Of a stretch of 64,000 nt of DNA, positions 1 to 64,000 are shown piece after piece. The notes below the pieces were generated by a model. It made no database searches. It was not told the DNA's origin and saw nothing but the letters and a program-made list of their open reading frames with translations. Each line of letters starts with the position of its first letter. The stretch's first letter is position 1. The position numbers were made by a program, and so were the translations under genes. The stretch is from contig MLAK01000560.1 in NCBI GenBank assembly GCA_001839685.1, positions 162,534 to 226,533 of the forward strand. Reading direction: 5' to 3'. This stretch comes from Tritrichomonas foetus. Taxonomy: Eukaryota > Parabasalia > Tritrichomonadida > Tritrichomonadidae.

Positions 1-1439
1 AAAAACCTAATCGAGACAAATTTGAAGGTTGTTACAAAAACACTGAAATCACTAGAAATAATTTTTTTCCCCTGATGCAACTTTTTCAGTGAAAACGCAA
101 AAGAGAATTTGAACTTTTTGTAATTGAAAAGATTTTCGATTGATAATAAAGGTGAATATTTGGCCAGGAGATAATAAATCATATAACCACTTCACTAAAT
201 TGGATCTTCCAGCATGCACGTTCGACCTTACTTATCGCATAATCCTCCCTCGATATGAATTTCTACGAAGTTATCAGAAAATGCATCGATCAACACTAAT
301 TTCAACACCATATTCAAAGCACGATCAGATTATTTTTCGAGATATTTTTTAGCTTTATTTAACGAGCCAAACATAATTCGAAATTGTATGAAACTTATTT
401 TTACAATCAATGTTGCGCTATAAATGGATGACTGCTCTTTTTCATGGATTTCATAACATAATTTCGATTTCGCTTTTTTATCGATTATTCTGACAAGTTT
501 CATTTTTTCAAACGGAAAACCTTTGCTCGAATATGTTTTATATTGACAAATAAATAATCGCACAATCAGAATCCGGATAAATAATTAAATCGACATGTGA
601 TGTGAAAATGACATATGACATATGAAGTAAAATATTTACGATTCGCAAAGGTCAATAAATTTACGCATCAATTCTAACGATAATAATGATTTATTTTTCA
701 CACCCTACAACATTCAAGGATTATATCGAAATTTCTGTTTAATTCATCTTCCAGATCAAACAATCGAATATATAAGCGATGATATCGAAGAGCCATCAAT
801 GTGTCATATCATTTTATCACAAATGTTCAAATACTTTCACAAAAGGAAAATAAAATTGTGGATTTTATTTTTTTATCTAAAATATTTTGAATGCACAAAA
901 GCCAGACAGACTTAGTCAAATGATAGAGATTAATCTTTTGTGAGATTTTCATCAATCTTCTTACCTGTATTTAGAATCTAATTAAAACATCGATTATGGA
1001 GAAAAAATTCAAAGTTCCGATCAAATACTTTGATAAATTTAAACTGCTTTTTTGACAAAAGTTATCAGCATTCCTCCTTTCTCAAAAATATGATTTACAA
1101 TTTCAAAAAGTTTTGATGACACTTTTTTATTCGCAAAAAACATTTCAGACCTCTCTCAAAACCTACATTTTCCATATCCATTAAATTAATTCATTTTATT
1201 TTTTCCAAATTGATATCAAAATCATAGATTTTCGGCTAATTTGTATTCAAAAATCTTATTTTTCAAAAAAAAAAAATCTCTCAATCTTATGAAAATTTCT
1301 CAATCTTTTCTATTTCTCATTCAGTTACAAGCCAACACAAAAATTATATTATCTAACAATTTTTACATAAAAATTCTGAATAGAATTTTTTTGAGTTTAT
1401 TTAAAAAGATGGGGATTGTATTGAAAATTTCTATAAAAT
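1..1439. other. AT-rich region without a supported gene
   Basis: Only short, low-complexity ORFs of up to about 77 codons occur here on either strand. None shows a recognisable domain. I see no RNA gene or repeat, apart from a short palindromic doublet of CATATG near 610-625. Confidence 0.6.
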
Positions 1440-1790
1440 CCGACGGTTTTTATGGCACTTGAAGGGATGAACTCTTTGTGGTTATGCTGCGACCCCGAAC
1501 CTTCGAAAGACTTGAAGGCTTCAAAGGGTGAACAGCAATCTCGTACCAACGGAGTCTCCTCTCCCTTTCTTGGCGTGTTTACCGAAGATCCGGTAAACAT
1601 CGCTAAATGGCTCAAAAGGCCAACAACCCCTGCTCCGGCAGAAACCCTTCCAGTGCTCACGAAATCCGCCTTGCAAGAGGACGATTTCGAGCCCCTTATC
1701 TGCGAGTCTCCTCCATCGCACTGTCCATTTGATTTTGTGCCAGATGCGATCAAGGGTGACTTGTGCAGCGTCATCACTATTTTTTAAATA
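1440..1790. other. GC-rich island of unknown origin
   Basis: Base composition changes abruptly: this roughly 350-base block is close to half G+C, inside DNA that is overwhelmingly A+T. It is open on both strands. A 111-codon ORF runs on + (1452-1787) and a 126-codon ORF on - (1777-1397), with a further 66-codon ORF on - (1721-1521). Codon choice in all of them is unlike the surrounding genes. I do not recognise the proteins. No clear terminal inverted repeats or target-site duplication are visible. It could be a fragment of a mobile element, a recent foreign insertion, or a GC-rich non-coding RNA gene. Confidence 0.4.
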
Positions 1791-2303
1791 GATGATAGAT
1801 GGACAAAAGACAGATTACAGACTATTATTATTTCTAATTTAAATGTTAATAAAAAAAAGAGGATGTAATTTTCTTACTACTAACACTACATGTTTTTTTT
1901 TAGTTTTACATTATTTTTTTCTAGTCATTATTCTCAAATTTTTCCAATTTATTTCTACCCCGCAATATTTTGATATGTAATCTTTAAAAGATGATTGTAA
2001 TCGTTTGCTTATTTTATGCGATGGTATTTCGCGAATTATGGCCCACTTTTTTCGACAAAAAATTCATTGTTCTTTATTATGGGTAATTTGAATTCTAATA
2101 TCAACAACTGTGATTGAGATTCTGTTTACAAACGAATTATATGAGTTTCAAGTCTAAACCATGAAAATCATAATATCTGGCGGCTATTTTTTTTCGAGTT
2201 TTCAAGTTTATCTTCCTGAATCCAATTTTGATACTTTCATAATGCATTAATACTTTGACCATCTTCCATTGAATGGTATTCGTTCCTTTCAAATCCTCAA
2301 AAA
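1791..2303. other. intergenic, upstream of the Rab gene
   Basis: AT-rich spacer. No ORF of substance, and no consensus TCA[C/T]T initiator directly before the Rab start; the nearest candidate is a TCAAATC just upstream. Confidence 0.5.
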
Positions 2304-2888
2304 ATGATCGACCAAAGCTGCCCACCCGAACTCTCTTTCAGAATTGTCACAATTGGAGATTCTTCGGTTGGTAAAACTTCAATAATCAACAGGCTTATTC
2401 ACGACAAGTTTTCCTCTAACGAACCCGGAACAATCGGAGCGAATTACCAACAATATTATCTCGATATCAATCAGCAGAGAATTGAGATGCAAATTTGGGA
2501 CACAGCAGGCCAAGAAAAATACCGCGCTTTAATGCCAATCTACTTTCGAAGATCGCATGCCGCATTAATCGTATATGCCTCCAATAATGAAGATTCCTTC
2601 AACCACCTTCCAAGTTTCATTCACGGATTTCAAGACGTCGTTGGTACAGATACAGTCATTTACATAGTTGGAAATAAATGCGACCTTTATGATAATATGA
2701 CAGTTGATTATTCAACAGCCGAAGAATGGGCGACTCAGCATGGATTTAAATTTTTCAAAACATCCGCGCTCACAGGCGAAGGAATAAAAGAGATGCTCCG
2801 CGTGCTTGGTGAAGAATTATTGACAAGAAAAAATAATATTACAAAAGAACTAAAGCCTGAGGTGAGTAATTCGGACAAATGTTGCTAA
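2304..2888 (+). CDS. Rab-family small GTPase
   Basis: A 194-residue Ras-superfamily GTPase that should switch between GDP and GTP states to direct vesicle traffic. All G boxes are visible: P-loop GDSSVGKT at 18-25, a switch I Thr in PGTIGANY at 41-48, WDTAGQEKYR at 65-74 with the catalytic Gln, NKCD at 124-127 and TSAL at 153-156. The WDTAGQEKYR sequence is characteristic of Rab rather than Ras, Rho or Arf proteins. The C-terminus ends in KCC, a standard double-geranylgeranylation signal, so it should be membrane-anchored. Length is ordinary for the family. The start is the first ATG, followed by a short N-terminal extension. Trichomonads have very large Rab families, so I do not assign a subfamily. 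Confidence 0.95.
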   Translation: MIDQSCPPELSFRIVTIGDSSVGKTSIINRLIHDKFSSNEPGTIGANYQQYYLDINQQRIEMQIWDTAGQEKYRALMPIYFRRSHAALIVYASNNEDSFNHLPSFIHGFQDVVGTDTVIYIVGNKCDLYDNMTVDYSTAEEWATQHGFKFFKTSALTGEGIKEMLRVLGEELLTRKNNITKELKPEVSNSDKCC

Positions 2889-3437
2889 TTTTAAATTTAT
2901 TTTTAAATTTTGTGATTTATATTCAATAAAATCTATCGTACCGTTTCTATATTTTTAAAGAGATATTTATATTGACTTTCTCTTTGTTTTAAAGTATGAT
3001 GGCCATCATAAATCTACTTGTTACCATTTCTTATGTATATCTTACATTTAGATAGATTTCAGGTACTGATTTCTCAAGCAGAACAAAATATGGAGCCATC
3101 ATTATTTCAACCAAATATGAAGTAATTGTATGTCTAGTTAAAGGAGACTAACCCAATAATTGGCAATATCTGAGTTAATAATTCGTGAATATTACTAATC
3201 GTCTGATTTTGGGATAACATCATGAAAATTGTCATCAGGAATCTTATATAATAAGAAGAAAAACGGAAAAGAAAGAAAGAAAAGAAAAGCAAGAAAGAGA
3301 AGAAAAGAAAGAAAAGAAAAAACTAAAATGAAAATTACGCAAAACTATACATATTTACGCAGAATAAGGGGATAATTAAACCATAGTATTCTCGAAAAAA
3401 AACTACATTATTTGTAGTAAATCTATAGAAATGGATT
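2889..3437. other. intergenic, with a purine tract
   Basis: AT-rich spacer between the 3' ends of the Rab gene and the convergent kinase. It contains a strongly strand-biased purine run, listed separately. No other feature is seen. Confidence 0.5.
3253..3322 (+). repeat. near-perfect homopurine tract (GA-rich)
   Basis: Seventy bases with only two pyrimidines, built from irregular GAAA and GAAAA units. It lies between two convergent genes. Such tracts can adopt triplex structures and are often length-polymorphic; no function is claimed. Confidence 0.8.
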
Positions 3438-4643
3438 TCAAACCATTGGTGGAAGTGTTTGATTCAAGTTCACAACTCTTCTATGTTTTGTCCTCTGCAT
3501 CATGAAGGACTGTCTTGCCTGTCCCTTAGGTATCATTACTTTCTTCCTTCCAGAAGGAGTTGTAAAGAAGTTTTCGAACGATTGGCAACGAATTGCGAAA
3601 CTTGGAAGAGGCGGCATGTTTTTATTTTTATCATATTCATCTTCATCATCTTCGCCATTTTCTTCACAGTTTCCTTCAAATGGTGACACGATTCCAAATC
3701 TCTCTTCAGTAATTGTTGATTCCAACTTAACGGCTTTTCCGATTTCTTCCAGGGAAAAACCGTCCAATGGTGGCAATTTTGCTGATGCATTTTTATCTGG
3801 CTTTTTAATTGGCAGCTTCAATCCAGAACTGGCTGCTAATGACATAAATGGATGTTCCAACACTTCTTTGATTGTTATTCTTTCTTTTGGATTAATCCGA
3901 ATCATCTTGCTGATTAAATCACGACAATCATCCGAAAGGTTGGTAGGAAGATTATAATCCGCGTTCTTTATTTGCTGGATCATCTTACCAGTGTTGTTGT
4001 CCCACGGAGAGTCGCCTGTGACCATCACATATAAAATCACGCCCAAACTCCAAATGTCTGCCATTCTACCATCATATTCAATTTTTGAAAGGCACTCAGG
4101 TGCACAATATGCAGTTGACCCACAAAAAGTTGTCATTTTTATATCGTCTTCGATATATCCGCATAATCCAAAATCCGTCACTCGAACAAGAGGAAACTTT
4201 TCGATGAGAATATTTTCGGGCTTCAAATCGCGATGGGCAACATTGAATGAATGGCAATATTCGATTGCGCGACATATTTGATCGAATAGAAAAGCCGATA
4301 CTTCTTCTGAAAGATGATCTTTTTTCGTTATATAGTGAAATAAGTCGCCGCCGCTGCACAAATCTTGAATGAGATAAAAATTATTATCATCCCAGAAAAA
4401 GTCGTGAACAGCGACAATATTATCGTGTATAAGGAAAGATGATGCGTTTACTTCGCGTTGAAACCGTTGAATATCTCCTGGCGACATCAAATTATTTTTT
4501 GGCAATATTTTTATCGCATAGCTTCTTCGATTTTTTGAATTGAAAGCTTTGTAAACAGCAGCAAAAGAACCGCGGCCAAGTTCAGCACCAATCGTATATT
4601 GATGAAGACGTCTTGGGAAATTTGGTGTTTTTGTATCCCCCAT
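3438..4643 (-). CDS. CAMK-like serine/threonine protein kinase
   Basis: A 401-residue protein kinase with a single catalytic domain at about residues 15-268. The glycine loop is GRGSFAAV (23-30), the ATP-binding lysine is in AIK (K45), the catalytic loop is HRDLKPEN (137-144), the metal-binding DFG is at 157-159 and APE is at 181-183. The DIWSLGVILYVMVTG segment follows. These are all standard for an active kinase of the CAMK/CAMKL type. The C-terminal 130 residues are acidic, then basic (RTKHRR), with no recognised domain. The start is the only ATG close to the glycine loop, and a TCATTGAA initiator-like motif lies about 40 bases upstream of it. Substrate is unknown. Confidence 0.93.
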   Translation of the reverse strand: MGDTKTPNFPRRLHQYTIGAELGRGSFAAVYKAFNSKNRRSYAIKILPKNNLMSPGDIQRFQREVNASSFLIHDNIVAVHDFFWDDNNFYLIQDLCSGGDLFHYITKKDHLSEEVSAFLFDQICRAIEYCHSFNVAHRDLKPENILIEKFPLVRVTDFGLCGYIEDDIKMTTFCGSTAYCAPECLSKIEYDGRMADIWSLGVILYVMVTGDSPWDNNTGKMIQQIKNADYNLPTNLSDDCRDLISKMIRINPKERITIKEVLEHPFMSLAASSGLKLPIKKPDKNASAKLPPLDGFSLEEIGKAVKLESTITEERFGIVSPFEGNCEENGEDDEDEYDKNKNMPPLPSFAIRCQSFENFFTTPSGRKKVMIPKGQARQSFMMQRTKHRRVVNLNQTLPPMV

Positions 4644-6488
4644 TTCGAATTATTTTTTGAGCGATAATTTATTATTCAATGACCAGATTTCATTTGAAAA
4701 TTGTATTTCGAGTATTACTAACCATCTGTAATTTGTAAACCCTTTATGAATAAATTGAGAAGTGTAAAATCTTTTGAATAAATAATGAAGTAACAAACAA
4801 AGAGCTAATATAATTATATCTCAATATTCTCAAAATAATTTGTATAAATAGTGGTTATTTATAGAATTTAATGATAATAATTGAAGAAAGTACCATTAGA
4901 TATTTTGGAAATAAGAAATGATAGGGAAATAAACATATATTTTCAAATTATTGAATTTATTTGAGATCATTATATTTAAATGAAAAAGTGAATTGTATGT
5001 TAATAAAACTGCATAATTTGAAATCAGATTCAATCAATTAAAATTTAAGAATAATATTGGTTTTCTTGATAATTAAATAGAAATATCAGTTAAAAAATAG
5101 GCATAGTAAAAATTCAATTCATAAATTGAATTAATGGTTTATGAAAAAGTCAGAAATTCTATTAGCACAAATTGAAACAATAATAATCGGTCTTAATTAA
5201 AAAGAAGAATCATATGAATTGTGAAAGCGATCTTTTAAGCTTATTCGAATGTATATTTTGTATTAAATCCATTTCTCTTCATAGTGTAAATATTTCATGA
5301 AAAAAGTTTGGTATAAGTTACTCCAATTAATCATTATATAAAAGAAGAATTGGCTTTCTCATTTTCCGATATTTTTATTGACTTTGTACCGTAGAGAGTC
5401 TCTATAGAGGCATGTTAAGGTGCACTTAATTCACAACTTCAAAAAAACAATCTGACCTGATATGAACTTTCATCAATTGATAAAGAAAATAAAACCATTT
5501 TTCTTTTTCACAAAGCCATTTGAAATAGGTCAATATATTTTAACCTAAAAATCCAGCCTATCAAATGAAGCAAATTTTGCGCTTCTGAAATAGCGAAAAT
5601 ATTTTCTTTTGAAACAATTTTTTACGTTAAGAAAACAGAATGTATTCGCAGTTGAGTAAAGGCCAACAATGTAACTCATCAATTGTATGTAACCAATGAG
5701 AAATTGCTATTCATAATGAATCAAGCAAAAATATAGCAATAAAAATATTCATGTCTTCATTACTGACTTTACGAAACATTTTACAAATCACTTTTCATAA
5801 CATGATTTGAATACAAATGAATATACGATATAATACCGGAATCTAGGTGAATTAATCTTTTATCTCATTTGTAAATATACATGAGAAATCATGATGAATT
5901 AATAGGATCATGGAGAAGATTCTGCAAACCACTTCGTATGTAATTTCAGGTAAATTTTTTGATACGATTTGAAAGAATTATTTGTGAGAATTAGTATAAG
6001 TTTGATCAGTGGTAAATGTATTATTTCTGTCAGAATCATTGAAAAAAATGTTGCACTTCAAAGAGTTTCAGAAGAGTAAAATCTCCTTCTTACAAAATAT
6101 TTAATATTCTAATAATTCTTTCGAATGATTACATGTTTCTTCACATTTCCATGAACAGAATCTCAAACTTAAAAGGATAAACAATAATGTACCATTAGAC
6201 TTTAGATGACAATCGAAATCAATAATTTTCATTCAAGTGTGAGTCATTCATTCAATTCTATCCGAAAAACATTTAAAATCGACTTTACAAAATGACAAAA
6301 ATATTTTTTGATGGAATGTTTCAATCTAATGCTATCAAAAGTAACTTGAGCTTTGAAAAAAATATATTATTTCTTTTCAAAAATGGAAATGAGTATATTA
6401 ATTATGTGATATCAATGACAAAAAATGTGAATTATAAAAACTGTAAAAGAGATATAAGGAAAAACGCTTACTTTTATATAATATTATA
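4644..6488. other. long intergenic region, no gene seen
   Basis: About 1.8 kb of AT-rich DNA. The only longer ORF (6292-6492, +) is 66 codons of low-complexity K/N/I/F sequence and is not credible. Around 5390-5420 there is a slightly more GC-rich stretch containing the palindrome CTCTATAGAG. It shows no recognisable RNA fold. Confidence 0.5.
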
Positions 6489-7136
6489 TTAATAATCTAA
6501 ATAAAAATTCGGAGATTCGTTGAAAAACGGATCTATAAATTCTTTCCCGCTTAATTCTTCTAGAAATTCGTGAAAATCACAATCAGTCCAACCAATGGAA
6601 GCGCAAAGATCAATTTTCCCTGTTTGTATTGTAGAAGACTTTCTTATTGGTTCGATTTTTGGCTCAATTAATGGTTGACAAAATAATTTCATTGGTTGAT
6701 TTTGTGGTATTATGGGACTACTCTGTGAACTTTTAAATGACTGTTGTGGAACTGGAGGTGATATTATGATTTGTGGTTTAATTAGAGCTTTATTTTTGTT
6801 ACTACAAACAGAGTTTCCTGCTCTCTTTATAAGATGTTTATGCCATCTATTCTTTATATCGTTTCCGCTTCTTCCTTGAAGACTTCTCATCATTTTTGAC
6901 CATTTGGGGCCAATTTCTTTATGAAGCTTAATTAGAACTTCGTCTTCTTGTTGAGTCCATGGATCATTTCTAAGTCCTTCTCGTAAATAATTGATGTATC
7001 TGTCATGACATTGTTTTGGTGTTCTTCCTCCAAGCTTTTTTGCAATCGAATCCCAGTCTTCCCCTAGAGTCATTACATTTTCTCGTATTGTTTTGTCTTC
7101 GTATTCGGTGAAAGGGTGTCTTTTGGTTCGTTGCAT
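6489..7136 (-). CDS. R2R3-like Myb DNA-binding protein
   Basis: A two-repeat Myb protein of 215 residues, probably a nuclear transcription factor. Repeat 1 runs from PFTEYEDKTI to HDRYINYL. It has Trp in EDWDSIAKKL and a Phe where the first Trp is usual. Repeat 2 runs from DPWTQQEDEV through GPKWSKM to NRWHKHL, with all three Trp present. The remaining C-terminal half is rich in Pro, Gln and Ser and may be a regulatory region. The open frame extends 62 codons further upstream, but that extension is hydrophobic and unlike Myb sequence. I therefore place the start at the ATG at 7136, which has a TCACTG initiator-like motif 13 bases before it. Trichomonad Mybs are known to bind core promoters and regulate iron-responsive genes; a specific role cannot be assigned. 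Confidence 0.9.
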   Translation of the reverse strand: MQRTKRHPFTEYEDKTIRENVMTLGEDWDSIAKKLGGRTPKQCHDRYINYLREGLRNDPWTQQEDEVLIKLHKEIGPKWSKMMRSLQGRSGNDIKNRWHKHLIKRAGNSVCSNKNKALIKPQIIISPPVPQQSFKSSQSSPIIPQNQPMKLFCQPLIEPKIEPIRKSSTIQTGKIDLCASIGWTDCDFHEFLEELSGKEFIDPFFNESPNFYLDY

Positions 7137-7143
7137 CCAACAA

Positions 7144-7149
7144 CAGTGA
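7144..7149 (-). promoter_or_regulatory. initiator-like TCACTG upstream of Myb gene
   Basis: TCACTG on the minus strand, ending 8 bases before the chosen ATG. It matches the trichomonad initiator pattern TCA-pyrimidine and supports the downstream start. Confidence 0.45.
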
Positions 7150-8195
7150 TGTGAAGTATAATTTGACAAATGTATACAATTAATTCTCACAAAATCATCA
7201 GAATGGAAAAAGAAATGAATTCTGTAAAAAATTAAATGGTGTAATCCGTAAAAACTCGTGGAATTAATCACTATGTCGAGCACTCTAGCAAAATACATAA
7301 ATGATGGAAGGCTATCTATCATATGATATTTGAATATGACAGATCACTAGCTTTTTAAATCATGATAATGTTATTTTTCTATAATAGTGGCAAATATCCC
7401 AGAAAAGATAATCTAGGTGGGCTTTTTTTCATAGCAATACTCAATATTTTCTTTCAAACCAAAACTCCATCCTACAAAAAACTGTTCAGAATTGATATTT
7501 TCTATCCTACAATATAATTTCAGAATAATTTGATATGACGGGTTAAAAAAAGCTTGCTCATAAATTTCGATGAAAAAACCATCAGTGAGCAACTTTCGAA
7601 TATCATATTTATATTTATCTATTATGATTAAAGAAATTCGATTAATGATGGAAATAATTAGAGGACGTTAATAGCACAAGATGATATTTAACCTCAAAAA
7701 AACTCCTTTTTGATCCATTTCATGATTTTGTAATCTCTTATTGTAGAGATGTTTCATACTGGAAATGAAAATTGTTTTTCTCTCATTTTAGAAAAAAGTG
7801 TAATCTTAATGAAAGAAAGAGATCTACCATTCTGCAATGTATTTTTCATTTCATCACTAAAAGAGCATTTATATGGAAAACAAAGAATGAATTCATGCAT
7901 CATTCAAAACAAATCCACAACAATTTTCATATAAAAATCAATGCATTACCCAAGTGATATTTTAACTTAATCAAGGAATATAATGTTGGTTATAAATACA
8001 TTGAAAAGATGTTAGTTTGAACTAATAGCGATCAAGTTGATTAGAACTTTCGATACTATTGGAAGTCATTATTGCCAACCAGATTTTTTGAAACTAACAG
8101 TCAAATAGATAACTATTTCAAAGATTTATCATAATACTACCAGAACGATAACCTTTTCTATTTAATAAGCTAGAAAAAATGTGTGTGATATCGGT
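7150..8195. other. intergenic, no gene seen
   Basis: AT-rich DNA. The two overlapping 61-codon ORFs near 7749-7957 are low-complexity and show no domain. Confidence 0.5.
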
Positions 8196-8586
8196 TTACC
8201 AAATGAATTTTTATTCATGAATTAAAATCATTATCAATATCGAACAACTCTCCCATTGAAATCAACTTTCTCTTTCCCACCAATTCGTGGACCTTCATAA
8301 GCATTAAAAGAACGATTAACAACTGTCTGCATTCCATTAAACGTACATTTTCCTTTCGCACCAATCGCATTAGCACGATCTCTTTCACAAGAAAAACGAA
8401 TGAAACAAAAAGTTGTGTTATCACGACGAACGATGTTGCAACCTAAAGGATTAAAATTCCTAAAGAAATCCAACACTTGTTTTTCAGATGTATTAGCAGG
8501 AATTGGCCCCATCCAAGCAGTTTGACAACGACTTTTTTCCAGTTCGCCGATTGACATTCCAGTATAAAATGAGTAATTATTCCTTC
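8196..8586 (-). repeat. left arm of a perfect 391-bp inverted duplication
   Basis: This segment is the exact reverse complement of 8830-9220 over 391 bases. I compared the two arms directly and found no mismatch. Identity stops sharply at both ends. The arms are separated by a unique 243-bp spacer (8587-8829). Confidence 0.95.
8234..8557 (-). pseudogene. duplicated RRM gene copy lacking promoter and N-terminus
   Basis: This copy encodes the same RRM protein as the gene on the + strand at 8820, with 107 identical residues starting from the internal Met (MSIGELEK). Here the duplication stops just inside the N-terminal region. In the RRM reading frame the sequence immediately upstream becomes a TGA stop instead of the start codon and initiator found in the other copy. 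An upstream ATG (8634) is in a different frame. The copy still encodes a whole RRM, so translation from the internal Met remains possible if something drives transcription, but no TCAC initiator lies next to it. I treat it as a 5'-truncated duplicate. Confidence 0.6.
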
Positions 8587-8811
8587 ACTTGGCAATTTTT
8601 TTGCCTTTTCTGAAGGGTGCAATTCAATGTGCATGAAACCGCTAAATTATTTCTATGATGAAAAAATCATGATTGTGAGCTAATTCAAAATTACTCATCA
8701 AATAATCTGCTAGCAGTGACATAAATTTTATTTCTATCATTTCGAAAAAAAGATGTCAAGATTTATAAAAAGAGATTCATCAAAATTTTAGATCATTTTC
8801 GATCGTTCTCT

Positions 8812-8818
8812 TCACTTT
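8812..8818 (+). promoter_or_regulatory. initiator-like TCACTTT of the RRM gene
   Basis: TCACTTTA directly abuts the ATG at 8820, giving a predicted 5' leader of about six bases. Very short leaders and TCA-pyrimidine initiators are typical of trichomonads. The motif lies outside the duplicated arm, so only the + copy has it. Confidence 0.5.
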
Positions 8819-8819
8819 A

Positions 8820-9182
8820 ATGTTCCGCAGAAGGAATAATTACTCATTTTATACTGGAATGTCAATCGGCGAACTGGAAAAAAGTCGTTGTCAAACTGCT
8901 TGGATGGGGCCAATTCCTGCTAATACATCTGAAAAACAAGTGTTGGATTTCTTTAGGAATTTTAATCCTTTAGGTTGCAACATCGTTCGTCGTGATAACA
9001 CAACTTTTTGTTTCATTCGTTTTTCTTGTGAAAGAGATCGTGCTAATGCGATTGGTGCGAAAGGAAAATGTACGTTTAATGGAATGCAGACAGTTGTTAA
9101 TCGTTCTTTTAATGCTTATGAAGGTCCACGAATTGGTGGGAAAGAGAAAGTTGATTTCAATGGGAGAGTTGTTCGATATTGA
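8820..9182 (+). CDS. small RRM-domain RNA-binding protein
   Basis: A 120-residue protein that is essentially one RNA recognition motif. An RNP2-like strand TAWMGPIP lies at 26-33 and an RNP1-like strand TTFCFIRF at 61-68, with the aromatic positions expected to stack on RNA. A basic N-terminus (FRRRNNY) precedes it, and a short tail rich in Gly, Lys and Arg follows. The start is the ATG next to an initiator-like TCACTTT. The coding region from residue 4 onward belongs to a perfect inverted duplication, with the other copy on the opposite strand at 8234-8557. The family resembles single-RRM splicing or cap-binding-like proteins, but no specific orthologue can be named. Confidence 0.85.
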   Translation: MFRRRNNYSFYTGMSIGELEKSRCQTAWMGPIPANTSEKQVLDFFRNFNPLGCNIVRRDNTTFCFIRFSCERDRANAIGAKGKCTFNGMQTVVNRSFNAYEGPRIGGKEKVDFNGRVVRY

Positions 9183-9220
9183 TAATGATTTTAATTCATG
9201 AATAAAAATTCATTTGGTAA
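8830..9220 (+). repeat. right arm of the 391-bp inverted duplication
   Basis: Exact inverted partner of 8196-8586. It contains all but the first ten bases of the RRM coding sequence, plus 38 bases of 3' flank. Confidence 0.95.
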
Positions 9221-9903
9221 GTCGATTTTTCAGTTGACTTTTTAAACAATCAAGAAGAGAATTCCTATATTGTGACTCTCTGAGAAGTTATATATACTAT
9301 AATGTGTCAAAGTGAAGTAACTTTCATCATCAAACGACAGTGAAAGTTATTTACACGTACTGTTGAAATGTTGAAATTTTTTGACAAGGTTCATGTAAGT
9401 GATTTTTTGGAAAAACGAATAAAAACAATATTTAAATATGCATCTCTGTTACAATCTAGATGATTTTAATTTTGACAATCGTAAAAGATAGTTAAATCCA
9501 ATTTTTCTCTTAATTCTTGTCACAAAAGCAATTAATACAATAGAGAAACTTGTGTATTTAATAATAGTCATTTTATTTTAATGTATGTTGAAAAATATAT
9601 ATTTGGAATTAAAAATTTAATATTTCTTTATAAACTTGTAAGAATTGTATTTGATTTGGGATTCTCATTTCATCATTGATAAGTGATTTTTGGGAAATAT
9701 TCCAACATTGGTGATTCACAACCAATCAAATTTCAATATCGTATGAAAAAGTGATAAATGATACAACGATTTCCAAAAGATTGTATAACTTTTTGAATCA
9801 ACGCAAATAACGCATATTCAAAAAGTTGATATTCTGAGTTGAGCTGAGTAATATTGAAAGGAGTGAAGTCGAACTTTTTCTTTGTGCCAATTATCGTATC
9901 ACA
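9221..9903. other. intergenic, no gene seen
   Basis: AT-rich spacer between the RRM gene and the flavoprotein gene. Nothing recognisable apart from the initiator at its end. Confidence 0.5.
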
Positions 9904-9912
9904 TCACTATAA
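9904..9912 (+). promoter_or_regulatory. initiator-like TCACTATAA
   Basis: TCACTATAA lies 21 bases before the flavoprotein ATG and fits the trichomonad initiator pattern. Confidence 0.45.
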
Positions 9913-9924
9913 TTTTCAATTTTC

Positions 9925-10566
9925 ATGTCAGTAATTGGAATTAATGGTAGCCCCAGACCAAACTGGAATACAGCCAAACTTCTCGCCAAAGCATTAGAAG
10001 GTGCTGCCTCAAACGGCTTTCAAACAGAACTCATCAATTTAAATAAAATTAAATTCTCACCGTGCAGCAGCTGCCTCGTTTGCAAGAAGACTCGGGAAAC
10101 TGAAGGAAGGTGTCATCAAGTTGATGAACTCACGCCAATCCTCGAAAAGCTCAAAAAAGCAGATGCCATCATTTTTGCATCACCGACTTATTTCGGCCAA
10201 ATGAGCGGCCTCTTCCACACATTTTTCGAGCGTGCAATTTTCCCATTAGTTTCCTATCGTGATTTCCAAAGTGTTCTCGGCAGGAAAATCAAGACTGGAA
10301 TGATTTTCAATTGTGGAGCAGATCAGCAAGAGGCGAAAGAATATGGCTACGATAAGTTCTGGGAAAAGACAGCAAATGAAATTTCATCTGCTTTTAATGA
10401 AAAATGTGAATTATTGACAGTTTGCGATACAATGGAAGTTCAAGATTACTCAAAATACCAAATGCAGTGCTACGACGCACCAGCAAAAGAGAAACATCGT
10501 GATGAAGAATTTCCAAAGGAGTTACAAGCTGCTTATGAACTTGGAAAGAAAATTACAACAAAATAA
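9925..10566 (+). CDS. iron-sulfur flavoprotein-like NAD(P)H:FMN reductase
   Basis: A 213-residue flavodoxin-fold protein of the NADPH-dependent FMN reductase superfamily. The FMN phosphate loop is GSPRPNWNTAKL at residues 8-19. A second flavin-contacting stretch is SPTYFGQMSG. Four cysteines are spaced C47-x2-C50-x2-C53-x9-C63. This closely matches the compact cysteine motif of prokaryotic iron-sulfur flavoproteins, which bind a [4Fe-4S] cluster. Trichomonads are known to carry such proteins, apparently acquired from prokaryotes, and to use them to reduce oxygen and nitro-drugs. No obvious hydrogenosomal targeting sequence is seen, since the protein begins straight into the first beta strand. 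The FMN-reductase fold is clear; the cluster is inferred from spacing only. Confidence 0.85.
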   Translation: MSVIGINGSPRPNWNTAKLLAKALEGAASNGFQTELINLNKIKFSPCSSCLVCKKTRETEGRCHQVDELTPILEKLKKADAIIFASPTYFGQMSGLFHTFFERAIFPLVSYRDFQSVLGRKIKTGMIFNCGADQQEAKEYGYDKFWEKTANEISSAFNEKCELLTVCDTMEVQDYSKYQMQCYDAPAKEKHRDEEFPKELQAAYELGKKITTK

Positions 10567-11130
10567 AAAATCGGGAAATGAAGAAAAAACTAATTTTTAA
10601 TAAAGAAAACATGAAAAATTATATTTTTAAGTCTTATGTTTCAAGGAAAAAGCAAATTTGATCGAAGTGAATGTTTTTATTTGAAGTGAATGTTGTCATT
10701 AGAGGTAAATCTGTATCGGGATAATATATGTGTTGTCAAAAAATGGGCTAGATGTGATGAATTTTTTGTTGTTTGCAACAGTTTTCAAACTCTTAGAATT
10801 CTATATTTAGAGAAAAATGATGAACTCAAACTACAGAACTTATTTAATTAATACAAGAGATTTTGCAAATGTTTCTTGAAACATTATTGCAGATGATAAT
10901 CTCCAAAATGATTCTTGTGATACAATGATATTTTGTTTCCAAAATCTTTAATTCACTTTATGTTGTAATATAAGAATTTACCTTCAGGATTATCCAAATT
11001 GGGAGATTTATCTCTTTAGATTCTCCAAAAGAATTAGCGTAAACTTTTGAAAAAGTGAATTGTGTCAGAGTTGATCAATAAAAAATTTGAAATTTTCTGA
11101 AGAAAAAAGTTAAATGTATTCCTGTGATTT
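10567..11130. other. intergenic, no gene seen
   Basis: AT-rich spacer. No ORF or RNA structure is recognised. Confidence 0.5.
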
Positions 11131-11140
11131 TCATTTCATT
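11131..11140 (+). promoter_or_regulatory. initiator-like TCATTTCATT
   Basis: TCATTTCATT lies 18 bases before the RtcB ATG, consistent with a short trichomonad leader. Confidence 0.45.
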
Positions 11141-11148
11141 GTATAAAA

Positions 11149-12654
11149 ATGTCTTGGAGAAAGAAAATTAATGTCGATATACGCATGATACATGAAGTCC
11201 GTCCATGTGTTTATGAAATTCCAATTGGTTTTGTTCCAAATATGAAAGTTCCTGGAATTTTTTATGCATCTCCTGAAATGGCACATTTGGCAATTCAAGA
11301 ATTACAAGATTGGCTTCCAAAACAAACAACTGGTGTTCCATCTATTTTACAAATTGCTTATACTGCAACTTTAGATTCTATTACAAAAGCATCATTTGGA
11401 ATGCCAGATATGCATAGTGGTTATGGATTTTCAATTGGTGGTGTTGCAGCTTTTGATTTATCTAATCCAAAAGCAATCATTGTTCCAGGAGGAATTGGTT
11501 ATGACATCAATTGTGGTGTAAGATGTATTGTCACTAATTTAACTAAAGCTGATGTTGAACCAGTTAAACATAAACTCATAGAAGCATTATATAAGAATAT
11601 TCCAGTTGGTATTGGTGGTAAAAAGAAAAAGTTTATCAAGAAAGAAGATATATATGAAATATGTATGAAAGGAGCTCAATGGGCATTAGAAAATGGATTT
11701 GGAGAAAGTGATGATCTGAAATATTGTGAAGAAGGTGGATGTGTTTCTTGGGCAGATGTGAAATGTGTTTCAGATCGCTGCATTGAACGTGGTTTAGATC
11801 AACTAGGAACAGTCGGGAGTGGGAATCATTATGTAGAAATTCAAACAATAGATAGAATATTTGATGATAAAGCAGCTAATGTATTAAATTTGCATAAAGA
11901 TCAAGTTGTTGTTATGATTCATACAGGTTCTAGAGGTCTTGGCTATCAAATTGCAAGTGATTGGATAGTTGAATGTGAGAAAAAGTGTAGTGATCCTAAT
12001 CTTCCAGATAAACAATATTCATACATTCAATATGATAGTCCAACAGGACGTAGGTATATGAAGTGCATGGGTTCCGCAATAAACTTTGGTTTCTGCAATA
12101 GACAAGTTATCACACATTTTGTAAGAGAATCTTTCCACCAAATCTTCCCTGATAAAGAAAACATGAAATTGAAATTATTATATGATGTTGCTCATAACAT
12201 TGCGAAAGTTGAAAAACATGCAATTAATGGCGAAATGAAGGAATTTCTTGTTCATAGAAAAGGGGCTACAAGAGCATTTGGACCAGGATCTTCAGAAATT
12301 CCTGCAGAATATAGATCAATTGGACAGCCTGTATTGATTGGCGTATCAATGGGAACAGCATCATACATTTTAGTTGGAACAGAAGGAGCAGAAAAGCAAA
12401 CATTTGGATCAACATGCCATGGTGCTGGAAGAGTTATGTCTAGAACACAAGGAAAAAGAGATATTAATGGACAAAAAGTTAAGAAAGATATGGATACCAA
12501 AGGAATTGAATTAATGACACCAAATAAAGATACAATCCTTGAAGAAGCACCAGAAACATATAAAGATGTAGAACAGGTTGTTAATACGTGTAAAACAGTG
12601 AATATTTCAAAGAAAGTGGCTAGATTACTTCCTCTTGGTGTCATTAAAGGATGA
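11149..12654 (+). CDS. rtcB: tRNA-splicing RNA ligase RtcB (HSPC117 family)
   Basis: A 501-residue RNA ligase, nearly the length of human RTCB. It joins 2',3'-cyclic phosphate and 5'-hydroxyl RNA ends in a GTP- and metal-dependent reaction, chiefly to splice tRNA halves. Metal ligands are visible: the D119-x2-C122 pair in GYDINCGVRC, H227 in GSGNHYVE, H258 in IHTGSRGLG and H349 in DVAHNIAKVE. The guanylylated histidine is H424 in STCHGAGRV. The N-terminal region (RPCVYEIP through GMPDMHSGYGF) is also typical. The frame is open throughout, without introns. The stop is TGA. In other eukaryotes the protein works in a complex with DDX1 and archease, none of which is encoded nearby. Confidence 0.97.
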   Translation: MSWRKKINVDIRMIHEVRPCVYEIPIGFVPNMKVPGIFYASPEMAHLAIQELQDWLPKQTTGVPSILQIAYTATLDSITKASFGMPDMHSGYGFSIGGVAAFDLSNPKAIIVPGGIGYDINCGVRCIVTNLTKADVEPVKHKLIEALYKNIPVGIGGKKKKFIKKEDIYEICMKGAQWALENGFGESDDLKYCEEGGCVSWADVKCVSDRCIERGLDQLGTVGSGNHYVEIQTIDRIFDDKAANVLNLHKDQVVVMIHTGSRGLGYQIASDWIVECEKKCSDPNLPDKQYSYIQYDSPTGRRYMKCMGSAINFGFCNRQVITHFVRESFHQIFPDKENMKLKLLYDVAHNIAKVEKHAINGEMKEFLVHRKGATRAFGPGSSEIPAEYRSIGQPVLIGVSMGTASYILVGTEGAEKQTFGSTCHGAGRVMSRTQGKRDINGQKVKKDMDTKGIELMTPNKDTILEEAPETYKDVEQVVNTCKTVNISKKVARLLPLGVIKG

Positions 12655-14231
12655 ATAACTTCAATAAACTTAACGATTATGTGATAATTTTCAATATAAA
12701 TTTCTCAATATCTTTTCTATCTATTGTATCCATATCAATTAATCTCATTTATGACACAATAATGTTGTTAGATTTATGAGGTTGTCTCTGAGTAATTTTA
12801 GATATTTCAAATAAACATACATGAATTAGAGTATCCATATATAAAACTTTGATAAAATGAGTAATAACTTGTTTGCATTTTATTCAAAGATATATTTTTT
12901 GTTGTGATGAAAGACCTCAATTAGACAATTCGTCTTTTCGGAAAAAAGATCTTCAATATTCATCGATTTATTTTCATATACAGGATGACAATCAAACTCC
13001 ATTCCACTTTATATAAATGGTGATTGAATTTCAAAATAAGAACAAAAATTTATACAATGTAAATGTGAATCAATATACGGTTCATAAGTCTTCAGATTCA
13101 GATTGACTTTATGTCTTTTAATGTGGCATAAAGAATTAATGTCATGTTTACTCAGAGATATTCCATTTCGATTTTATCATTAATATATTTCAAAACTAAT
13201 TAATAGATATGGAAGAAGTTTCCAATTCTGAATAATTAATATAACAGATGGATGAGGATCTTGGGTTGACAAGTTAGTTTCAAATATTGGAGATGGAAGA
13301 CTTACAAGCACATCAAAATAAGTTGTGAACCAGATTCTTTTTATTTCATGAGTATATTAATAGAAAAGGATCTTTTAAAAGTGAAAATCCTAACCAACTT
13401 AGGTGGTTTAATGGCGTCAATTTCCAAAAATGTTTTGGCTCATATTGTTATCTTGTTTAAAGATGTTTTGAGAGATTTTTCGAACTCCTTTATGCATTGA
13501 ATACGACTTAGAGTGATTGTATCATTCTTATTTGATTGTTCCTCATCGAAATTATGTGATTTGGTGATAATTATTTTGTGTGGAATATTTATTGCCATTT
13601 TTTTTAATAATATTTCGATATTCATGTTGCAAGCATAAATTAATTAGATATAAGAATGATGAATCTGTAAGTATCAGCGAAGTTAGTTACAATAATTCAT
13701 ATGATAAAATTTATCTCTTTAGAAAAGCGAGTATATAGGTGTTGTATTATTTAATGAAGAAAATTAAGAAGTTAGAAGAGCAAATGAACAAGCGGATCAG
13801 AAAAAAATGTGAGTTTTTTTTTTTTAATAAACAAATTCATGGATTTCATTCAAATAATTTTCTTTATTTACAATATAGTATCTAACGCATGAAAAATTTT
13901 TAGATTAACAAAATGCGTTGGCTGTAAAAACCGAGTTACTAATCATATGATCGAAACAACTTTTTCAATGCATTACGGTGATGCAAATTTCGACCATATA
14001 TTCTATCAAAAAGAGAAATTGTGAGTGGTGATAGTTGTGAATATATCATCACTTTTCCCCAACGAAATAGTATTCTAATTCATTTCTTCCATTGATTTCC
14101 TCATAGAGAAATATAATTTTTTTTTTTTTGAAGCAGAATATTTGTCAGTGAATCACTGACAGTGATTGTAACCCATAAAGTATTCAATTTTTAACACTCA
14201 GTGAAAGTAAACCTGTCAATTAATTTTTGCA
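12655..14231. other. long intergenic region, no gene seen
   Basis: About 1.6 kb of AT-rich DNA. One 61-codon ORF on - (13625-13440) is Lys/Asn/Ile-rich with no domain. I see no tRNA or other RNA gene. Confidence 0.5.
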
Positions 14232-15464
14232 ATGCCCAAAACTGTTGGCGATTACAAGCTTCTAAAGACACTTGGTGAAGGAGCCTTCTCGAAAGTCAAA
14301 CAGGCAGTTCATGTTACCACCGGAAAAGAATATGCGATGAAAATTATCGATATGAATCTCGTCAAACAAAATAACATGGATACTCAACTTAAACGCGAAA
14401 TTGACGTCATGAAAGTCATGAACCATCCAAACCTCATCAAACTTCACGCCGTTCTTCATTCCCCAAAGAATTATTTCCTTGTTCTCGATCTTGCAGAAGG
14501 AGGAGAACTTTTCAATAAATTGGCCCAGGATGGACCCCTATCAGAAAGAGAAGCTCGAAACTACTTCCAACAGCTTATCGATGCCCTCGATTATATGCAT
14601 TCCCATAATGCCATTCATCGCGATTTAAAGCCAGAAAATCTTCTTCTCGATACAGAAGGGAACCTGAAAATTGCAGATTTTGGTCTCTCAATTATGTCAT
14701 CTGGATCTGATGATCTCCTCAAAACCCGCTGTGGTACTCCAAACTATGTCGCACCAGAAATATTCTGTGCTGATGGCTATGTTGGCCCACCAGCCGATCT
14801 TTGGAGTGCTGGCGTCATCTTATACGTGATGTTGGCAGCAGCCCTCCCATTTGATGCTCCAACACTCCCAGAACTTGCCCGCCAGATTATGAATGTACAA
14901 ATTCAATATCCAAGGACTTTCCCACCAGGCGCTGTGGACTTAATGCGCCATATCATCGTTGCTGATCCAACGCAACGTTACACAATTCAACAAATCAGAC
15001 AACACCCATGGTTCACAGTTGATTACAAACCGCGAACTGCTGTCAAAGATAAGGACTCATTCAATGATTCAGAGGTGACCGTTAAAACCGAAAAACCAGA
15101 AGAAAAAGAAGAAGAAGCCATCAATGCTTTCGAACTCATCGCAAAGATGTCTGGAGTCAATATGGAAAGGCTCGTCGACAACAGCGTCCCAGTAAATGCT
15201 TCAACTTCATTCTCTTGCACAAAATCACAAGCCGATATTACCGCCATAATTACAAAAACACTTCAACAACTTCACGCCAATATTCACTCGAAAGATAACA
15301 AATCATTCAAGGTAACTGTGCCAGTTGCAAACAATCAAGTTTCTGTAAGAATTGATATTGTTACAGTTGCTTCAGGAACCTACTTGATCGAATTTTGTAG
15401 ACTCAAAGGAAGCCAATTCGACTTTTTGAGAGTGTACAGAACACTCAAGTCTAAGCTTGTCTAA
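14232..15464 (+). CDS. CIPK/SnRK3-like protein kinase with a NAF motif
   Basis: A 410-residue CAMKL kinase. The catalytic domain at about 8-262 has GEGAFSKV (15-22), K37, HRDLKPEN (129-136), DFG (149-151), the activation segment TRCGTPNYVAPE ending at 176, and DLWSAGVILYVML. After an acidic linker comes INAFELIAKMSGVNMERL (297-314). This strongly resembles the NAF/FISL motif by which plant CBL-interacting kinases bind calcineurin B-like calcium sensors. The C-terminus (about 332-410) ends in LIEFCRLKGSQFDFLRVY, like the PPI/KA1-type domain of CIPKs, where a hydrophobic patch precedes an F-x-x-x-Y. The architecture therefore suggests a calcium-sensor-regulated kinase. It could alternatively be an AMPK/SNF1-related kinase with a convergent KA1 tail. 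A start at this ATG leaves a minimal N-terminus, as is usual for the family. Confidence 0.9.
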   Translation: MPKTVGDYKLLKTLGEGAFSKVKQAVHVTTGKEYAMKIIDMNLVKQNNMDTQLKREIDVMKVMNHPNLIKLHAVLHSPKNYFLVLDLAEGGELFNKLAQDGPLSEREARNYFQQLIDALDYMHSHNAIHRDLKPENLLLDTEGNLKIADFGLSIMSSGSDDLLKTRCGTPNYVAPEIFCADGYVGPPADLWSAGVILYVMLAAALPFDAPTLPELARQIMNVQIQYPRTFPPGAVDLMRHIIVADPTQRYTIQQIRQHPWFTVDYKPRTAVKDKDSFNDSEVTVKTEKPEEKEEEAINAFELIAKMSGVNMERLVDNSVPVNASTSFSCTKSQADITAIITKTLQQLHANIHSKDNKSFKVTVPVANNQVSVRIDIVTVASGTYLIEFCRLKGSQFDFLRVYRTLKSKLV

Positions 15465-16020
15465 AGGATCTCTTTTTCTTTAATTATTTTTCTTTCTTTT
15501 TCTTAGCGTTTACGCTGCTATTTCCCCATATTTTTGCATTATTGCGTCTTGTGATTGTAACATATGGTCGATCGGTAAGCGATTTTCGTGTTGAATTTAA
15601 AATGTGGTCGAAATAAAGATGATATTTAGAAAAGATAAAGCGGCGACTTCTTTCATGTGATGGGTGGATTATCGTGATTCAAGGGATATTGAGTGCGAAG
15701 AAAAGGATTGATTATTGGTCTTTTTGTGTCTATATGTGAGTCCATCCTAAAACTGGCGCTTAAAAGTTTTTTTTTCAATAGCGATTGTTTTCAACTTTTT
15801 CACGTTTACACTTAAATTTTGAATATCATAAATATTTTTTTTGAATAAGTAACTATTGACCATTGGTTCATGGCCTTCAGGTGAAATTAGGCCAAATATC
15901 AACATATATTTTTCAATTCTTCATAAAATTTTCTATGCCATTCACAAATATTTCAAAGGACACAGGTTCAATTCTATTGCAAGAGAATATTAGACACTTT
16001 TAAAATTCAAGATTTTTGCA
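15465..16020. other. intergenic, no gene seen
   Basis: AT-rich spacer with T-rich runs after the kinase stop. The sequence before the next start, TTCAAGATTTTTGCAATG, resembles that before the preceding kinase (TCAATTAATTTTTGCAATG). Confidence 0.5.
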
Positions 16021-19000
16021 ATGAGCGACAGTTCAGTCACTGATGCCCTTCAAAAAATCAGATCCTTTTTTGCAGATTCACAGACTGTCTTAGAGTCTGA
16101 TCCAGATAGCCACATCGAACAGTTTGGAAAACTTGCATCAAATTTATTCGCTGAATTCTCGCCTATTTTTTATCTAAGCGTTTTAACATATTTGCAACAA
16201 GTCTCCGATTTAATTCAGTCCGAAAATGGCCAGAAATTAATTTCGCAACAAAACTTAAAAGAAGGAGAAGATATTTTTTCACATCCAACTTTTCAATTGG
16301 TTTATGAACAATCAATTAACCTTACAGCCGAAGTTAATCAGTTGCGCCCAAACGAAACCCAACAAGTCCAAAAACTGAAAGGACTCGCAAATTCGCTTAA
16401 ACAAATGTTAAGTGATGAACAAACCAATCGAATGGGCTTAGAAGAAAAAGTCGCAAAAATGAAAGTCGATAACGATGCCCTTCAGAACAGAATCACAGAA
16501 ATTACAATGCGTTCAAAATATGTTGAACAACAAAACGATTCATTAAAACAAGCAAATAAAACACTCTCAGGAAAGGCATCTGTCCAAGTTCAACAGCTCT
16601 CTTCTCAACTCGATGTTGCACAAAATGATATCCAACTGAAGATCGAAAAAATCAGAATGTTGGAAGAGGCAAACCATATGACCATTCAGTGCTACACGAA
16701 AGAAGTCACTGAATTGAAGGAGGAACGAAGCAAACTCCAAGAAGCTGTTAACTCACTGAAGGCGCGCCAGCAGAATAAAATTGACATGTCAAGAATAGAA
16801 GTTGATAAGAAAGCTACAGAAATCAAACTTTTACAAGAAATGAATAAGAAATTAATCGCATCACTCGAATTTCGAAAGAAGCTTATGGGAGAAACTCTAG
16901 GAGTTCAAGGCGAAGATGCAGAAATCAAAGAAAAAATCAAATCAATTGAAGAAGAAATCACTGAAAAGACACAAAACCTCGAAAATCTGAAAAAAGAAGT
17001 CCAAGACCAACAAGATTTATATTCACAAAAGGAAAGCGACTTAGCAAGCTTAATTTCTCAAATTAATTCTCTTACCGACCAGTTGACTGGCCTTGTTTCT
17101 CAGGCAATTTCATTAAATGAAGAACTCCGCACCAAAACTGAAGAAAAGAATGGAATTGAGGAAGAAATTGACACTAAAAATCATGAAATTGAAGAAATTA
17201 ATCATAAAATTGAAATCGCGACACAAGAACTGACAGACATTCAAGCGAAACACAATGAAATTTGCGTACAGCTCGCTTCATTGACTTCACAGATTGAGAA
17301 ATTGACAAAAGATATCGAAGATAAGACTCAAGAAAACGAAAATGTTGAAAATGAAATTTCTCAAAAAACTATTGTTCATGATGAGCTTGCAGAACAATTA
17401 AATAATTTGATTGATGTTGTCAATGAGAAAACAGATCAATTACATTCAATTGAAGCGCAATTAGCTGAAAAAGAAGCTCATCTTGCTGAAAAACAAAATA
17501 CACTTGCAGATGTAACCAATCAAACAAATGAAATCCAAGCTAAGCACGATGATTACTGCAATCAAATTGAAACATTAAATGGTCAAATTGAAGAATTAAA
17601 CAATAAAATCTCAGAAATTACTGAACAAAATGAGAATTTGACCAATGAAATCACTGATAAAACATCAACTAAAGAACAGCTCATACAAAACCTTCAAGAT
17701 GTTGAAAATGAGCATGAAACAAAGAGTTCCGAGCTGTCACAACTTCAATCTGAAAATAGTGAAAAGGAGGAAACACTTTCTGATCGTCAAGCCAAACTTG
17801 ACGAACTTAAACAACAACTTAACGATTTACAAAATCATTTCGATGACATTTCGAACCAATGCAATGTTCTTGGAGGCGAAATTGATACATTGAATAACCA
17901 AATTACTGAAAAGAATGAACAAATTACAAATACATCAACCGAAATTGATCAGCGAAATGAAACTAAGACCAATTTGACTAATGAGCTCAATGAATTAACA
18001 TCAAACTTGGAATCAAAGACAGAAACCTTAAATGAGCTCAAAGTCGAACTCTCTGAAAAAGAAACAACTTTGTCAGAAAAGAGGGCAGCTCTGGAAAATT
18101 TAACCAATGAGCTTCAAGAACTAAACACACAAATCGAAAATACTACACAAGGAATTTCTACAACTGAAGAAAACATCAGCACAACAACTACAAATGTGTC
18201 TGAAGCTACAGAGAGACAAAAAGAATTATCAGACGATCTTTCAAATAAGACTGAACAATTAAACAGTTTAACTGAACAATTGAACACTTTGAACACTCAA
18301 ATATCCGAAGAAGAAAGTCAAGTTTCTACTAAATCCGTTGAAATCGAAGAATTAAATAAGAAAGTAAATTCATCAACAACAAATCTTGATCAACTAAAAG
18401 CACGCAATTCAATACTTGCAAACGATCTTGAAAAGTTGAATGAGAAAATTAACATACTTTCTAATCAACATGATGAAGCTAAATCTGTAGCAGATGCAAA
18501 AGAAGCCGAAATGAACCAACTTGACGAAAAATCTAAATCTTTAGTTAATGAAATTGAAAGTGAGAAACAAAGAACAGTCGATATGGCGAAACGAATCGCA
18601 GAACTCACAGAATCAATGAAATTGAAGCAAACTGAGCTTAATCAACATAAACAAGTCATTACAGCAACCCTTCAAGGTGTTCAACAAGTTGAAGCGCAAC
18701 ATGATGCAGTTCAATCTGAAGCCGATAAGTTCACTAAACAAAAAGAAGCTGCACAAGCCAAATTAGAAAATGCTAATCAAAAGTTGGATACAGCAAAAGA
18801 AACAAAGACAAACCTGGTAAATGAATTACAATCAATCAATGATAAAATAACAGAAATTAACAGCGAAGTTAAAACAATTACAGATGAAAATAATTCAATT
18901 CAAGAACAAATCAATCAAGAAAATGCAAATAATCAAGAAACATTAAACACATTAAATGAATTGAGTACAACGTTAGATAATAATAGGAAAGAACTCGAAA

Positions 19001-20076
19001 GCATCAAGAAGCAAATTGAAGATAATAATGCAGAAGCCAAACAAAAGAACAGTGAAATTGAAAGTCAACAACATTTCATTCAATCTGAAGTCGACAAACT
19101 CAAACAAGAAAAAGAATCTGCCCAGAACAAATTAAATGCAGCCAATGATAAACTCAATTCAATCAAAGATACAAAATCAGGCCTCGAAAACGACTTGAAT
19201 AGCATTACATCAAAGAATGATGAAGTTGACAATGAAATCAATTCTACAAATGAAGAAATAACAAAAATCCAAGGCCAAATTGAACAAGAAAACAAACGAA
19301 ATCAAGAATCCTTAAACCAATTGGCTGATTTAAATAGCAAACTGGAACAACAAAATAAAGAACTTGAAGAAATTCGAGTTCAAATCGAAGATCATAATTC
19401 TGATATCAATCAAAAGAATCAAAAATTGGACGCTTTGAATAAAACAATCTTCGAAAAAACTGAAGAAAAGAAATCCTTAAATGACATGATTGCACAACTT
19501 TCAATGTCAACTACAGATCGTGAACAACAAGTTGAAAAATTGAATTCTGAAATTGAAGAAGTTCGAAAAGAAACTGAAACGAAACGTACAGAAAATCAAG
19601 AATTCTTTAATAAGTTGTCTGAAATCAATAATAACCTTCTAAATGCCAAAACACAATTGAATGATATCAATACACTGATTGAAAAAGCAAACACAGAAAT
19701 AATCACAAAGACAAGTGAAATTAATAAAATAGAACTTTCAATCACCCAAAAAACAGAAGAAAAGCAAAAATTGGAAGAAAACAATGAAAAATTATCTACA
19801 ACAAAATCCGAAAAAGAAGCACAGGTTCAGCAACTATCTCAAGAAATCGCTCAAGCACGCCAGGAAATTGAAGAAAAGACAGCATATGTCACTGAAATGC
19901 AAAACAAAGCTGATACACTCATTAAAATACTTGAAACACGTAAAAATGCTTTGAATGCAGCACAAGTAGCCATTGAACAAATTACAGAAGAAAACAACAA
20001 CTTGGACATCAAGGTGAAAGAATCGGATGCAATGTTATCAAGCTTTATGCAACAAATATCATCAATTCAATTGTAA
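16021..20076 (+). CDS. giant coiled-coil protein, function unknown
   Basis: A 1351-residue protein that is predicted coiled coil from about residue 110 to the end, with heptad-like Leu/Ile spacing and a composition dominated by Glu, Asn, Gln, Lys and Thr. The first 110 residues are different. They form a mixed, partly hydrophobic segment (for example EFSPIFYLSVLTYLQQV) that may be a globular head or docking domain. Two neighbouring segments at about 898-1020 and 1021-1143 are a degenerate tandem duplication of 123 residues; both open with QSE and contain matching KLNAANDKL-type and QIxQEN-type stretches. No motor, kinase or membrane domain is seen. Candidates are a Golgi or centrosomal tether, or a cytoskeletal fibre protein. 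I do not assign a function. Confidence 0.9.
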   Translation: MSDSSVTDALQKIRSFFADSQTVLESDPDSHIEQFGKLASNLFAEFSPIFYLSVLTYLQQVSDLIQSENGQKLISQQNLKEGEDIFSHPTFQLVYEQSINLTAEVNQLRPNETQQVQKLKGLANSLKQMLSDEQTNRMGLEEKVAKMKVDNDALQNRITEITMRSKYVEQQNDSLKQANKTLSGKASVQVQQLSSQLDVAQNDIQLKIEKIRMLEEANHMTIQCYTKEVTELKEERSKLQEAVNSLKARQQNKIDMSRIEVDKKATEIKLLQEMNKKLIASLEFRKKLMGETLGVQGEDAEIKEKIKSIEEEITEKTQNLENLKKEVQDQQDLYSQKESDLASLISQINSLTDQLTGLVSQAISLNEELRTKTEEKNGIEEEIDTKNHEIEEINHKIEIATQELTDIQAKHNEICVQLASLTSQIEKLTKDIEDKTQENENVENEISQKTIVHDELAEQLNNLIDVVNEKTDQLHSIEAQLAEKEAHLAEKQNTLADVTNQTNEIQAKHDDYCNQIETLNGQIEELNNKISEITEQNENLTNEITDKTSTKEQLIQNLQDVENEHETKSSELSQLQSENSEKEETLSDRQAKLDELKQQLNDLQNHFDDISNQCNVLGGEIDTLNNQITEKNEQITNTSTEIDQRNETKTNLTNELNELTSNLESKTETLNELKVELSEKETTLSEKRAALENLTNELQELNTQIENTTQGISTTEENISTTTTNVSEATERQKELSDDLSNKTEQLNSLTEQLNTLNTQISEEESQVSTKSVEIEELNKKVNSSTTNLDQLKARNSILANDLEKLNEKINILSNQHDEAKSVADAKEAEMNQLDEKSKSLVNEIESEKQRTVDMAKRIAELTESMKLKQTELNQHKQVITATLQGVQQVEAQHDAVQSEADKFTKQKEAAQAKLENANQKLDTAKETKTNLVNELQSINDKITEINSEVKTITDENNSIQEQINQENANNQETLNTLNELSTTLDNNRKELESIKKQIEDNNAEAKQKNSEIESQQHFIQSEVDKLKQEKESAQNKLNAANDKLNSIKDTKSGLENDLNSITSKNDEVDNEINSTNEEITKIQGQIEQENKRNQESLNQLADLNSKLEQQNKELEEIRVQIEDHNSDINQKNQKLDALNKTIFEKTEEKKSLNDMIAQLSMSTTDREQQVEKLNSEIEEVRKETETKRTENQEFFNKLSEINNNLLNAKTQLNDINTLIEKANTEIITKTSEINKIELSITQKTEEKQKLEENNEKLSTTKSEKEAQVQQLSQEIAQARQEIEEKTAYVTEMQNKADTLIKILETRKNALNAAQVAIEQITEENNNLDIKVKESDAMLSSFMQQISSIQL
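18712..19449 (+). repeat. tandem 369-bp internal duplication in the coiled-coil gene
   Basis: Two adjacent units begin at 18712 and 19081, each encoding about 123 residues with the same order of motifs. At the DNA level they are diverged, so the duplication is old. Confidence 0.6.
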
Positions 20077-20668
20077 ATTTATTCGTGATATGATTTATTT
20101 ATATAAAACTTATATAAATTCACATTTTTGCTTTATTAGGCATTATTTTTTTCTTTCTATTTCCATTAATTTTCTTTTTCTCAACGGAAATATGGATAAA
20201 TAGATATGATTCACATAATATGAGGGGAAAAAATCCTGAAAGAGTTACTCGAATAAATGTTTCACACCGATATCACAATTTCATTGAAAATTGCATTTAT
20301 GCATTTAGAAATAAGATATGAATTAAAGATATACACTATTTATAAACAAACCTTCATCAATAAACATTTTCTCTCTTTCTTTAAACATATGTCTTCAATA
20401 CACAGAAATTTTTGTTGATATCCCAGTTGCAAAGTCAATGAATCTCCATATTTGTTTGTAATACAGTAAATATTTTATATTGCCATTTTTAATGTCATTA
20501 TCAGAATGAGATATTATCATCATATTTATTCTAGTGAACTTGTTCTGGAATCAGAAAGAACGAAAAATAATTTGCCATACAATAAACGGCCACTTTTTGA
20601 CTTACTTTGTTTAAACAAACCTTTTTAAACCTCCATTTTGCTCTTTTTGTTGTGTAGGAAAATCTCTC
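20077..20668. other. intergenic, no gene seen
   Basis: AT-rich spacer. It includes GTTTAAAC followed by TTTTTAAACC shortly before the next start; whether these are regulatory is unknown. Confidence 0.45.
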
Positions 20669-21124
20669 ATGAGAAATTTCGTTTACTATGATGGTGGAGA
20701 AATTAATATATTTGATTCAGATGATGAAGAATCGTATGAATGGGGCCTTCCACATCCGAGTATAATTGATGACGATTTAATTTCCAAACATATGCCCAAA
20801 TCCCAAGAATATAAGGATTTACAAACTTTATGCCAAACAAAAGAAAAAATTTTATCTGATTTCGAATTGATCAAGCAGAAGCTTGAACAAGCACAAAATT
20901 TATTCCCAGACCAAAATTGGATGATCAGAAAAACTGAGCAACTAAAACTGCTCAATACCAAACTCACAGAAGAAATTGAAAGAAATAAAATACTAAATAA
21001 GATTACATTTTCTAATGAAGCTAACGAAAAAGCCATCAAAAGACTAGAAAAAGAAATTTTGAATCTTGAAACCAAAATTTCATCATCACTTCCTGAATAC
21101 GCCAAAAAGCCTGATGATAAATAG
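20669..21124 (+). CDS. small coiled-coil protein, function unknown
   Basis: A 151-residue protein. The first 40 residues are acidic (FDSDDEESYEWG) and aromatic. The rest, about 45-140, is helical and coiled-coil-like (KEKILSDFELIKQKLEQA, then TEEIERNKILNK). I do not recognise a family. Its codon use matches neighbouring genes, it begins with a clear ATG, and its 3' end faces that of the next gene with a 206-base gap. I therefore believe it is real. It might be a subunit of a larger helical complex, but nothing in the sequence says which. Confidence 0.7.
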   Translation: MRNFVYYDGGEINIFDSDDEESYEWGLPHPSIIDDDLISKHMPKSQEYKDLQTLCQTKEKILSDFELIKQKLEQAQNLFPDQNWMIRKTEQLKLLNTKLTEEIERNKILNKITFSNEANEKAIKRLEKEILNLETKISSSLPEYAKKPDDK

Positions 21125-21330
21125 ATGTATCACCATGGCCTGGTGAGAAATTTTTATGTTTTATATGACTGATTCGTTTCTGCATTCTTGTGATTGTAAA
21201 TGTTTTTATTCAATACTTTTTAGTTTTTGTTTTACTTTTTGTTATAGGTATTGTTTTATTTTCATAAAATCAGTGACAAGAATAAAAATAAAATAGATTT
21301 CAGAATTCGATAAAATTACAATTTTTAAAA

Positions 21331-23862
21331 TTACATTTTTGGAGTCACAATTCTAAATTGTGCCATCATATCATCAATCAGCTTCCTGTACGGTTTTCCA
21401 ACTTCAGGCAAGTTCAAAACAGAAACTTTTGTTTTCTGATAAATTGCCAAAAATATTTGAACAAGTTCATACCTTGTACTTCCAATAGATTCTTTAAACA
21501 TCGTATATAAAAGTGGTAAATATTTTTCAGAACCTTCCAAAATCGAACTCGGACAATTCCAAATGCAGCGTGATAGCCCACAAATCACTTTTGGTTCAAT
21601 ATAATCTGCTTTTAAGAATAATAAAAGTCTAGGATCACCAAAATGAGTTGTACAAACCCTAACAAATTCTTCTTCATATTCAGAAACGATTCTTTGTGGT
21701 AATTGGGCAACAAACCGAATGAAAGTCTCAAATAATTTAATACAATTATCATGTGGATAATTTACAAGTGCTGCAGAAAGTTTAGGAACGTCACATTTTG
21801 CACCACGAGCCATTTCATCTTCTATTATCATTTTCAGTTCGCGTGGATCGTTTCCAACATCAACAATTCTATGTCCCATTGCTTTTTCGCTGATGTCAGA
21901 ATTATTTTGTGCCTTCTTTAAGAAAGGAATGATTCTTCTTCTTGTTTCAGGTTGTTGTCCACTTCCAAACTTTTGAACATTCTTCTTTTCTTTAATACAA
22001 ATTAATGTAAAAAGTTCAGAACTGTCATGATCAAAAGTTTGACGCTTTAGAAGCCTTGATAATATGTGAGAAACAATATTATAAGGTAAAACAATATCAT
22101 CTCTAGTTTCATAAGCCTTAAGGATGAATATTTCATAAGGTAATGGATGGGCATTCTTATCAACAATTTTAAGAGCTTTATCAATTAGTTCAGTTGGATC
22201 AGCTTCTAGGTACAAAACACTCAAAAATTGCTGGAATTGTGTATCCGCTTGCCAAATTTTGACAACCATTGAGTTCAAAGCAAATTGAACAATGGCGGAT
22301 AAATGAGACCTTAAGACTTCAGGATGATGTAAAATGATTTCAGACAAAATAGGAGGGATTAAAAATGTTACTTTTTTATGTGGTGGAACGGCTGTTGTTA
22401 AAACACATTCAACAATTTGTGAAGGAGACTCTTTGAATCGAGTACTCATAGCTAAAGATTCTTTCAACATTTCTAAAAATGAAACTCGTTCAAGCCAAGT
22501 TGCACTTGAAAGATCGCGTGGTCGAACTGGAAGAGAAACACGAGGCGGCGGAATAATTTTACCTAATGGGCGGTTATTTAATGTCTCCAGTTTGGCTTGC
22601 TTCTCGAGTCTTAAAAATTCTTCGTTGGCTTCATCTTCAGTATGATTAAATTCATTCGAAGAATTCTTATTTGTTGATCTTTTTGATTTTAATTTTTTCG
22701 GTTTTGATTTAATGAAATTAATTAATGGTTCGTTTTGTTTTGATTTCATTTGAGAACTTTGGTATTGGTAGTCATCATAATAATCATCATCATCGAAGTA
22801 TTGGTCATTTCTATCATATTGATTAGAATTTCTCAAAGAATTTTTAGACAATCGTTCTTTTGTCTCATAAATACTGCTGCGATTACTAATATTATTGTTA
22901 TTACTAATATTATTATTAGTATTGCTGCTATAATTATTAAAGTTATTTGATTTATTAGTAGCTTGTTTTTTTGCTTTCGCAATTGCTGAATAATTATTTT
23001 CAACATTGAAGTCAGTATTTTGTTGTTGTGCTTGTTCTTGCATAATCTTTCTTCTTTTTGCCATAGATGCATAACTTCTTGGTGATCCACTCAAAAGTTG
23101 ATTATTTAGAGATTTGTTTCTATTGTTGGAGGTGCTTAGCTCATCTGCTGCTCTCCTTCGTTTAGATGCATTTTTTCTTGCAAGAGAAGAGTTGTCTTTT
23201 TGAGCAATGGCAATTTGGCGGGCATCTGATGCAAATAAAGCAGGATCGGTGATATCATAAGCCGCCGTTGAAATCAGTTTTTCCATTGCTTCAAACGAAA
23301 TCCTTGTCACATTTATGGCAGCTCGAACTTGAGCGGGGTCGGCGTTGTCCAAAATTAATTTTGCGGCATTTTTAATTTGAGCCTTTGGATCGTCCAAAAG
23401 CTTGACGATTGGCGGGAGAGGGATTCTATCTGCGAATTCGATAAGAAGTTCGAGAATTTTGAGGCGAATTTCGGTCGATTTTCCATTCGATATAACTTCG
23501 TTGATATCCGGCCAAAAAACATCGGTTTCAGTAATCGTCATAATTTTTTTAAGGCAGCTGAGTGATAAATCGGCAATCTTTTTGTTGACAGATAAAACAG
23601 ATAATAATAAACCTGGAATTGCAACATCTGGACAAGAAATGATTTGGTCATATTCATCGAGAATTTGAGAAAGAAGGTTAAAGGAATGCGATCGTATTTT
23701 ATAGTGTGTGTGCGTGAGGAGAGGTACCAACGTATGATATAATCGATCAACGAACGAACCTTGTAAATCGTATTTTTGAAATAAATCTATCGCGGAAGAA
23801 AGGGCACGAAGAACATCTTGAATAACGTTGCTCGAGAGGTTCTCCAAGAGTTCTTTTTCCAT
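21331..23862 (-). CDS. HEAT/TOG-repeat protein, possibly CLASP-like
   Basis: An 843-residue protein with two helical repeat regions separated by a long disordered linker. The N-terminal region (about 1-215) shows HEAT-like helix pairs, such as LVPLLTHTHYKIRSHSFNLL and PPIVKLLDDPKAQIKNAA. These have the pattern seen in TOG and ARM repeats. Residues of about 230-410 are low complexity, rich in Asn, Ser, Lys and Arg, and contain a KSKPKKLKSKR stretch. The C-terminal region (about 430-843) is again alpha-helical. TOG-like repeats around a basic Ser-rich linker suggest a microtubule plus-end protein such as CLASP, but this rests on architecture alone. Other HEAT scaffolds, such as condensin or importin relatives, are alternatives. 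Confidence 0.75.
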   Translation of the reverse strand: MEKELLENLSSNVIQDVLRALSSAIDLFQKYDLQGSFVDRLYHTLVPLLTHTHYKIRSHSFNLLSQILDEYDQIISCPDVAIPGLLLSVLSVNKKIADLSLSCLKKIMTITETDVFWPDINEVISNGKSTEIRLKILELLIEFADRIPLPPIVKLLDDPKAQIKNAAKLILDNADPAQVRAAINVTRISFEAMEKLISTAAYDITDPALFASDARQIAIAQKDNSSLARKNASKRRRAADELSTSNNRNKSLNNQLLSGSPRSYASMAKRRKIMQEQAQQQNTDFNVENNYSAIAKAKKQATNKSNNFNNYSSNTNNNISNNNNISNRSSIYETKERLSKNSLRNSNQYDRNDQYFDDDDYYDDYQYQSSQMKSKQNEPLINFIKSKPKKLKSKRSTNKNSSNEFNHTEDEANEEFLRLEKQAKLETLNNRPLGKIIPPPRVSLPVRPRDLSSATWLERVSFLEMLKESLAMSTRFKESPSQIVECVLTTAVPPHKKVTFLIPPILSEIILHHPEVLRSHLSAIVQFALNSMVVKIWQADTQFQQFLSVLYLEADPTELIDKALKIVDKNAHPLPYEIFILKAYETRDDIVLPYNIVSHILSRLLKRQTFDHDSSELFTLICIKEKKNVQKFGSGQQPETRRRIIPFLKKAQNNSDISEKAMGHRIVDVGNDPRELKMIIEDEMARGAKCDVPKLSAALVNYPHDNCIKLFETFIRFVAQLPQRIVSEYEEEFVRVCTTHFGDPRLLLFLKADYIEPKVICGLSRCIWNCPSSILEGSEKYLPLLYTMFKESIGSTRYELVQIFLAIYQKTKVSVLNLPEVGKPYRKLIDDMMAQFRIVTPKM

Positions 23863-24248
23863 TTGACCGTTTAATATAAGTAAGATTCAAAATTGTTGGA
23901 CTTTTTTGTAAAGAATAGAAAAGAATTTGATTTGAATCAACAGATTTGAATCAATCATTTTGATGCGAAATGCTCAAATAAAAGGAATTCAAAAGTGACA
24001 TTTCTGGACTGACATATCATGTCGATTTCACGAATCAAATGAGTGCTTTATTACTTTTTCTTCTCTCTAATTTGGAAAAATGAATGAAAGCAGTGAATCT
24101 ATTGAATTTCGAATTTCTTCATGCTTTACACTGCTGCTTATACTATCTACGTAAAATATAACAACATCAGATATATATAAAACAAATGTATTAATGAAAT
24201 CATCAAAAGTGAAGAAAAACATGGAAATGATAAAGTAAGGAAGGAAGA
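23863..24248. other. shared upstream region of divergent genes
   Basis: A 386-base AT-rich spacer between the divergently transcribed HEAT-repeat gene and the LRR gene. No convincing initiator is seen on either side. Confidence 0.5.
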
Positions 24249-25370
24249 ATGAAATGTGAACTAAAAATCGAAATGTTATATAAAAAATCTAGTATGAGCG
24301 GAAATCTATATAACAACAGAAAGAAGCAATATAAACCAAAAAACAATAATAATTATAATAACGATTCACAAAACCAATACGAAAATCAACAACAACAACA
24401 AATCCCAGTCGAGCAAAGTTTTGATCTATTTATAACAAATTTCTCACTAAATAAGTCCCAAGATGCAATTTTAAGTGGACTGTCATCATTAGTTTTAAGA
24501 ACATTTTATGCAATGCCAACATTTTCAAACCCAACTCCTATCGCAGGCGGCATAAAAATCACCGTGAAAAATTATCTTCAATTTGATGCTCTTCTTCAAT
24601 TGAATGGCGCACTTGTTTATAATTACCCAATTTGGATTATCAAATTTCCATCAATGGCTTTGAATGATTTGATGGGATTATTATTGCCAATCTTTTTAAC
24701 ATCCACATATGAAGGCTTTGTTGATTTAAGTAATTTTGCTACAAAAATTGCCACCGCTGGTGGTGATTCATCTATTGTTAATTTCAATAATCGTGATTTT
24801 GTTGAATTTTTACTTTTCAGACTTGGCGCAGAATCTTACGATAACCGTTTTTGGGTTTCTTCAATTATTTTAAGTAATAATAATATTCGAGCAATCTCCT
24901 GTTGGTCACCTTTTCTTCATTTTTTACCAAATTTGAGATGCATTGTTTTAAATAATAATCCGCTCGAAGAAAATCCACAACTTCCTGACTTTCCTCACAT
25001 TGTTATTGAATATAATGGACCTGTCACACAAATGAACAATCAAAATCAGCAAAACTATCAGAATCAACAAAACTATCAAAATCAACAAAACTATCAAAAT
25101 CAACAAAACTATCAAAATCAACAAAACTATCAAAATCAACAAAACTATCAAAATCAGCAAAACTATCAAAATCAGCAAAACTATGATAATTATGATAATC
25201 AAAATTATTCACAGAATAACCAAAATTATTCAGATAATTTCAATCAAGGTGGCATTCCAATGCCAACTGGATTTGGGCCAAATCAGACAAATATTCCAAT
25301 GAGTGACTATCCAACAATTTCTGATCTCAATAATATTGATATACCAACGGTTGAACCCACTTTTGAATAG
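24249..25370 (+). CDS. NXF/Mex67-like RNA export factor with QN-rich tail (tentative)
   Basis: A protein of 373 residues, or 358 if translation starts at the second plausible ATG (24294, MSGNLYNN), which I slightly favour. An Asn/Lys/Gln-rich basic head precedes an RRM-like region (FDLFITNFSLNKSQDA onward). A leucine-rich-repeat segment follows, with SSIILSNNNIRAI and LPNLRCIVLNNNPLEE. An RRM-like fold followed by LRRs is the core of NXF1/TAP/Mex67 mRNA export receptors. The NTF2-like and UBA domains of full NXF proteins are absent. Instead the protein ends in a prion-like tail with eight QNQQNY repeats. It may be a reduced export factor or another LRR RNA-binding protein. Confidence 0.6.
   Translation: MKCELKIEMLYKKSSMSGNLYNNRKKQYKPKNNNNYNNDSQNQYENQQQQQIPVEQSFDLFITNFSLNKSQDAILSGLSSLVLRTFYAMPTFSNPTPIAGGIKITVKNYLQFDALLQLNGALVYNYPIWIIKFPSMALNDLMGLLLPIFLTSTYEGFVDLSNFATKIATAGGDSSIVNFNNRDFVEFLLFRLGAESYDNRFWVSSIILSNNNIRAISCWSPFLHFLPNLRCIVLNNNPLEENPQLPDFPHIVIEYNGPVTQMNNQNQQNYQNQQNYQNQQNYQNQQNYQNQQNYQNQQNYQNQQNYQNQQNYDNYDNQNYSQNNQNYSDNFNQGGIPMPTGFGPNQTNIPMSDYPTISDLNNIDIPTVEPTFE
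25041..25184 (+). repeat. eight 18-bp tandem repeats encoding QNQQNY
   Basis: Eight head-to-tail copies of an 18-base unit (CAAAATCAACAAAACTAT and close variants) in frame in the LRR gene. The units are nearly identical, so recent slippage expansion is likely. Confidence 0.95.
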
Positions 25371-25820
25371 TAACAATGTTTTTTATTTTTATTTCTTTTA
25401 TCTTTTTTATTTGATTTTTAAAGTTGTAATAAAAATAATATATCTTTTCATTTTTCCCCTCTTTATTTATGTTTGACTTAGACATTTTGTTATTCAACTG
25501 ATTCTAGAAAAGTTTTAACACTTGTGATGGATCAGAATTTCTAAAGAGAAAATAGCTTCAGTAGCTGTATCTCAAAGTGGCCTGTTTCCTGGATAAGCTT
25601 TGCTCATTGAAGAATCTAATCATCCTTCAAATCTTCATAAATAGAAAAAATCACTCACTTTTTTGAAAGGATTGACATTTTATTCGTGAAAATGTGAAAT
25701 GGAACAATCAATCACTTTACCCATCAACCCTTTGCTAAAAATTTTAATATACTTACCAATAAAATGTTAATTACAATTTAAAATATTTTTTGATATACTT
25801 TAGATAAAATATATAAATTA
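25371..25820. other. intergenic, mariner target region
   Basis: AT-rich 3' flank of the LRR gene, ending at the TA into which the mariner element inserted. Nothing else is seen. Confidence 0.5.
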
Positions 25821-25822
25821 TA

Positions 25823-27108
25823 GGGTGTCCGGTAATGTGATGTCACTAAGTATAATAAAGTCATTTCTAATAAGTCATTTTTTATTGATAAGTATTTCAA
25901 AATATGTAGTCTCCATTGGCATCAATAACTTTTTTCAGTCTATTTTGCCATTCTGCAAAAACTGAAAACAAAGTTTCCGATGGAATTTCATTGAAAATTT
26001 GGACTATTGTTTGAATCAAATGGCTTGGTGATTCAAAAACAATTCCTTTAACTTTTTCTTTAATAGTTCCAAATAAAAAAAAGTCGCTAGGCGCCAAATC
26101 AGGTGAATATGCCGGATGTGGAACTGATTCTAGTGAGTTTTCATTTATATATTTTTTGACAATTTTTGCCACATGAGGCTTTGCATTGTCATAATGAACA
26201 AATAATTTTTTATAATTATTCGAGTTTTTAAACTCAACAATTTTTGACATAATGGCTGTAATATAATATGCAGCATTAAACTTTTCATTTGGCGGCAAAA
26301 CATCAATATGAATTATCCCATGAGGGTTCCAAAATACAGTCACCATAAATTTAGTGATCTGAAACCCTGGATTTTGAATAGTTGGGATTACTGAGTTTTC
26401 AGGAATCCATTGTGTATTGAAATCAGTCTTGGAATAAAACCAAGACTCATCTCCTGTTATTAAAAAGGTGAAATTAGTTTTTTGTTCTGCATTCAAAATT
26501 TTAAGAAGTTTTTTTGCCAATAAAACTCTATTGGCCTTTTGATTTTCTGTTAGAATATGTGGCACCCATCGAAGATGCACATGTTTATACATTAATTTTG
26601 ATGTTAAACGATCATAAATTGTCGATTTTGGTTCACCTAAAACATTAGCAATATATCGACACGATGAATGTGGAAATTCGGTTAAAACATCTAAAATTTT
26701 CCAGTCAAGAATATCATAACTTTGGCACTTTTTCTCTTTTTTCACAGGCTGTGTGTTTTGACTTCTGTTCAGTTCTGCCATGAATCGGTAGATTTGTCTT
26801 TGAGACAAACATTTTTCTTTCAAGACACTCTTCATTTCTTCATATATTTCTTTGCCCCTTTTTCCTTCAAGCTGCAGAAAAGTTATGATTGAATGTTGAT
26901 CAATCATTTTTTAATAAACGTGCATCGTGTACGTTTATAAACTATTCTTTTTTTTTATGAAAAAGATTCTTTATCTCTATTTTCAGTCAAGAGAAAAAAA
27001 AATTGTTTTCAAAATTTTTATGTTAACATTGCATAGTTTATTATTTATAAATATAATGTATTGATTTCACTTCTAATGTGGGTAGTGACATCACGCCTCC
27101 GGACACCC
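25823..27108 (-). mobile_element. intact mariner transposon (Tvmar-like)
   Basis: A 1286-bp element flanked on both sides by TA (25821-25822 and 27109-27110), the target-site duplication made by Tc1/mariner elements. The terminal inverted repeats begin GGGTGTCCGG at each end. After a few differing bases they continue with GTGATGTCACTA. Between them lies a single full-length transposase gene on the minus strand. The element sits in the gap between two convergent genes and disrupts neither. Trichomonas vaginalis carries many copies of a related mariner (Tvmar1). Confidence 0.96.
25897..26907 (-). CDS. mariner transposase, DD34D
   Basis: A 336-residue transposase that should bind the terminal inverted repeats and cut and paste the element. 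An N-terminal helix-turn-helix region (about 1-110) with LEGKRGKEIY and GEPKSTIYDRL precedes the linker motif WVPHILTENQK (114-124), a mariner hallmark. The catalytic triad is D153 in TGDESWFY, D240 in VHYDNAKPH and D275 in SDFFLFG. There are 34 residues between the last two, i.e. DD34D. The YSPDLAPSD motif is also intact. No stops or frameshifts are present and the length is normal, so the enzyme is potentially active. A basic stretch, KKEKK, at 56-60 might act as a nuclear signal. Confidence 0.97.
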   Translation of the reverse strand: MIDQHSIITFLQLEGKRGKEIYEEMKSVLKEKCLSQRQIYRFMAELNRSQNTQPVKKEKKCQSYDILDWKILDVLTEFPHSSCRYIANVLGEPKSTIYDRLTSKLMYKHVHLRWVPHILTENQKANRVLLAKKLLKILNAEQKTNFTFLITGDESWFYSKTDFNTQWIPENSVIPTIQNPGFQITKFMVTVFWNPHGIIHIDVLPPNEKFNAAYYITAIMSKIVEFKNSNNYKKLFVHYDNAKPHVAKIVKKYINENSLESVPHPAYSPDLAPSDFFLFGTIKEKVKGIVFESPSHLIQTIVQIFNEIPSETLFSVFAEWQNRLKKVIDANGDYIF

Positions 27109-27225
27109 TATATATTACCTTGTTATCCTAATTAATTCTTAAATTAAATGAAATGGATTCGTAAAAATGAAATCAGATAGAAAATGATCTAAGAGTATCT
27201 AAATGAGTACATAACAAACATTTAT

Positions 27226-29151
27226 TTATATATTTAGCTGTAGTTTCACTTCATTTATCTTTTCAGCTAATTTATTTCTCCGCGTTTGAAGCAAATCTGT
27301 ATATTTCCTCCTTTTCAAAATGAGATCATCCTCATATTGCTTCTTTAGAATATCAGCGACACCATAAACAGAACTTTCAACATTGGCAAGTTGGGAATCA
27401 AGTTGATTTATCATCAATTCTGGATGATTACATTCAAAAACATCATGATTCAAAAATTCTTTAAATGATTGATAATCATTTTCATATTGTTTTGAAATTT
27501 CAAGTGCTTGTTCCCACATTTGTAAGGCATCTTTTAATCTGGCTCCTTCTTCTGGATTCTCTGAATATTTCAATACTAGTCCTAGTTTCTGTTGAATTGA
27601 AAATCCTAACTCATCCCAAACTTTGCTTAATTTTGCATGTGTATTTGCTGCATTTTCATCTGATTGTTGATCAGTTGGAAGACTAAACTTCTGAACATAT
27701 GCAATAATATCTATCTGTCTTTGTGCACCATCATAACTTAAAGTTGAAAAGTCGGCCATTGGTAACGGCATTGGAGCAATAGAAGTATTTTTATTAGAGT
27801 TTTTATTTGGCCGGGCCGTTGTATGAGACGATTTTACATCGGCAGTATTCCAGATATCATTCATTAAATTAACACCTTCATTATCAACAATAGTTGCATT
27901 TGGATCTTTCGATTCATATTCGAACGGTTGTGGAATTGTTGATGAGTCAAGTGGTTGTTTATCATAAGAAAGAGAGTCAACAATATCTTGCATTTCTCCA
28001 AGAGTGTTGTAAAATTTTCCTGGACGGTTTTTACAAAGTGGATCATTATACTGCCAAAATTGTGCAATTATTTCACTACGTGTCATAACAGGTGGTCTGC
28101 TTCGTTTTGATGTCAATGATGCATCATGTTTAGTACGAGTGAATGGTTTGGTGATAATGTTTGGAGTATTTCTGATTTTCTTTTTTTCTGTTTCGCGTGG
28201 TGTATCTGAGCTTGCTGGTCGTTGATGTTCCATGATTGTGTCTTGCACATCGATTTGATTTTTGATTTGGGTTGGCAAAAACGACAATAAATGTCTTAAT
28301 TCCTTCTTTTGTTTAGTGAAAGCTTCATTTGTTGCGTCATTAAGATTATATCGATAACAAGCAGGTAAATTTGTAGCACTTTCAGCAACTTGAGCTAAAA
28401 TTCTTTGATCAACTTCTTGTTGTTTAATTTTTTGTTGTGCTGTTAAAACAGGGCTTGCTTCTTTCTTTTCGGGTGCTGGTAAAATTGAAGCAAACTCAGT
28501 TTTTAATTCATTTGATAATTTTGAAATATCCAATCTTTTTGCATGAATCAATTGAGTTATAATTTTGACTCTCGATTCTTTTGTTTTTGTAACAAAATGT
28601 GTCATTGCCTGCCTTTGTTCTTTTATTGACTTTTTCTTAACTTCCAAGAATCCATTATGTTTCATCACACGAACAAGAGTTGCAACAGATTCAATAAATG
28701 ATGTTATTGCTTGAGCTTGAAATAATGGTGCAATATATGGTAATGATTGTATTGAATTCAAGGCTTTTACAACAGTTTTGGATTCGAACCAGAATTTTTG
28801 ATAGCTTTCCGCTTCGAACAATTTGCTCAGCATAATTGAAGGGTCTGTCTCTATTTGTTTCGCTTTTTCTTTCACTGTTTGGCGCAAAAGTCGAGTTCGA
28901 AATAATGGATTCGATACTAAAGACATATCTGTATCGTTCACAAAGCCTTTTTTCTTTTCGTGCGTTAAATAATCTTCTGCATTCTGAATGGCATCCGTTG
29001 TAGATGGAACTGGCTTCACGTCAACTTCAACGCCTAGCGTTTTTGGAGGACCATACATGACGGTCATGAAATCTTGAGATCGCGGACTCAATTTGGGTTT
29101 AACGTCGAGATAATTGTCAAAATCGAGGAGAGCTGCATATCTTTCGTCCAT
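27226..29151 (-). CDS. uncharacterised protein with helical C-terminus
   Basis: A 641-residue protein with no family I can name securely. The N-terminal 200 residues are mixed. Helical stretches occur around 95-300, including QQKIKQQEVDQRIL. A Ser/Thr/Lys-rich disordered region lies near 305-350. The C-terminal 150 residues (from about KVWDELGFSIQQKLGLVLKY) are helical with repeated Trp and Tyr positions and end in coiled coil (LKRRKYTDLLQTRRNKLAEK). The spacing of WDELG, a Lys-rich helix, then ALQMWEQALEI recalls metazoan sperm and cilium coiled-coil proteins such as CCDC87. That would suit a flagellated cell, but the resemblance is weak. Codon use and length make it a real gene. Confidence 0.8.
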   Translation of the reverse strand: MDERYAALLDFDNYLDVKPKLSPRSQDFMTVMYGPPKTLGVEVDVKPVPSTTDAIQNAEDYLTHEKKKGFVNDTDMSLVSNPLFRTRLLRQTVKEKAKQIETDPSIMLSKLFEAESYQKFWFESKTVVKALNSIQSLPYIAPLFQAQAITSFIESVATLVRVMKHNGFLEVKKKSIKEQRQAMTHFVTKTKESRVKIITQLIHAKRLDISKLSNELKTEFASILPAPEKKEASPVLTAQQKIKQQEVDQRILAQVAESATNLPACYRYNLNDATNEAFTKQKKELRHLLSFLPTQIKNQIDVQDTIMEHQRPASSDTPRETEKKKIRNTPNIITKPFTRTKHDASLTSKRSRPPVMTRSEIIAQFWQYNDPLCKNRPGKFYNTLGEMQDIVDSLSYDKQPLDSSTIPQPFEYESKDPNATIVDNEGVNLMNDIWNTADVKSSHTTARPNKNSNKNTSIAPMPLPMADFSTLSYDGAQRQIDIIAYVQKFSLPTDQQSDENAANTHAKLSKVWDELGFSIQQKLGLVLKYSENPEEGARLKDALQMWEQALEISKQYENDYQSFKEFLNHDVFECNHPELMINQLDSQLANVESSVYGVADILKKQYEDDLILKRRKYTDLLQTRRNKLAEKINEVKLQLNI

Positions 29152-29590
29152 GAATTTGTTAAAAATATTTTTGCAAAAATTGCGTCAAATGGAAAATCTG
29201 GAATTGAATGGTGTTTTTCAAATAAAGACCAAATAATATTAGAAAATTCAGAAACCCAAAGATAAATTCCAGAAATTTTGAAAGGTTTTATTCGATTTTT
29301 CCATTGAAAATTTTGTACGTTATTTGAAGTTAATGACCAAATAGAATTTCAATTTTTGCCACCTTCTGACGTTATAAAAGAGCTTATTCGAAGCATTTTG
29401 TCTACTGGAAATCACTTGATGATTCCCTCAATAAGTTTTTATTGCTTTTTCAGGGTCAAGTATGCTATTTTTTGAACCAATTTGTGATTTGAATTGAGAT
29501 GGATGTTTGTATGTGAAGTGACTATTTAATTATAGAAAAGGTTTAAATACGATTTACGTTTAAAAATTACTAAATAATAAAATCTGGAGG
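29152..29590. other. shared upstream region of divergent genes
   Basis: A 439-base AT-rich spacer between divergent genes. No clear initiator or other feature is identified. Confidence 0.5.
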
Positions 29591-30004
29591 ATGAATCGCC
29601 CAACACAAGTCGCAATGCCTTTTTCAACAAAACTTATCGAGCAGCATCTCAGAGAAATGGAACGATCTATTTTGGATTGTGAAGAAGATGAAGACGACCA
29701 AATTTTTGATGAAGTCGAGCCAAAGTTAAACTTAAATCCAAAGAAACAAATTTGTCGCGACCTCCCACCAATTGAAGTTAAGGCCCCACCTCCAGTTCAG
29801 CCAATCAAGCGAAAACCATTTAATTTAAAGAAAAAGAAAACCACACCAAAAATTGTCGATATCGAATTCCAATACGACTTTGTTCCTGTTAGACTTGAAG
29901 CTCCACCATACGAAATTCCAACTGACTACGGGTATGATTACATGACAGAACAACTTCTCGATCTTGCTTATCAATTCTCAAGGCTAACAATCCCAGAGAT
30001 ATGA
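29591..30004 (+). CDS. small proline/acid-rich protein, function unknown
   Basis: A 137-residue protein. It has a helical N-terminus (STKLIEQHLREMERSI), an acidic run (DCEEDEDDQIFDE), a Pro-rich stretch (EVKAPPPVQPIKRKPF), a basic cluster (KKKKTTPK) and a Tyr-rich C-terminal segment. No known domain is visible. The start is the first ATG, preceded by a purine-rich GGAGG that is probably coincidental in a eukaryote. The codon pattern resembles neighbouring genes and the frame is open throughout, so it is likely expressed. Short linear motifs rather than a fold seem to dominate, as in adaptor or scaffold proteins; the role is unknown. Confidence 0.65.
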   Translation: MNRPTQVAMPFSTKLIEQHLREMERSILDCEEDEDDQIFDEVEPKLNLNPKKQICRDLPPIEVKAPPPVQPIKRKPFNLKKKKTTPKIVDIEFQYDFVPVRLEAPPYEIPTDYGYDYMTEQLLDLAYQFSRLTIPEI

Positions 30005-30389
30005 TTTTTTATGTGATATTATTTTTGATTAATAAAATATATAATTTATGATTCAGGTCATTTTTTAATATCATCAAATTCCATTTTTTATTTTAGAATC
30101 ATCAAATTTTTGTTTTATTCATTAATACTCATATTCTACTAAGAAAAGAAAATGCAGTTATTGCACTCTTAGCGAATTTGCAAGACTAAATGACTTCATT
30201 TTGTTAGTATTGAAATGAGTGATTCAACGATGATTTTTCTCACAAATTGTTGATTGAATTTTGTTTCATTTTGAATGTTTTATTTAATTGTGTGATTTAG
30301 ATATCAATTTTTACGATCATGAAAATTTGTTACCTTGATTGAATTTTGAAAAGTTTATTATTTTATGGAAATAATAATTTCGAGAAACC
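30005..30389. other. intergenic, no gene seen
   Basis: AT-rich spacer in front of the VPS13 gene with no identifiable feature. Confidence 0.5.
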
Positions 30390-33300
30390 ATGCTTGAGAG
30401 TATTGTTTCGAAATTATTAATGCGCTATTTGAAAGAGTACATAGAGTCAATTAACTCATCTCAAATGGAAATGGCTCTGTGGAAAGGACAAGCAAAATTC
30501 ACAAATTTATCTTTTCGGCCAACAGCGCTAATTAATCACATGATACCTTTTCGAATAGTAAAAGGATTAATTAGTTCCGTTCAATTAGACTTTCCATGGA
30601 AGCATTTGGATACTGAACCATGTGTCATCAAAGTTACCGATATTTTTGTGATTTTGTCACCAGAAAAAGATGTACTCATAAAGAGGGATCTTCAATTAAA
30701 ACAACTAATCATGAAATCGAAAAAGGATGATTCTGATGATTTTTCACTCGAAGATGAAGAAGACATGTGGCAGTCATTAGTTGATTCAATTTTTGATAAC
30801 GCTCGATTGGATATTGAAAGAATTCATATTAGGTTGGAAATACCAGGTGAATTTAATACATTTGCGTTTGGTTTGATCATTCCATCAATTACAGTTCGAA
30901 CTGTTGATGCTGATAAAAACGAAATAAAATCGGTACCAGGAGAATTAGTTACACGAAAAAGATTACTTGTTAAAGATATTGCATTTTATTTTGATACTCT
31001 ATCAGATCCAGTAGAAATCGAAGATTTTCCGTATGTAATGCGTGAAGAAATGAAGAAAAATCATCAATTTATCTTAGAACCATTTACAATAGATTTAGTT
31101 CTTACTCACTCACGCGATAAATCCAACCCACTTAAAAATCAAATAGATATACTAATTAAAAAATTAACTTTAAGTTTGGATTATCTTCAATCTAGAGCAA
31201 TTATGAATATAAATAAAGAATGGACTATGCTTCAAAAACAAAGAAATTTCAGTCATTGTATGAGACCTCCAGTTTTTGAAAATACTGCACAATTATGGGA
31301 ATACTCATTCCGTTGTGCAGTTACAGTAATGAGGCCATATGATTTTAAACCAGACCTTGCAATAAAAATCTTAAAAAATAGAAAATCATATTTAAATCAA
31401 ATTCGAAAAACTCAAAAAGTATCATCAATTTCAATGTATCAATCATATAAATATAAAAAACTAAAGAAAATTGAAGATACAATTGGTTTGGAGGCAACAT
31501 TTTTTCTACGAGAGTATTGTGATGCTGTTTTGGCAAAAGAACAAAGAAATTATGATAACAATTTAACACCATTCGAAATTTCAGATATTCGAGAAATTCA
31601 TCAATCAAAAGGTGACTTTTTCTCTAAAAATGCATTTTCAGTATGCTTTGGATTATCCACATTTGAAATTCTATTAAATTTTTCGAAAGGGACACCTTTA
31701 ATTCAAATTCTTTTTGAGAATATATCAACTGGTTTAAGTTGTGTTCAAGCAAATGATTCGTCGTTCTTTAAAATTCATTCGATTACCATGAAAAGTTATG
31801 CAAATGAAAATGCACATACTGTTTTTTCTGTAAGTAATAACTTACCACAGTTTATTTCTTTTGAATCTCAAACAACAGGTGAAAAAGCAATTACTTATGA
31901 TGTGATTCATATTGACTCTTTTATTTTTCGACCAGATTATAAAACAATAAATACTGCTGTTGATTTCTTTATTGAAGATAGAGATGAAGCATCAAAGAAA
32001 TCACCACGAGTATTAGATAATACTCCCAAAAGGGTCTTCAGAGTTGATGCTTTTGATGTACTTAAATCACTTTTATCAATGCGAAACCATAATATTATCG
32101 TAAACAGTGATGTTTTTTCGATTATTTATCCTTTTACACACGGTGAAACAACAGATGAACTAAAACTAACAATAAATAAAGTCGAATTTACAAAAATTGC
32201 TACCGTCTATTATCCACAATTCTCATCAATGACAAAAATGAATATGAGTTTAAATGTAGAAATCGGGAAACTTACATTCTCCAATGCAACAATTATTTCT
32301 GATTTTACATTTGCTTCACAATTAATGATGGGATTTTCTCGACATGATTTATCTCTAGAAGCAAATATCACGATTACTCCAATTTCAATCCATTTTGATA
32401 ATTTCCCATTTGATGCTCTCAAATCATTTATGGCAAGTGTTAAACTAATCTCTTTTCTTGTAGCAACAGATACTAATGAATTTAAAAAAATTATTTCCTT
32501 CAGAAAAGTAAAAACTGATTTAACGACTCAAATTAAATCAATTTCCCTCATTATCAAAGAAAAATCAATCAATACATCATTAGCGATAAATGATGTTGAT
32601 GTTACTGCTGAATTTTTCAGGGGACTTTCACAAACACAAATCTGTTTTTCATCCTTGAATGTGACTGATAATGAAAAACAGTTAATCAAAATTGATGAAA
32701 AATTCACTTTAACATTAACCCAAGTTATTGAAGATGAGCCATTAATGTTAACTTTGAATGTAATTGATCCATATATGAATGGTGATATCCAATGGGTTAA
32801 AAATTTCATCGAAGTTGTTTTACTATATTTAGATGTATTCAATGTTCAGCCTGATTCTTTAATGTCAAGCAATTCATCTGACTCAAAACCACTTCATTTG
32901 AATTTAATTATTTCTAATCCATTAATTTATATTTCACACGATGAAAAAACGCCTTATTTGCAAATGTTCACAGCTCATATTTACGATGATGAAAATTTCA
33001 AGATATTAATTGATATTGATGAATTTTCAATCATGAGAGAAAAGTATTTTGTTGTTCAACCAGTTAACATTTCATTATCTGTTGAAACTCAAGATGATAT
33101 AGTTGTTCGAATGGATCTTCCAAAATTCCACATGAGAGCTTCACAAGTTGAATATACGTATATTTTGCCTTTCATTTCACATTTACTCGAAGTTCTCCCA
33201 ATTAACAACAATAATAGTTCACAGAAAGCTATTGTTGATATGTCAGTTGAAGGACTTGATTTACTAGTTTGTGATAATGATCAAGATTTTGTCGAATGCT

Positions 33301-36300
33301 CAATTAAAAAGACGAAAATTGATGTCATAAGTGAGGATGATTCTACCAGTGTCGAATTATCAACAGAAGGTGCTAATATTTACCAATTATATGGTGAAAA
33401 TGTGAAGAAATCATTGCTAGATTTCTGCAATTTTGCATTAAAATATAAATCAGGTGGAGATATTGATAATGTAATACTTGATATACCTTCAGGAAGTGTA
33501 GGTCTTTCAGATAAGTTTTTAGGACTTGTCCCATTCTTTACTGAATTTGAATATCCACCTTATCCACTTCCAAGGAAAGATTCGCTTATCCAAGTTTCAA
33601 TCGGAATGAAACCTATTTCTGTTTCATTGTTTAATGAAAACAGTACAATTATAGAATTACATCTCGGTGAATCTAAATTTGATATTTTGGCAAACACAGA
33701 AAATCCAGAAAAAACCGAATTATCAATTGAAATTGAAAATATTTTTGGTAATACTTCATTCTTTGATGAAAAAGTATTAGCAATAGAAAAAACTATTACT
33801 ATTCTCATTAAAAAGCAGATTTTCAAATGCAGTATAAATACTATTTCATTGATTTTAAGCATGCCTTTAATGTTGAATCTTGTTGACTTTATGCAACTAT
33901 TCCAAAACTGTGAAACTGAAGGTGAATCTGAAGGAATTCCGTTTGACTTTGATGTTTCAATTGGCTTAATTGAACTGAATGCTTTAACGTTGATGACTCG
34001 AGGACCGCATTGCATTGGATCAATATTGAAACCTGAATTTGTCCTTAATAACTCAATGAATCTTGCTTCATTTTCAGTTGAATCAATTGAAATGAGCAGT
34101 GGATATAACAATCTTTCCATGAAGAAATTTTTAGATATTGATAATATTTCTGGTATTTTAGAATTTAATAGTAATGTAAATAATAAATTTACTTCTTTTG
34201 ATGATGTAGCAAAACTGAGTCATCAAGAATTTAAACCAACCCCGATATCCAGTGTATTAATAAATATTTTCCTGAAGAATATTTCATTAAATTACACTCA
34301 TCAAATGGCAATGGCTATTATTGGCTGCTTTATACCACCATCACAACATTTAACCAAAAGTAATGAAGCATTACTCGCTATTAAAAATGAAACTCATGTA
34401 TCAGAAATTTCTAAAAAGATTCCCAAATCTGATTCTCAAACACCAAAATTAAAACTTTCTATTTCAGCTGAATCATTTTGCCTCATTTTCTCAATAATAA
34501 CACCAATTGCTTATTTCAAAGTTCAACAGTTCTCCGCTAATTTCGATGAAGAATGGGAAGTAATTGTTAAAACTGCAATAATAGAACCATCTTATGACCA
34601 TGTTAAACTGAAGATTCCATTATTCAATTGTCCACCTGATCAAGATTTAATTAGACTCAATATGAAAAGAAACGAAATGTTTCTAACTTTTATCCAATCT
34701 GATTTATTCTTTGATTATACATTTTGGGTACCATTGATTTCTTTCATTACGCAATCGCCTTTTCTTCATATTCAATCAATTATGGAAGGAAAAGAGAATG
34801 CAACCAAAGAACAGGTTTCCATTCCAATTAAACTGAATCTAAAAGCGGATAAGTTCCATATTATTTTACCAGTTTCCCTAAATTATGAAAAATGTCAAAT
34901 GTTACATATTAATATGGGATACACAGCAAGTTATGTCGATAATTTCTTAAATGCGTCAATAAATAATTTGAATGTTCATGTTTCTGATCAGATTAAAAAT
35001 GTTGACTTCTCACCAATAATTGATGGTCTCTCACTTGTCTTAGAGGATGCTAATTTTGATAAGAATAAAATTCAATTACATGCCATTATTTCTCCAATTA
35101 AAATTGTACTCAGTGCTTTTGATTTTGTTCTTATTGGAAAAATTGCCAAATCTTTCAACGAATCAATTGGATCACTTGTTGTTTCTGCTGATACACATTC
35201 CGAAAGTTCGCCTACATCATTGTTAGCTGATGTTCATTTGGAAATTGGAAAAATGAAAATCTTAATTGTGAAAGATAATCGATCATCCTCAAGATTCACA
35301 CCAATTTTCAAAGTTAAAAATACGCCAATCAATTTGAAAGTTAATAGTATTGATGATTTAATTATTGGACTTAGTCTTTCGCCTTATATTTCATACTTTA
35401 ATGAATCAACTGGTCGATGGGATTTGATTATTGAGCCACTCACAATGAATTTAGATGTTGCTTTATCTAAAAACGCTTTGGGTCTTTCCACTAAATCAAC
35501 CCAATCAATAAATATTAATCTTCCAACAACAGCAATTGCTCAATATTTGGATTTATGGAAAGAAATTCGGAGTAATATAACTCAAAAAGTTATTGCTTTT
35601 GAAAATTTACCACAACTTTGGTTCCAAAATAATTTGGGAAGTGATGTAAAGGTTATTTATAAAGAAAAAGCACAAAAACATAAAGAAATAATTGTTAAAA
35701 GACTTGAAACAATCGGAATTAATGAATTTAAACCTAATTCTAAAATTGTCATTGATTGCGAAGGTCATATAGAAACAATTCGAACACGTTTCTTAAATTA
35801 TCCAACTATGTATTCTAAATCATTTTCTGTTGTCAGGAAATCCTATAAAGGTGGAATTCTTATTCAATTTAACCCTCCTGTTCAATTTTTGAATACTCTC
35901 TCCATTGATTTAGATTTATATTTAAAGAATGGTGATGAATATACAAAAATTGACACAGTCAAATCCGGACAAAGATACCCTTTGACATTTACTGATGGAA
36001 AATCCAAAGAGTTTTCTTTCACTGATCCACAATTTAAAGATATGTCTAGTAATTTAATTGCTAAAATATCGCCTTATGATACTAGTAACATTACTGTTAC
36101 TGTGTATAAGGATAGAAAGATAAGGTGTGTAATCTGTATTGAGTTTGAATCATCTGTTTCTAAAGTATTTAAACTAATTCCATATGTTATTGGTGTCAAT
36201 CTTCTTCCATTTTCTTTATACGCCAAACAAACTGATGGAAATATTGTTCATATTGAAGCAAATAATACTTCGGAAATGCTATTTGTCGATTCTTCAACAA

Positions 36301-38852
36301 ATCAATTTGAAGCTGCTCTTTCAATTAAAGAAAATGAGTTTCCCGAAATCTCTACGTTCAAGATCAAGAAAACCGCAAATAACATTGATGTTTATCCTGA
36401 GGAAACTATTGCTTTAAGATCTGAAACAGTTGATGATCAACTTATGATCATTTTTTACGTTCCTTGTGTCTTTTTCAACACTTTTACCGATAAAGAAATC
36501 ATTATAAAAGAATCAATCACTAAAAATCCCATTGAAAAATCAATAAAGGCTGGAAAGTGTCTCCTTTGGTGTCCACCATCATATATAAGCGATAATGATC
36601 AACTTTCTGCATATATTTCTGTTCCTAACTCCCAATCAAATTTGGTAAATTGTGCTGAATTCCAAAGAGGAACTTTATATTTGCAATCAAATAAAGTTAC
36701 TGAGCTTTTTGATGGAATTCGTTTTCGAATAGTGAAAAGAAATAATATTTCTGTTGCCACTTTCTCACCATTGTTGATTATTCGAAATGAACTTAATATG
36801 AAAATTACTTTGCAGCCACTAGAATGCGTTCCTAAAAACTTTCAAGACGATATTTTGACTGTTGGTTGCCCCACAACAATCCAATCAGGGTCTGAATGTA
36901 ATATGGAATTAATAAGCCAAGTTGGGAGCTTTTTAGTTTGGATTGATGGATTTAAGAATTCTCCTGCACTTTCTTTATTAGAGCAACGTAAGATTGTCTT
37001 CAAAATGCACAGCAATGATTCTCACGAGCTCATGGAAGTTGAAATTACTGATGTTGATACTTCATTCATTGCTGTTTTTAGAAGATCATCATTCCCTACA
37101 CCAATTGTCATCGCAAACCAACTTGAAAATTCGACAGTTCAAGCCTATCAAAAGGTCAAGGAGTCACCATTTATAATTGGTCCAGAATCTACCTCAATGT
37201 TTGCTTTTGATGAGCCTCTTGGTTATCCAAATACTTATTTGATTATAAATGATATGAAATTTAACATTTCATTAATAGAAGATACTGACCAAATCCTTCT
37301 TGAACAAACTGCTATGACCACTCCAATTTATGTTAAAATTAAGCAAAATATAAGCGGAGTGAAAATGGTTTATATCTCAAGCGAAAAAGAGGAACCACCA
37401 ACAGGCTTTGAGTTTAATGTTCATTGTGAAATTCCTGAAATTTTTATTTCTGTCATTGATCTTCAAATGAGAGAATTTTGTTTATTGACTCTTGGAAATA
37501 TCAAAATTCGACTCGATATTTTACCAAGTGGAGTTGCCTTCCAATTTGAACTTGGCGAATTCCAAATTGATGATCAAAATGCACTTGCTCCTAACCCAGT
37601 ATTTCTTCATGGAAGGCACAGTAATGATACACCATTTGTTAAAATTGATGCTTTATTAACAAGTGATACAAAGCCAATGACATCATTCAAGTATATTTCA
37701 TTATTAATGCAAAGAATTGACGTTCAACTTGATTCATCATTTGTATCTGATGCAATCAATATGACCATGAAGATTGCAAAACCCATCAGATTGCCAATCC
37801 AACCACTTCAACCAAAAGAAAGCCTTGTTTCCTCTGAGATTATCGTTACTTATAATTGGCTTGAAGTTTCACCTATTTATTTGCTATTTAAGTATAATAA
37901 TCTCACTGGAAGGCCAACGAATGTTGCGCCAATGTTATATCCAATGAGATTCATTCCAACAATTGCTTCAACGAAAGTTATGTTTCCAGGCATCGTTGTT
38001 GCACACATCACCGATCGAGTTGACTTCATAATTGATAAAGTATCAAATGATTATAAAACTGCTGCACTTGAACAAGTTCTTGAAAGTCTTGGAACATCAG
38101 GGAAGATACTTACAACCTTTGGAATAACTGCAACAATTGCTGAAAAACTAGACATTACTCTGAAAAGTGAATTGACTGATTCAATCCAAAACTTCCAATC
38201 AATAACAGCTGAAGATTTCGATAATAGACGTGAAATTAATGGATGCTTTTCACAACAAACTTTATCAACACTTCAAACAAAAATAGATGAAAATAAACTT
38301 CAAGCATCAACTGTAATTAACAACATTGCTGATCAAAAAGATGTTGCTGGTTTAATGATTCGTGATTTTCCAGGCTCTGGATTTGGACATGGAATTGTTG
38401 GTGTTTTAAAGAAAGCTACAATTGACACGATGGAGGATATAAAAGTTATGAGTGGAGTAGAACGAAAAAGAGTTCCAAGAGCTTTTCCAGATAACAAAAT
38501 TGAAAAATTCAATAAAGAAATCTGTACAATACAAAATACAATTCAAACTAATGGAAAAACATTTGAAAAGATTCAAATGAAAACACAAAATGAAGAAACT
38601 GGTGAATATACTGTAATCACTGAAGTTGCAATTTATTTCCTTGTTCCACCATTCGACAAAATTCGACAAAAAATTAAAATCAAAGAAATAAAACTCATTA
38701 AAGCTGATTCACATAAAATTTATATAGAGTATACAATTCTAAAGAAAGAAGAATTGATTACATGTGCAAATGAATATGAAGCTGAATGCTTCTTAAAATA
38801 CCTTGAGTCACAAAGAATATATTCTGACTTGTTCACCAAGTCTATTGTTTAA
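30390..38852 (+). CDS. VPS13-family bridge-like lipid transfer protein
   Basis: A 2820-residue protein and the largest cellular gene in the window. The first 100 residues are a chorein N domain: MLESIVSKLLMRYLKEYIE, then MALWKGQAKFTNLSFRP and FPWKHLDTEPCVIKV. Its long middle is a repetitive beta-rich series typical of the hydrophobic groove through which VPS13/ATG2 proteins move lipids between membranes. Near residue 1742 the sequence LWFQNNLGSDVKV begins the adaptor-binding (SHR/VAB-like) region. From about 2487 (YNWLEVSPIYLLFKYNN) comes the ATG2-C-like/DUF1162 region. The extreme C-terminus is PH-like. It should act at organelle contact sites. The frame is open across 8.4 kb, with no introns. 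Which VPS13 paralogue it corresponds to cannot be decided here. Confidence 0.93.
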   Translation: MLESIVSKLLMRYLKEYIESINSSQMEMALWKGQAKFTNLSFRPTALINHMIPFRIVKGLISSVQLDFPWKHLDTEPCVIKVTDIFVILSPEKDVLIKRDLQLKQLIMKSKKDDSDDFSLEDEEDMWQSLVDSIFDNARLDIERIHIRLEIPGEFNTFAFGLIIPSITVRTVDADKNEIKSVPGELVTRKRLLVKDIAFYFDTLSDPVEIEDFPYVMREEMKKNHQFILEPFTIDLVLTHSRDKSNPLKNQIDILIKKLTLSLDYLQSRAIMNINKEWTMLQKQRNFSHCMRPPVFENTAQLWEYSFRCAVTVMRPYDFKPDLAIKILKNRKSYLNQIRKTQKVSSISMYQSYKYKKLKKIEDTIGLEATFFLREYCDAVLAKEQRNYDNNLTPFEISDIREIHQSKGDFFSKNAFSVCFGLSTFEILLNFSKGTPLIQILFENISTGLSCVQANDSSFFKIHSITMKSYANENAHTVFSVSNNLPQFISFESQTTGEKAITYDVIHIDSFIFRPDYKTINTAVDFFIEDRDEASKKSPRVLDNTPKRVFRVDAFDVLKSLLSMRNHNIIVNSDVFSIIYPFTHGETTDELKLTINKVEFTKIATVYYPQFSSMTKMNMSLNVEIGKLTFSNATIISDFTFASQLMMGFSRHDLSLEANITITPISIHFDNFPFDALKSFMASVKLISFLVATDTNEFKKIISFRKVKTDLTTQIKSISLIIKEKSINTSLAINDVDVTAEFFRGLSQTQICFSSLNVTDNEKQLIKIDEKFTLTLTQVIEDEPLMLTLNVIDPYMNGDIQWVKNFIEVVLLYLDVFNVQPDSLMSSNSSDSKPLHLNLIISNPLIYISHDEKTPYLQMFTAHIYDDENFKILIDIDEFSIMREKYFVVQPVNISLSVETQDDIVVRMDLPKFHMRASQVEYTYILPFISHLLEVLPINNNNSSQKAIVDMSVEGLDLLVCDNDQDFVECSIKKTKIDVISEDDSTSVELSTEGANIYQLYGENVKKSLLDFCNFALKYKSGGDIDNVILDIPSGSVGLSDKFLGLVPFFTEFEYPPYPLPRKDSLIQVSIGMKPISVSLFNENSTIIELHLGESKFDILANTENPEKTELSIEIENIFGNTSFFDEKVLAIEKTITILIKKQIFKCSINTISLILSMPLMLNLVDFMQLFQNCETEGESEGIPFDFDVSIGLIELNALTLMTRGPHCIGSILKPEFVLNNSMNLASFSVESIEMSSGYNNLSMKKFLDIDNISGILEFNSNVNNKFTSFDDVAKLSHQEFKPTPISSVLINIFLKNISLNYTHQMAMAIIGCFIPPSQHLTKSNEALLAIKNETHVSEISKKIPKSDSQTPKLKLSISAESFCLIFSIITPIAYFKVQQFSANFDEEWEVIVKTAIIEPSYDHVKLKIPLFNCPPDQDLIRLNMKRNEMFLTFIQSDLFFDYTFWVPLISFITQSPFLHIQSIMEGKENATKEQVSIPIKLNLKADKFHIILPVSLNYEKCQMLHINMGYTASYVDNFLNASINNLNVHVSDQIKNVDFSPIIDGLSLVLEDANFDKNKIQLHAIISPIKIVLSAFDFVLIGKIAKSFNESIGSLVVSADTHSESSPTSLLADVHLEIGKMKILIVKDNRSSSRFTPIFKVKNTPINLKVNSIDDLIIGLSLSPYISYFNESTGRWDLIIEPLTMNLDVALSKNALGLSTKSTQSININLPTTAIAQYLDLWKEIRSNITQKVIAFENLPQLWFQNNLGSDVKVIYKEKAQKHKEIIVKRLETIGINEFKPNSKIVIDCEGHIETIRTRFLNYPTMYSKSFSVVRKSYKGGILIQFNPPVQFLNTLSIDLDLYLKNGDEYTKIDTVKSGQRYPLTFTDGKSKEFSFTDPQFKDMSSNLIAKISPYDTSNITVTVYKDRKIRCVICIEFESSVSKVFKLIPYVIGVNLLPFSLYAKQTDGNIVHIEANNTSEMLFVDSSTNQFEAALSIKENEFPEISTFKIKKTANNIDVYPEETIALRSETVDDQLMIIFYVPCVFFNTFTDKEIIIKESITKNPIEKSIKAGKCLLWCPPSYISDNDQLSAYISVPNSQSNLVNCAEFQRGTLYLQSNKVTELFDGIRFRIVKRNNISVATFSPLLIIRNELNMKITLQPLECVPKNFQDDILTVGCPTTIQSGSECNMELISQVGSFLVWIDGFKNSPALSLLEQRKIVFKMHSNDSHELMEVEITDVDTSFIAVFRRSSFPTPIVIANQLENSTVQAYQKVKESPFIIGPESTSMFAFDEPLGYPNTYLIINDMKFNISLIEDTDQILLEQTAMTTPIYVKIKQNISGVKMVYISSEKEEPPTGFEFNVHCEIPEIFISVIDLQMREFCLLTLGNIKIRLDILPSGVAFQFELGEFQIDDQNALAPNPVFLHGRHSNDTPFVKIDALLTSDTKPMTSFKYISLLMQRIDVQLDSSFVSDAINMTMKIAKPIRLPIQPLQPKESLVSSEIIVTYNWLEVSPIYLLFKYNNLTGRPTNVAPMLYPMRFIPTIASTKVMFPGIVVAHITDRVDFIIDKVSNDYKTAALEQVLESLGTSGKILTTFGITATIAEKLDITLKSELTDSIQNFQSITAEDFDNRREINGCFSQQTLSTLQTKIDENKLQASTVINNIADQKDVAGLMIRDFPGSGFGHGIVGVLKKATIDTMEDIKVMSGVERKRVPRAFPDNKIEKFNKEICTIQNTIQTNGKTFEKIQMKTQNEETGEYTVITEVAIYFLVPPFDKIRQKIKIKEIKLIKADSHKIYIEYTILKKEELITCANEYEAECFLKYLESQRIYSDLFTKSIV

Positions 38853-39460
38853 TAAATATATAATTTCTATGGAATTTTAATTTTGGAACATTTTTGAATG
38901 CTTGCAATATATATCATTTATAAATATTACTAATGTGGAATTAAGTTGATATTATTCTGATTTATGATCGTCGCAATATTTTTGTAGGATCAATTGATAG
39001 AAAATCGATTGCTTTCTTGTTCCAAATGATGGTTTATTAAATATCATTGAGAAAAAAAGATTTGTGGTGAATAGTCATATTCGATGCCGGAATTTTATTT
39101 TCTTTGAAAATATTGAATCGTATCAGAAATTTCATAAAGTGAACCTACATTTTTCAAAGATTCTCACAATATAATGACTGTCAAATATCTAATCCAAAAC
39201 TTGCTAAAGTATATTTTAACAGATAAATTATATTTTAAATCTATTTGTAATTAATGAAATCATATATAGATATGAAAATATCATACATAAATGCGAAAAA
39301 ATAATAAATATTTATAAGGTGATTCGTAAATCACAAAATTTCAATTTGGCTAACCAAATAAATGCAGAAATTTCTATTATATAAATTTATACAAAAAAAA
39401 ATCAATGAACTTTTTGTGAATATGAACCGAAACTTTTTCTATTTCAGTTAAAAAGTTGAT
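38853..39460. other. intergenic, no gene seen
   Basis: AT-rich spacer between the VPS13 and transporter genes. Nothing recognised. Confidence 0.5.
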
Positions 39461-39468
39461 TCATTTTG
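39461..39468 (+). promoter_or_regulatory. initiator-like TCATTTTG
   Basis: TCATTTTG lies nine bases (from its A) before the transporter ATG at 39472. It overlaps the upstream TTG that a permissive ORF caller would take as a start, which supports the downstream ATG as the true start. Confidence 0.45.
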
Positions 39469-39471
39469 CTG

Positions 39472-40455
39472 ATGGCCGATAATTGCATCATTAAGTTATT
39501 GCGGAGCAAATGGGGCCAACTAATCGGTTGGCAGATATGTTCGATTCTTATCTGTGGAAGTGGAACGATGTGCACCTACATTGCGCGAAATTTTGAAATG
39601 ACGATTCCTTTGTTAATGCTTTCGATGACATATTTCATTATTTTTTTGTTTTCTTGCTGGAGGATTCCAAAAACAGATGTTCCGAAGTGGAGATATTTTG
39701 TGATTTCACTTGGGCTAATTGCAGGCGATTACACAGCAGTTACAGCATTCAATACCACATCACTTGCATCAGCCATGGTTTTTGTGACAACTGTAATTTT
39801 CTGGGTCTGTCCTTTTGCCTATTTTTTCTTTGGTAGAAAAGTATCACTCATTCAATTTTTTGCAATCATTCTCAGCTTGAGTGGAGGCGCCCTAGTTTTT
39901 GTTGCAGATGGCACAGAGGGCAGCAGGTGGCTTGGAAACGTTCTTGCGCTGGTTTCTTCATTCAGCTATGCCGTTACGAACATTTTTCAGGAATGGACGA
40001 TTCATTCTGGCTCGATGCACGCCTATCTTTTCTTCTTCAGCTTGGGGGCATTTCCCGTTGCTCTTGCGTTAAGTGGAATTACAGAATGGAAGATAATCAG
40101 AGATTATCAATGGTGCACCAAATCAATTGTTTTGACAATCTCTTACGCTTTCATTCTTGCATTTTTCAACATAGCAAGTTCATTCGTGATGCAATACTCA
40201 GATGCAACAACAATGAATATTTCAATGCTAACATCAAATTTCTTCTCTTTAGCCATATCGATTATCTTCTTTGATCAGAAAGCCTCCTGGCTCTATTTGG
40301 TCGGATTTTGCTGCATTCCAATTGCGATCGTAATATTTTCACTTTTCGGGCCGAAAGAAAATGTCTTGCCTGATGAGGTTTCGAAATCACTGCTATCAGA
40401 GAATGCATGGGCATCAATGACAGATGCGACTGATGATAGAACAGATACAAAATGA
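39472..40455 (+). CDS. SLC35F1/F2-like drug/metabolite-type transporter
   Basis: A 327-residue integral membrane protein with about ten hydrophobic segments, a member of the drug/metabolite transporter superfamily. The best match in pattern is the SLC35F (DUF914) group: LIGWQICSILICGSGT in the first helix, then GDYTAVTAFNTTSLASAMV, where a helix-breaking polar motif is typical, and SLSGGALVFVADG in the middle. Two five-helix halves are evident. The N- and C-terminal tails are short, polar and presumably cytosolic. The substrate is unknown; related human proteins have been linked to thiamine and queuosine transport. I start at the ATG (MADNC) rather than the upstream TTG. Confidence 0.9.
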   Translation: MADNCIIKLLRSKWGQLIGWQICSILICGSGTMCTYIARNFEMTIPLLMLSMTYFIIFLFSCWRIPKTDVPKWRYFVISLGLIAGDYTAVTAFNTTSLASAMVFVTTVIFWVCPFAYFFFGRKVSLIQFFAIILSLSGGALVFVADGTEGSRWLGNVLALVSSFSYAVTNIFQEWTIHSGSMHAYLFFFSLGAFPVALALSGITEWKIIRDYQWCTKSIVLTISYAFILAFFNIASSFVMQYSDATTMNISMLTSNFFSLAISIIFFDQKASWLYLVGFCCIPIAIVIFSLFGPKENVLPDEVSKSLLSENAWASMTDATDDRTDTK

Positions 40456-40886
40456 TTTTAATTATAGAAATGTATGAATTTAATTCATGCATTTTGTTTT
40501 AATGTATTCACTATTCTTTTTAGTTGAATATTATGTTAAATATTATGCTGTAAATAAAAGATTTGTCTCACACAATTTTTGTTTTTCAATATATCTTCTT
40601 ATGATTATAAACAAATCAGATGAAGAAGTTTGAACATTATATATGAAACTAGTTATCTCTTTTTATGTTCAAATATGACTGTCATATCTAGATATGAAAT
40701 CTAGATATCATAAATCTACTCTGATATTGCTTTGAATATGACTATTTCACATCACATTTCTTTTGTGTTGGTTCTCTGAGTTGAATACTTTACGAAATAA
40801 TTGAATACATTACGAATTTCATCATATTTCAATACTTTATAAATCCACAAGGTCAATAAATTTGTTCAAATTCTTCGTCTTAAAAC
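40456..40886. other. intergenic, no gene seen
   Basis: AT-rich spacer. Around 40680-40710 the sequence ATCTAGATATGAAATCTAGATAT contains short repeats of ATCTAGAT. No function is inferred. Confidence 0.45.
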
Positions 40887-42536
40887 ATGTCCTGGAACAA
40901 CAATACGACATGGAATAATCAGAATAATCAAGGAGGAAACCAATGGAACACTACAGGATTTGGAAATAGCGGAGGTTTTGGTTTTGGATCCACAGGCACA
41001 GCTCAATCTCAAGTTTCAGGAGGATACTCGAAAACGAAAAACGCCACGTTCGGCGCTCAACAGCAAGTTGGAGGCTGGGGTCAAACCGCTCAAGTCTCAA
41101 GTTTCGGAGGAACCGGCGCATTTGGAACGGGTGGATTAGGAGGCGGCGCATTTGGAACAGGCGGATACAACTACGGAGCAAACGCAGGCCAAAGAACTGG
41201 AACAGTGGGCTTTGGAAATAAGACCGGGTTTGGCACTGGTCAGAAGACAGGGTTTGGAACAAGCGGTTTTGGAACAAGCGGTTTTGGGACAGGCGGTTTT
41301 GGAACAGGCGGTTTTGGGACAGGTGGATTTGGAACAGGCGGATTTGGGTATAATCAGCCTCCTCCAAAGCCTCCAGTTCCAATTTCCACTTTAGGCTTTC
41401 CATTCACAAGCACGGAAAAGCAAGATCATCAACCAAATGGTGCCAAAAAAACATACAAAGTTTATCATATCAACATTCTTGAAATGTTTTCTCAATATAC
41501 AACCGAAGAATTGAGATACTTTGATTACCTTTCAAACGGAGCAATTCCGAATCCACAGCAGCCGCAAATGCCAATCATGGGACAACAACAAGGAACTGGA
41601 ATGAACACAACTGGAACAACTTTCCAATATGGACAACAAAAGCAATCATCTGTACAACCAGTAAAAGTTGATTGGTCGGAAGTTCCTAAAGAAATATGGG
41701 GACAAATTCCTGCCCTTCCAGAGGCCAAGCAACAGCAGCCGTACGGAGCACTTTCACCTACACAATTAGATGTATCATCAAGTTTATCTTCAGAAAACCC
41801 AGCAGCAAACGAATTAAAAGTGTTCGAAAGCGTAAAATTGAAAGGTTTCAAAAAGAATGAAACATTATTTTCCAAAGTTAAAAAAGCTGGAGATTCTTTT
41901 GATATTTCCCTTACACCAGGAATAACCCGATTAACACCTCTAGAAATACAATACGAAAATGCACGAGGATCAATCTCACCCGGTATAAATTCACTGAGAT
42001 CTCCAACTTCTTCAAAATCTCCTCGATCGCCAAGCTCATCAGCATCAACAAGTCGCCGCTCATCATCAATCAATTCAATGTCATCAAGCAAGACTGATTT
42101 CAATCCTAGTCAATTCAATTTTATTCCAGACATTTTGTATCCAAAAGAAAAAATAATGTCCGAAAATATGAAATACTGCCTCACCAAAGTGACAAATTTG
42201 AAAATCACAAAAGACAACGCATCAATAACATTCCCGCAAGAAATTGACATAAAGGATTTGGATCCAGCAAATTCCGTTAAAATAGAAAACATTGATCATC
42301 AAAAACTTATGTTTGATTTTTATCTTCACTCAGAATCTAATATCGCCCAAGATTTGAATGTTCCAACTATTGTTACACTGACGATTGAACAATCACAAGT
42401 AAACGTTAATTTCAAATTCTGTCCAAAAGATGGAAAGGAAATTCAAGTAATTAAATCTGTTGACAGCGCAGTAGCTTTTGCGTACGTGCCTTCACTTGAC
42501 TACTATCCAATCACAGTAGAATGGGGGAACGAATGA
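40887..42536 (+). CDS. Nup98-like FG nucleoporin with degenerate autoproteolytic domain
   Basis: A 549-residue nuclear pore protein. The first 155 residues are an FG-repeat region (many GFG and GFGTG units) that should form the permeability barrier and bind transport receptors. Residues 172-216 (FPFTSTEKQD to ELRYFDYLSNG) look like the GLEBS motif of Nup98 that binds Gle2/Rae1, including the typical EELR-x-x-DY ending. A Ser/Arg-rich linker follows. Residues of about 412-549 resemble the Nup98 autopeptidase domain: NASITFPQEIDIKDLDP matches the conserved FPGEV region, and AFAYVPSLDYY precedes the end. The protein stops at VEWGNE, so the HF-S cleavage site and the Nup96 part are absent. It would be a Nup98 that is not made by autocleavage. 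Confidence 0.85.
   Translation: MSWNNNTTWNNQNNQGGNQWNTTGFGNSGGFGFGSTGTAQSQVSGGYSKTKNATFGAQQQVGGWGQTAQVSSFGGTGAFGTGGLGGGAFGTGGYNYGANAGQRTGTVGFGNKTGFGTGQKTGFGTSGFGTSGFGTGGFGTGGFGTGGFGTGGFGYNQPPPKPPVPISTLGFPFTSTEKQDHQPNGAKKTYKVYHINILEMFSQYTTEELRYFDYLSNGAIPNPQQPQMPIMGQQQGTGMNTTGTTFQYGQQKQSSVQPVKVDWSEVPKEIWGQIPALPEAKQQQPYGALSPTQLDVSSSLSSENPAANELKVFESVKLKGFKKNETLFSKVKKAGDSFDISLTPGITRLTPLEIQYENARGSISPGINSLRSPTSSKSPRSPSSSASTSRRSSSINSMSSSKTDFNPSQFNFIPDILYPKEKIMSENMKYCLTKVTNLKITKDNASITFPQEIDIKDLDPANSVKIENIDHQKLMFDFYLHSESNIAQDLNVPTIVTLTIEQSQVNVNFKFCPKDGKEIQVIKSVDSAVAFAYVPSLDYYPITVEWGNE
41250..41348 (+). repeat. 15-bp tandem repeats encoding GFGTG/GFGTS
   Basis: Six full copies and one partial copy of a 15-base unit (GGTTTTGGAACAGGC and variants) inside the FG region. 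They are nearly identical, which implies recent expansion. Confidence 0.9.
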
Positions 42537-43006
42537 GAAGCTATTTTTAATCGATAGAATTTCCAAAATATAAATAAATTGTGATCAAATTGATAAATTG
42601 TTTAAGCACAGTTTTTTTCTCTTTTTAATATAATTTTTGGTTTTCCCTTTGTTTTCACTTTATATTATCCTTTTAATGCGGCGAGAAAGATGTGAAAATT
42701 TTCACCAAGATATTCGGAGTAGGCATATTTATGTTAGATCTACTAAATATTCGATTTTTTCGTATAGACAAACTAGTGTTAATGAAAATGTTATTATAAA
42801 AATATGATAATGATACTCACATTTAGAAATATCATTGATTTCATTCGGTAAAATTTCATGGCCATATAAAGTAAAGAAAAAGTTAATTTTTTCACAAAAA
42901 ATAATTTATTCGCACATTCAAAGTTAACTTTTAATGTTGACCTTGAAATGTTTCACGGTAAAAATGGTCCTACTATACTTTCATATACAGAAAATTTGAA
43001 TGAAGC
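42537..43006. other. intergenic, no gene seen
   Basis: AT-rich spacer before the kinase gene. A TCATATAC about 25 bases before the ATG is a weak initiator candidate. Confidence 0.5.
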
Positions 43007-44050
43007 ATGAATAGAAAAAGTTATCAAATAATGATTCTTTCTGAAGGAGTTTCTATGGATGAGCAAATCGAACGTATTAAAGAGGTTCTTAGTAATCGAG
43101 GCTATCAACTATTAAGCACAATTGGAAGTGGCTCATATGCAACAGCTTTTACAATCAAGTCATTACGCTATGACACAGTTTTTGTCGCCAAAGTTATATA
43201 TAATAAAGAAAAAGACGCATCGACTTTAAACGAGGCATACCAAGCTGAAATGTTAACACTTTTGTCATTGAATCATCCATTTGTTATTCATTTATACGAA
43301 TACTTTACCGATAATAATATGTTGTATATTATTCTTGAATATTGCGAGCGAGGAAGCCTCATGAATATGATTCGAAAAAATGGGCCGATAAATCCAATCA
43401 ATCTTAAAGAATTCTGCCATCAGATTCTAAAAGGGCTTCAATACATCCATTCACAAAATATTGCTCATCGTGACATCAAGCCGGACAACATTTTTGTTAC
43501 CTATAAAAACACAGTAAAAATTGCAGATTTTGGGTTTTCACAATATGTCGAAACTGGTCAAAAAATTGACGATTGTCGTGGATCAATTGCTTATTGCTCA
43601 CCTGAAATTTTGAAGAAAGCTGTTTTTGATCCATTCAAAGCTGATATTTGGGCACTTGGTGTTACTTTTTATGTTATGGCGACTGGAAAAGCTCCTTTCA
43701 CTGGAAATACACCAAACGCACTACGTCACTCAATTGAAATGGGTATCTTTTTAATGCCATCAAATATAGACGAGTCTTTTGCTGATATGATAAAGAAAAT
43801 GATTGTTATTGATCCAGCAAGAAGACTCACGCCAAACCAACTTCTCGAACATGACTACTTCAAATCTGAAAAAAGGGGACCCCTGTCTTATGGATTTGTT
43901 CTTGCTGATGTTGCCATCCTTGGAAAAAGCTCAAAAGTTAATTCAACCCAAACTTGTGTCAAGAATGGACTGATGAAATATCCAACTCGACTTACTACCC
44001 GTTCAAGAAGGAGCACAAACTTCACTTTTCCTTCAGTCTTTAAAGACTGA
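43007..44050 (+). CDS. CAMK-like serine/threonine protein kinase
   Basis: A 347-residue kinase with a catalytic domain at about 33-283. The glycine loop is GSGSYATA (40-47), the ATP lysine is K62 in VAKVI, the catalytic loop is HRDIKPDN (154-161), DFG is at 174-176 and the APE motif is present as SPE (198-200). DIWALGVTFYVMATGKAPF follows. All catalytic residues are in place, so it should be active. The C-terminal 60 residues are basic (TRLTTRSRRS) with no domain. Two in-frame Met codons (residues 9 and 17) lie between this ATG and the kinase domain. MDEQIERIKEVL at 17 is a plausible alternative start. Confidence 0.92.
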   Translation: MNRKSYQIMILSEGVSMDEQIERIKEVLSNRGYQLLSTIGSGSYATAFTIKSLRYDTVFVAKVIYNKEKDASTLNEAYQAEMLTLLSLNHPFVIHLYEYFTDNNMLYIILEYCERGSLMNMIRKNGPINPINLKEFCHQILKGLQYIHSQNIAHRDIKPDNIFVTYKNTVKIADFGFSQYVETGQKIDDCRGSIAYCSPEILKKAVFDPFKADIWALGVTFYVMATGKAPFTGNTPNALRHSIEMGIFLMPSNIDESFADMIKKMIVIDPARRLTPNQLLEHDYFKSEKRGPLSYGFVLADVAILGKSSKVNSTQTCVKNGLMKYPTRLTTRSRRSTNFTFPSVFKD

Positions 44051-44680
44051 TGATTTCATACAGTTCTATTCTTAATGACTGGAGAACGAATTTATACAAA
44101 ATTAGTATCAATCCCATTGCTTCTCAAAAAAATCTAGATTTTTTTGATTTTTGTTTCCTAGTATTTGCATTGATGATGATGTTATGAATGGAAATGTCAT
44201 TCTTATTTAATATTTAGGGAAATGAAAAATGAAAAATGTTATGTAAGACTTTGGAAAGAAGACTTTGTTTGCAGATGTGCAAATTTGTAATGTGATAGAA
44301 ATTGAGTGAAGCAGAGAAATCTCTTTCCAAATAATGTGAAATATAATACACCTTATTTTTATACCAAACTAAAATCGTGATCATTTTGGTATTTTTTTGA
44401 ACCGAATATTTTGGGAAATTATCACATTGGTGAGTTGAGCCTATTTAATTTTCTTTACAATTTTGAAAGAATATTGAAAACTATTTCTTAAATCATTCTT
44501 GAAATAAGATAAAAAATGAAAAGAGAGAGATATTAGTTTATAAGTCACAGTGGAGCTTGCCACAGTGATAAGATATTTAAATTTATGTGAATGAAATCTC
44601 GATAATTGTTTTGGTTAATTGGCTGGCAAATGTCAATCAATTTTTCTAAAGAAAACTTTTTCTATTTGGCCGGCCAAAAG
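44051..44680. other. intergenic, no gene seen
   Basis: AT-rich spacer. CACAGTGGAGCTTGCCACAGTG near 44547 contains two copies of CACAGTG. No RNA gene is recognised. Confidence 0.45.
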
Positions 44681-44690
44681 TCACTTTAAT
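44681..44690 (+). promoter_or_regulatory. initiator-like TCACTTTAAT
   Basis: TCACTTTAAT lies 18 bases before the ATG of the PDI-like gene and is a good match to the trichomonad initiator. Confidence 0.5.
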
Positions 44691-44698
44691 TCCATATA

Positions 44699-45715
44699 AT
44701 GTTTTTCTTGTTTTTCGCCTACTCGAACTGTTATACCTTTGGATCGGGAATTAAGGAACTCAATTCTAAAAATTGGTACACAGAAATCCAGCAAAGATCG
44801 AATCTTACAGTTTATGTCGTAATGTTCCACGGACAGCATTGCCCTGCATGCCAGATGGCATATCCCAATTTCGTCGAAGCAGCAAAAAGTGCCACATCAA
44901 CCATCAAATTCGGTGAAGTCGACACTTCCAGAGAATATAATCTTGCAAGCCAATTTCAAATCCGCGGCATCCCAACTTTCATCGTCTTTCATCCAAACGG
45001 AGAATCGCCTTATAACGGAGATCGTTCGGCCCGATCGTTCCTCAATTCGGCATATAAATATGTTCCAAATCTCGCGGAGACGGTTGATGAGACCTGGACC
45101 GAAATGAACAAGACCGTCATACTTTTCTCAGACAAGAAAACCGTCCCACCGCTTTGGAAAGCTGTTTCTTGTCATTTCCATAATAAATCTGTAAAAATCG
45201 GATTTTCTGACGATGAAAAAATTCGAGCGCTTTTCAAAATTACTGCCGTTCCAACCATTTTAATGACACATAATGATACTCATTACGTTTACAATGGAAA
45301 AAACTCATTCCCAGAAATTAGAAAAGGTGTTGTCGACTTTTTCAATGGTAAAATTAAACCGCCAGCACCAAAGACGCCAATTCCGGTGGTTATTTCACCT
45401 CTTGAAGATGAAGAGCAATTTGCGAATATATGTAAAGGAAAAGGTTCATATTGTGTAATCATAGGCGCAGAGGAAGCATCAGCCACATTCAGAGAAGTAG
45501 CTCGCAGGTACAGAAATGATCCATTCAAGTTTTTAACATGCGGTGAAAAGTGTCCAATCGAATATGCCAAGAAAGGATTCATAATTGTCCATCCAAAGAG
45601 AGAAGCAGCGATAAGGATAAATGAAGAAGGAGAATTGCGTGCTGGACTTGATAGGGTAATCGGTGGAGATGCGAGATTTACTCCTATCTCAAAACTCACA
45701 GAGAATGAATTATAA
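44699..45715 (+). CDS. PDI-like thioredoxin-fold protein
   Basis: A 338-residue protein likely to act in disulfide formation in the endoplasmic reticulum. The N-terminus MFFLFFAYSNCYTFG is a short hydrophobic signal peptide. The first thioredoxin domain (about 15-125) has the active site CPAC at 48-51 (in GQHCPACQMAYP) and the cis-proline in RGIPTF at P92. CPAC is less common than the CGHC of classical PDI but is redox-competent in principle. A second thioredoxin-like domain (about 135-215) has the cis-proline (TAVPTIL) but no active-site cysteine pair. The C-terminal part contains several cysteines. The protein ends KLTENEL, which may be a variant ER-retention tail of the KDEL type. Confidence 0.88.
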   Translation: MFFLFFAYSNCYTFGSGIKELNSKNWYTEIQQRSNLTVYVVMFHGQHCPACQMAYPNFVEAAKSATSTIKFGEVDTSREYNLASQFQIRGIPTFIVFHPNGESPYNGDRSARSFLNSAYKYVPNLAETVDETWTEMNKTVILFSDKKTVPPLWKAVSCHFHNKSVKIGFSDDEKIRALFKITAVPTILMTHNDTHYVYNGKNSFPEIRKGVVDFFNGKIKPPAPKTPIPVVISPLEDEEQFANICKGKGSYCVIIGAEEASATFREVARRYRNDPFKFLTCGEKCPIEYAKKGFIIVHPKREAAIRINEEGELRAGLDRVIGGDARFTPISKLTENEL

Positions 45716-45849
45716 TATTTAAATAATAAAGGAAAAATGTTAACAATTTAATTTTTATTATTAAAAATCAAGATGAGTTTCGAAATAAGCCTATTCAAAG
45801 GAAGCAATTTTTAGATAACTGATGGAACAAAAGAAAATGTTTTTCGAAA

Positions 45850-45921
45850 TCCTTCGTCGTTCATCGGTTAGGATACGTGGTTTTCATCCACGGGAGCGGG
45901 GTTCGACTCCCCGCGTCGGAG
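45850..45921 (+). tRNA. tRNA-Glu (anticodon TTC)
   Basis: A 72-base cloverleaf. The anticodon stem-loop is GTGG-TTTTCAT-CCAC with anticodon TTC, which reads GAA (Glu). The T arm CGGGG-TTCGACT-CCCCG contains a perfect B box (GGTTCGACTCC), and the D arm GTTCATCGGTTAGGATAC contains an A-box-like sequence. The acceptor stem pairs TCCTTCG with CGTCGGA, leaving mismatches at pairs 4-69 and 5-68, which is unusual. The discriminator base is G. The 3' 16 bases form part of the target-site duplication of the retroelement that starts two bases downstream. T-runs immediately follow and can act as a Pol III terminator. Confidence 0.92.
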
Positions 45922-45923
45922 AA
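45906..45923 (+). repeat. left target-site duplication of retroelement (18 bp)
   Basis: The sequence ACTCCCCGCGTCGGAGAA, comprising the 3' half of the tRNA-Glu T arm, the acceptor stem and two further bases, is repeated exactly at 52473-52490. Confidence 0.93.
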
Positions 45924-45955
45924 ATTTTTTCGTTTTTTTGCAGGAGCCTTTTTAC

Positions 45956-48900
45956 ATGGATATACCTACATATTCTGAATCTACTCCAGACAAGCTTTCT
46001 AATGATGCTATTCTCACCGAATTTCGTGATATTTTTTCAATCGAATCTCCAATATCATACGAGACATCTCACACTTCAGAACAAATACAACTATTCTCAG
46101 ACTCGCTGTCACCTAATCTATCTATTACACCGAGCGTTCAAACTAAACTACATTCGCTTCCCAGTTTTTCAGTTGATGCAGATTCGCAATCGTCCGACAG
46201 CCTTCTAAGTCCGCCAAATTACTTCCAAGACCGAATTTTCAACAACATGGAGTACAATATCATCGAAAATCCGCGACTTTCACCCACTGATATATATCTC
46301 GAGATTCAACATTGGGCCGGGAACTTTAAAATTAACAGAGATACTGGGCTTTTCTTAAGAGACTGCGATATCGATGATATTAATTACGATGGTCTCTTAT
46401 TTTTGGACGAAAAAGATATGGGTTTAGATAGTACTGATGAAGCTGAATCAGATAGCGGTGCGGCCATAATTGCATTCAATATTACGGATAGTTTTGTCTC
46501 TCAATTTGACTCAGATCTCCCTAATGATATGATATTCACGAATGATGATTCCTGTTCCTCTGGTCTATGCTCACTAGACNTTNCTTCTCGACTCCTTAAT
46601 ATCTCAAATGATGCTACACATGATGACTTAGAGAATAGTGACAACCAGAAAGATATTTCATTTAATGTTTTTTTACCACCTACAAATTCTACTTCTCTTC
46701 CCCCCATAGAGAACTGTAATCCAAGTAGGTCTATTTATGTTACAGATTTTAATACAAATGATATTGAAAATTCTGAAATCAATAATAATATTAATAATTC
46801 AAATTCATTTTGTAAAGATAAACAAATTTTATCAATAGATTTTACTAATTCATCACAAACTGTTACATCTAAAATCATTGAAGAGACTAATGATAATTCG
46901 AATGATGATATCGTTCCAGTCAATACTACTTCGAACAATATCAGTTCAGTGACTAGTTCAAATACTCCAGTTGACGATTCTCCGGAGATTAAGAATGAGG
47001 ATATTCACCCAACTTCTGGAACATTACCTATAGTCGAGTTTCCTCTTGATGAGGATGATTCACTCAATCCTTTTCCACATAATCGAAATACTTCTGCAAA
47101 CAGTGCTCTTCAAAAGATTCATGATGAATTTCAACAGAAACTACAATGTTATGATCAACAGAACATGTTAATGCTTTTACTTCTTTACCAAAATCAGCAA
47201 ATGAATGAAAGCAATAAATGTGAACTTAATCAACAGATAAATCATATGTTGTCAATAATTGACAACCAAAACGCACAAATCCAATCAATGCATTATATGT
47301 TTTCCCAGGTGATGGAACACAATCTTAATCATTTGGTTACTCAGCAGAACCATATTGCTCATGTCGGGTGCAACAGTGTTCTAGATCATCGGCTAACATG
47401 TAATAAAGCTATGGATGATGTAAGCACTCGACTACGATCAGAGTTTAACGACATCATCCTCAACCAATTAAACTTTCAAAATCGTGTTATTGAGAACTGT
47501 TTCTTTACTCTTTCACAAACAGTCCAGACTCTTCTAAATCAATCTCAACATCCAATATCTACTCCACATCTTAATAACAAAGTGAACTGTGACAGCAACT
47601 GCATGCTGAGCTATGCCCCCCAGGAGAACATGCTCTGTTCCTGTGTCACTAATGTGTCTAATCCGCAAGTTCCTATTTGTTCACATAATGAACAGCATTC
47701 CACACAAACTTCTGATGGTATCATCGTCTCCCACAATGTGCATGGTTCAGATGACAATTCATTTCGTTCCAATCCCAACTCCCCGTCAGGGTCAAGCGAG
47801 GATGGATCTCCTCCTAATCCTTTACCCCCTGATGATAGTGAGCCCTCCCAAGAGGATAACCAGACCCAACTCAAACAGAAGATTTATTCACAGCTCAGCT
47901 CTGTGAATTCTGTTGAAGAGCTTAACAGCCTAATTCACACTTGGATCGAAGAAGATATAATTGACACATCTCTCAATGAAGATGATGACCTTCTTATGGG
48001 GATGTATAAAACAAGAAACTATGTTTTTGGAGGTAAATTTGCATGTCCGCATGCAAACTGCTTTTGCTCTGTCAATACTGCCGCTAAAAGGAAGACACAT
48101 ATTTTGGAGAAGCATGACAATAGGAACATCAACCCACAAATCAGCATTCTAAACGCTATTCTTGAGACGAAATTAGTGTTTAAATGTAATAACATCAAAC
48201 TCATCCCATTCTTTTGCATGGAGAGAGATTGTGGTGCATTGTTCGAAGACGGAGAGAGCTTACGCAACCACATTACCAACGTCCATCGCAGCAACTCATC
48301 CCTGACTACCAAATTTGGATGGTTTTGGGGGCAGTTGATCGGTATTGCCAGGAGCAATAATTATGCACCTGGAATTCATAATTTTACTGCAGAAAGATTA
48401 TTATACTGTTGCAAACAGAACGACTGCTTTCGGACATCGAGGGCTGCAATTTCCTCTCATATCGCTCAGTCCACGCGCCCAGACCACTCCAATGCTAGGG
48501 TGGCTGGCTTCGGCTCCTATGTCATACAATCGAATCTTATTGTGACCAATGAAGATATTGATGCAACTCAAGAAGCAAGCGAGATAGAACATCGTTCCGC
48601 TCCGGGTACTGATGTATCGGATGATGGTGAAAGGTTACATGACGAAGCTATATGTAGTGAAGAAGATCACAATGAAGGAACTCATAACGTCTCCCTTCGC
48701 TCGGATTCAGCTAGATCATCAAATGTAACTGGGATCGCTCCATCTTTTGATGAAGATGAATCCGATGTGCTTAGGACTAATGACGCTGGTCCGGATGCTT
48801 CATCGCGTCTTGGGGATGCGGTACAGAGAAGGAATAAGGCACTTCGTTGGAGGATGAAATATAAAATATTAGAAGAGAGTGGTATCAGTACTCCATATCT

Positions 48901-51900
48901 CAACAAAGCGTTTAGATCACGTGTGAAGAAAGGGTTAAGCGATTTGTACAAGAACAAGATTATTCCGCTGTTGGAAAGTTACTTTCCTTCCAATGAAACG
49001 GAAGATTGCTGGTTCCAATTTGAAGGTGCTCTCTTCAAAGCCACACACATTTTAGCGAAACATACCTTACATTCAATTGGCAAACCGAAAGAAGCACTTT
49101 CTAAGAAACCACGACTTGTTAAAGACTACATTAAGATTCTCAATACCGCTGCACAACATAACAAAGACATCAACTCAGCTGTGAAACTGACTAAGTTCAT
49201 TCGGGAATACGATTCCTTGTTGAAGGCTAACACCGATAATGAGACTACTCGAAATTCACTCGGTCGACTTGAGGACATTATCATTCATGTTGCTGGCAGT
49301 TGCAATGATGAAATCTTGAGGCACTTTGGAGTCGGTGATTCACCTGACACACTAAGAGGTTTCGTCAGTCAATCGGAGGAGTGGAGGTCCAAGGCCCTTG
49401 AATGGCTCACAGATTATGCTAACCACCTCATGAACCTCAAAAGTGAGAAGATCACAAAGCATGAAATTAAAAGATGTCAAGAGCTTTACGATGATAGTCC
49501 CCGTAAAGCTATGCAAAGATACGTTTGGCCAGATGCATATCCATTTTGCGATATTGACATTCGCAATGTTGAAGAACATTTCACTAACGATTGGTCATTT
49601 TCTCCACAATTTCAAGAAGCTGATCATGACTCAGTATGGCATCTGGATCGCATCATCGATGAGGAGGATATGAAACAATTCTGGATCGACTTTATTGATG
49701 AGAAGGAGATCATGAAGATTGTTCAAGATAGAAATCCAGCCTCGTCACATGGATCGGATGCTCTTTCAAATGCTGTTCTTTCTCTGGAACCAAAACACGC
49801 TGTGAAATTCATACTTATCTTGTTGAAAGCAATTAAATGTACAAAGAGAACACCAGATAACTGGAAGCACAATAAGACCATTCTCTTGTTCAAGAAGAAT
49901 GATTCTTCAAAGATTAATAATTGGAGACCGATTACTGTCACATCGGTGATTTACAGGACTGTCATGTCCCATATCGCACAATGTTTCCAGAAGCTCAATG
50001 ATCGCTGTACATATATTTCACCTGAGCAAAAAGGGTTCAGGCATCTTGTCAATGGATGCTTTAATCACACTGCTGCAGTTAATGAACTAATGAGGCATTG
50101 TTATCGTTCAGGGCAAGATTTCCTTGCAGCTACACTTGATCTTTCAAATGCTTTCGGCTCAATCAACCATCGTCTAATCTTTTCGACGATGCAACAGATG
50201 GGATTCGACAATGCGATTGTTACAATCATTAAGGATTTCTATAAGGGCACGGATTCGGTGATTTCTACACATCGTGGTCGTACAAAACCTATCAGGATAC
50301 GGCGAGGTGTCAAGCAAGGTTGTCCGTTGTCGCCGATCTTGTTTGATATCGCAATTGAGCCATTGGTCAGATATGTTAAGAAGAAATCAATTAGATATGG
50401 AATTATTACCTCAAACTCGACTACTACAATCCATTCCGCCATCCAAGCTTACGCAGACGATATTGTATTGCTCAGTAATTCGGAAGAGGGATTACAACGC
50501 TTGCTGGATGTTGTTTCAGAGTTCTCAGGCTTCTCTTGTATTGGTGTTAATCCAAGTAAATGCGCTATTACTTCTTATATTCGACAGAATCGGAGCAGAG
50601 TACGTTCTGCTTTCCCTTTCTCAATTCATGATGAGGAGATTCCTCACATTGACATAAATGAGTTCAAGGAATACCTTGGCGCTCCGATTGCGAGATCACA
50701 TGTCGTTAACCTCTTACATACTGACAGGTTGGTCGAGGAGTTGACCAACAAGATCAACTTAATTTTTAAGTCGCCTCTTCGAATAAATCAAAAGGTTGAC
50801 GCTCTGAAAAGATTTGTCATTCCTTCTATGGACTTCGAGATGCTGACAAATTCATTTAGAGCGAATGACATGATCAAACTCGATAAACTCATTCGTTCTC
50901 TGGTAAACAAACATATCAAACAGTTATCCACTCCTATACCCTTCTTTCACACTTCTTGGAGGGATGGGGGACTTGGCATTCAATCTCTACATGAACGTCT
51001 CTACGCATTTCGGCTTAAGCAGTGCGGTGAAGTCTTAACGTCCACTGATAACCATACAAAACAACTTTTCTCAATATGGTTGGAAGAGGAGGAGAGGCTT
51101 CGCAACATTGCCAAGGCAGATGATGACGATGTTTCCACGTTCCTTGACTGGAAGGTTAAATCGGATGGCTCGCTGGATCAATCCCATAACGGAACAGATT
51201 GTATTTTCATCAGAGCTTTTAAGGCAACACGAAAACTTCGCTTAGAGCTGCATATTAGTGAAGATGGAGATATAATTATTTCCAACGCGGATAACAAAGA
51301 GAAATTTACTGTACATTCAAAATGTGTGATGCGAAAAATTGTGCAGATCCTTTACAAACGCTGGCACTCCAAGCTGGTGTCAATGAAGATGAAAGGCCAT
51401 ACATTCACTACACTCTACAACAACAAGATTAGCAATTTTTACTTCTCTCCGAGCCCTCCGAATGTTAATGACAACTTGTTATCTTTTACTATTGCTGCCA
51501 GATGTAACAATCTCCCCACTGGTGAGGTAATCTCACATAATAATGAAACTCCCGAGTGCAGACTATGCAACAAACAACTTAAAGATACTCTTGCTCACAG
51601 ACTTAATAATTGTGACCCAAAGAAATCGAAGTATACAATTCGACACAACAAGGTAGTGCAAGAAGTTATGGCATCTCTAAAGAAGGCTTCTCGAATTCAG
51701 TTTGTATTTCATGAAAATACTACGATCTCACTCAGGGGTGCTCCACAGCTTCCTCCTAGCGTTCGAAACCTCAGACCAGACCTTTGGTTTGTTAATCCTG
51801 CTAATGGCGTGTTGAACATTGTGGAGGTCACTGTTCCTTATGGACAGATGGATGACAGAACAGATTGTGATCCCCAATCGACTTTAAAGCTGCGTATGGA

Positions 51901-52357
51901 GGAAAAGCTGCAAAAATACTTACCTTTAGTAAAAGCTGTTGAAGATGCTATTAACATCAAAGTCAATCTCTATGTCATTGTTGTCAGTTCACTTGGCGCA
52001 GTCCCTTCCTCAACTCTCGTTTCGCTCAGAAAATTGCTGTTTAATAATAAAAGACTTGCTGAGGCCACTGCAAGGAAGATTTCACTTGCTGCAATCCGAG
52101 GAAGTGCTTTAATATATTGGAATATTCGGATGAATGCAGGTGAAATTGATGCCAATGGCTCAGCAAACTTGGGTGATAATGAAGTGAACTCCAGTGATGA
52201 CCAGGTGATTGACCCGGATGACACTCTCTTTACCGACTCGCAGTTTGCGACAGACCAGACCAATCATGATGTCGTTGGTGATGTCAGTCCCTTGGGGGAG
52301 GGACTTATTCATTTCTCGACATCTGCTTCTGAATATGATGGTCTAAACGACATGTGA
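45956..52357 (+). CDS. retroelement polyprotein: zinc fingers, reverse transcriptase, restriction-like endonuclease
   Basis: A 2133-residue protein from the ATG at 45956; an upstream TTG extends the frame by six codons. Residues 1-690 are Asn/Ser/Asp-rich and largely disordered. Three candidate DNA-binding zinc fingers lie at about 695-722 (CPHANC...H...H), 750-780 (CMERDC...H...H) and 816-847. The reverse transcriptase (about 1258-1620) has D1395 in ATLDLSNAFGSINH, RRGVKQGCPLSPILFD and YADD at 1499-1502. A CCHC knuckle, C1868-x2-C1871-x9-H1881-x4-C1886, is followed by an endonuclease with P1941-D1942 and E1957 (RPDLWFV, then IVEVT) and a downstream EEKLQKYLPL. These match the R2-type restriction-like endonuclease. 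The enzyme should nick the tRNA locus and prime cDNA synthesis there. Residue identity is undefined at two codons because of N bases. Confidence 0.93.
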   Translation: MDIPTYSESTPDKLSNDAILTEFRDIFSIESPISYETSHTSEQIQLFSDSLSPNLSITPSVQTKLHSLPSFSVDADSQSSDSLLSPPNYFQDRIFNNMEYNIIENPRLSPTDIYLEIQHWAGNFKINRDTGLFLRDCDIDDINYDGLLFLDEKDMGLDSTDEAESDSGAAIIAFNITDSFVSQFDSDLPNDMIFTNDDSCSSGLCSLDXXSRLLNISNDATHDDLENSDNQKDISFNVFLPPTNSTSLPPIENCNPSRSIYVTDFNTNDIENSEINNNINNSNSFCKDKQILSIDFTNSSQTVTSKIIEETNDNSNDDIVPVNTTSNNISSVTSSNTPVDDSPEIKNEDIHPTSGTLPIVEFPLDEDDSLNPFPHNRNTSANSALQKIHDEFQQKLQCYDQQNMLMLLLLYQNQQMNESNKCELNQQINHMLSIIDNQNAQIQSMHYMFSQVMEHNLNHLVTQQNHIAHVGCNSVLDHRLTCNKAMDDVSTRLRSEFNDIILNQLNFQNRVIENCFFTLSQTVQTLLNQSQHPISTPHLNNKVNCDSNCMLSYAPQENMLCSCVTNVSNPQVPICSHNEQHSTQTSDGIIVSHNVHGSDDNSFRSNPNSPSGSSEDGSPPNPLPPDDSEPSQEDNQTQLKQKIYSQLSSVNSVEELNSLIHTWIEEDIIDTSLNEDDDLLMGMYKTRNYVFGGKFACPHANCFCSVNTAAKRKTHILEKHDNRNINPQISILNAILETKLVFKCNNIKLIPFFCMERDCGALFEDGESLRNHITNVHRSNSSLTTKFGWFWGQLIGIARSNNYAPGIHNFTAERLLYCCKQNDCFRTSRAAISSHIAQSTRPDHSNARVAGFGSYVIQSNLIVTNEDIDATQEASEIEHRSAPGTDVSDDGERLHDEAICSEEDHNEGTHNVSLRSDSARSSNVTGIAPSFDEDESDVLRTNDAGPDASSRLGDAVQRRNKALRWRMKYKILEESGISTPYLNKAFRSRVKKGLSDLYKNKIIPLLESYFPSNETEDCWFQFEGALFKATHILAKHTLHSIGKPKEALSKKPRLVKDYIKILNTAAQHNKDINSAVKLTKFIREYDSLLKANTDNETTRNSLGRLEDIIIHVAGSCNDEILRHFGVGDSPDTLRGFVSQSEEWRSKALEWLTDYANHLMNLKSEKITKHEIKRCQELYDDSPRKAMQRYVWPDAYPFCDIDIRNVEEHFTNDWSFSPQFQEADHDSVWHLDRIIDEEDMKQFWIDFIDEKEIMKIVQDRNPASSHGSDALSNAVLSLEPKHAVKFILILLKAIKCTKRTPDNWKHNKTILLFKKNDSSKINNWRPITVTSVIYRTVMSHIAQCFQKLNDRCTYISPEQKGFRHLVNGCFNHTAAVNELMRHCYRSGQDFLAATLDLSNAFGSINHRLIFSTMQQMGFDNAIVTIIKDFYKGTDSVISTHRGRTKPIRIRRGVKQGCPLSPILFDIAIEPLVRYVKKKSIRYGIITSNSTTTIHSAIQAYADDIVLLSNSEEGLQRLLDVVSEFSGFSCIGVNPSKCAITSYIRQNRSRVRSAFPFSIHDEEIPHIDINEFKEYLGAPIARSHVVNLLHTDRLVEELTNKINLIFKSPLRINQKVDALKRFVIPSMDFEMLTNSFRANDMIKLDKLIRSLVNKHIKQLSTPIPFFHTSWRDGGLGIQSLHERLYAFRLKQCGEVLTSTDNHTKQLFSIWLEEEERLRNIAKADDDDVSTFLDWKVKSDGSLDQSHNGTDCIFIRAFKATRKLRLELHISEDGDIIISNADNKEKFTVHSKCVMRKIVQILYKRWHSKLVSMKMKGHTFTTLYNNKISNFYFSPSPPNVNDNLLSFTIAARCNNLPTGEVISHNNETPECRLCNKQLKDTLAHRLNNCDPKKSKYTIRHNKVVQEVMASLKKASRIQFVFHENTTISLRGAPQLPPSVRNLRPDLWFVNPANGVLNIVEVTVPYGQMDDRTDCDPQSTLKLRMEEKLQKYLPLVKAVEDAINIKVNLYVIVVSSLGAVPSSTLVSLRKLLFNNKRLAEATARKISLAAIRGSALIYWNIRMNAGEIDANGSANLGDNEVNSSDDQVIDPDDTLFTDSQFATDQTNHDVVGDVSPLGEGLIHFSTSASEYDGLNDM

Positions 52358-52371
52358 TGTGAAACACATCA
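52355..52371 (+). other. perfect 7-bp hairpin at the retroelement stop codon
   Basis: TGATGTG-AAA-CACATCA forms a perfect stem with a triloop, and its first three bases are the TGA stop codon. It opens the 3' untranslated region, which in R2-type elements is the part recognised by the reverse transcriptase. Confidence 0.7.
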
Positions 52372-52472
52372 AATAACAATACTTTATTCTTTTTGACTTT
52401 TAGTCGTCTCCGGGTAGGTGGATTTATGATGATGACGCCCTCTACCTTCTCCTACTCTTATGATATTAGTAA

Positions 52473-52490
52473 ACTCCCCGCGTCGGAGAA
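52473..52490 (+). repeat. right target-site duplication with tRNA 3' fragment
   Basis: An exact copy of 45906-45923. It is followed by TCTTTTTTTTTTTT, which is presumably the original Pol III terminator of the tRNA-Glu gene, now separated from it by the element. Confidence 0.93.
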
Positions 52491-52959
52491 TCTTTTTTTT
52501 TTTACATCTTCATATTCTTCTTAAATTTTCTTCGATTTCTTGAAACATGTTGAAATTAAAAATATGCATTATCCATTCATATCCTCAAATATTTTAATTT
52601 AGAAAGCATGATCATTTCTGCTGGTGAAATATTGTTACTAATCTTTTCACATATTCAACTTCATTTATGAATTTCTCAGTCAACATTTCCATGAGTATAA
52701 TTTAAGCTACTTCCATCGCGTACTGTACCAATTTATCTATTATTTTGTTAATTTCAATCAAATGTATTATATTTGTGAGTTTTTTTCCATATCATAACTA
52801 TACAAATAAAAGAAAGAATGATTTTTTAAAATATTTCTTCATATAATTCATTCAATAAACACAAAATTTCGTTGCTGATTGAAAAATTAAAATAAACACA
52901 ATACATAAATTTATTTTATCTTTAATAAAATCATTTTTATTTCATTTTCATCTTCTACA
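52491..52959. other. intergenic, 3' flank of the retroelement
   Basis: It begins with the displaced T-tract and is otherwise AT-rich. No further gene is seen. Confidence 0.5.
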
Positions 52960-54216
52960 TTACATTGGCTGGCATCCGACTTGTTCACCTCCTTCTTCTT
53001 CTTCGTCATAGCCATAGTAGTTATCGTCGTCCGACCTGTAAGCTTCGTTTCTCTTCTCACCCTTTGCCTTTTTCGCTTTTTCAAACTCGGAAATATCACC
53101 ATCTATTGGAGTTACTTGATGAACATCTTCTGAATTGACGTCTATTCCCTTTGCCTCATCACGGTGAGGTACAACTTTACAAAGAGCGTGTCTGAATTCT
53201 TTTGTGAGGCTTGAGCGTGGTGGTAAAACAACATCATATTGAATGAATAGTTTTCCTTTCTTAAAAACATCACCTTTGATAGGCATACCTTCATTTTCAA
53301 TTACTTGGACTGCACCCGGTTGGATAATTTCCTTTGGATTTGTTTCGATGATTAATGTTCGACCATCAAGGTGTTTAATTGGATATCTGGCTCCAAAAAG
53401 TGCTTCAGATAGACTAATCTTTTTATGATAAAGTAGAGCTGTATTATTTCTTTGGAAATTTTCATGTTCTTGTTCTTGAATCATCAAGATGAGATCTCCT
53501 GTATCAGCATTTGGAATTTCATCAGAAGCACCTTTGAATACAATTGTATCGTTATTTCCAGCACCTCTTTCAATATGGCATTCTACTTCTTTCTCCTCTT
53601 CGACAAATTTTTCACCTTTGCACTCTTTGCAAACGTTCTCCTCATCAACTATTTCGCCAGTGCCTTTACACTCTGGGCACGGTGCGATTGATTGGAAAAA
53701 GGTGCTTTCATGGCTTTGCTTGACGTATAACTTTCCATGTCCGTCGCATCTCTCGCACACCTTAGGTGGCTTTCCATCGGCTGTTCCATTTCCGTTGCAG
53801 ACTTTGCATGCGACATGGCGGAAATAATTGACCTTTTTCTCGCCACCGTTGAAGAGCTCCTCGAGTGTGCAATCTATTACTCTAATTTTGTCACGTGTTC
53901 TACCTCTTTGAGGACCACCGCCGCCGGTTGGGAATCCGAAAAGATGTGACAAAATATCATCGAAGCCTCCTTGCATTCCTGCACCATCTCTGAGGCCTTC
54001 AGCTCCGTATTCGTCGTAAAGTTGTCGTTTCTGAGGGTCCTTGAGGATTTCGTAGGCCTCGTTGACCTGTTGGAACTTCTCTGTTGCTTCGGGATCATCT
54101 TTGTGCTTGTCGGGATGTGTGTCTCGGGCCTTCTTCATGAAGGCTTTTTTAAGGTCACGTTCTGAAACATCCGGTTGGACACCAAGGATGTCATAGAGAT
54201 GAGTATCAACAACCAT
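52960..54216 (-). CDS. type I DnaJ/Hsp40 co-chaperone (Ydj1/DNAJA-like)
   Basis: A 418-residue Hsp70 co-chaperone. The J domain (about 5-70) has the essential HPD in RDTHPDKHKDD. A short Gly-rich region (GGGGPQRG) follows. The zinc-binding domain has four motifs: CKVCNGNG, CERCDGHG, CPECKGTG and CKECKGEK, all cysteines present. The substrate-binding C-terminal domains follow, with the typical GDLILMIQEQEH and LFGARYPIKHLDGR. The tail is acidic and ends CQPM, which has CaaX form like the farnesylated Ydj1 and DNAJA1. The proline in the third position could lower prenylation efficiency. The order of domains defines type I. It should stimulate cytosolic Hsp70 ATPase and deliver clients. Confidence 0.96.
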   Translation of the reverse strand: MVVDTHLYDILGVQPDVSERDLKKAFMKKARDTHPDKHKDDPEATEKFQQVNEAYEILKDPQKRQLYDEYGAEGLRDGAGMQGGFDDILSHLFGFPTGGGGPQRGRTRDKIRVIDCTLEELFNGGEKKVNYFRHVACKVCNGNGTADGKPPKVCERCDGHGKLYVKQSHESTFFQSIAPCPECKGTGEIVDEENVCKECKGEKFVEEEKEVECHIERGAGNNDTIVFKGASDEIPNADTGDLILMIQEQEHENFQRNNTALLYHKKISLSEALFGARYPIKHLDGRTLIIETNPKEIIQPGAVQVIENEGMPIKGDVFKKGKLFIQYDVVLPPRSSLTKEFRHALCKVVPHRDEAKGIDVNSEDVHQVTPIDGDISEFEKAKKAKGEKRNEAYRSDDDNYYGYDEEEEGGEQVGCQPM

Positions 54217-54848
54217 GATTATGAAAAATAAAACGGCATTGAAATATTTCTATCAGTATATAATATGTTCTCACAACTTTCAGTAAATTATTCATATTTG
54301 ACCATATACGTGTGATGTTTTCTGAAATTAAATAGTCGTAAAATTGAATATTTCAGTTATTATGACCAAATATACACTTAAAAAGTCAAGTGACTATTTT
54401 TCTATTCAAATCTTGGATATTCATTGCATTATCTACATATGATTCATGATAATATTTTGAATTTGAAAATGTGAAATTCATTCATTACCTTTTTATCTTT
54501 TCATTGGTGTTTCATTGAAACGTTTTCAGACAAGTTAATCTAATTCTTACTTGTCATGCTCTAAAAAGTGATAATTTCAAGATAAATGTAAGTGTCCATT
54601 TTTTATTTCATACTTTCAAAAGTCATTCTATTATCTCTTTCAAGAATTGAGGCCAAAACATAAAAATATTTTTTGGTTTTTTTTTCCTCTTGTTATCTAC
54701 AAATTTTCTACGAATTGTAGACTACAAGAATTTTAAAACACTCAAAACTTCATTCTTGGTCTCATCAGCATGGATTCGGGCAAAATTATGAAGTCAAGAC
54801 AGAAAGGTGTCAAAACCGTTAAGTCAGTTGATTGACTTGAAAAAAATG
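54217..54848. other. shared upstream region of divergent genes
   Basis: AT-rich spacer between the divergent DnaJ and DMRY-repeat genes. Nothing beyond the initiator at its right end is recognised. Confidence 0.5.
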
Positions 54849-54860
54849 TCACTTCATTTC
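54849..54860 (+). promoter_or_regulatory. initiator-like TCACTTCATTTC
   Basis: TCACTTCATTTC lies 18 bases before the ATG at 54867 and matches the trichomonad initiator well. Confidence 0.5.
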
Positions 54861-54866
54861 TAAATA

Positions 54867-55652
54867 ATGTCCTTGCATTATACTAAATCAGGAGCACTTG
54901 ATATGAGATACAGTTCTTCGAGAGCCGCTGTTGCATCAGGAAATTATGGAATGGGATATGGCGGTTTTTCACCAAGTCCATTATCATCTATGAATTACAA
55001 TAATATCCACACTAAAATAGACGGCACACTTGATATGAGATACAGTTCATCTAAAGCTATTGTTGCATCACAACAAATTTATAATCAACCATCTTTTCAA
55101 AGTCCCACTTCATCACCATACAAAAATCAGATTCATCTTAAAAAAGATGGAACTCCGGATATGCGATACAAAGCTTCACAAGCACTTGCTTCTAATTCAC
55201 CTCCACAGCCAAAAACAGCTGATTATTCAGATATTAGAACAAGTGATATTCGTGATCCTTATCAACAAAAAAAGTATCGTGCAGAATCTAAAAGTAAATA
55301 CAAAGATGAGAAAGAAGCATGTCACATTGTTGATCTCCAAGTTGCACTAAAGTGTATTGAAAACAGACCAGGTGAGAAACTTTCTAAACAACAATTAAAA
55401 GAAGAAATGAAACCAATCAATGAATTGTTGAGAATGCGACTTAAAGAAACCAATCGAGGATATGACAAAGATATGGCTGACAGAATATGTGATTTATTGG
55501 ATAATAAAGATAATCGTGTAACAAGAGGTGTTCAAAATAAAATTGAGCAAATGGTTGAAGCAATGAATTCCATTCCGGCTAATGAAAGAAACAATACTAC
55601 TGACTGGGTGTCACAAAGATTAACTCAACTTAAAGAGAAGCATTGCGTTTAA
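54867..55652 (+). CDS. DMRY-repeat protein, function unknown
   Basis: A 261-residue protein. Its N-terminal half holds three copies of a short motif of the form K-x-DG-x-x-DMRY-x-x-S-x-A, at residues 7-20, 50-64 and 92-106. Gly/Ser/Tyr/Pro-rich spacers separate them. The C-terminal half (about 140-261) is a compact helical domain: VDLQVALKCIENRPGEKLSKQQL, then MADRICDLLDNKDNRVTRGVQ, and a Trp near the end. I do not recognise a named family. The repeats look like short linear binding motifs arrayed in a flexible tail, with the C-terminal domain as a possible interaction module. An initiator-like motif just upstream supports the chosen start. Confidence 0.8.
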   Translation: MSLHYTKSGALDMRYSSSRAAVASGNYGMGYGGFSPSPLSSMNYNNIHTKIDGTLDMRYSSSKAIVASQQIYNQPSFQSPTSSPYKNQIHLKKDGTPDMRYKASQALASNSPPQPKTADYSDIRTSDIRDPYQQKKYRAESKSKYKDEKEACHIVDLQVALKCIENRPGEKLSKQQLKEEMKPINELLRMRLKETNRGYDKDMADRICDLLDNKDNRVTRGVQNKIEQMVEAMNSIPANERNNTTDWVSQRLTQLKEKHCV

Positions 55653-55877
55653 TGTCAACAATGCGGTTGAATAGTTAATTAAACTATTACCAGTGTTTCA
55701 TTGTGATAAATTTTCTTTTATTGATATATTTTGTGTAATTTTATATTTCATTGTGTGATTTTTTATCAAATAATATGATCTAGAAAATCATTAAATAAAA
55801 ATAAAGTACAGTAATGAATAAATTCGTACTATTCATATTTACTAATAAATGAAAGAAATTTTTTCTAACATTCCCGC

Positions 55878-57347
55878 TTATTTAATATTTTTACTATAAT
55901 TTTCTTTGTTGTCTAGTAATTCTTTTCCATTTTCTTTTTCGTCAGTCAAAAAATTAGTAATGGTATTTAATTCGCTGTTTACATCTGATTTGGCCTTTTC
56001 TTCACACTGGGCGTCAATTATATCTTCAGATACTTCACAAATCAATTTATTCAATTTCTCCTTATCTGTTTGAACTTTGGTTTTATGAAATGTCGTTCTT
56101 TCAAATTTCGGTAATTTTATTTTTTCGCCTCTTAAGACTTTATTTATCAGTTTTTCATGTCTTCGTGCAACATACATAACATGTTCATCATCACGGAAGA
56201 TTTCCATAATTGTATGAATGAATTCGAGACACTTTTTTAAGGTTTCTTCATTTTTTCCACTCAGAGCAACTTCGGGTAAAGTTGAGAGGAAAATATCACG
56301 AAAATCGTCACGTATAGTTGTCGCTCTTCTCCAAATTTTGAAGGAAGTCGAATTTTGAAGATCACGAAATTGTTCAAAATTTAATGTCAGATTCATCGTA
56401 TTTTCTGTAATGATTTCGTTTAGATCATCATCAATGAAGTCACTTTCAATTAAATCACTATATGGATCGACAATTAAATTCCTTTTCAATAAATACGTGA
56501 CAATTCTGTAAACACGACGATTACGAATGTCAATTTGTTCACTGATCAAATAACTTGGCCTATTGTTTTTATATATTGTTAAGATAGCTGAGTAATCATT
56601 TTGCTGGAGGGCTTTTGGAAACTTAGGGACACATATAATTTTACTCTTCCGGAGAATGTTTCTGTCTCTCAAGCGAGGGTCTGCTGGATTTGGTATGATT
56701 AAAATGTTTTCCCGATAAGGAAAAGGGCCGCTTAGCGAGGCGAGTCCAAAAGCAGCTTCATGCATATCTGTTGGTGTACATCTATTATTTGATATTATGA
56801 TGACCCTACGACCAGTTAAAATTGCTCTCCAAATAAAAAGATATTCTGTATCAAAATCAAAATATTTGAATGGTGAAAAGTGGCCATAATTTTGAAGTTG
56901 AAGATCAAAGGTTGCAGTAAATGGTCTATTTGAAAAAGTGATTGTTGCTTCAAATTGATTCACAAATCTCCATGATTTAATTGTCGACCAAATAAGCGTT
57001 AAACGGCATTCTGGATCTATTTCGACGTCTTCTGAATCAATCGACTTTTTGATATCCCGAAGAAAACTGATGAAAATGTAAGGACAAGGAATTAGCGATA
57101 ATAATATAATCGAATACGGCGTGTTGTTGTAAGTGAAGTTGTAGGCGTAGCACATATGCGTATCGATGCTGAAAGCGTAAATATCGTTGGCGATTTTTTT
57201 TGCTTTGGGGAATGCATTAATAACAATATATTGTAATTGATCGGAAAAATAATAATCGGGCGGCTCGAAATGAATTGGATACCTTGAGCCGCCTTGATTC
57301 ATTTCGACAAGGCAGCAGGCATCACAGAAACTGGGATACTTTTCCAT
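55878..57347 (-). CDS. DENN-domain-like protein
   Basis: A 489-residue protein starting at the ATG at 57347 (MEKYPSF); the TTG two codons upstream is not needed. The pattern of the N-terminal and central region fits a DENN module: an upstream longin-like part (HFEPPDYYFSDQLQYIVINA to SIILLSLIPCPYIFISF), then the hallmark core FDTEYLFIWRAILTGRRVII, followed by AAFGLASLSGPFPYRENILI. DENN proteins are mostly guanine-nucleotide exchange factors for Rab GTPases, and a Rab gene lies elsewhere in this window. The C-terminal 100 residues are helical, Lys- and Glu-rich and disordered. Which DENN subfamily is unclear. Confidence 0.75.
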   Translation of the reverse strand: MEKYPSFCDACCLVEMNQGGSRYPIHFEPPDYYFSDQLQYIVINAFPKAKKIANDIYAFSIDTHMCYAYNFTYNNTPYSIILLSLIPCPYIFISFLRDIKKSIDSEDVEIDPECRLTLIWSTIKSWRFVNQFEATITFSNRPFTATFDLQLQNYGHFSPFKYFDFDTEYLFIWRAILTGRRVIIISNNRCTPTDMHEAAFGLASLSGPFPYRENILIIPNPADPRLRDRNILRKSKIICVPKFPKALQQNDYSAILTIYKNNRPSYLISEQIDIRNRRVYRIVTYLLKRNLIVDPYSDLIESDFIDDDLNEIITENTMNLTLNFEQFRDLQNSTSFKIWRRATTIRDDFRDIFLSTLPEVALSGKNEETLKKCLEFIHTIMEIFRDDEHVMYVARRHEKLINKVLRGEKIKLPKFERTTFHKTKVQTDKEKLNKLICEVSEDIIDAQCEEKAKSDVNSELNTITNFLTDEKENGKELLDNKENYSKNIK

Positions 57348-57706
57348 GATCAAAAATTGAAAGACTATAGAAACAAACTTTTTGATAAAAACATCAAAAC
57401 TTTTTGATGAGAATGCATTTTATATTCTCAATTCTCGTTTGCGGTATGAATGTCAAAAAAGGAATGGATACAGCAAGAAACTATAACATCTAAATATCAT
57501 AAAAATACGGAAATTTTTGATGAGTGGAAAATATCATCAAAAATTCAGTCTCTTCCTGTGAGTTATTTTTACAGCATTGAAGTTTTCAATTATATAAATG
57601 TTACTAAAGAATATTTACTATGAAAATTCATTTAATTAGAAATGTAAAAATAACTCTTCAGTGAAGATAAACAATAAAAAATCGCAGTATTTACTTAAAT
57701 ATGTAT
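57348..57706. other. intergenic, no gene seen
   Basis: AT-rich spacer between two genes both on the minus strand. Confidence 0.5.
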
Positions 57707-58738
57707 TTATAATAACAAGCAACATCTACTATTTGATGACTGTGCCGATTTCATTAAACTATAGTCAACATCAAACAGTTCACAGTCGGCAGCTTTTGGT
57801 AGTTTTTCAATCGCGGAAAATCCATTTATCTTTTCTTGATTGAACGACTCCCAATCGAAAGGAATAGTTTTTGGATCACCTATCGTCTTTATGGCTTCAT
57901 CCAAAAGAGTGTACAAAAATTGATAATTTGGTTGATCCAAAAACTGTAAATTTTTGACATAATCGTATATTTCTAAATATTGTGAAGGCAGAGATGACAA
58001 TAGTTTTCCAACAGGGATTTGGTATTTCATTCTTTTAATTTTTTTTAATTCGCTGATTGAAGTCCATGGAAGTTTTCCATCAACCATCTCTATCGTCGAA
58101 TATATCCACGACGATAGGTCATCTCGAGGTGATGTGTCCATTCCCTGGTGAACGTTCAAGGAGGCATATTTTGTTGTTCCGACAAAGCCACATTTGTGGC
58201 GTTCAGCAAAAGGCTCCTTAGTTTTTGGATCAATGTATTGCCTTGAAAGACCATAATCAATCAATGCCAATGGTTTGTTTGTTCCCGCCTTTAACAAAAA
58301 GTTTCCGGGTTTGATGTCACAGTGAACATAGCCATGCTTGTGCAGGTCTTCTATGCATTGGAGCATAAAAACGGAAATTCTGAGTGCTGAAAATAATGAA
58401 TATTTGTGCTTGGGCATTTCCCGCCGTGTGTTTGAAATCGATGGGCCGAGTAAATCCATAATTAGATATCGAAAATGAGTTTCTATCCCGAAAAAGTGGA
58501 TGTGAGCAAAAAGCGACGAATCTTTCAATTCTTCCAAAATTTTCCTTTCAAAACTGAGAGCCTGTTTTGGAGAGGCAACGTATTCGACTTTCATTGCAAA
58601 CGATTTGTCTGATTCATCTGTAACTTCATAAATATCGCCATATCCGCCTTGTCCGATCAATCGTTTGATCACATACTTTCCTATTTTTTCGCCCGGTGGA
58701 AATATTGTTCGACCTTCTTTCGGGGGAACAAGAGACAT
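57707..58738 (-). CDS. casein kinase 1-family protein kinase with CaaX-like tail
   Basis: A 343-residue kinase of the CK1 group, a constitutively active acid-directed kinase family. The glycine loop is GQGGYGDIYE (29-38), the ATP lysine is K50 in FAMKVEY, the catalytic loop is HCDIKPGNFLL (139-149) and the metal motif is DYG (161-163). CK1 signatures are present: FVGTTKYASLNVHQG in place of the APE motif, and SPRDDLSSWIYSTIEM. The C-terminus is short and ends RCCLLL. CLLL is a CaaX box of the geranylgeranylation type, with a second adjacent cysteine that could be palmitoylated. It may therefore be membrane-bound, as yeast Yck kinases are. This lipid-anchor reading is an inference. Confidence 0.93.
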   Translation of the reverse strand: MSLVPPKEGRTIFPPGEKIGKYVIKRLIGQGGYGDIYEVTDESDKSFAMKVEYVASPKQALSFERKILEELKDSSLFAHIHFFGIETHFRYLIMDLLGPSISNTRREMPKHKYSLFSALRISVFMLQCIEDLHKHGYVHCDIKPGNFLLKAGTNKPLALIDYGLSRQYIDPKTKEPFAERHKCGFVGTTKYASLNVHQGMDTSPRDDLSSWIYSTIEMVDGKLPWTSISELKKIKRMKYQIPVGKLLSSLPSQYLEIYDYVKNLQFLDQPNYQFLYTLLDEAIKTIGDPKTIPFDWESFNQEKINGFSAIEKLPKAADCELFDVDYSLMKSAQSSNSRCCLLL

Positions 58739-59197
58739 GATAAATCAGAAGAAAGTCGTCAAGTTGATCTAATTTCAATAAGAACTTTTTGAATTATACT
58801 CATCAAAATTTTCACCGATAAGATTTTATTTTGAATATTTATAACGATTTTATTTGTGAGATTACTGCAGTATTTTTTCCATATATTCAAATTACATTTC
58901 AATTCTTATTTGGTTGATATAATCTTTATGTTACGATTTTTGATACTATCACATGCAAATTGAAATAAATATATCGATCTTTATCCAAGAATAATACGTG
59001 AGAAAATCTTTACTCGCATCCACTTTTCTTCCGCCAAATTGAATTGACAGAATATATTTTACCCATTGATCGAACATCATTTGAATTTGTAAAAAAATAA
59101 ATCACTGATCTTACATTTTCTATGAATGGATGTGAATTTCATCTTATTAGATTATCATTGAGGAAGTAGTTTATTAATTAATTTCACCATAGAAAGG
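58739..59197. other. shared upstream region of divergent genes
   Basis: AT-rich spacer between the divergent CK1 and actin-related genes. No other feature is seen. Confidence 0.5.
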
Positions 59198-59210
59198 TCA
59201 TTTTTATTCA
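59198..59210 (+). promoter_or_regulatory. initiator-like TCATTTTTATTCA
   Basis: TCATTTTTATTCA lies 24 bases before the ATG and is followed by CATTA, close to the extended trichomonad initiator. Confidence 0.5.
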
Positions 59211-59221
59211 CATTAAGAAAA

Positions 59222-60439
59222 ATGATGAACGTGGTGAATAACACCCATAATGTTCTCGTTTATGACTTTGGTACCTCTGCTATTAAATTTGGTTATGGAG
59301 GTGACATCAAGCCATTATTTTCAATTCCGCCTTATTCTGCCCAACGAAACCAAGATGACGAATTACATATCCAGTTTGGTGAAGAATGGTTACAAAAGGA
59401 TCTTCCAGGCGTCGAGGTTATGAATATGGTTAATCAGGACGGAACTATCAAAGACAGAGAGATGATTATGCCGTTTTTCGATTGGACATACGATACGTGT
59501 TTTGGCGAACTCGATCCGCAAGAATGGAAAGTACTTTTTTCACAGCCGTCGTCATTACTGAAACAGCCCGCGCATCTTTCCTCCCGCAGAAAGCTATTTG
59601 CAGAATTGGCATTCGAATTTGGAAACCACACTCAAATTTCTTACCAGCATGATGCTTCACTCGCATGTTATGCGCATGGAATCCACACTGGAGTTGTTAT
59701 TGACTTTGGAATGAGTTGCCTGCGAGTCGTTCCTGTTTTGGAGGGTCATCCCCTTCGTCGAGCAATTAAAATCCATAGATTAGGCGGGTTTGAAATGACA
59801 GACCGTTTGTTCCAAGCAATGTCTACTAACGGTAAATCAATTCGAACATTTTTGGATCCAAAGCCAAGTGATGGTTTTGGCGGATTCTTTGCACCACAGA
59901 GGACAATTGTTCCATCACAATCGCAACTCAGCTTCTGCAGGCGGAATGTCTTAATTGATATGATTAAAAACCATCTTAAATTCAAATTGGAACCTGATCC
60001 GAAAGAAACAATTGCTGATTACGTTTACTTCATGGCTGGAAGAGAACCAGTTGATATTCAGAGTGAAATTGAAAGCCTGTCTTCTAATTTCTGGATCGAT
60101 TCAAATGAACAAAAATCATTAACAACATTAGTAGCAGAAGCAATTGCATTAACACCTCCAGAAACACAAGCTACAATGTGGAGTACCATTGTCACATGCG
60201 GAGGTCTGTCGAAGCTTCCTGGCTTCAACGTAGTTTTGGAACATCAACTCAACAAAGTAAAACCTAAAAATATGCCAACAAACGTAGTTAAACCAATTTG
60301 TCAAGAAGCAAGTGGATCTTTCGCAGTTTGGGTCGGTGGATCAATTGTAGCTTCTTATGCAAACTTCCCAGACTTATGCATTTCAAGCACTGAATGGAAT
60401 GAACAAGGCGAAAGAATCTTGGAATTGAAGTGCCTGTGA
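59222..60439 (+). CDS. actin-related protein
   Basis: A 405-residue divergent member of the actin superfamily. The first phosphate-binding loop is DFGTSAIKFGYGGD (15-28). The second, VVIDFGMSCLRVVPV, lies near residue 160. The adenosine motif is TCGGLSKLPGF. The last hairpin, GSFAVWVGGSIVASYANF, corresponds to the GG-s-i-las segment of actins. Actin is clearly recognisable in fold, but key residues and loops differ, so it is an ARP and not conventional actin. Several ARPs are components of nuclear chromatin-remodelling complexes or of the dynactin and Arp2/3 complexes. I cannot assign a class from the sequence alone. Two adjacent ATGs open the frame; either may be used. Confidence 0.88.
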   Translation: MMNVVNNTHNVLVYDFGTSAIKFGYGGDIKPLFSIPPYSAQRNQDDELHIQFGEEWLQKDLPGVEVMNMVNQDGTIKDREMIMPFFDWTYDTCFGELDPQEWKVLFSQPSSLLKQPAHLSSRRKLFAELAFEFGNHTQISYQHDASLACYAHGIHTGVVIDFGMSCLRVVPVLEGHPLRRAIKIHRLGGFEMTDRLFQAMSTNGKSIRTFLDPKPSDGFGGFFAPQRTIVPSQSQLSFCRRNVLIDMIKNHLKFKLEPDPKETIADYVYFMAGREPVDIQSEIESLSSNFWIDSNEQKSLTTLVAEAIALTPPETQATMWSTIVTCGGLSKLPGFNVVLEHQLNKVKPKNMPTNVVKPICQEASGSFAVWVGGSIVASYANFPDLCISSTEWNEQGERILELKCL

Positions 60440-60741
60440 ATGATTTCAATCATATCTTTATTTTTATTTTTATTTTATTTGATGTATTGTTCTTTATTTA
60501 TAATAAAAAAACTTTGAAATTTGAAATTTCATTTTAACTCTTTTTTACTATCAATTCATTATGAAACAAATTAATGAATTATAAAGCATCAGTTTTAGTT
60601 CATTTGAATTATATTAATTACTCCATGTGTTTCTCCTCTATATGCTAATTTTTATATGATGATTAATTTGAGATTTTAGTTTAGCATGAACATTGGTCGG
60701 TTAAAAACGATTCTTGGCTATATTTGAATAAAATCTGATTT
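60440..60741. other. intergenic, no gene seen
   Basis: A spacer between the 3' ends of the actin-related gene and the ankyrin pseudogene. Nothing recognised. Confidence 0.45.
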
Positions 60742-62357
60742 TTATTCGTTTTTTAAAGATCTGATAATGTCTTGATGATTATGCTGATGAGCGAGATCAA
60801 TTGGTGTACTTTGAAATTCAATTTGATATTCCTAATATTTAGTTTAATACACATTTCGAAATTGAAAAAATTGCATCTTTTATCTTAATATCAACATTTG
60901 GATATTCCAACAATAGCTTAACGATATCATTGAATCCTTTTTCACAGGCGATATGAAGTGGGGTTCTTTTAGTGAATGAGATAAAACACGAGTCATTGCA
61001 TCTTTTATATTTACATTAATTTTGGGATGTGTAAGTAAAAGTTTGACCATTTCAAAGTGACCTTTTTCACAAGCAAACTCCAGCAATGATTTATTAAAAG
61101 TAAAAAAATATTATTTGTACAATATTAAAAACTATAAATGATGAAGAAAACTAATTCACATTTAGCATTAATATCTATAAATTGTTGTTGTACTACAAAA
61201 TTTACATATATATAATACTCCATGGGATTCTTTGAAATGTATTCAGTGAATACTTCTTTATTATAATCATGCTTTAATAAGTCACCAGAAAAGTATTCAT
61301 TATTGGAATTTTCTAATGTAGGTGATGGATCTTTCAATATTTTATAGAGATTGACAAAGTCAATTGATGGGATAGATATCTTATACAGGAGAGATTCTGT
61401 TAACTCAAAATTATGATTACCTAGCAAGTAATCCGTTATATCTTGATATAGGTATTCAATTGATTTAGAAAGACAATTGATATCGAAATTCATGCTAGAT
61501 TCTTCTTCTAAAATCTGAATAATTTCATAATTCCGACCAATAATTGAATATTTCGGTGAAGTCGATTTAATTTTAGCTTTTTTGACCCAAAGATACTTGA
61601 AGATATTGAGAGATCCAAAAATCATTGAGTATTCGATCAGACTCACTCCATTTGAGAAATTGTTAATATCTTCATTCGATTCAATTAAATTATCATTAAT
61701 TTGTTCATTTATTTTAAAATTATCCCTTTGGGTTTCATAAGAAATAAAAGCATCTAAGTCATCATCTCGAATAATTGATGCTATTTTTTCAGGTGAATGA
61801 CCTTTACTTCGTGATAATATAAATTTATTGAGATCATCTTCGTTATTAAACATCTCACCTTGTAATTGAAACATATGTATATAACGACGATTCAATTGAG
61901 GGTCGTACTTTTGCATTTCTGGAAGGAAAAAACTCATGTAATCTCTCTTCTGAGAATGTATAATTTCATTTTTTATTATATCAAATCCAATTATTCCTTC
62001 TTCATATAAAAATAGTACTAAATTCTTATTCTTTTTAAAAATGCAGAAAATTGTTGTTTCACAAAAAGAGGATTTTAAATCATGATTTAAATTCAGTTCT
62101 TTAAGGATTTCTTTGATGATCTCTATACATTTTTGATTAGAAGGCCTAAGCAAAGAAACACGAGATAGTAATTGTAGAAATGATTCGTAAATTAAAAAAT
62201 TGGATTCAATTTCAATTTCTGTGAACTTTGAAAATAATCCTTGTTTTTTGGTTTCAGAGACAATATATTCACTATCTATCACATCAACAAGGAGAATCTG
62301 CAAATTGGATAGAACTAAAAGCTGATTCTGAAAATCGGAAAACCCTTGATATGCCAT
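60742..62357 (-). pseudogene. DUF3447/ankyrin-repeat gene broken by frameshifts
   Basis: Remains of a gene of the large trichomonad DUF3447-ankyrin family. The first frame runs from the ATG at 62357 (MAYQGFSDFQ) to a premature stop near 61125 and covers the DUF3447-like region. Ankyrin sequence then resumes in other frames. LEFACEKGHFEMVKLLLTH occurs around 61080-61020, TPLHIACEKG with IVKLLLEYPN around 60965-60900, and a last repeat with TPIDLAHQHNHQDII around 60810-60750. At least three frame or stop lesions separate them. A TCACTTT initiator-like motif lies about 25-30 bases upstream of the start. The open frame extends further upstream to a TTG (62501), but the initiator and the family's usual N-terminus favour 62357. 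Confidence 0.85.
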
Positions 62358-62752
62358 CTGTTCACTGTACAATAAAATAAAAAGTGACAAAATGAACAAT
62401 TGTAAATCGCCGAATTGGTTTAATAAAAACCAATAAATCTTTATCATAGAAAATATCCAGTTGAGGGCAAAGTTATTAATACTCTTAAAATAAATCTCCA
62501 AAACTTCTAAATATGTGAAAATAATTTTCTATTTCTCATAAACTTGAATGAATTTTTAAACTAATATGAAATAAGGTATTTAATGTGCTCCTACATTAGA
62601 TTGATTCCATAAATTTATATAAATTTACTTTTTGACCAAAGAGGAAAAACCAAAAAAACGATGAAAGTTTTTTTTTGATAGATCCAATTCAAAGAAAAAC
62701 GATTAGAAATTGATTGTATAAGTCAAATAATTCACCTATGTTTTCGGGTATT
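62358..62752. other. shared upstream region, no gene seen
   Basis: AT-rich spacer between the divergent ankyrin pseudogene and the dehydratase gene. Confidence 0.45.
62381..62387 (-). promoter_or_regulatory. initiator-like TCACTTT upstream of ankyrin pseudogene
   Basis: TCACTTTTTATTTT on the minus strand, ending about 23 bases before the ATG at 62357. The promoter appears intact, although the coding region is broken. Confidence 0.4.
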
Positions 62753-62760
62753 TCACTGCT
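62753..62760 (+). promoter_or_regulatory. initiator-like TCACTGCT
   Basis: TCACTGCT lies 39 bases before the dehydratase ATG. Another TCACC occurs about 20 bases further upstream. Confidence 0.4.
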
Positions 62761-62798
62761 AGACAAAGCTCTGTGAATTTTTTGTACTTTTAGAACTG

Positions 62799-63872
62799 AT
62801 GGCAGAAGAGTATCATCCACATTCGATTCTCCTTACAGGAGGTGCTGGTTTCATCGGCTCGCATGTTTGCAACTATTTAACCACAAAATATCCAGACGTT
62901 AAAATGGTATGTCTCGATGTTATCGATTATTGCTCAAATATGAAGAATTTAGGTCCATCCTTGAATTGCAGCAACTTCACATTCATCAAGGGTAACATTT
63001 TGAATGTCGAACTTGTTTCCCTTGTCATGCAAGTCCATAAAATCGATACTGTCCTCCACTTTGCCGCCCAATCCCACGTCGATCGTTCTTTCGGAAACTC
63101 ACTCGAATTCACCCAAACCAACGTTCTCGGAACTCACACGCTCCTCGAATGCGCCAAGAAATATAATATCAAGAGATTCGTCCACGTTTCAACAGATGAA
63201 GTCTACGGAGAGGTTTTAAGTGGCCGTGCAAACGAAATGGCCATCCTTTCTCCAACCAATCCATACGCATGCTCAAAAGCCGGAGCCGAATTTATCTGTC
63301 AAGCTTATATCAGATCATTCAACATGCCAATCATCATCACTCGTGGAAATAACGTATTTGGCCCAATGCAGTTCCCTGAAAAAGTTATTCCAAAATTCGT
63401 TCTTTTGTTGAACGAAAATAAGAAATGCACCATTCACGGTGATGGAGTTTCCCTCCGTAACTTCCTTCACACTTCTGATGTTGTAAAAGCATTCGACATT
63501 GTCCTTCATAAAGGAAAGGTTCATGAAATTTACAACATCGGAACAGACTTCGAAATCAGCGTTTTAGACATGTGTCGAAAGCTCATCAAGATCCTCAAGA
63601 AGGAAGGAAATGAAGAAGACTGGATTGAACACGTTCCTGATCGCGCTTTCAATGATTCAAGATATATGATCGACTCCAGCAAGCTCATCGCTCTCGGGTG
63701 GAAGGCAAACACAGACTTTGATACCCTCCTTACCGAAACTGTCGAATGGTATCTCGATCACCTCGATTGGTGGGATCAGGAATACATCCAGAGCTATCTC
63801 CTTCCGCACCCAATCGCTTACGCACCAAAGACAGCAGACTTTCAGAAGTCTCCATCAACCGTTTTTACATAA
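62799..63872 (+). CDS. nucleotide-sugar 4,6-dehydratase (RmlB/UDP-glucose 4,6-dehydratase type)
   Basis: A 357-residue short-chain dehydrogenase/reductase of the extended type. The NAD-binding loop GGAGFIGSH (14-22) is followed by an acidic residue in CLDVIDYC that would hold the adenosine ribose. The catalytic motif STDEVYGE carries the Asp-Glu pair characteristic of 4,6-dehydratases, and YACSKAGAEF supplies the Tyr-x-x-x-Lys. SHVDRSF and RGNNVFGPMQFPEK are also typical. The enzyme should convert a nucleotide-activated glucose (dTDP- or UDP-) to the 4-keto-6-deoxy form, the first step toward rhamnose or another deoxysugar for surface glycoconjugates. No partner epimerase or reductase gene is nearby. 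Codon use here is richer in C-ending codons than in neighbours, which suggests high expression. Confidence 0.95.
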   Translation: MAEEYHPHSILLTGGAGFIGSHVCNYLTTKYPDVKMVCLDVIDYCSNMKNLGPSLNCSNFTFIKGNILNVELVSLVMQVHKIDTVLHFAAQSHVDRSFGNSLEFTQTNVLGTHTLLECAKKYNIKRFVHVSTDEVYGEVLSGRANEMAILSPTNPYACSKAGAEFICQAYIRSFNMPIIITRGNNVFGPMQFPEKVIPKFVLLLNENKKCTIHGDGVSLRNFLHTSDVVKAFDIVLHKGKVHEIYNIGTDFEISVLDMCRKLIKILKKEGNEEDWIEHVPDRAFNDSRYMIDSSKLIALGWKANTDFDTLLTETVEWYLDHLDWWDQEYIQSYLLPHPIAYAPKTADFQKSPSTVFT

Positions 63873-64000
63873 ATAAAATCTGGCCTTTTCTGATTTTTTG
63901 CCATTCTTCTTTTTTCTTCTCATCAAATGAAATCAATAGCTACATAATTCTTTATAAATTGAATCATTTTTTTATTACTTTTCATTTATTACTTTTCATT
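63873..64000. other. 3' flank at window end
   Basis: AT-rich sequence following the dehydratase stop. A downstream AATAAA-like element overlaps the stop codon (TAAATAAAATC), the arrangement seen in trichomonad polyadenylation signals. Confidence 0.45.

Follow-up and report, generated by a model that had tools for sequence, protein, structure and literature searches.

The window analysed here, a stretch of 64,000 nucleotides from the cattle parasite Tritrichomonas foetus, contains a non-LTR element of 6,551 bp (45922-52472). A tRNA-Glu(TTC) gene precedes it, and the 3' end of this tRNA is repeated behind it. The element is bordered by an 18-bp direct repeat (ACTCCCCGCGTCGGAGAA; 45906-45923 and 52473-52490), which on the 5' side includes the discriminator base of the tRNA (G73, position 45921). 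At the 3' side, a GTAAAC motif straddles the end of the 3' UTR and the duplication, and the second copy of the tRNA end is followed by a T-rich trailer. The features of the locus are as follows:

45850..45921, + strand: target tRNA-Glu(TTC) gene (ARAGORN; Rfam RF00005, 38.6 bits; compared with 12 other rows)
45906..45921, + strand: target-site duplication, 5' copy, A58-G73, with T60-G73 (45908-45921) as the sure part (repeat and cross-copy comparison)
45922..52472, + strand: element, 6,551 bp (same 5' start in 7/7 copies with a 5' end, same 3' end in 8/8)
45922..45939, + strand: T-rich element start, AAATTTTTTCGTTTTTTT, a putative Pol III terminator for the tRNA (same in 7/7 copies)
45956..52357, + strand: single ORF, 2,133 aa if translation starts at the first in-frame ATG (frame analysis)
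48044..48115, + strand: zinc finger 1, CCHH (motif search)
48215..48286, + strand: zinc finger 2, CCHH (motif search)
48407..48487, + strand: possible zinc finger 3, with looser spacing (motif search)
49892..50575, + strand: reverse transcriptase domain (Pfam RVT_1, E 6.9e-32; motifs; fold)
51557..51613, + strand: CCHC zinc knuckle (alignment of 51 sequences; motif search)
51641..51919, + strand: restriction-like endonuclease (RLE) motifs RHN, RPD, E and K (conserved among aligned families; motif search)
52358..52472, + strand: 3' UTR ending in GTAA (motif search)
52473..52488, + strand: target-site duplication, 3' copy, ACTCCCCGCGTCGGAG, then trailer AATCTTTTTTTTTTT (repeat and comparison with the tRNA 3' end)

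The reading frame is open from inside the tRNA through to the stop at 52357. It encodes, in one ORF, zinc fingers, a reverse transcriptase (RT), a CCHC knuckle, and a PD..E..K endonuclease of the PD-(D/E)xK type, which is the R2-like domain order that a previous reading of the sequence alone had proposed. The N-terminal zinc fingers (two clear, one looser by motif) are without a match in the Pfam scan of the protein, which also detected no APE domain; the endonuclease present instead is the RLE. The RT, with its YADD motif at 50450-50461, is of the LINE type and has its best sequence match in R2, with L1 second. In the structure comparison, R2 (Z 34.8) is tied with two chains of human L1 ORF2p (34.0 and 33.9), although the L1 chains align over fewer residues (527 at rmsd 3.6, 692 at 4.6); viral RNA polymerases and spliceosome entries also appear among the VIA-align rows, and these were set aside as a shared polymerase core. 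Three residues of the CCHC knuckle (C672, H685, and C690 in the numbering of the aligned piece) are invariant among the 51 sequences, and C675 is conserved in at least 90% of them. The CCHC-RLE part of R2Tg gives a weak match to the single element protein (i-Evalue 0.039) but is recovered with a profile of seven families (i-Evalue 3.2e-20). As judged from its encoded domains, the element qualifies as an RLE-type non-LTR retrotransposon.

Two other genes of the region were identified. An RtcB-type tRNA-splicing ligase is encoded at 11149-12654 of the window (Pfam PF01139). A neighbouring DnaJ protein is 65% identical to one from Tritrichomonas musculus; the identity drops to 49% and 33% for the DnaJ rows that carry the name T. 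foetus, which would be paralogues. Of a database protein named as T. foetus, all three 60-residue segments that were tested recur without a difference in contig C581 of the assembly.

Copies of the element at tRNA-Glu genes

The assembly that was searched comprises 63.7 Mb in 1,064 contigs, which is less than half of the 148 Mb given in a passage on the chromosome-level assembly of T. foetus KV-1 (PMC11415386); all counts are lower bounds. A search with the 3' end of the element recovered nine places, namely eight copies with an identical 3' junction and one empty tRNA-Glu. All eight assembled 3' ends of this Glu family stop at the same base of tRNA-Glu, and all seven 5' ends start directly after the tRNA. 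Because the repeat recurs at every assembled 3' end, it is not a chance similarity. The proposal that the element inserts site-specifically into the 3' part of tRNA-Glu thus held when the copies were collected and their flanks compared, and copies at unrelated sequences were not found. The tRNA sequence does not belong to the element itself, as each copy has an unrelated trailer behind the repeat and four tRNA-Glu genes are empty.

The repeat of exactly 18 bp, also reported by the sequence-only reading, is present in the window, but the duplication common to the copies spans only 14-16 nt (from T60 or A58 to G73). In the copy on contig C681, the repeat reads GAG-GA at the 3' side and GAG-AA at the 5' side, so that the last two A's of the 18-bp repeat must come from the element or the trailer. 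In 7/7 copies the first bases of the element are AAATTTTTTCG, whereas the 3' trailers begin with AATC, AATT, AAAT, GATT or AATA.

A search with the tRNA yielded 17 rows, 13 of them Glu(TTC) and four Glu(CTC). Seven of the Glu(TTC) rows carry the 5' end of an element, four are empty, and two, which represent one duplicated locus, are cut by a contig end; all four Glu(CTC) genes are empty. The difference in occupancy (7/11 versus 0/4; Fisher p 0.077, or 0.029 if the two cut rows are counted as occupied) is only suggestive of a specificity for Glu(TTC) over Glu(CTC). In the window, the 5' acceptor strand of the tRNA reads TCCTTCG, whereas the other 12 of the 13 tRNA-Glu(TTC) rows have TCCGACG. 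With its two acceptor mismatches, this copy may be a decaying gene; together with a D-loop change in the tRNA on contig C756, it suggests that a tRNA gene restored by insertion need not remain functional.

Over the aligned pieces of nine contigs (including that of the window), the copies are 99.66-100% identical to the window copy. The whole frame is open in three copies; in the others it is interrupted by a frame break, a gap or the end of the contig. The near-identity of the copies and the three fully open frames indicate that the Glu family was recently active. Neither the seven upstream nor the eight downstream flanks show mutual similarity (E up to 1e-3), which marks the copies as separate insertions.

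Related families at other tRNA genes

A protein search of the same genome uncovered further families of related elements, which had escaped the sequence-only reading and, by their junctions, appear to occupy seven other tRNA isoacceptors. A tRNA-Ile(GAT) lies directly upstream of the elements on C74, C910, C1057, and C300 and of a diverged (Ile-like) copy on C235. tRNA-Tyr(GTA) precedes the elements on C508 (where the tRNA gene has a 12-nt intron) and C857, and tRNA-Cys(GCA) precedes that on C582; the element on C751 begins inside a tRNA-Met(CAT), which is broken there. Three isoacceptors are represented by a 3' junction alone, on one contig each: tRNA-Thr(TGT) on C121, tRNA-Lys(CTT) on C1008, and tRNA-Asp(GTC) on C284. 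The assembly contains the Asp string behind TTCG 16 times, and the four instances that were fetched are tRNA-Asp genes. The tRNA genes considered are a sample, as 63 of 3,420 tRNA candidates were scored, 40 of the 63 were fetched, and ARAGORN named 39 of these.

In a formal test, 28 element 3' regions were compared with 21 tRNA 3' ends of 16 isoacceptors. A tRNA 3' end is matched by 25 of the 28 with at most two mismatches in 14. The 14-mer T60-N73 is exact in 19 (eight Glu, four Ile, three Tyr, and one each of Cys, Asp, Thr, and Lys), has one mismatch in five (the Ile-like end on C235, a second Tyr end on C508, and three Met ends), and has two in one (a second Lys end on C1008). Among 280 regions shuffled in two-base blocks, two mismatches were the minimum, reached by one region, and seven regions had three. 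The three element 3' regions without a tRNA match are those on C876 (six mismatches), C204 (four), and C3 (three, which is within the range of the shuffles). The end on C204 resembles a tRNA at first sight but was rejected as a tRNA end, also because its string behind TTCG is absent from the assembly, and on C3 no end was recognised. The Met-like 3' end on C876 (L091), which is not at a tRNA, may belong to an off-target copy or reflect a later rearrangement.

A tRNA with the exact 3' end of the three Met elements has no match in the assembly. Separately, the contigs C248, C668, and C494 (L064, L065, and L066; first 300 bases) break at the same 15 nt behind a tRNA-Met(CAT), a pattern that a repeated element with its start at this point would be expected to produce.

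Each family occurs at one isoacceptor only (Glu in 8/8 cases at Glu(TTC), Ile and Ile-like in 5/5 at Ile, and Tyr in 4/4 at Tyr). Between targets, the proteins of the families are 26-41% identical (best local matches; Lys family left out), and two Tyr lineages whose proteins are 53% identical share the same target, which suggests that the choice of target is heritable over long divergence. Taken together, the junctions argue that eight tRNA isoacceptors are targeted with one geometry, five documented by both junctions and three by the 3' junction.

Insertion geometry and its interpretation

On the 3' side, the tRNA sequence resumes at T60 in the Ile and Met families, and base 59 agrees as well in Lys. 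For the Glu, Thr, Tyr, Cys, and Asp families, the agreement extends as far as A58; this extension may be genuine, or the last bases of the element may match by chance. On the 5' side, 15 of 16 ends start right after base 73 (Glu 7, Ile 4, Ile-like 1, Tyr 2, and Cys 1, with one copy each for Ile-like and Cys); the exception is the Met element on C751, which starts inside the tRNA. A 3' resumption at bases 58-60 combined with a 5' start after base 73 implies a 3' overhang of 14-16 nt, whose refilling would restore the tRNA. In the Cys family, 312 bp starting with the 3' tRNA piece are identical to the tRNA end plus the 5' end of the element, and related 5' ends also follow the 3' junction in Ile and Tyr; these arrangements fit tandem insertions, in which the restored tRNA was hit again.

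All five 5' ends examined, which represent four families, carry a run of 5-9 T within the first 11 nt. In the Glu element, the first run (6 T) begins at nt 4 and belongs to the element, since it is the same in 7/7 copies while the native trailers differ; such an element-borne run could act to terminate Pol III transcription of the tRNA. At the other end, RTAAA starts 4-13 nt before the junction in all 13 of the 3' ends listed (13 of the 28, including C204; the families share descent), and this motif may be a poly(A) signal of trichomonads. A structured 3' UTR was not upheld, as the fold of the Glu 3' UTR is no better than that of shuffles (z 0.33) and that of Ile is weak (z -1.52). In the Ile family, the nearest upstream ATG is formed by A73 of the tRNA and TG of the element (5' ends L039 and L040).

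The target, junctions, duplication, restored tRNA, T-run, and tandem re-insertions seen in the assembled copies make it very probable that the element is a recently active RLE non-LTR retrotransposon with specificity for tRNA-Glu(TTC), that its lineage uses eight tRNA targets in this genome, and that the element inserts by target-primed reverse transcription (TPRT) and restores the tRNA. The element protein would bind the tRNA gene and place a nick in the bottom strand across from the T loop, ahead of base 58-60; the element RNA would then be copied at the nick by TPRT, beginning at the 3' end with its RTAAA(C) motif. A cut of the top strand right after the discriminator base 73 would leave a stagger of 14-16 nt, which on filling yields a full-length tRNA upstream that is open to further hits and whose transcription may end in the 5' T-run of the element itself. 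The order of the strand cuts, the use of TPRT, and the function of the terminator are inferred.

A reading that is compatible with this mechanism, and that we regard as possible but doubtful, assigns the tRNA a role as 5' processing signal: the tRNase Z of the host would cut read-through RNA after base 73 and thereby produce the exact 5' end of the element. The enzyme would take the part played in R2 by a ribozyme, which is described as the source of the R2 5' end (PMC3414825). This agrees with 15 of the 16 5' ends, all but that of one Met element, which begin immediately behind base 73, with reading frames that open into the tRNA, and with the absence of any Rfam ribozyme match at the 5' end of the element (E up to 1, a search that diverged ribozymes could escape). 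However, Pol III should already terminate in the T-run with which the element begins and so not reach the rest of it, the same end would result if Pol II initiated at or close to the first base, and the cut would destroy the nearest ATG of the Ile family, which uses A73. A literature search turned up no paper that treats tRNase Z together with non-LTR retrotransposons.

It is rather unlikely that the protein recognizes not the individual tRNA sequence but tRNA genes as a class or the Pol III machinery, as Dictyostelium TRE5-A reportedly does via TFIIIB. Every assigned target is a tRNA gene, the cut lies at the homologous point of the T loop, which forms part of the B box, and one geometry fits many tRNAs; nevertheless, each family keeps to a single isoacceptor. 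Moreover, TRE elements are described as inserting at a spread of distances (PMC5911963), but the T. foetus elements insert at one base. Far less probable still is a spread of units of tRNA plus element by segmental duplication or gene conversion, with an inherited insertion site: the copies are nearly identical and one locus is present in duplicate, on contigs C504 and C156, but the unrelated flanks speak against this cause of the shared site, and the other families sit at their own tRNAs with the same geometry.

In a broader hypothesis, which we advance only tentatively, an entire lineage has specialized on tRNA genes, its families moving between isoacceptors while the cut geometry was kept, each with its own Pol III terminator and with trimming by tRNase Z in place of a ribozyme. 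If so, the tRNA set of the host would offer a ladder of safe sites that can be used repeatedly, with the families as a natural set of re-targeted endonucleases. The families also bear on how RLE elements pick and change their targets: in related families of one genome, whose homologous short targets differ at few bases, the code that links protein and target should become legible once the families are compared. The design illustrates how an element can occupy an essential class of genes without breaking them, and R2 proteins are described as being under development for gene insertion.

Relatives and comparison with known systems

The phylogenetic tree (69 rows, 860 columns, unrooted; Lys family left out) represents R2 by two rows from solved structures, of which R2Bm covers 48% of the columns. 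R2Tg and R2Bm, together with animal and oomycete rows, split off with a support of 0.994 in a first tree and a UFBoot of 100 in a second, leaving the T. foetus families, most of the chosen metagenome relatives, and one protein of T. vaginalis on the opposite side. The element thus appears to lie outside the R2 clade, and its earlier designation as R2-type was not borne out in that sense. Metagenome relatives fall between the T. foetus families in the tree (P0243 and P0002 next to Ile, P0016 and P0008 next to Tyr, and P0041 next to Asp), so the families probably predate the species. The T. vaginalis relative (P0281, 31%) falls on the same side of the tree but is not a sister; it may be NeSL-1_TV, whose suffix we take to denote Trichomonas vaginalis, another trichomonad.

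Relatives of the Tyr lineage were also encountered on contigs binned in a metagenome-assembled genome (MAG) of Lachnospiraceae (L102, L103, and L104 of GTDB record CAMWTP01), with proteins that share 54-57% identity with P0016 and 41-42% with the T. foetus Tyr family. Retrotransposon contigs of eukaryotic type in this MAG are probably a contamination of the reference genome. L102 ends in AATAAACG, a short stretch, CCACACGGGAGGA, and a T-run, which could be the 3' end of a tRNA-Tyr (with a C1-G72 pair and A73, the identity elements of this tRNA); no tRNA was found on the contig, and the end was left out of the target count. So was P0010, whose N-terminus MQVRVLPSA reads like a translated T arm. 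Seven metagenome relatives (P0007, P0014, P0020, P0034, P0035, P0044, and P0302) have a ubiquitin hydrolase domain (PF00443) beside the RT, which may be another acquired protease; Ulp1-like proteases are mentioned for some NeSL and Utopia elements in a passage of the Kojima and Jurka paper (PMC4640811). Scans of viral contigs confirmed no relatives of the element.

The genome paper of T. foetus gives LINE totals, and its text does not contain the words non-LTR and retrotransposon; the targets of LINEs do not appear in its passages on these elements (PMC11415386). No title or abstract describing a multi-tRNA radiation of RLE elements emerged from a literature search whose scope excluded most subscription journals.

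The element resembles R2 in the combination of zinc fingers, RT, CCHC, and RLE in one ORF, in its fold, and in its insertion into multicopy RNA genes. Unlike R2, which targets the 28S rRNA gene, it inserts into tRNA-Glu in 8/8 cases with a duplication of 14-16 nt, falls outside R2Tg and R2Bm in the tree, and shows no Rfam match to a ribozyme, such as the HDV-like one of R2, at its 5' end. TRE3 of Dictyostelium is described as an L1-type element with an APE endonuclease that inserts 40-150 bp downstream (PMC5911963), whereas the T. foetus element has an RLE and inserts at one exact base. A parallel in target choice is provided by the Dada transposons of Perkinsus marinus, of which five families in one protist are each reported on their own tRNA genes; however, these are DDE-type DNA transposons and not retrotransposons (PMC3706591).

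The closest likeness is with RLE-group non-LTR elements that Kojima and Jurka (2015) list as specific for tRNA genes, namely NeSL-1_TV (tRNA-Pro) and the planarian elements LIN25_SM (tRNA-Glu) and LIN15_SM (tRNA-Arg) (PMC4640811, in the passages on target specificity), so that a tRNA gene is not the new kind of target that the sequence-only reading had considered. Like these, the T. foetus element is tied to one type of tRNA gene, in which it uses a fixed site; one tRNA target is named for each of them in those passages, compared with eight in the T. foetus genome. The kind of element is therefore already known, and what is new is the occurrence of eight tRNA targets with one cut geometry in a single genome.
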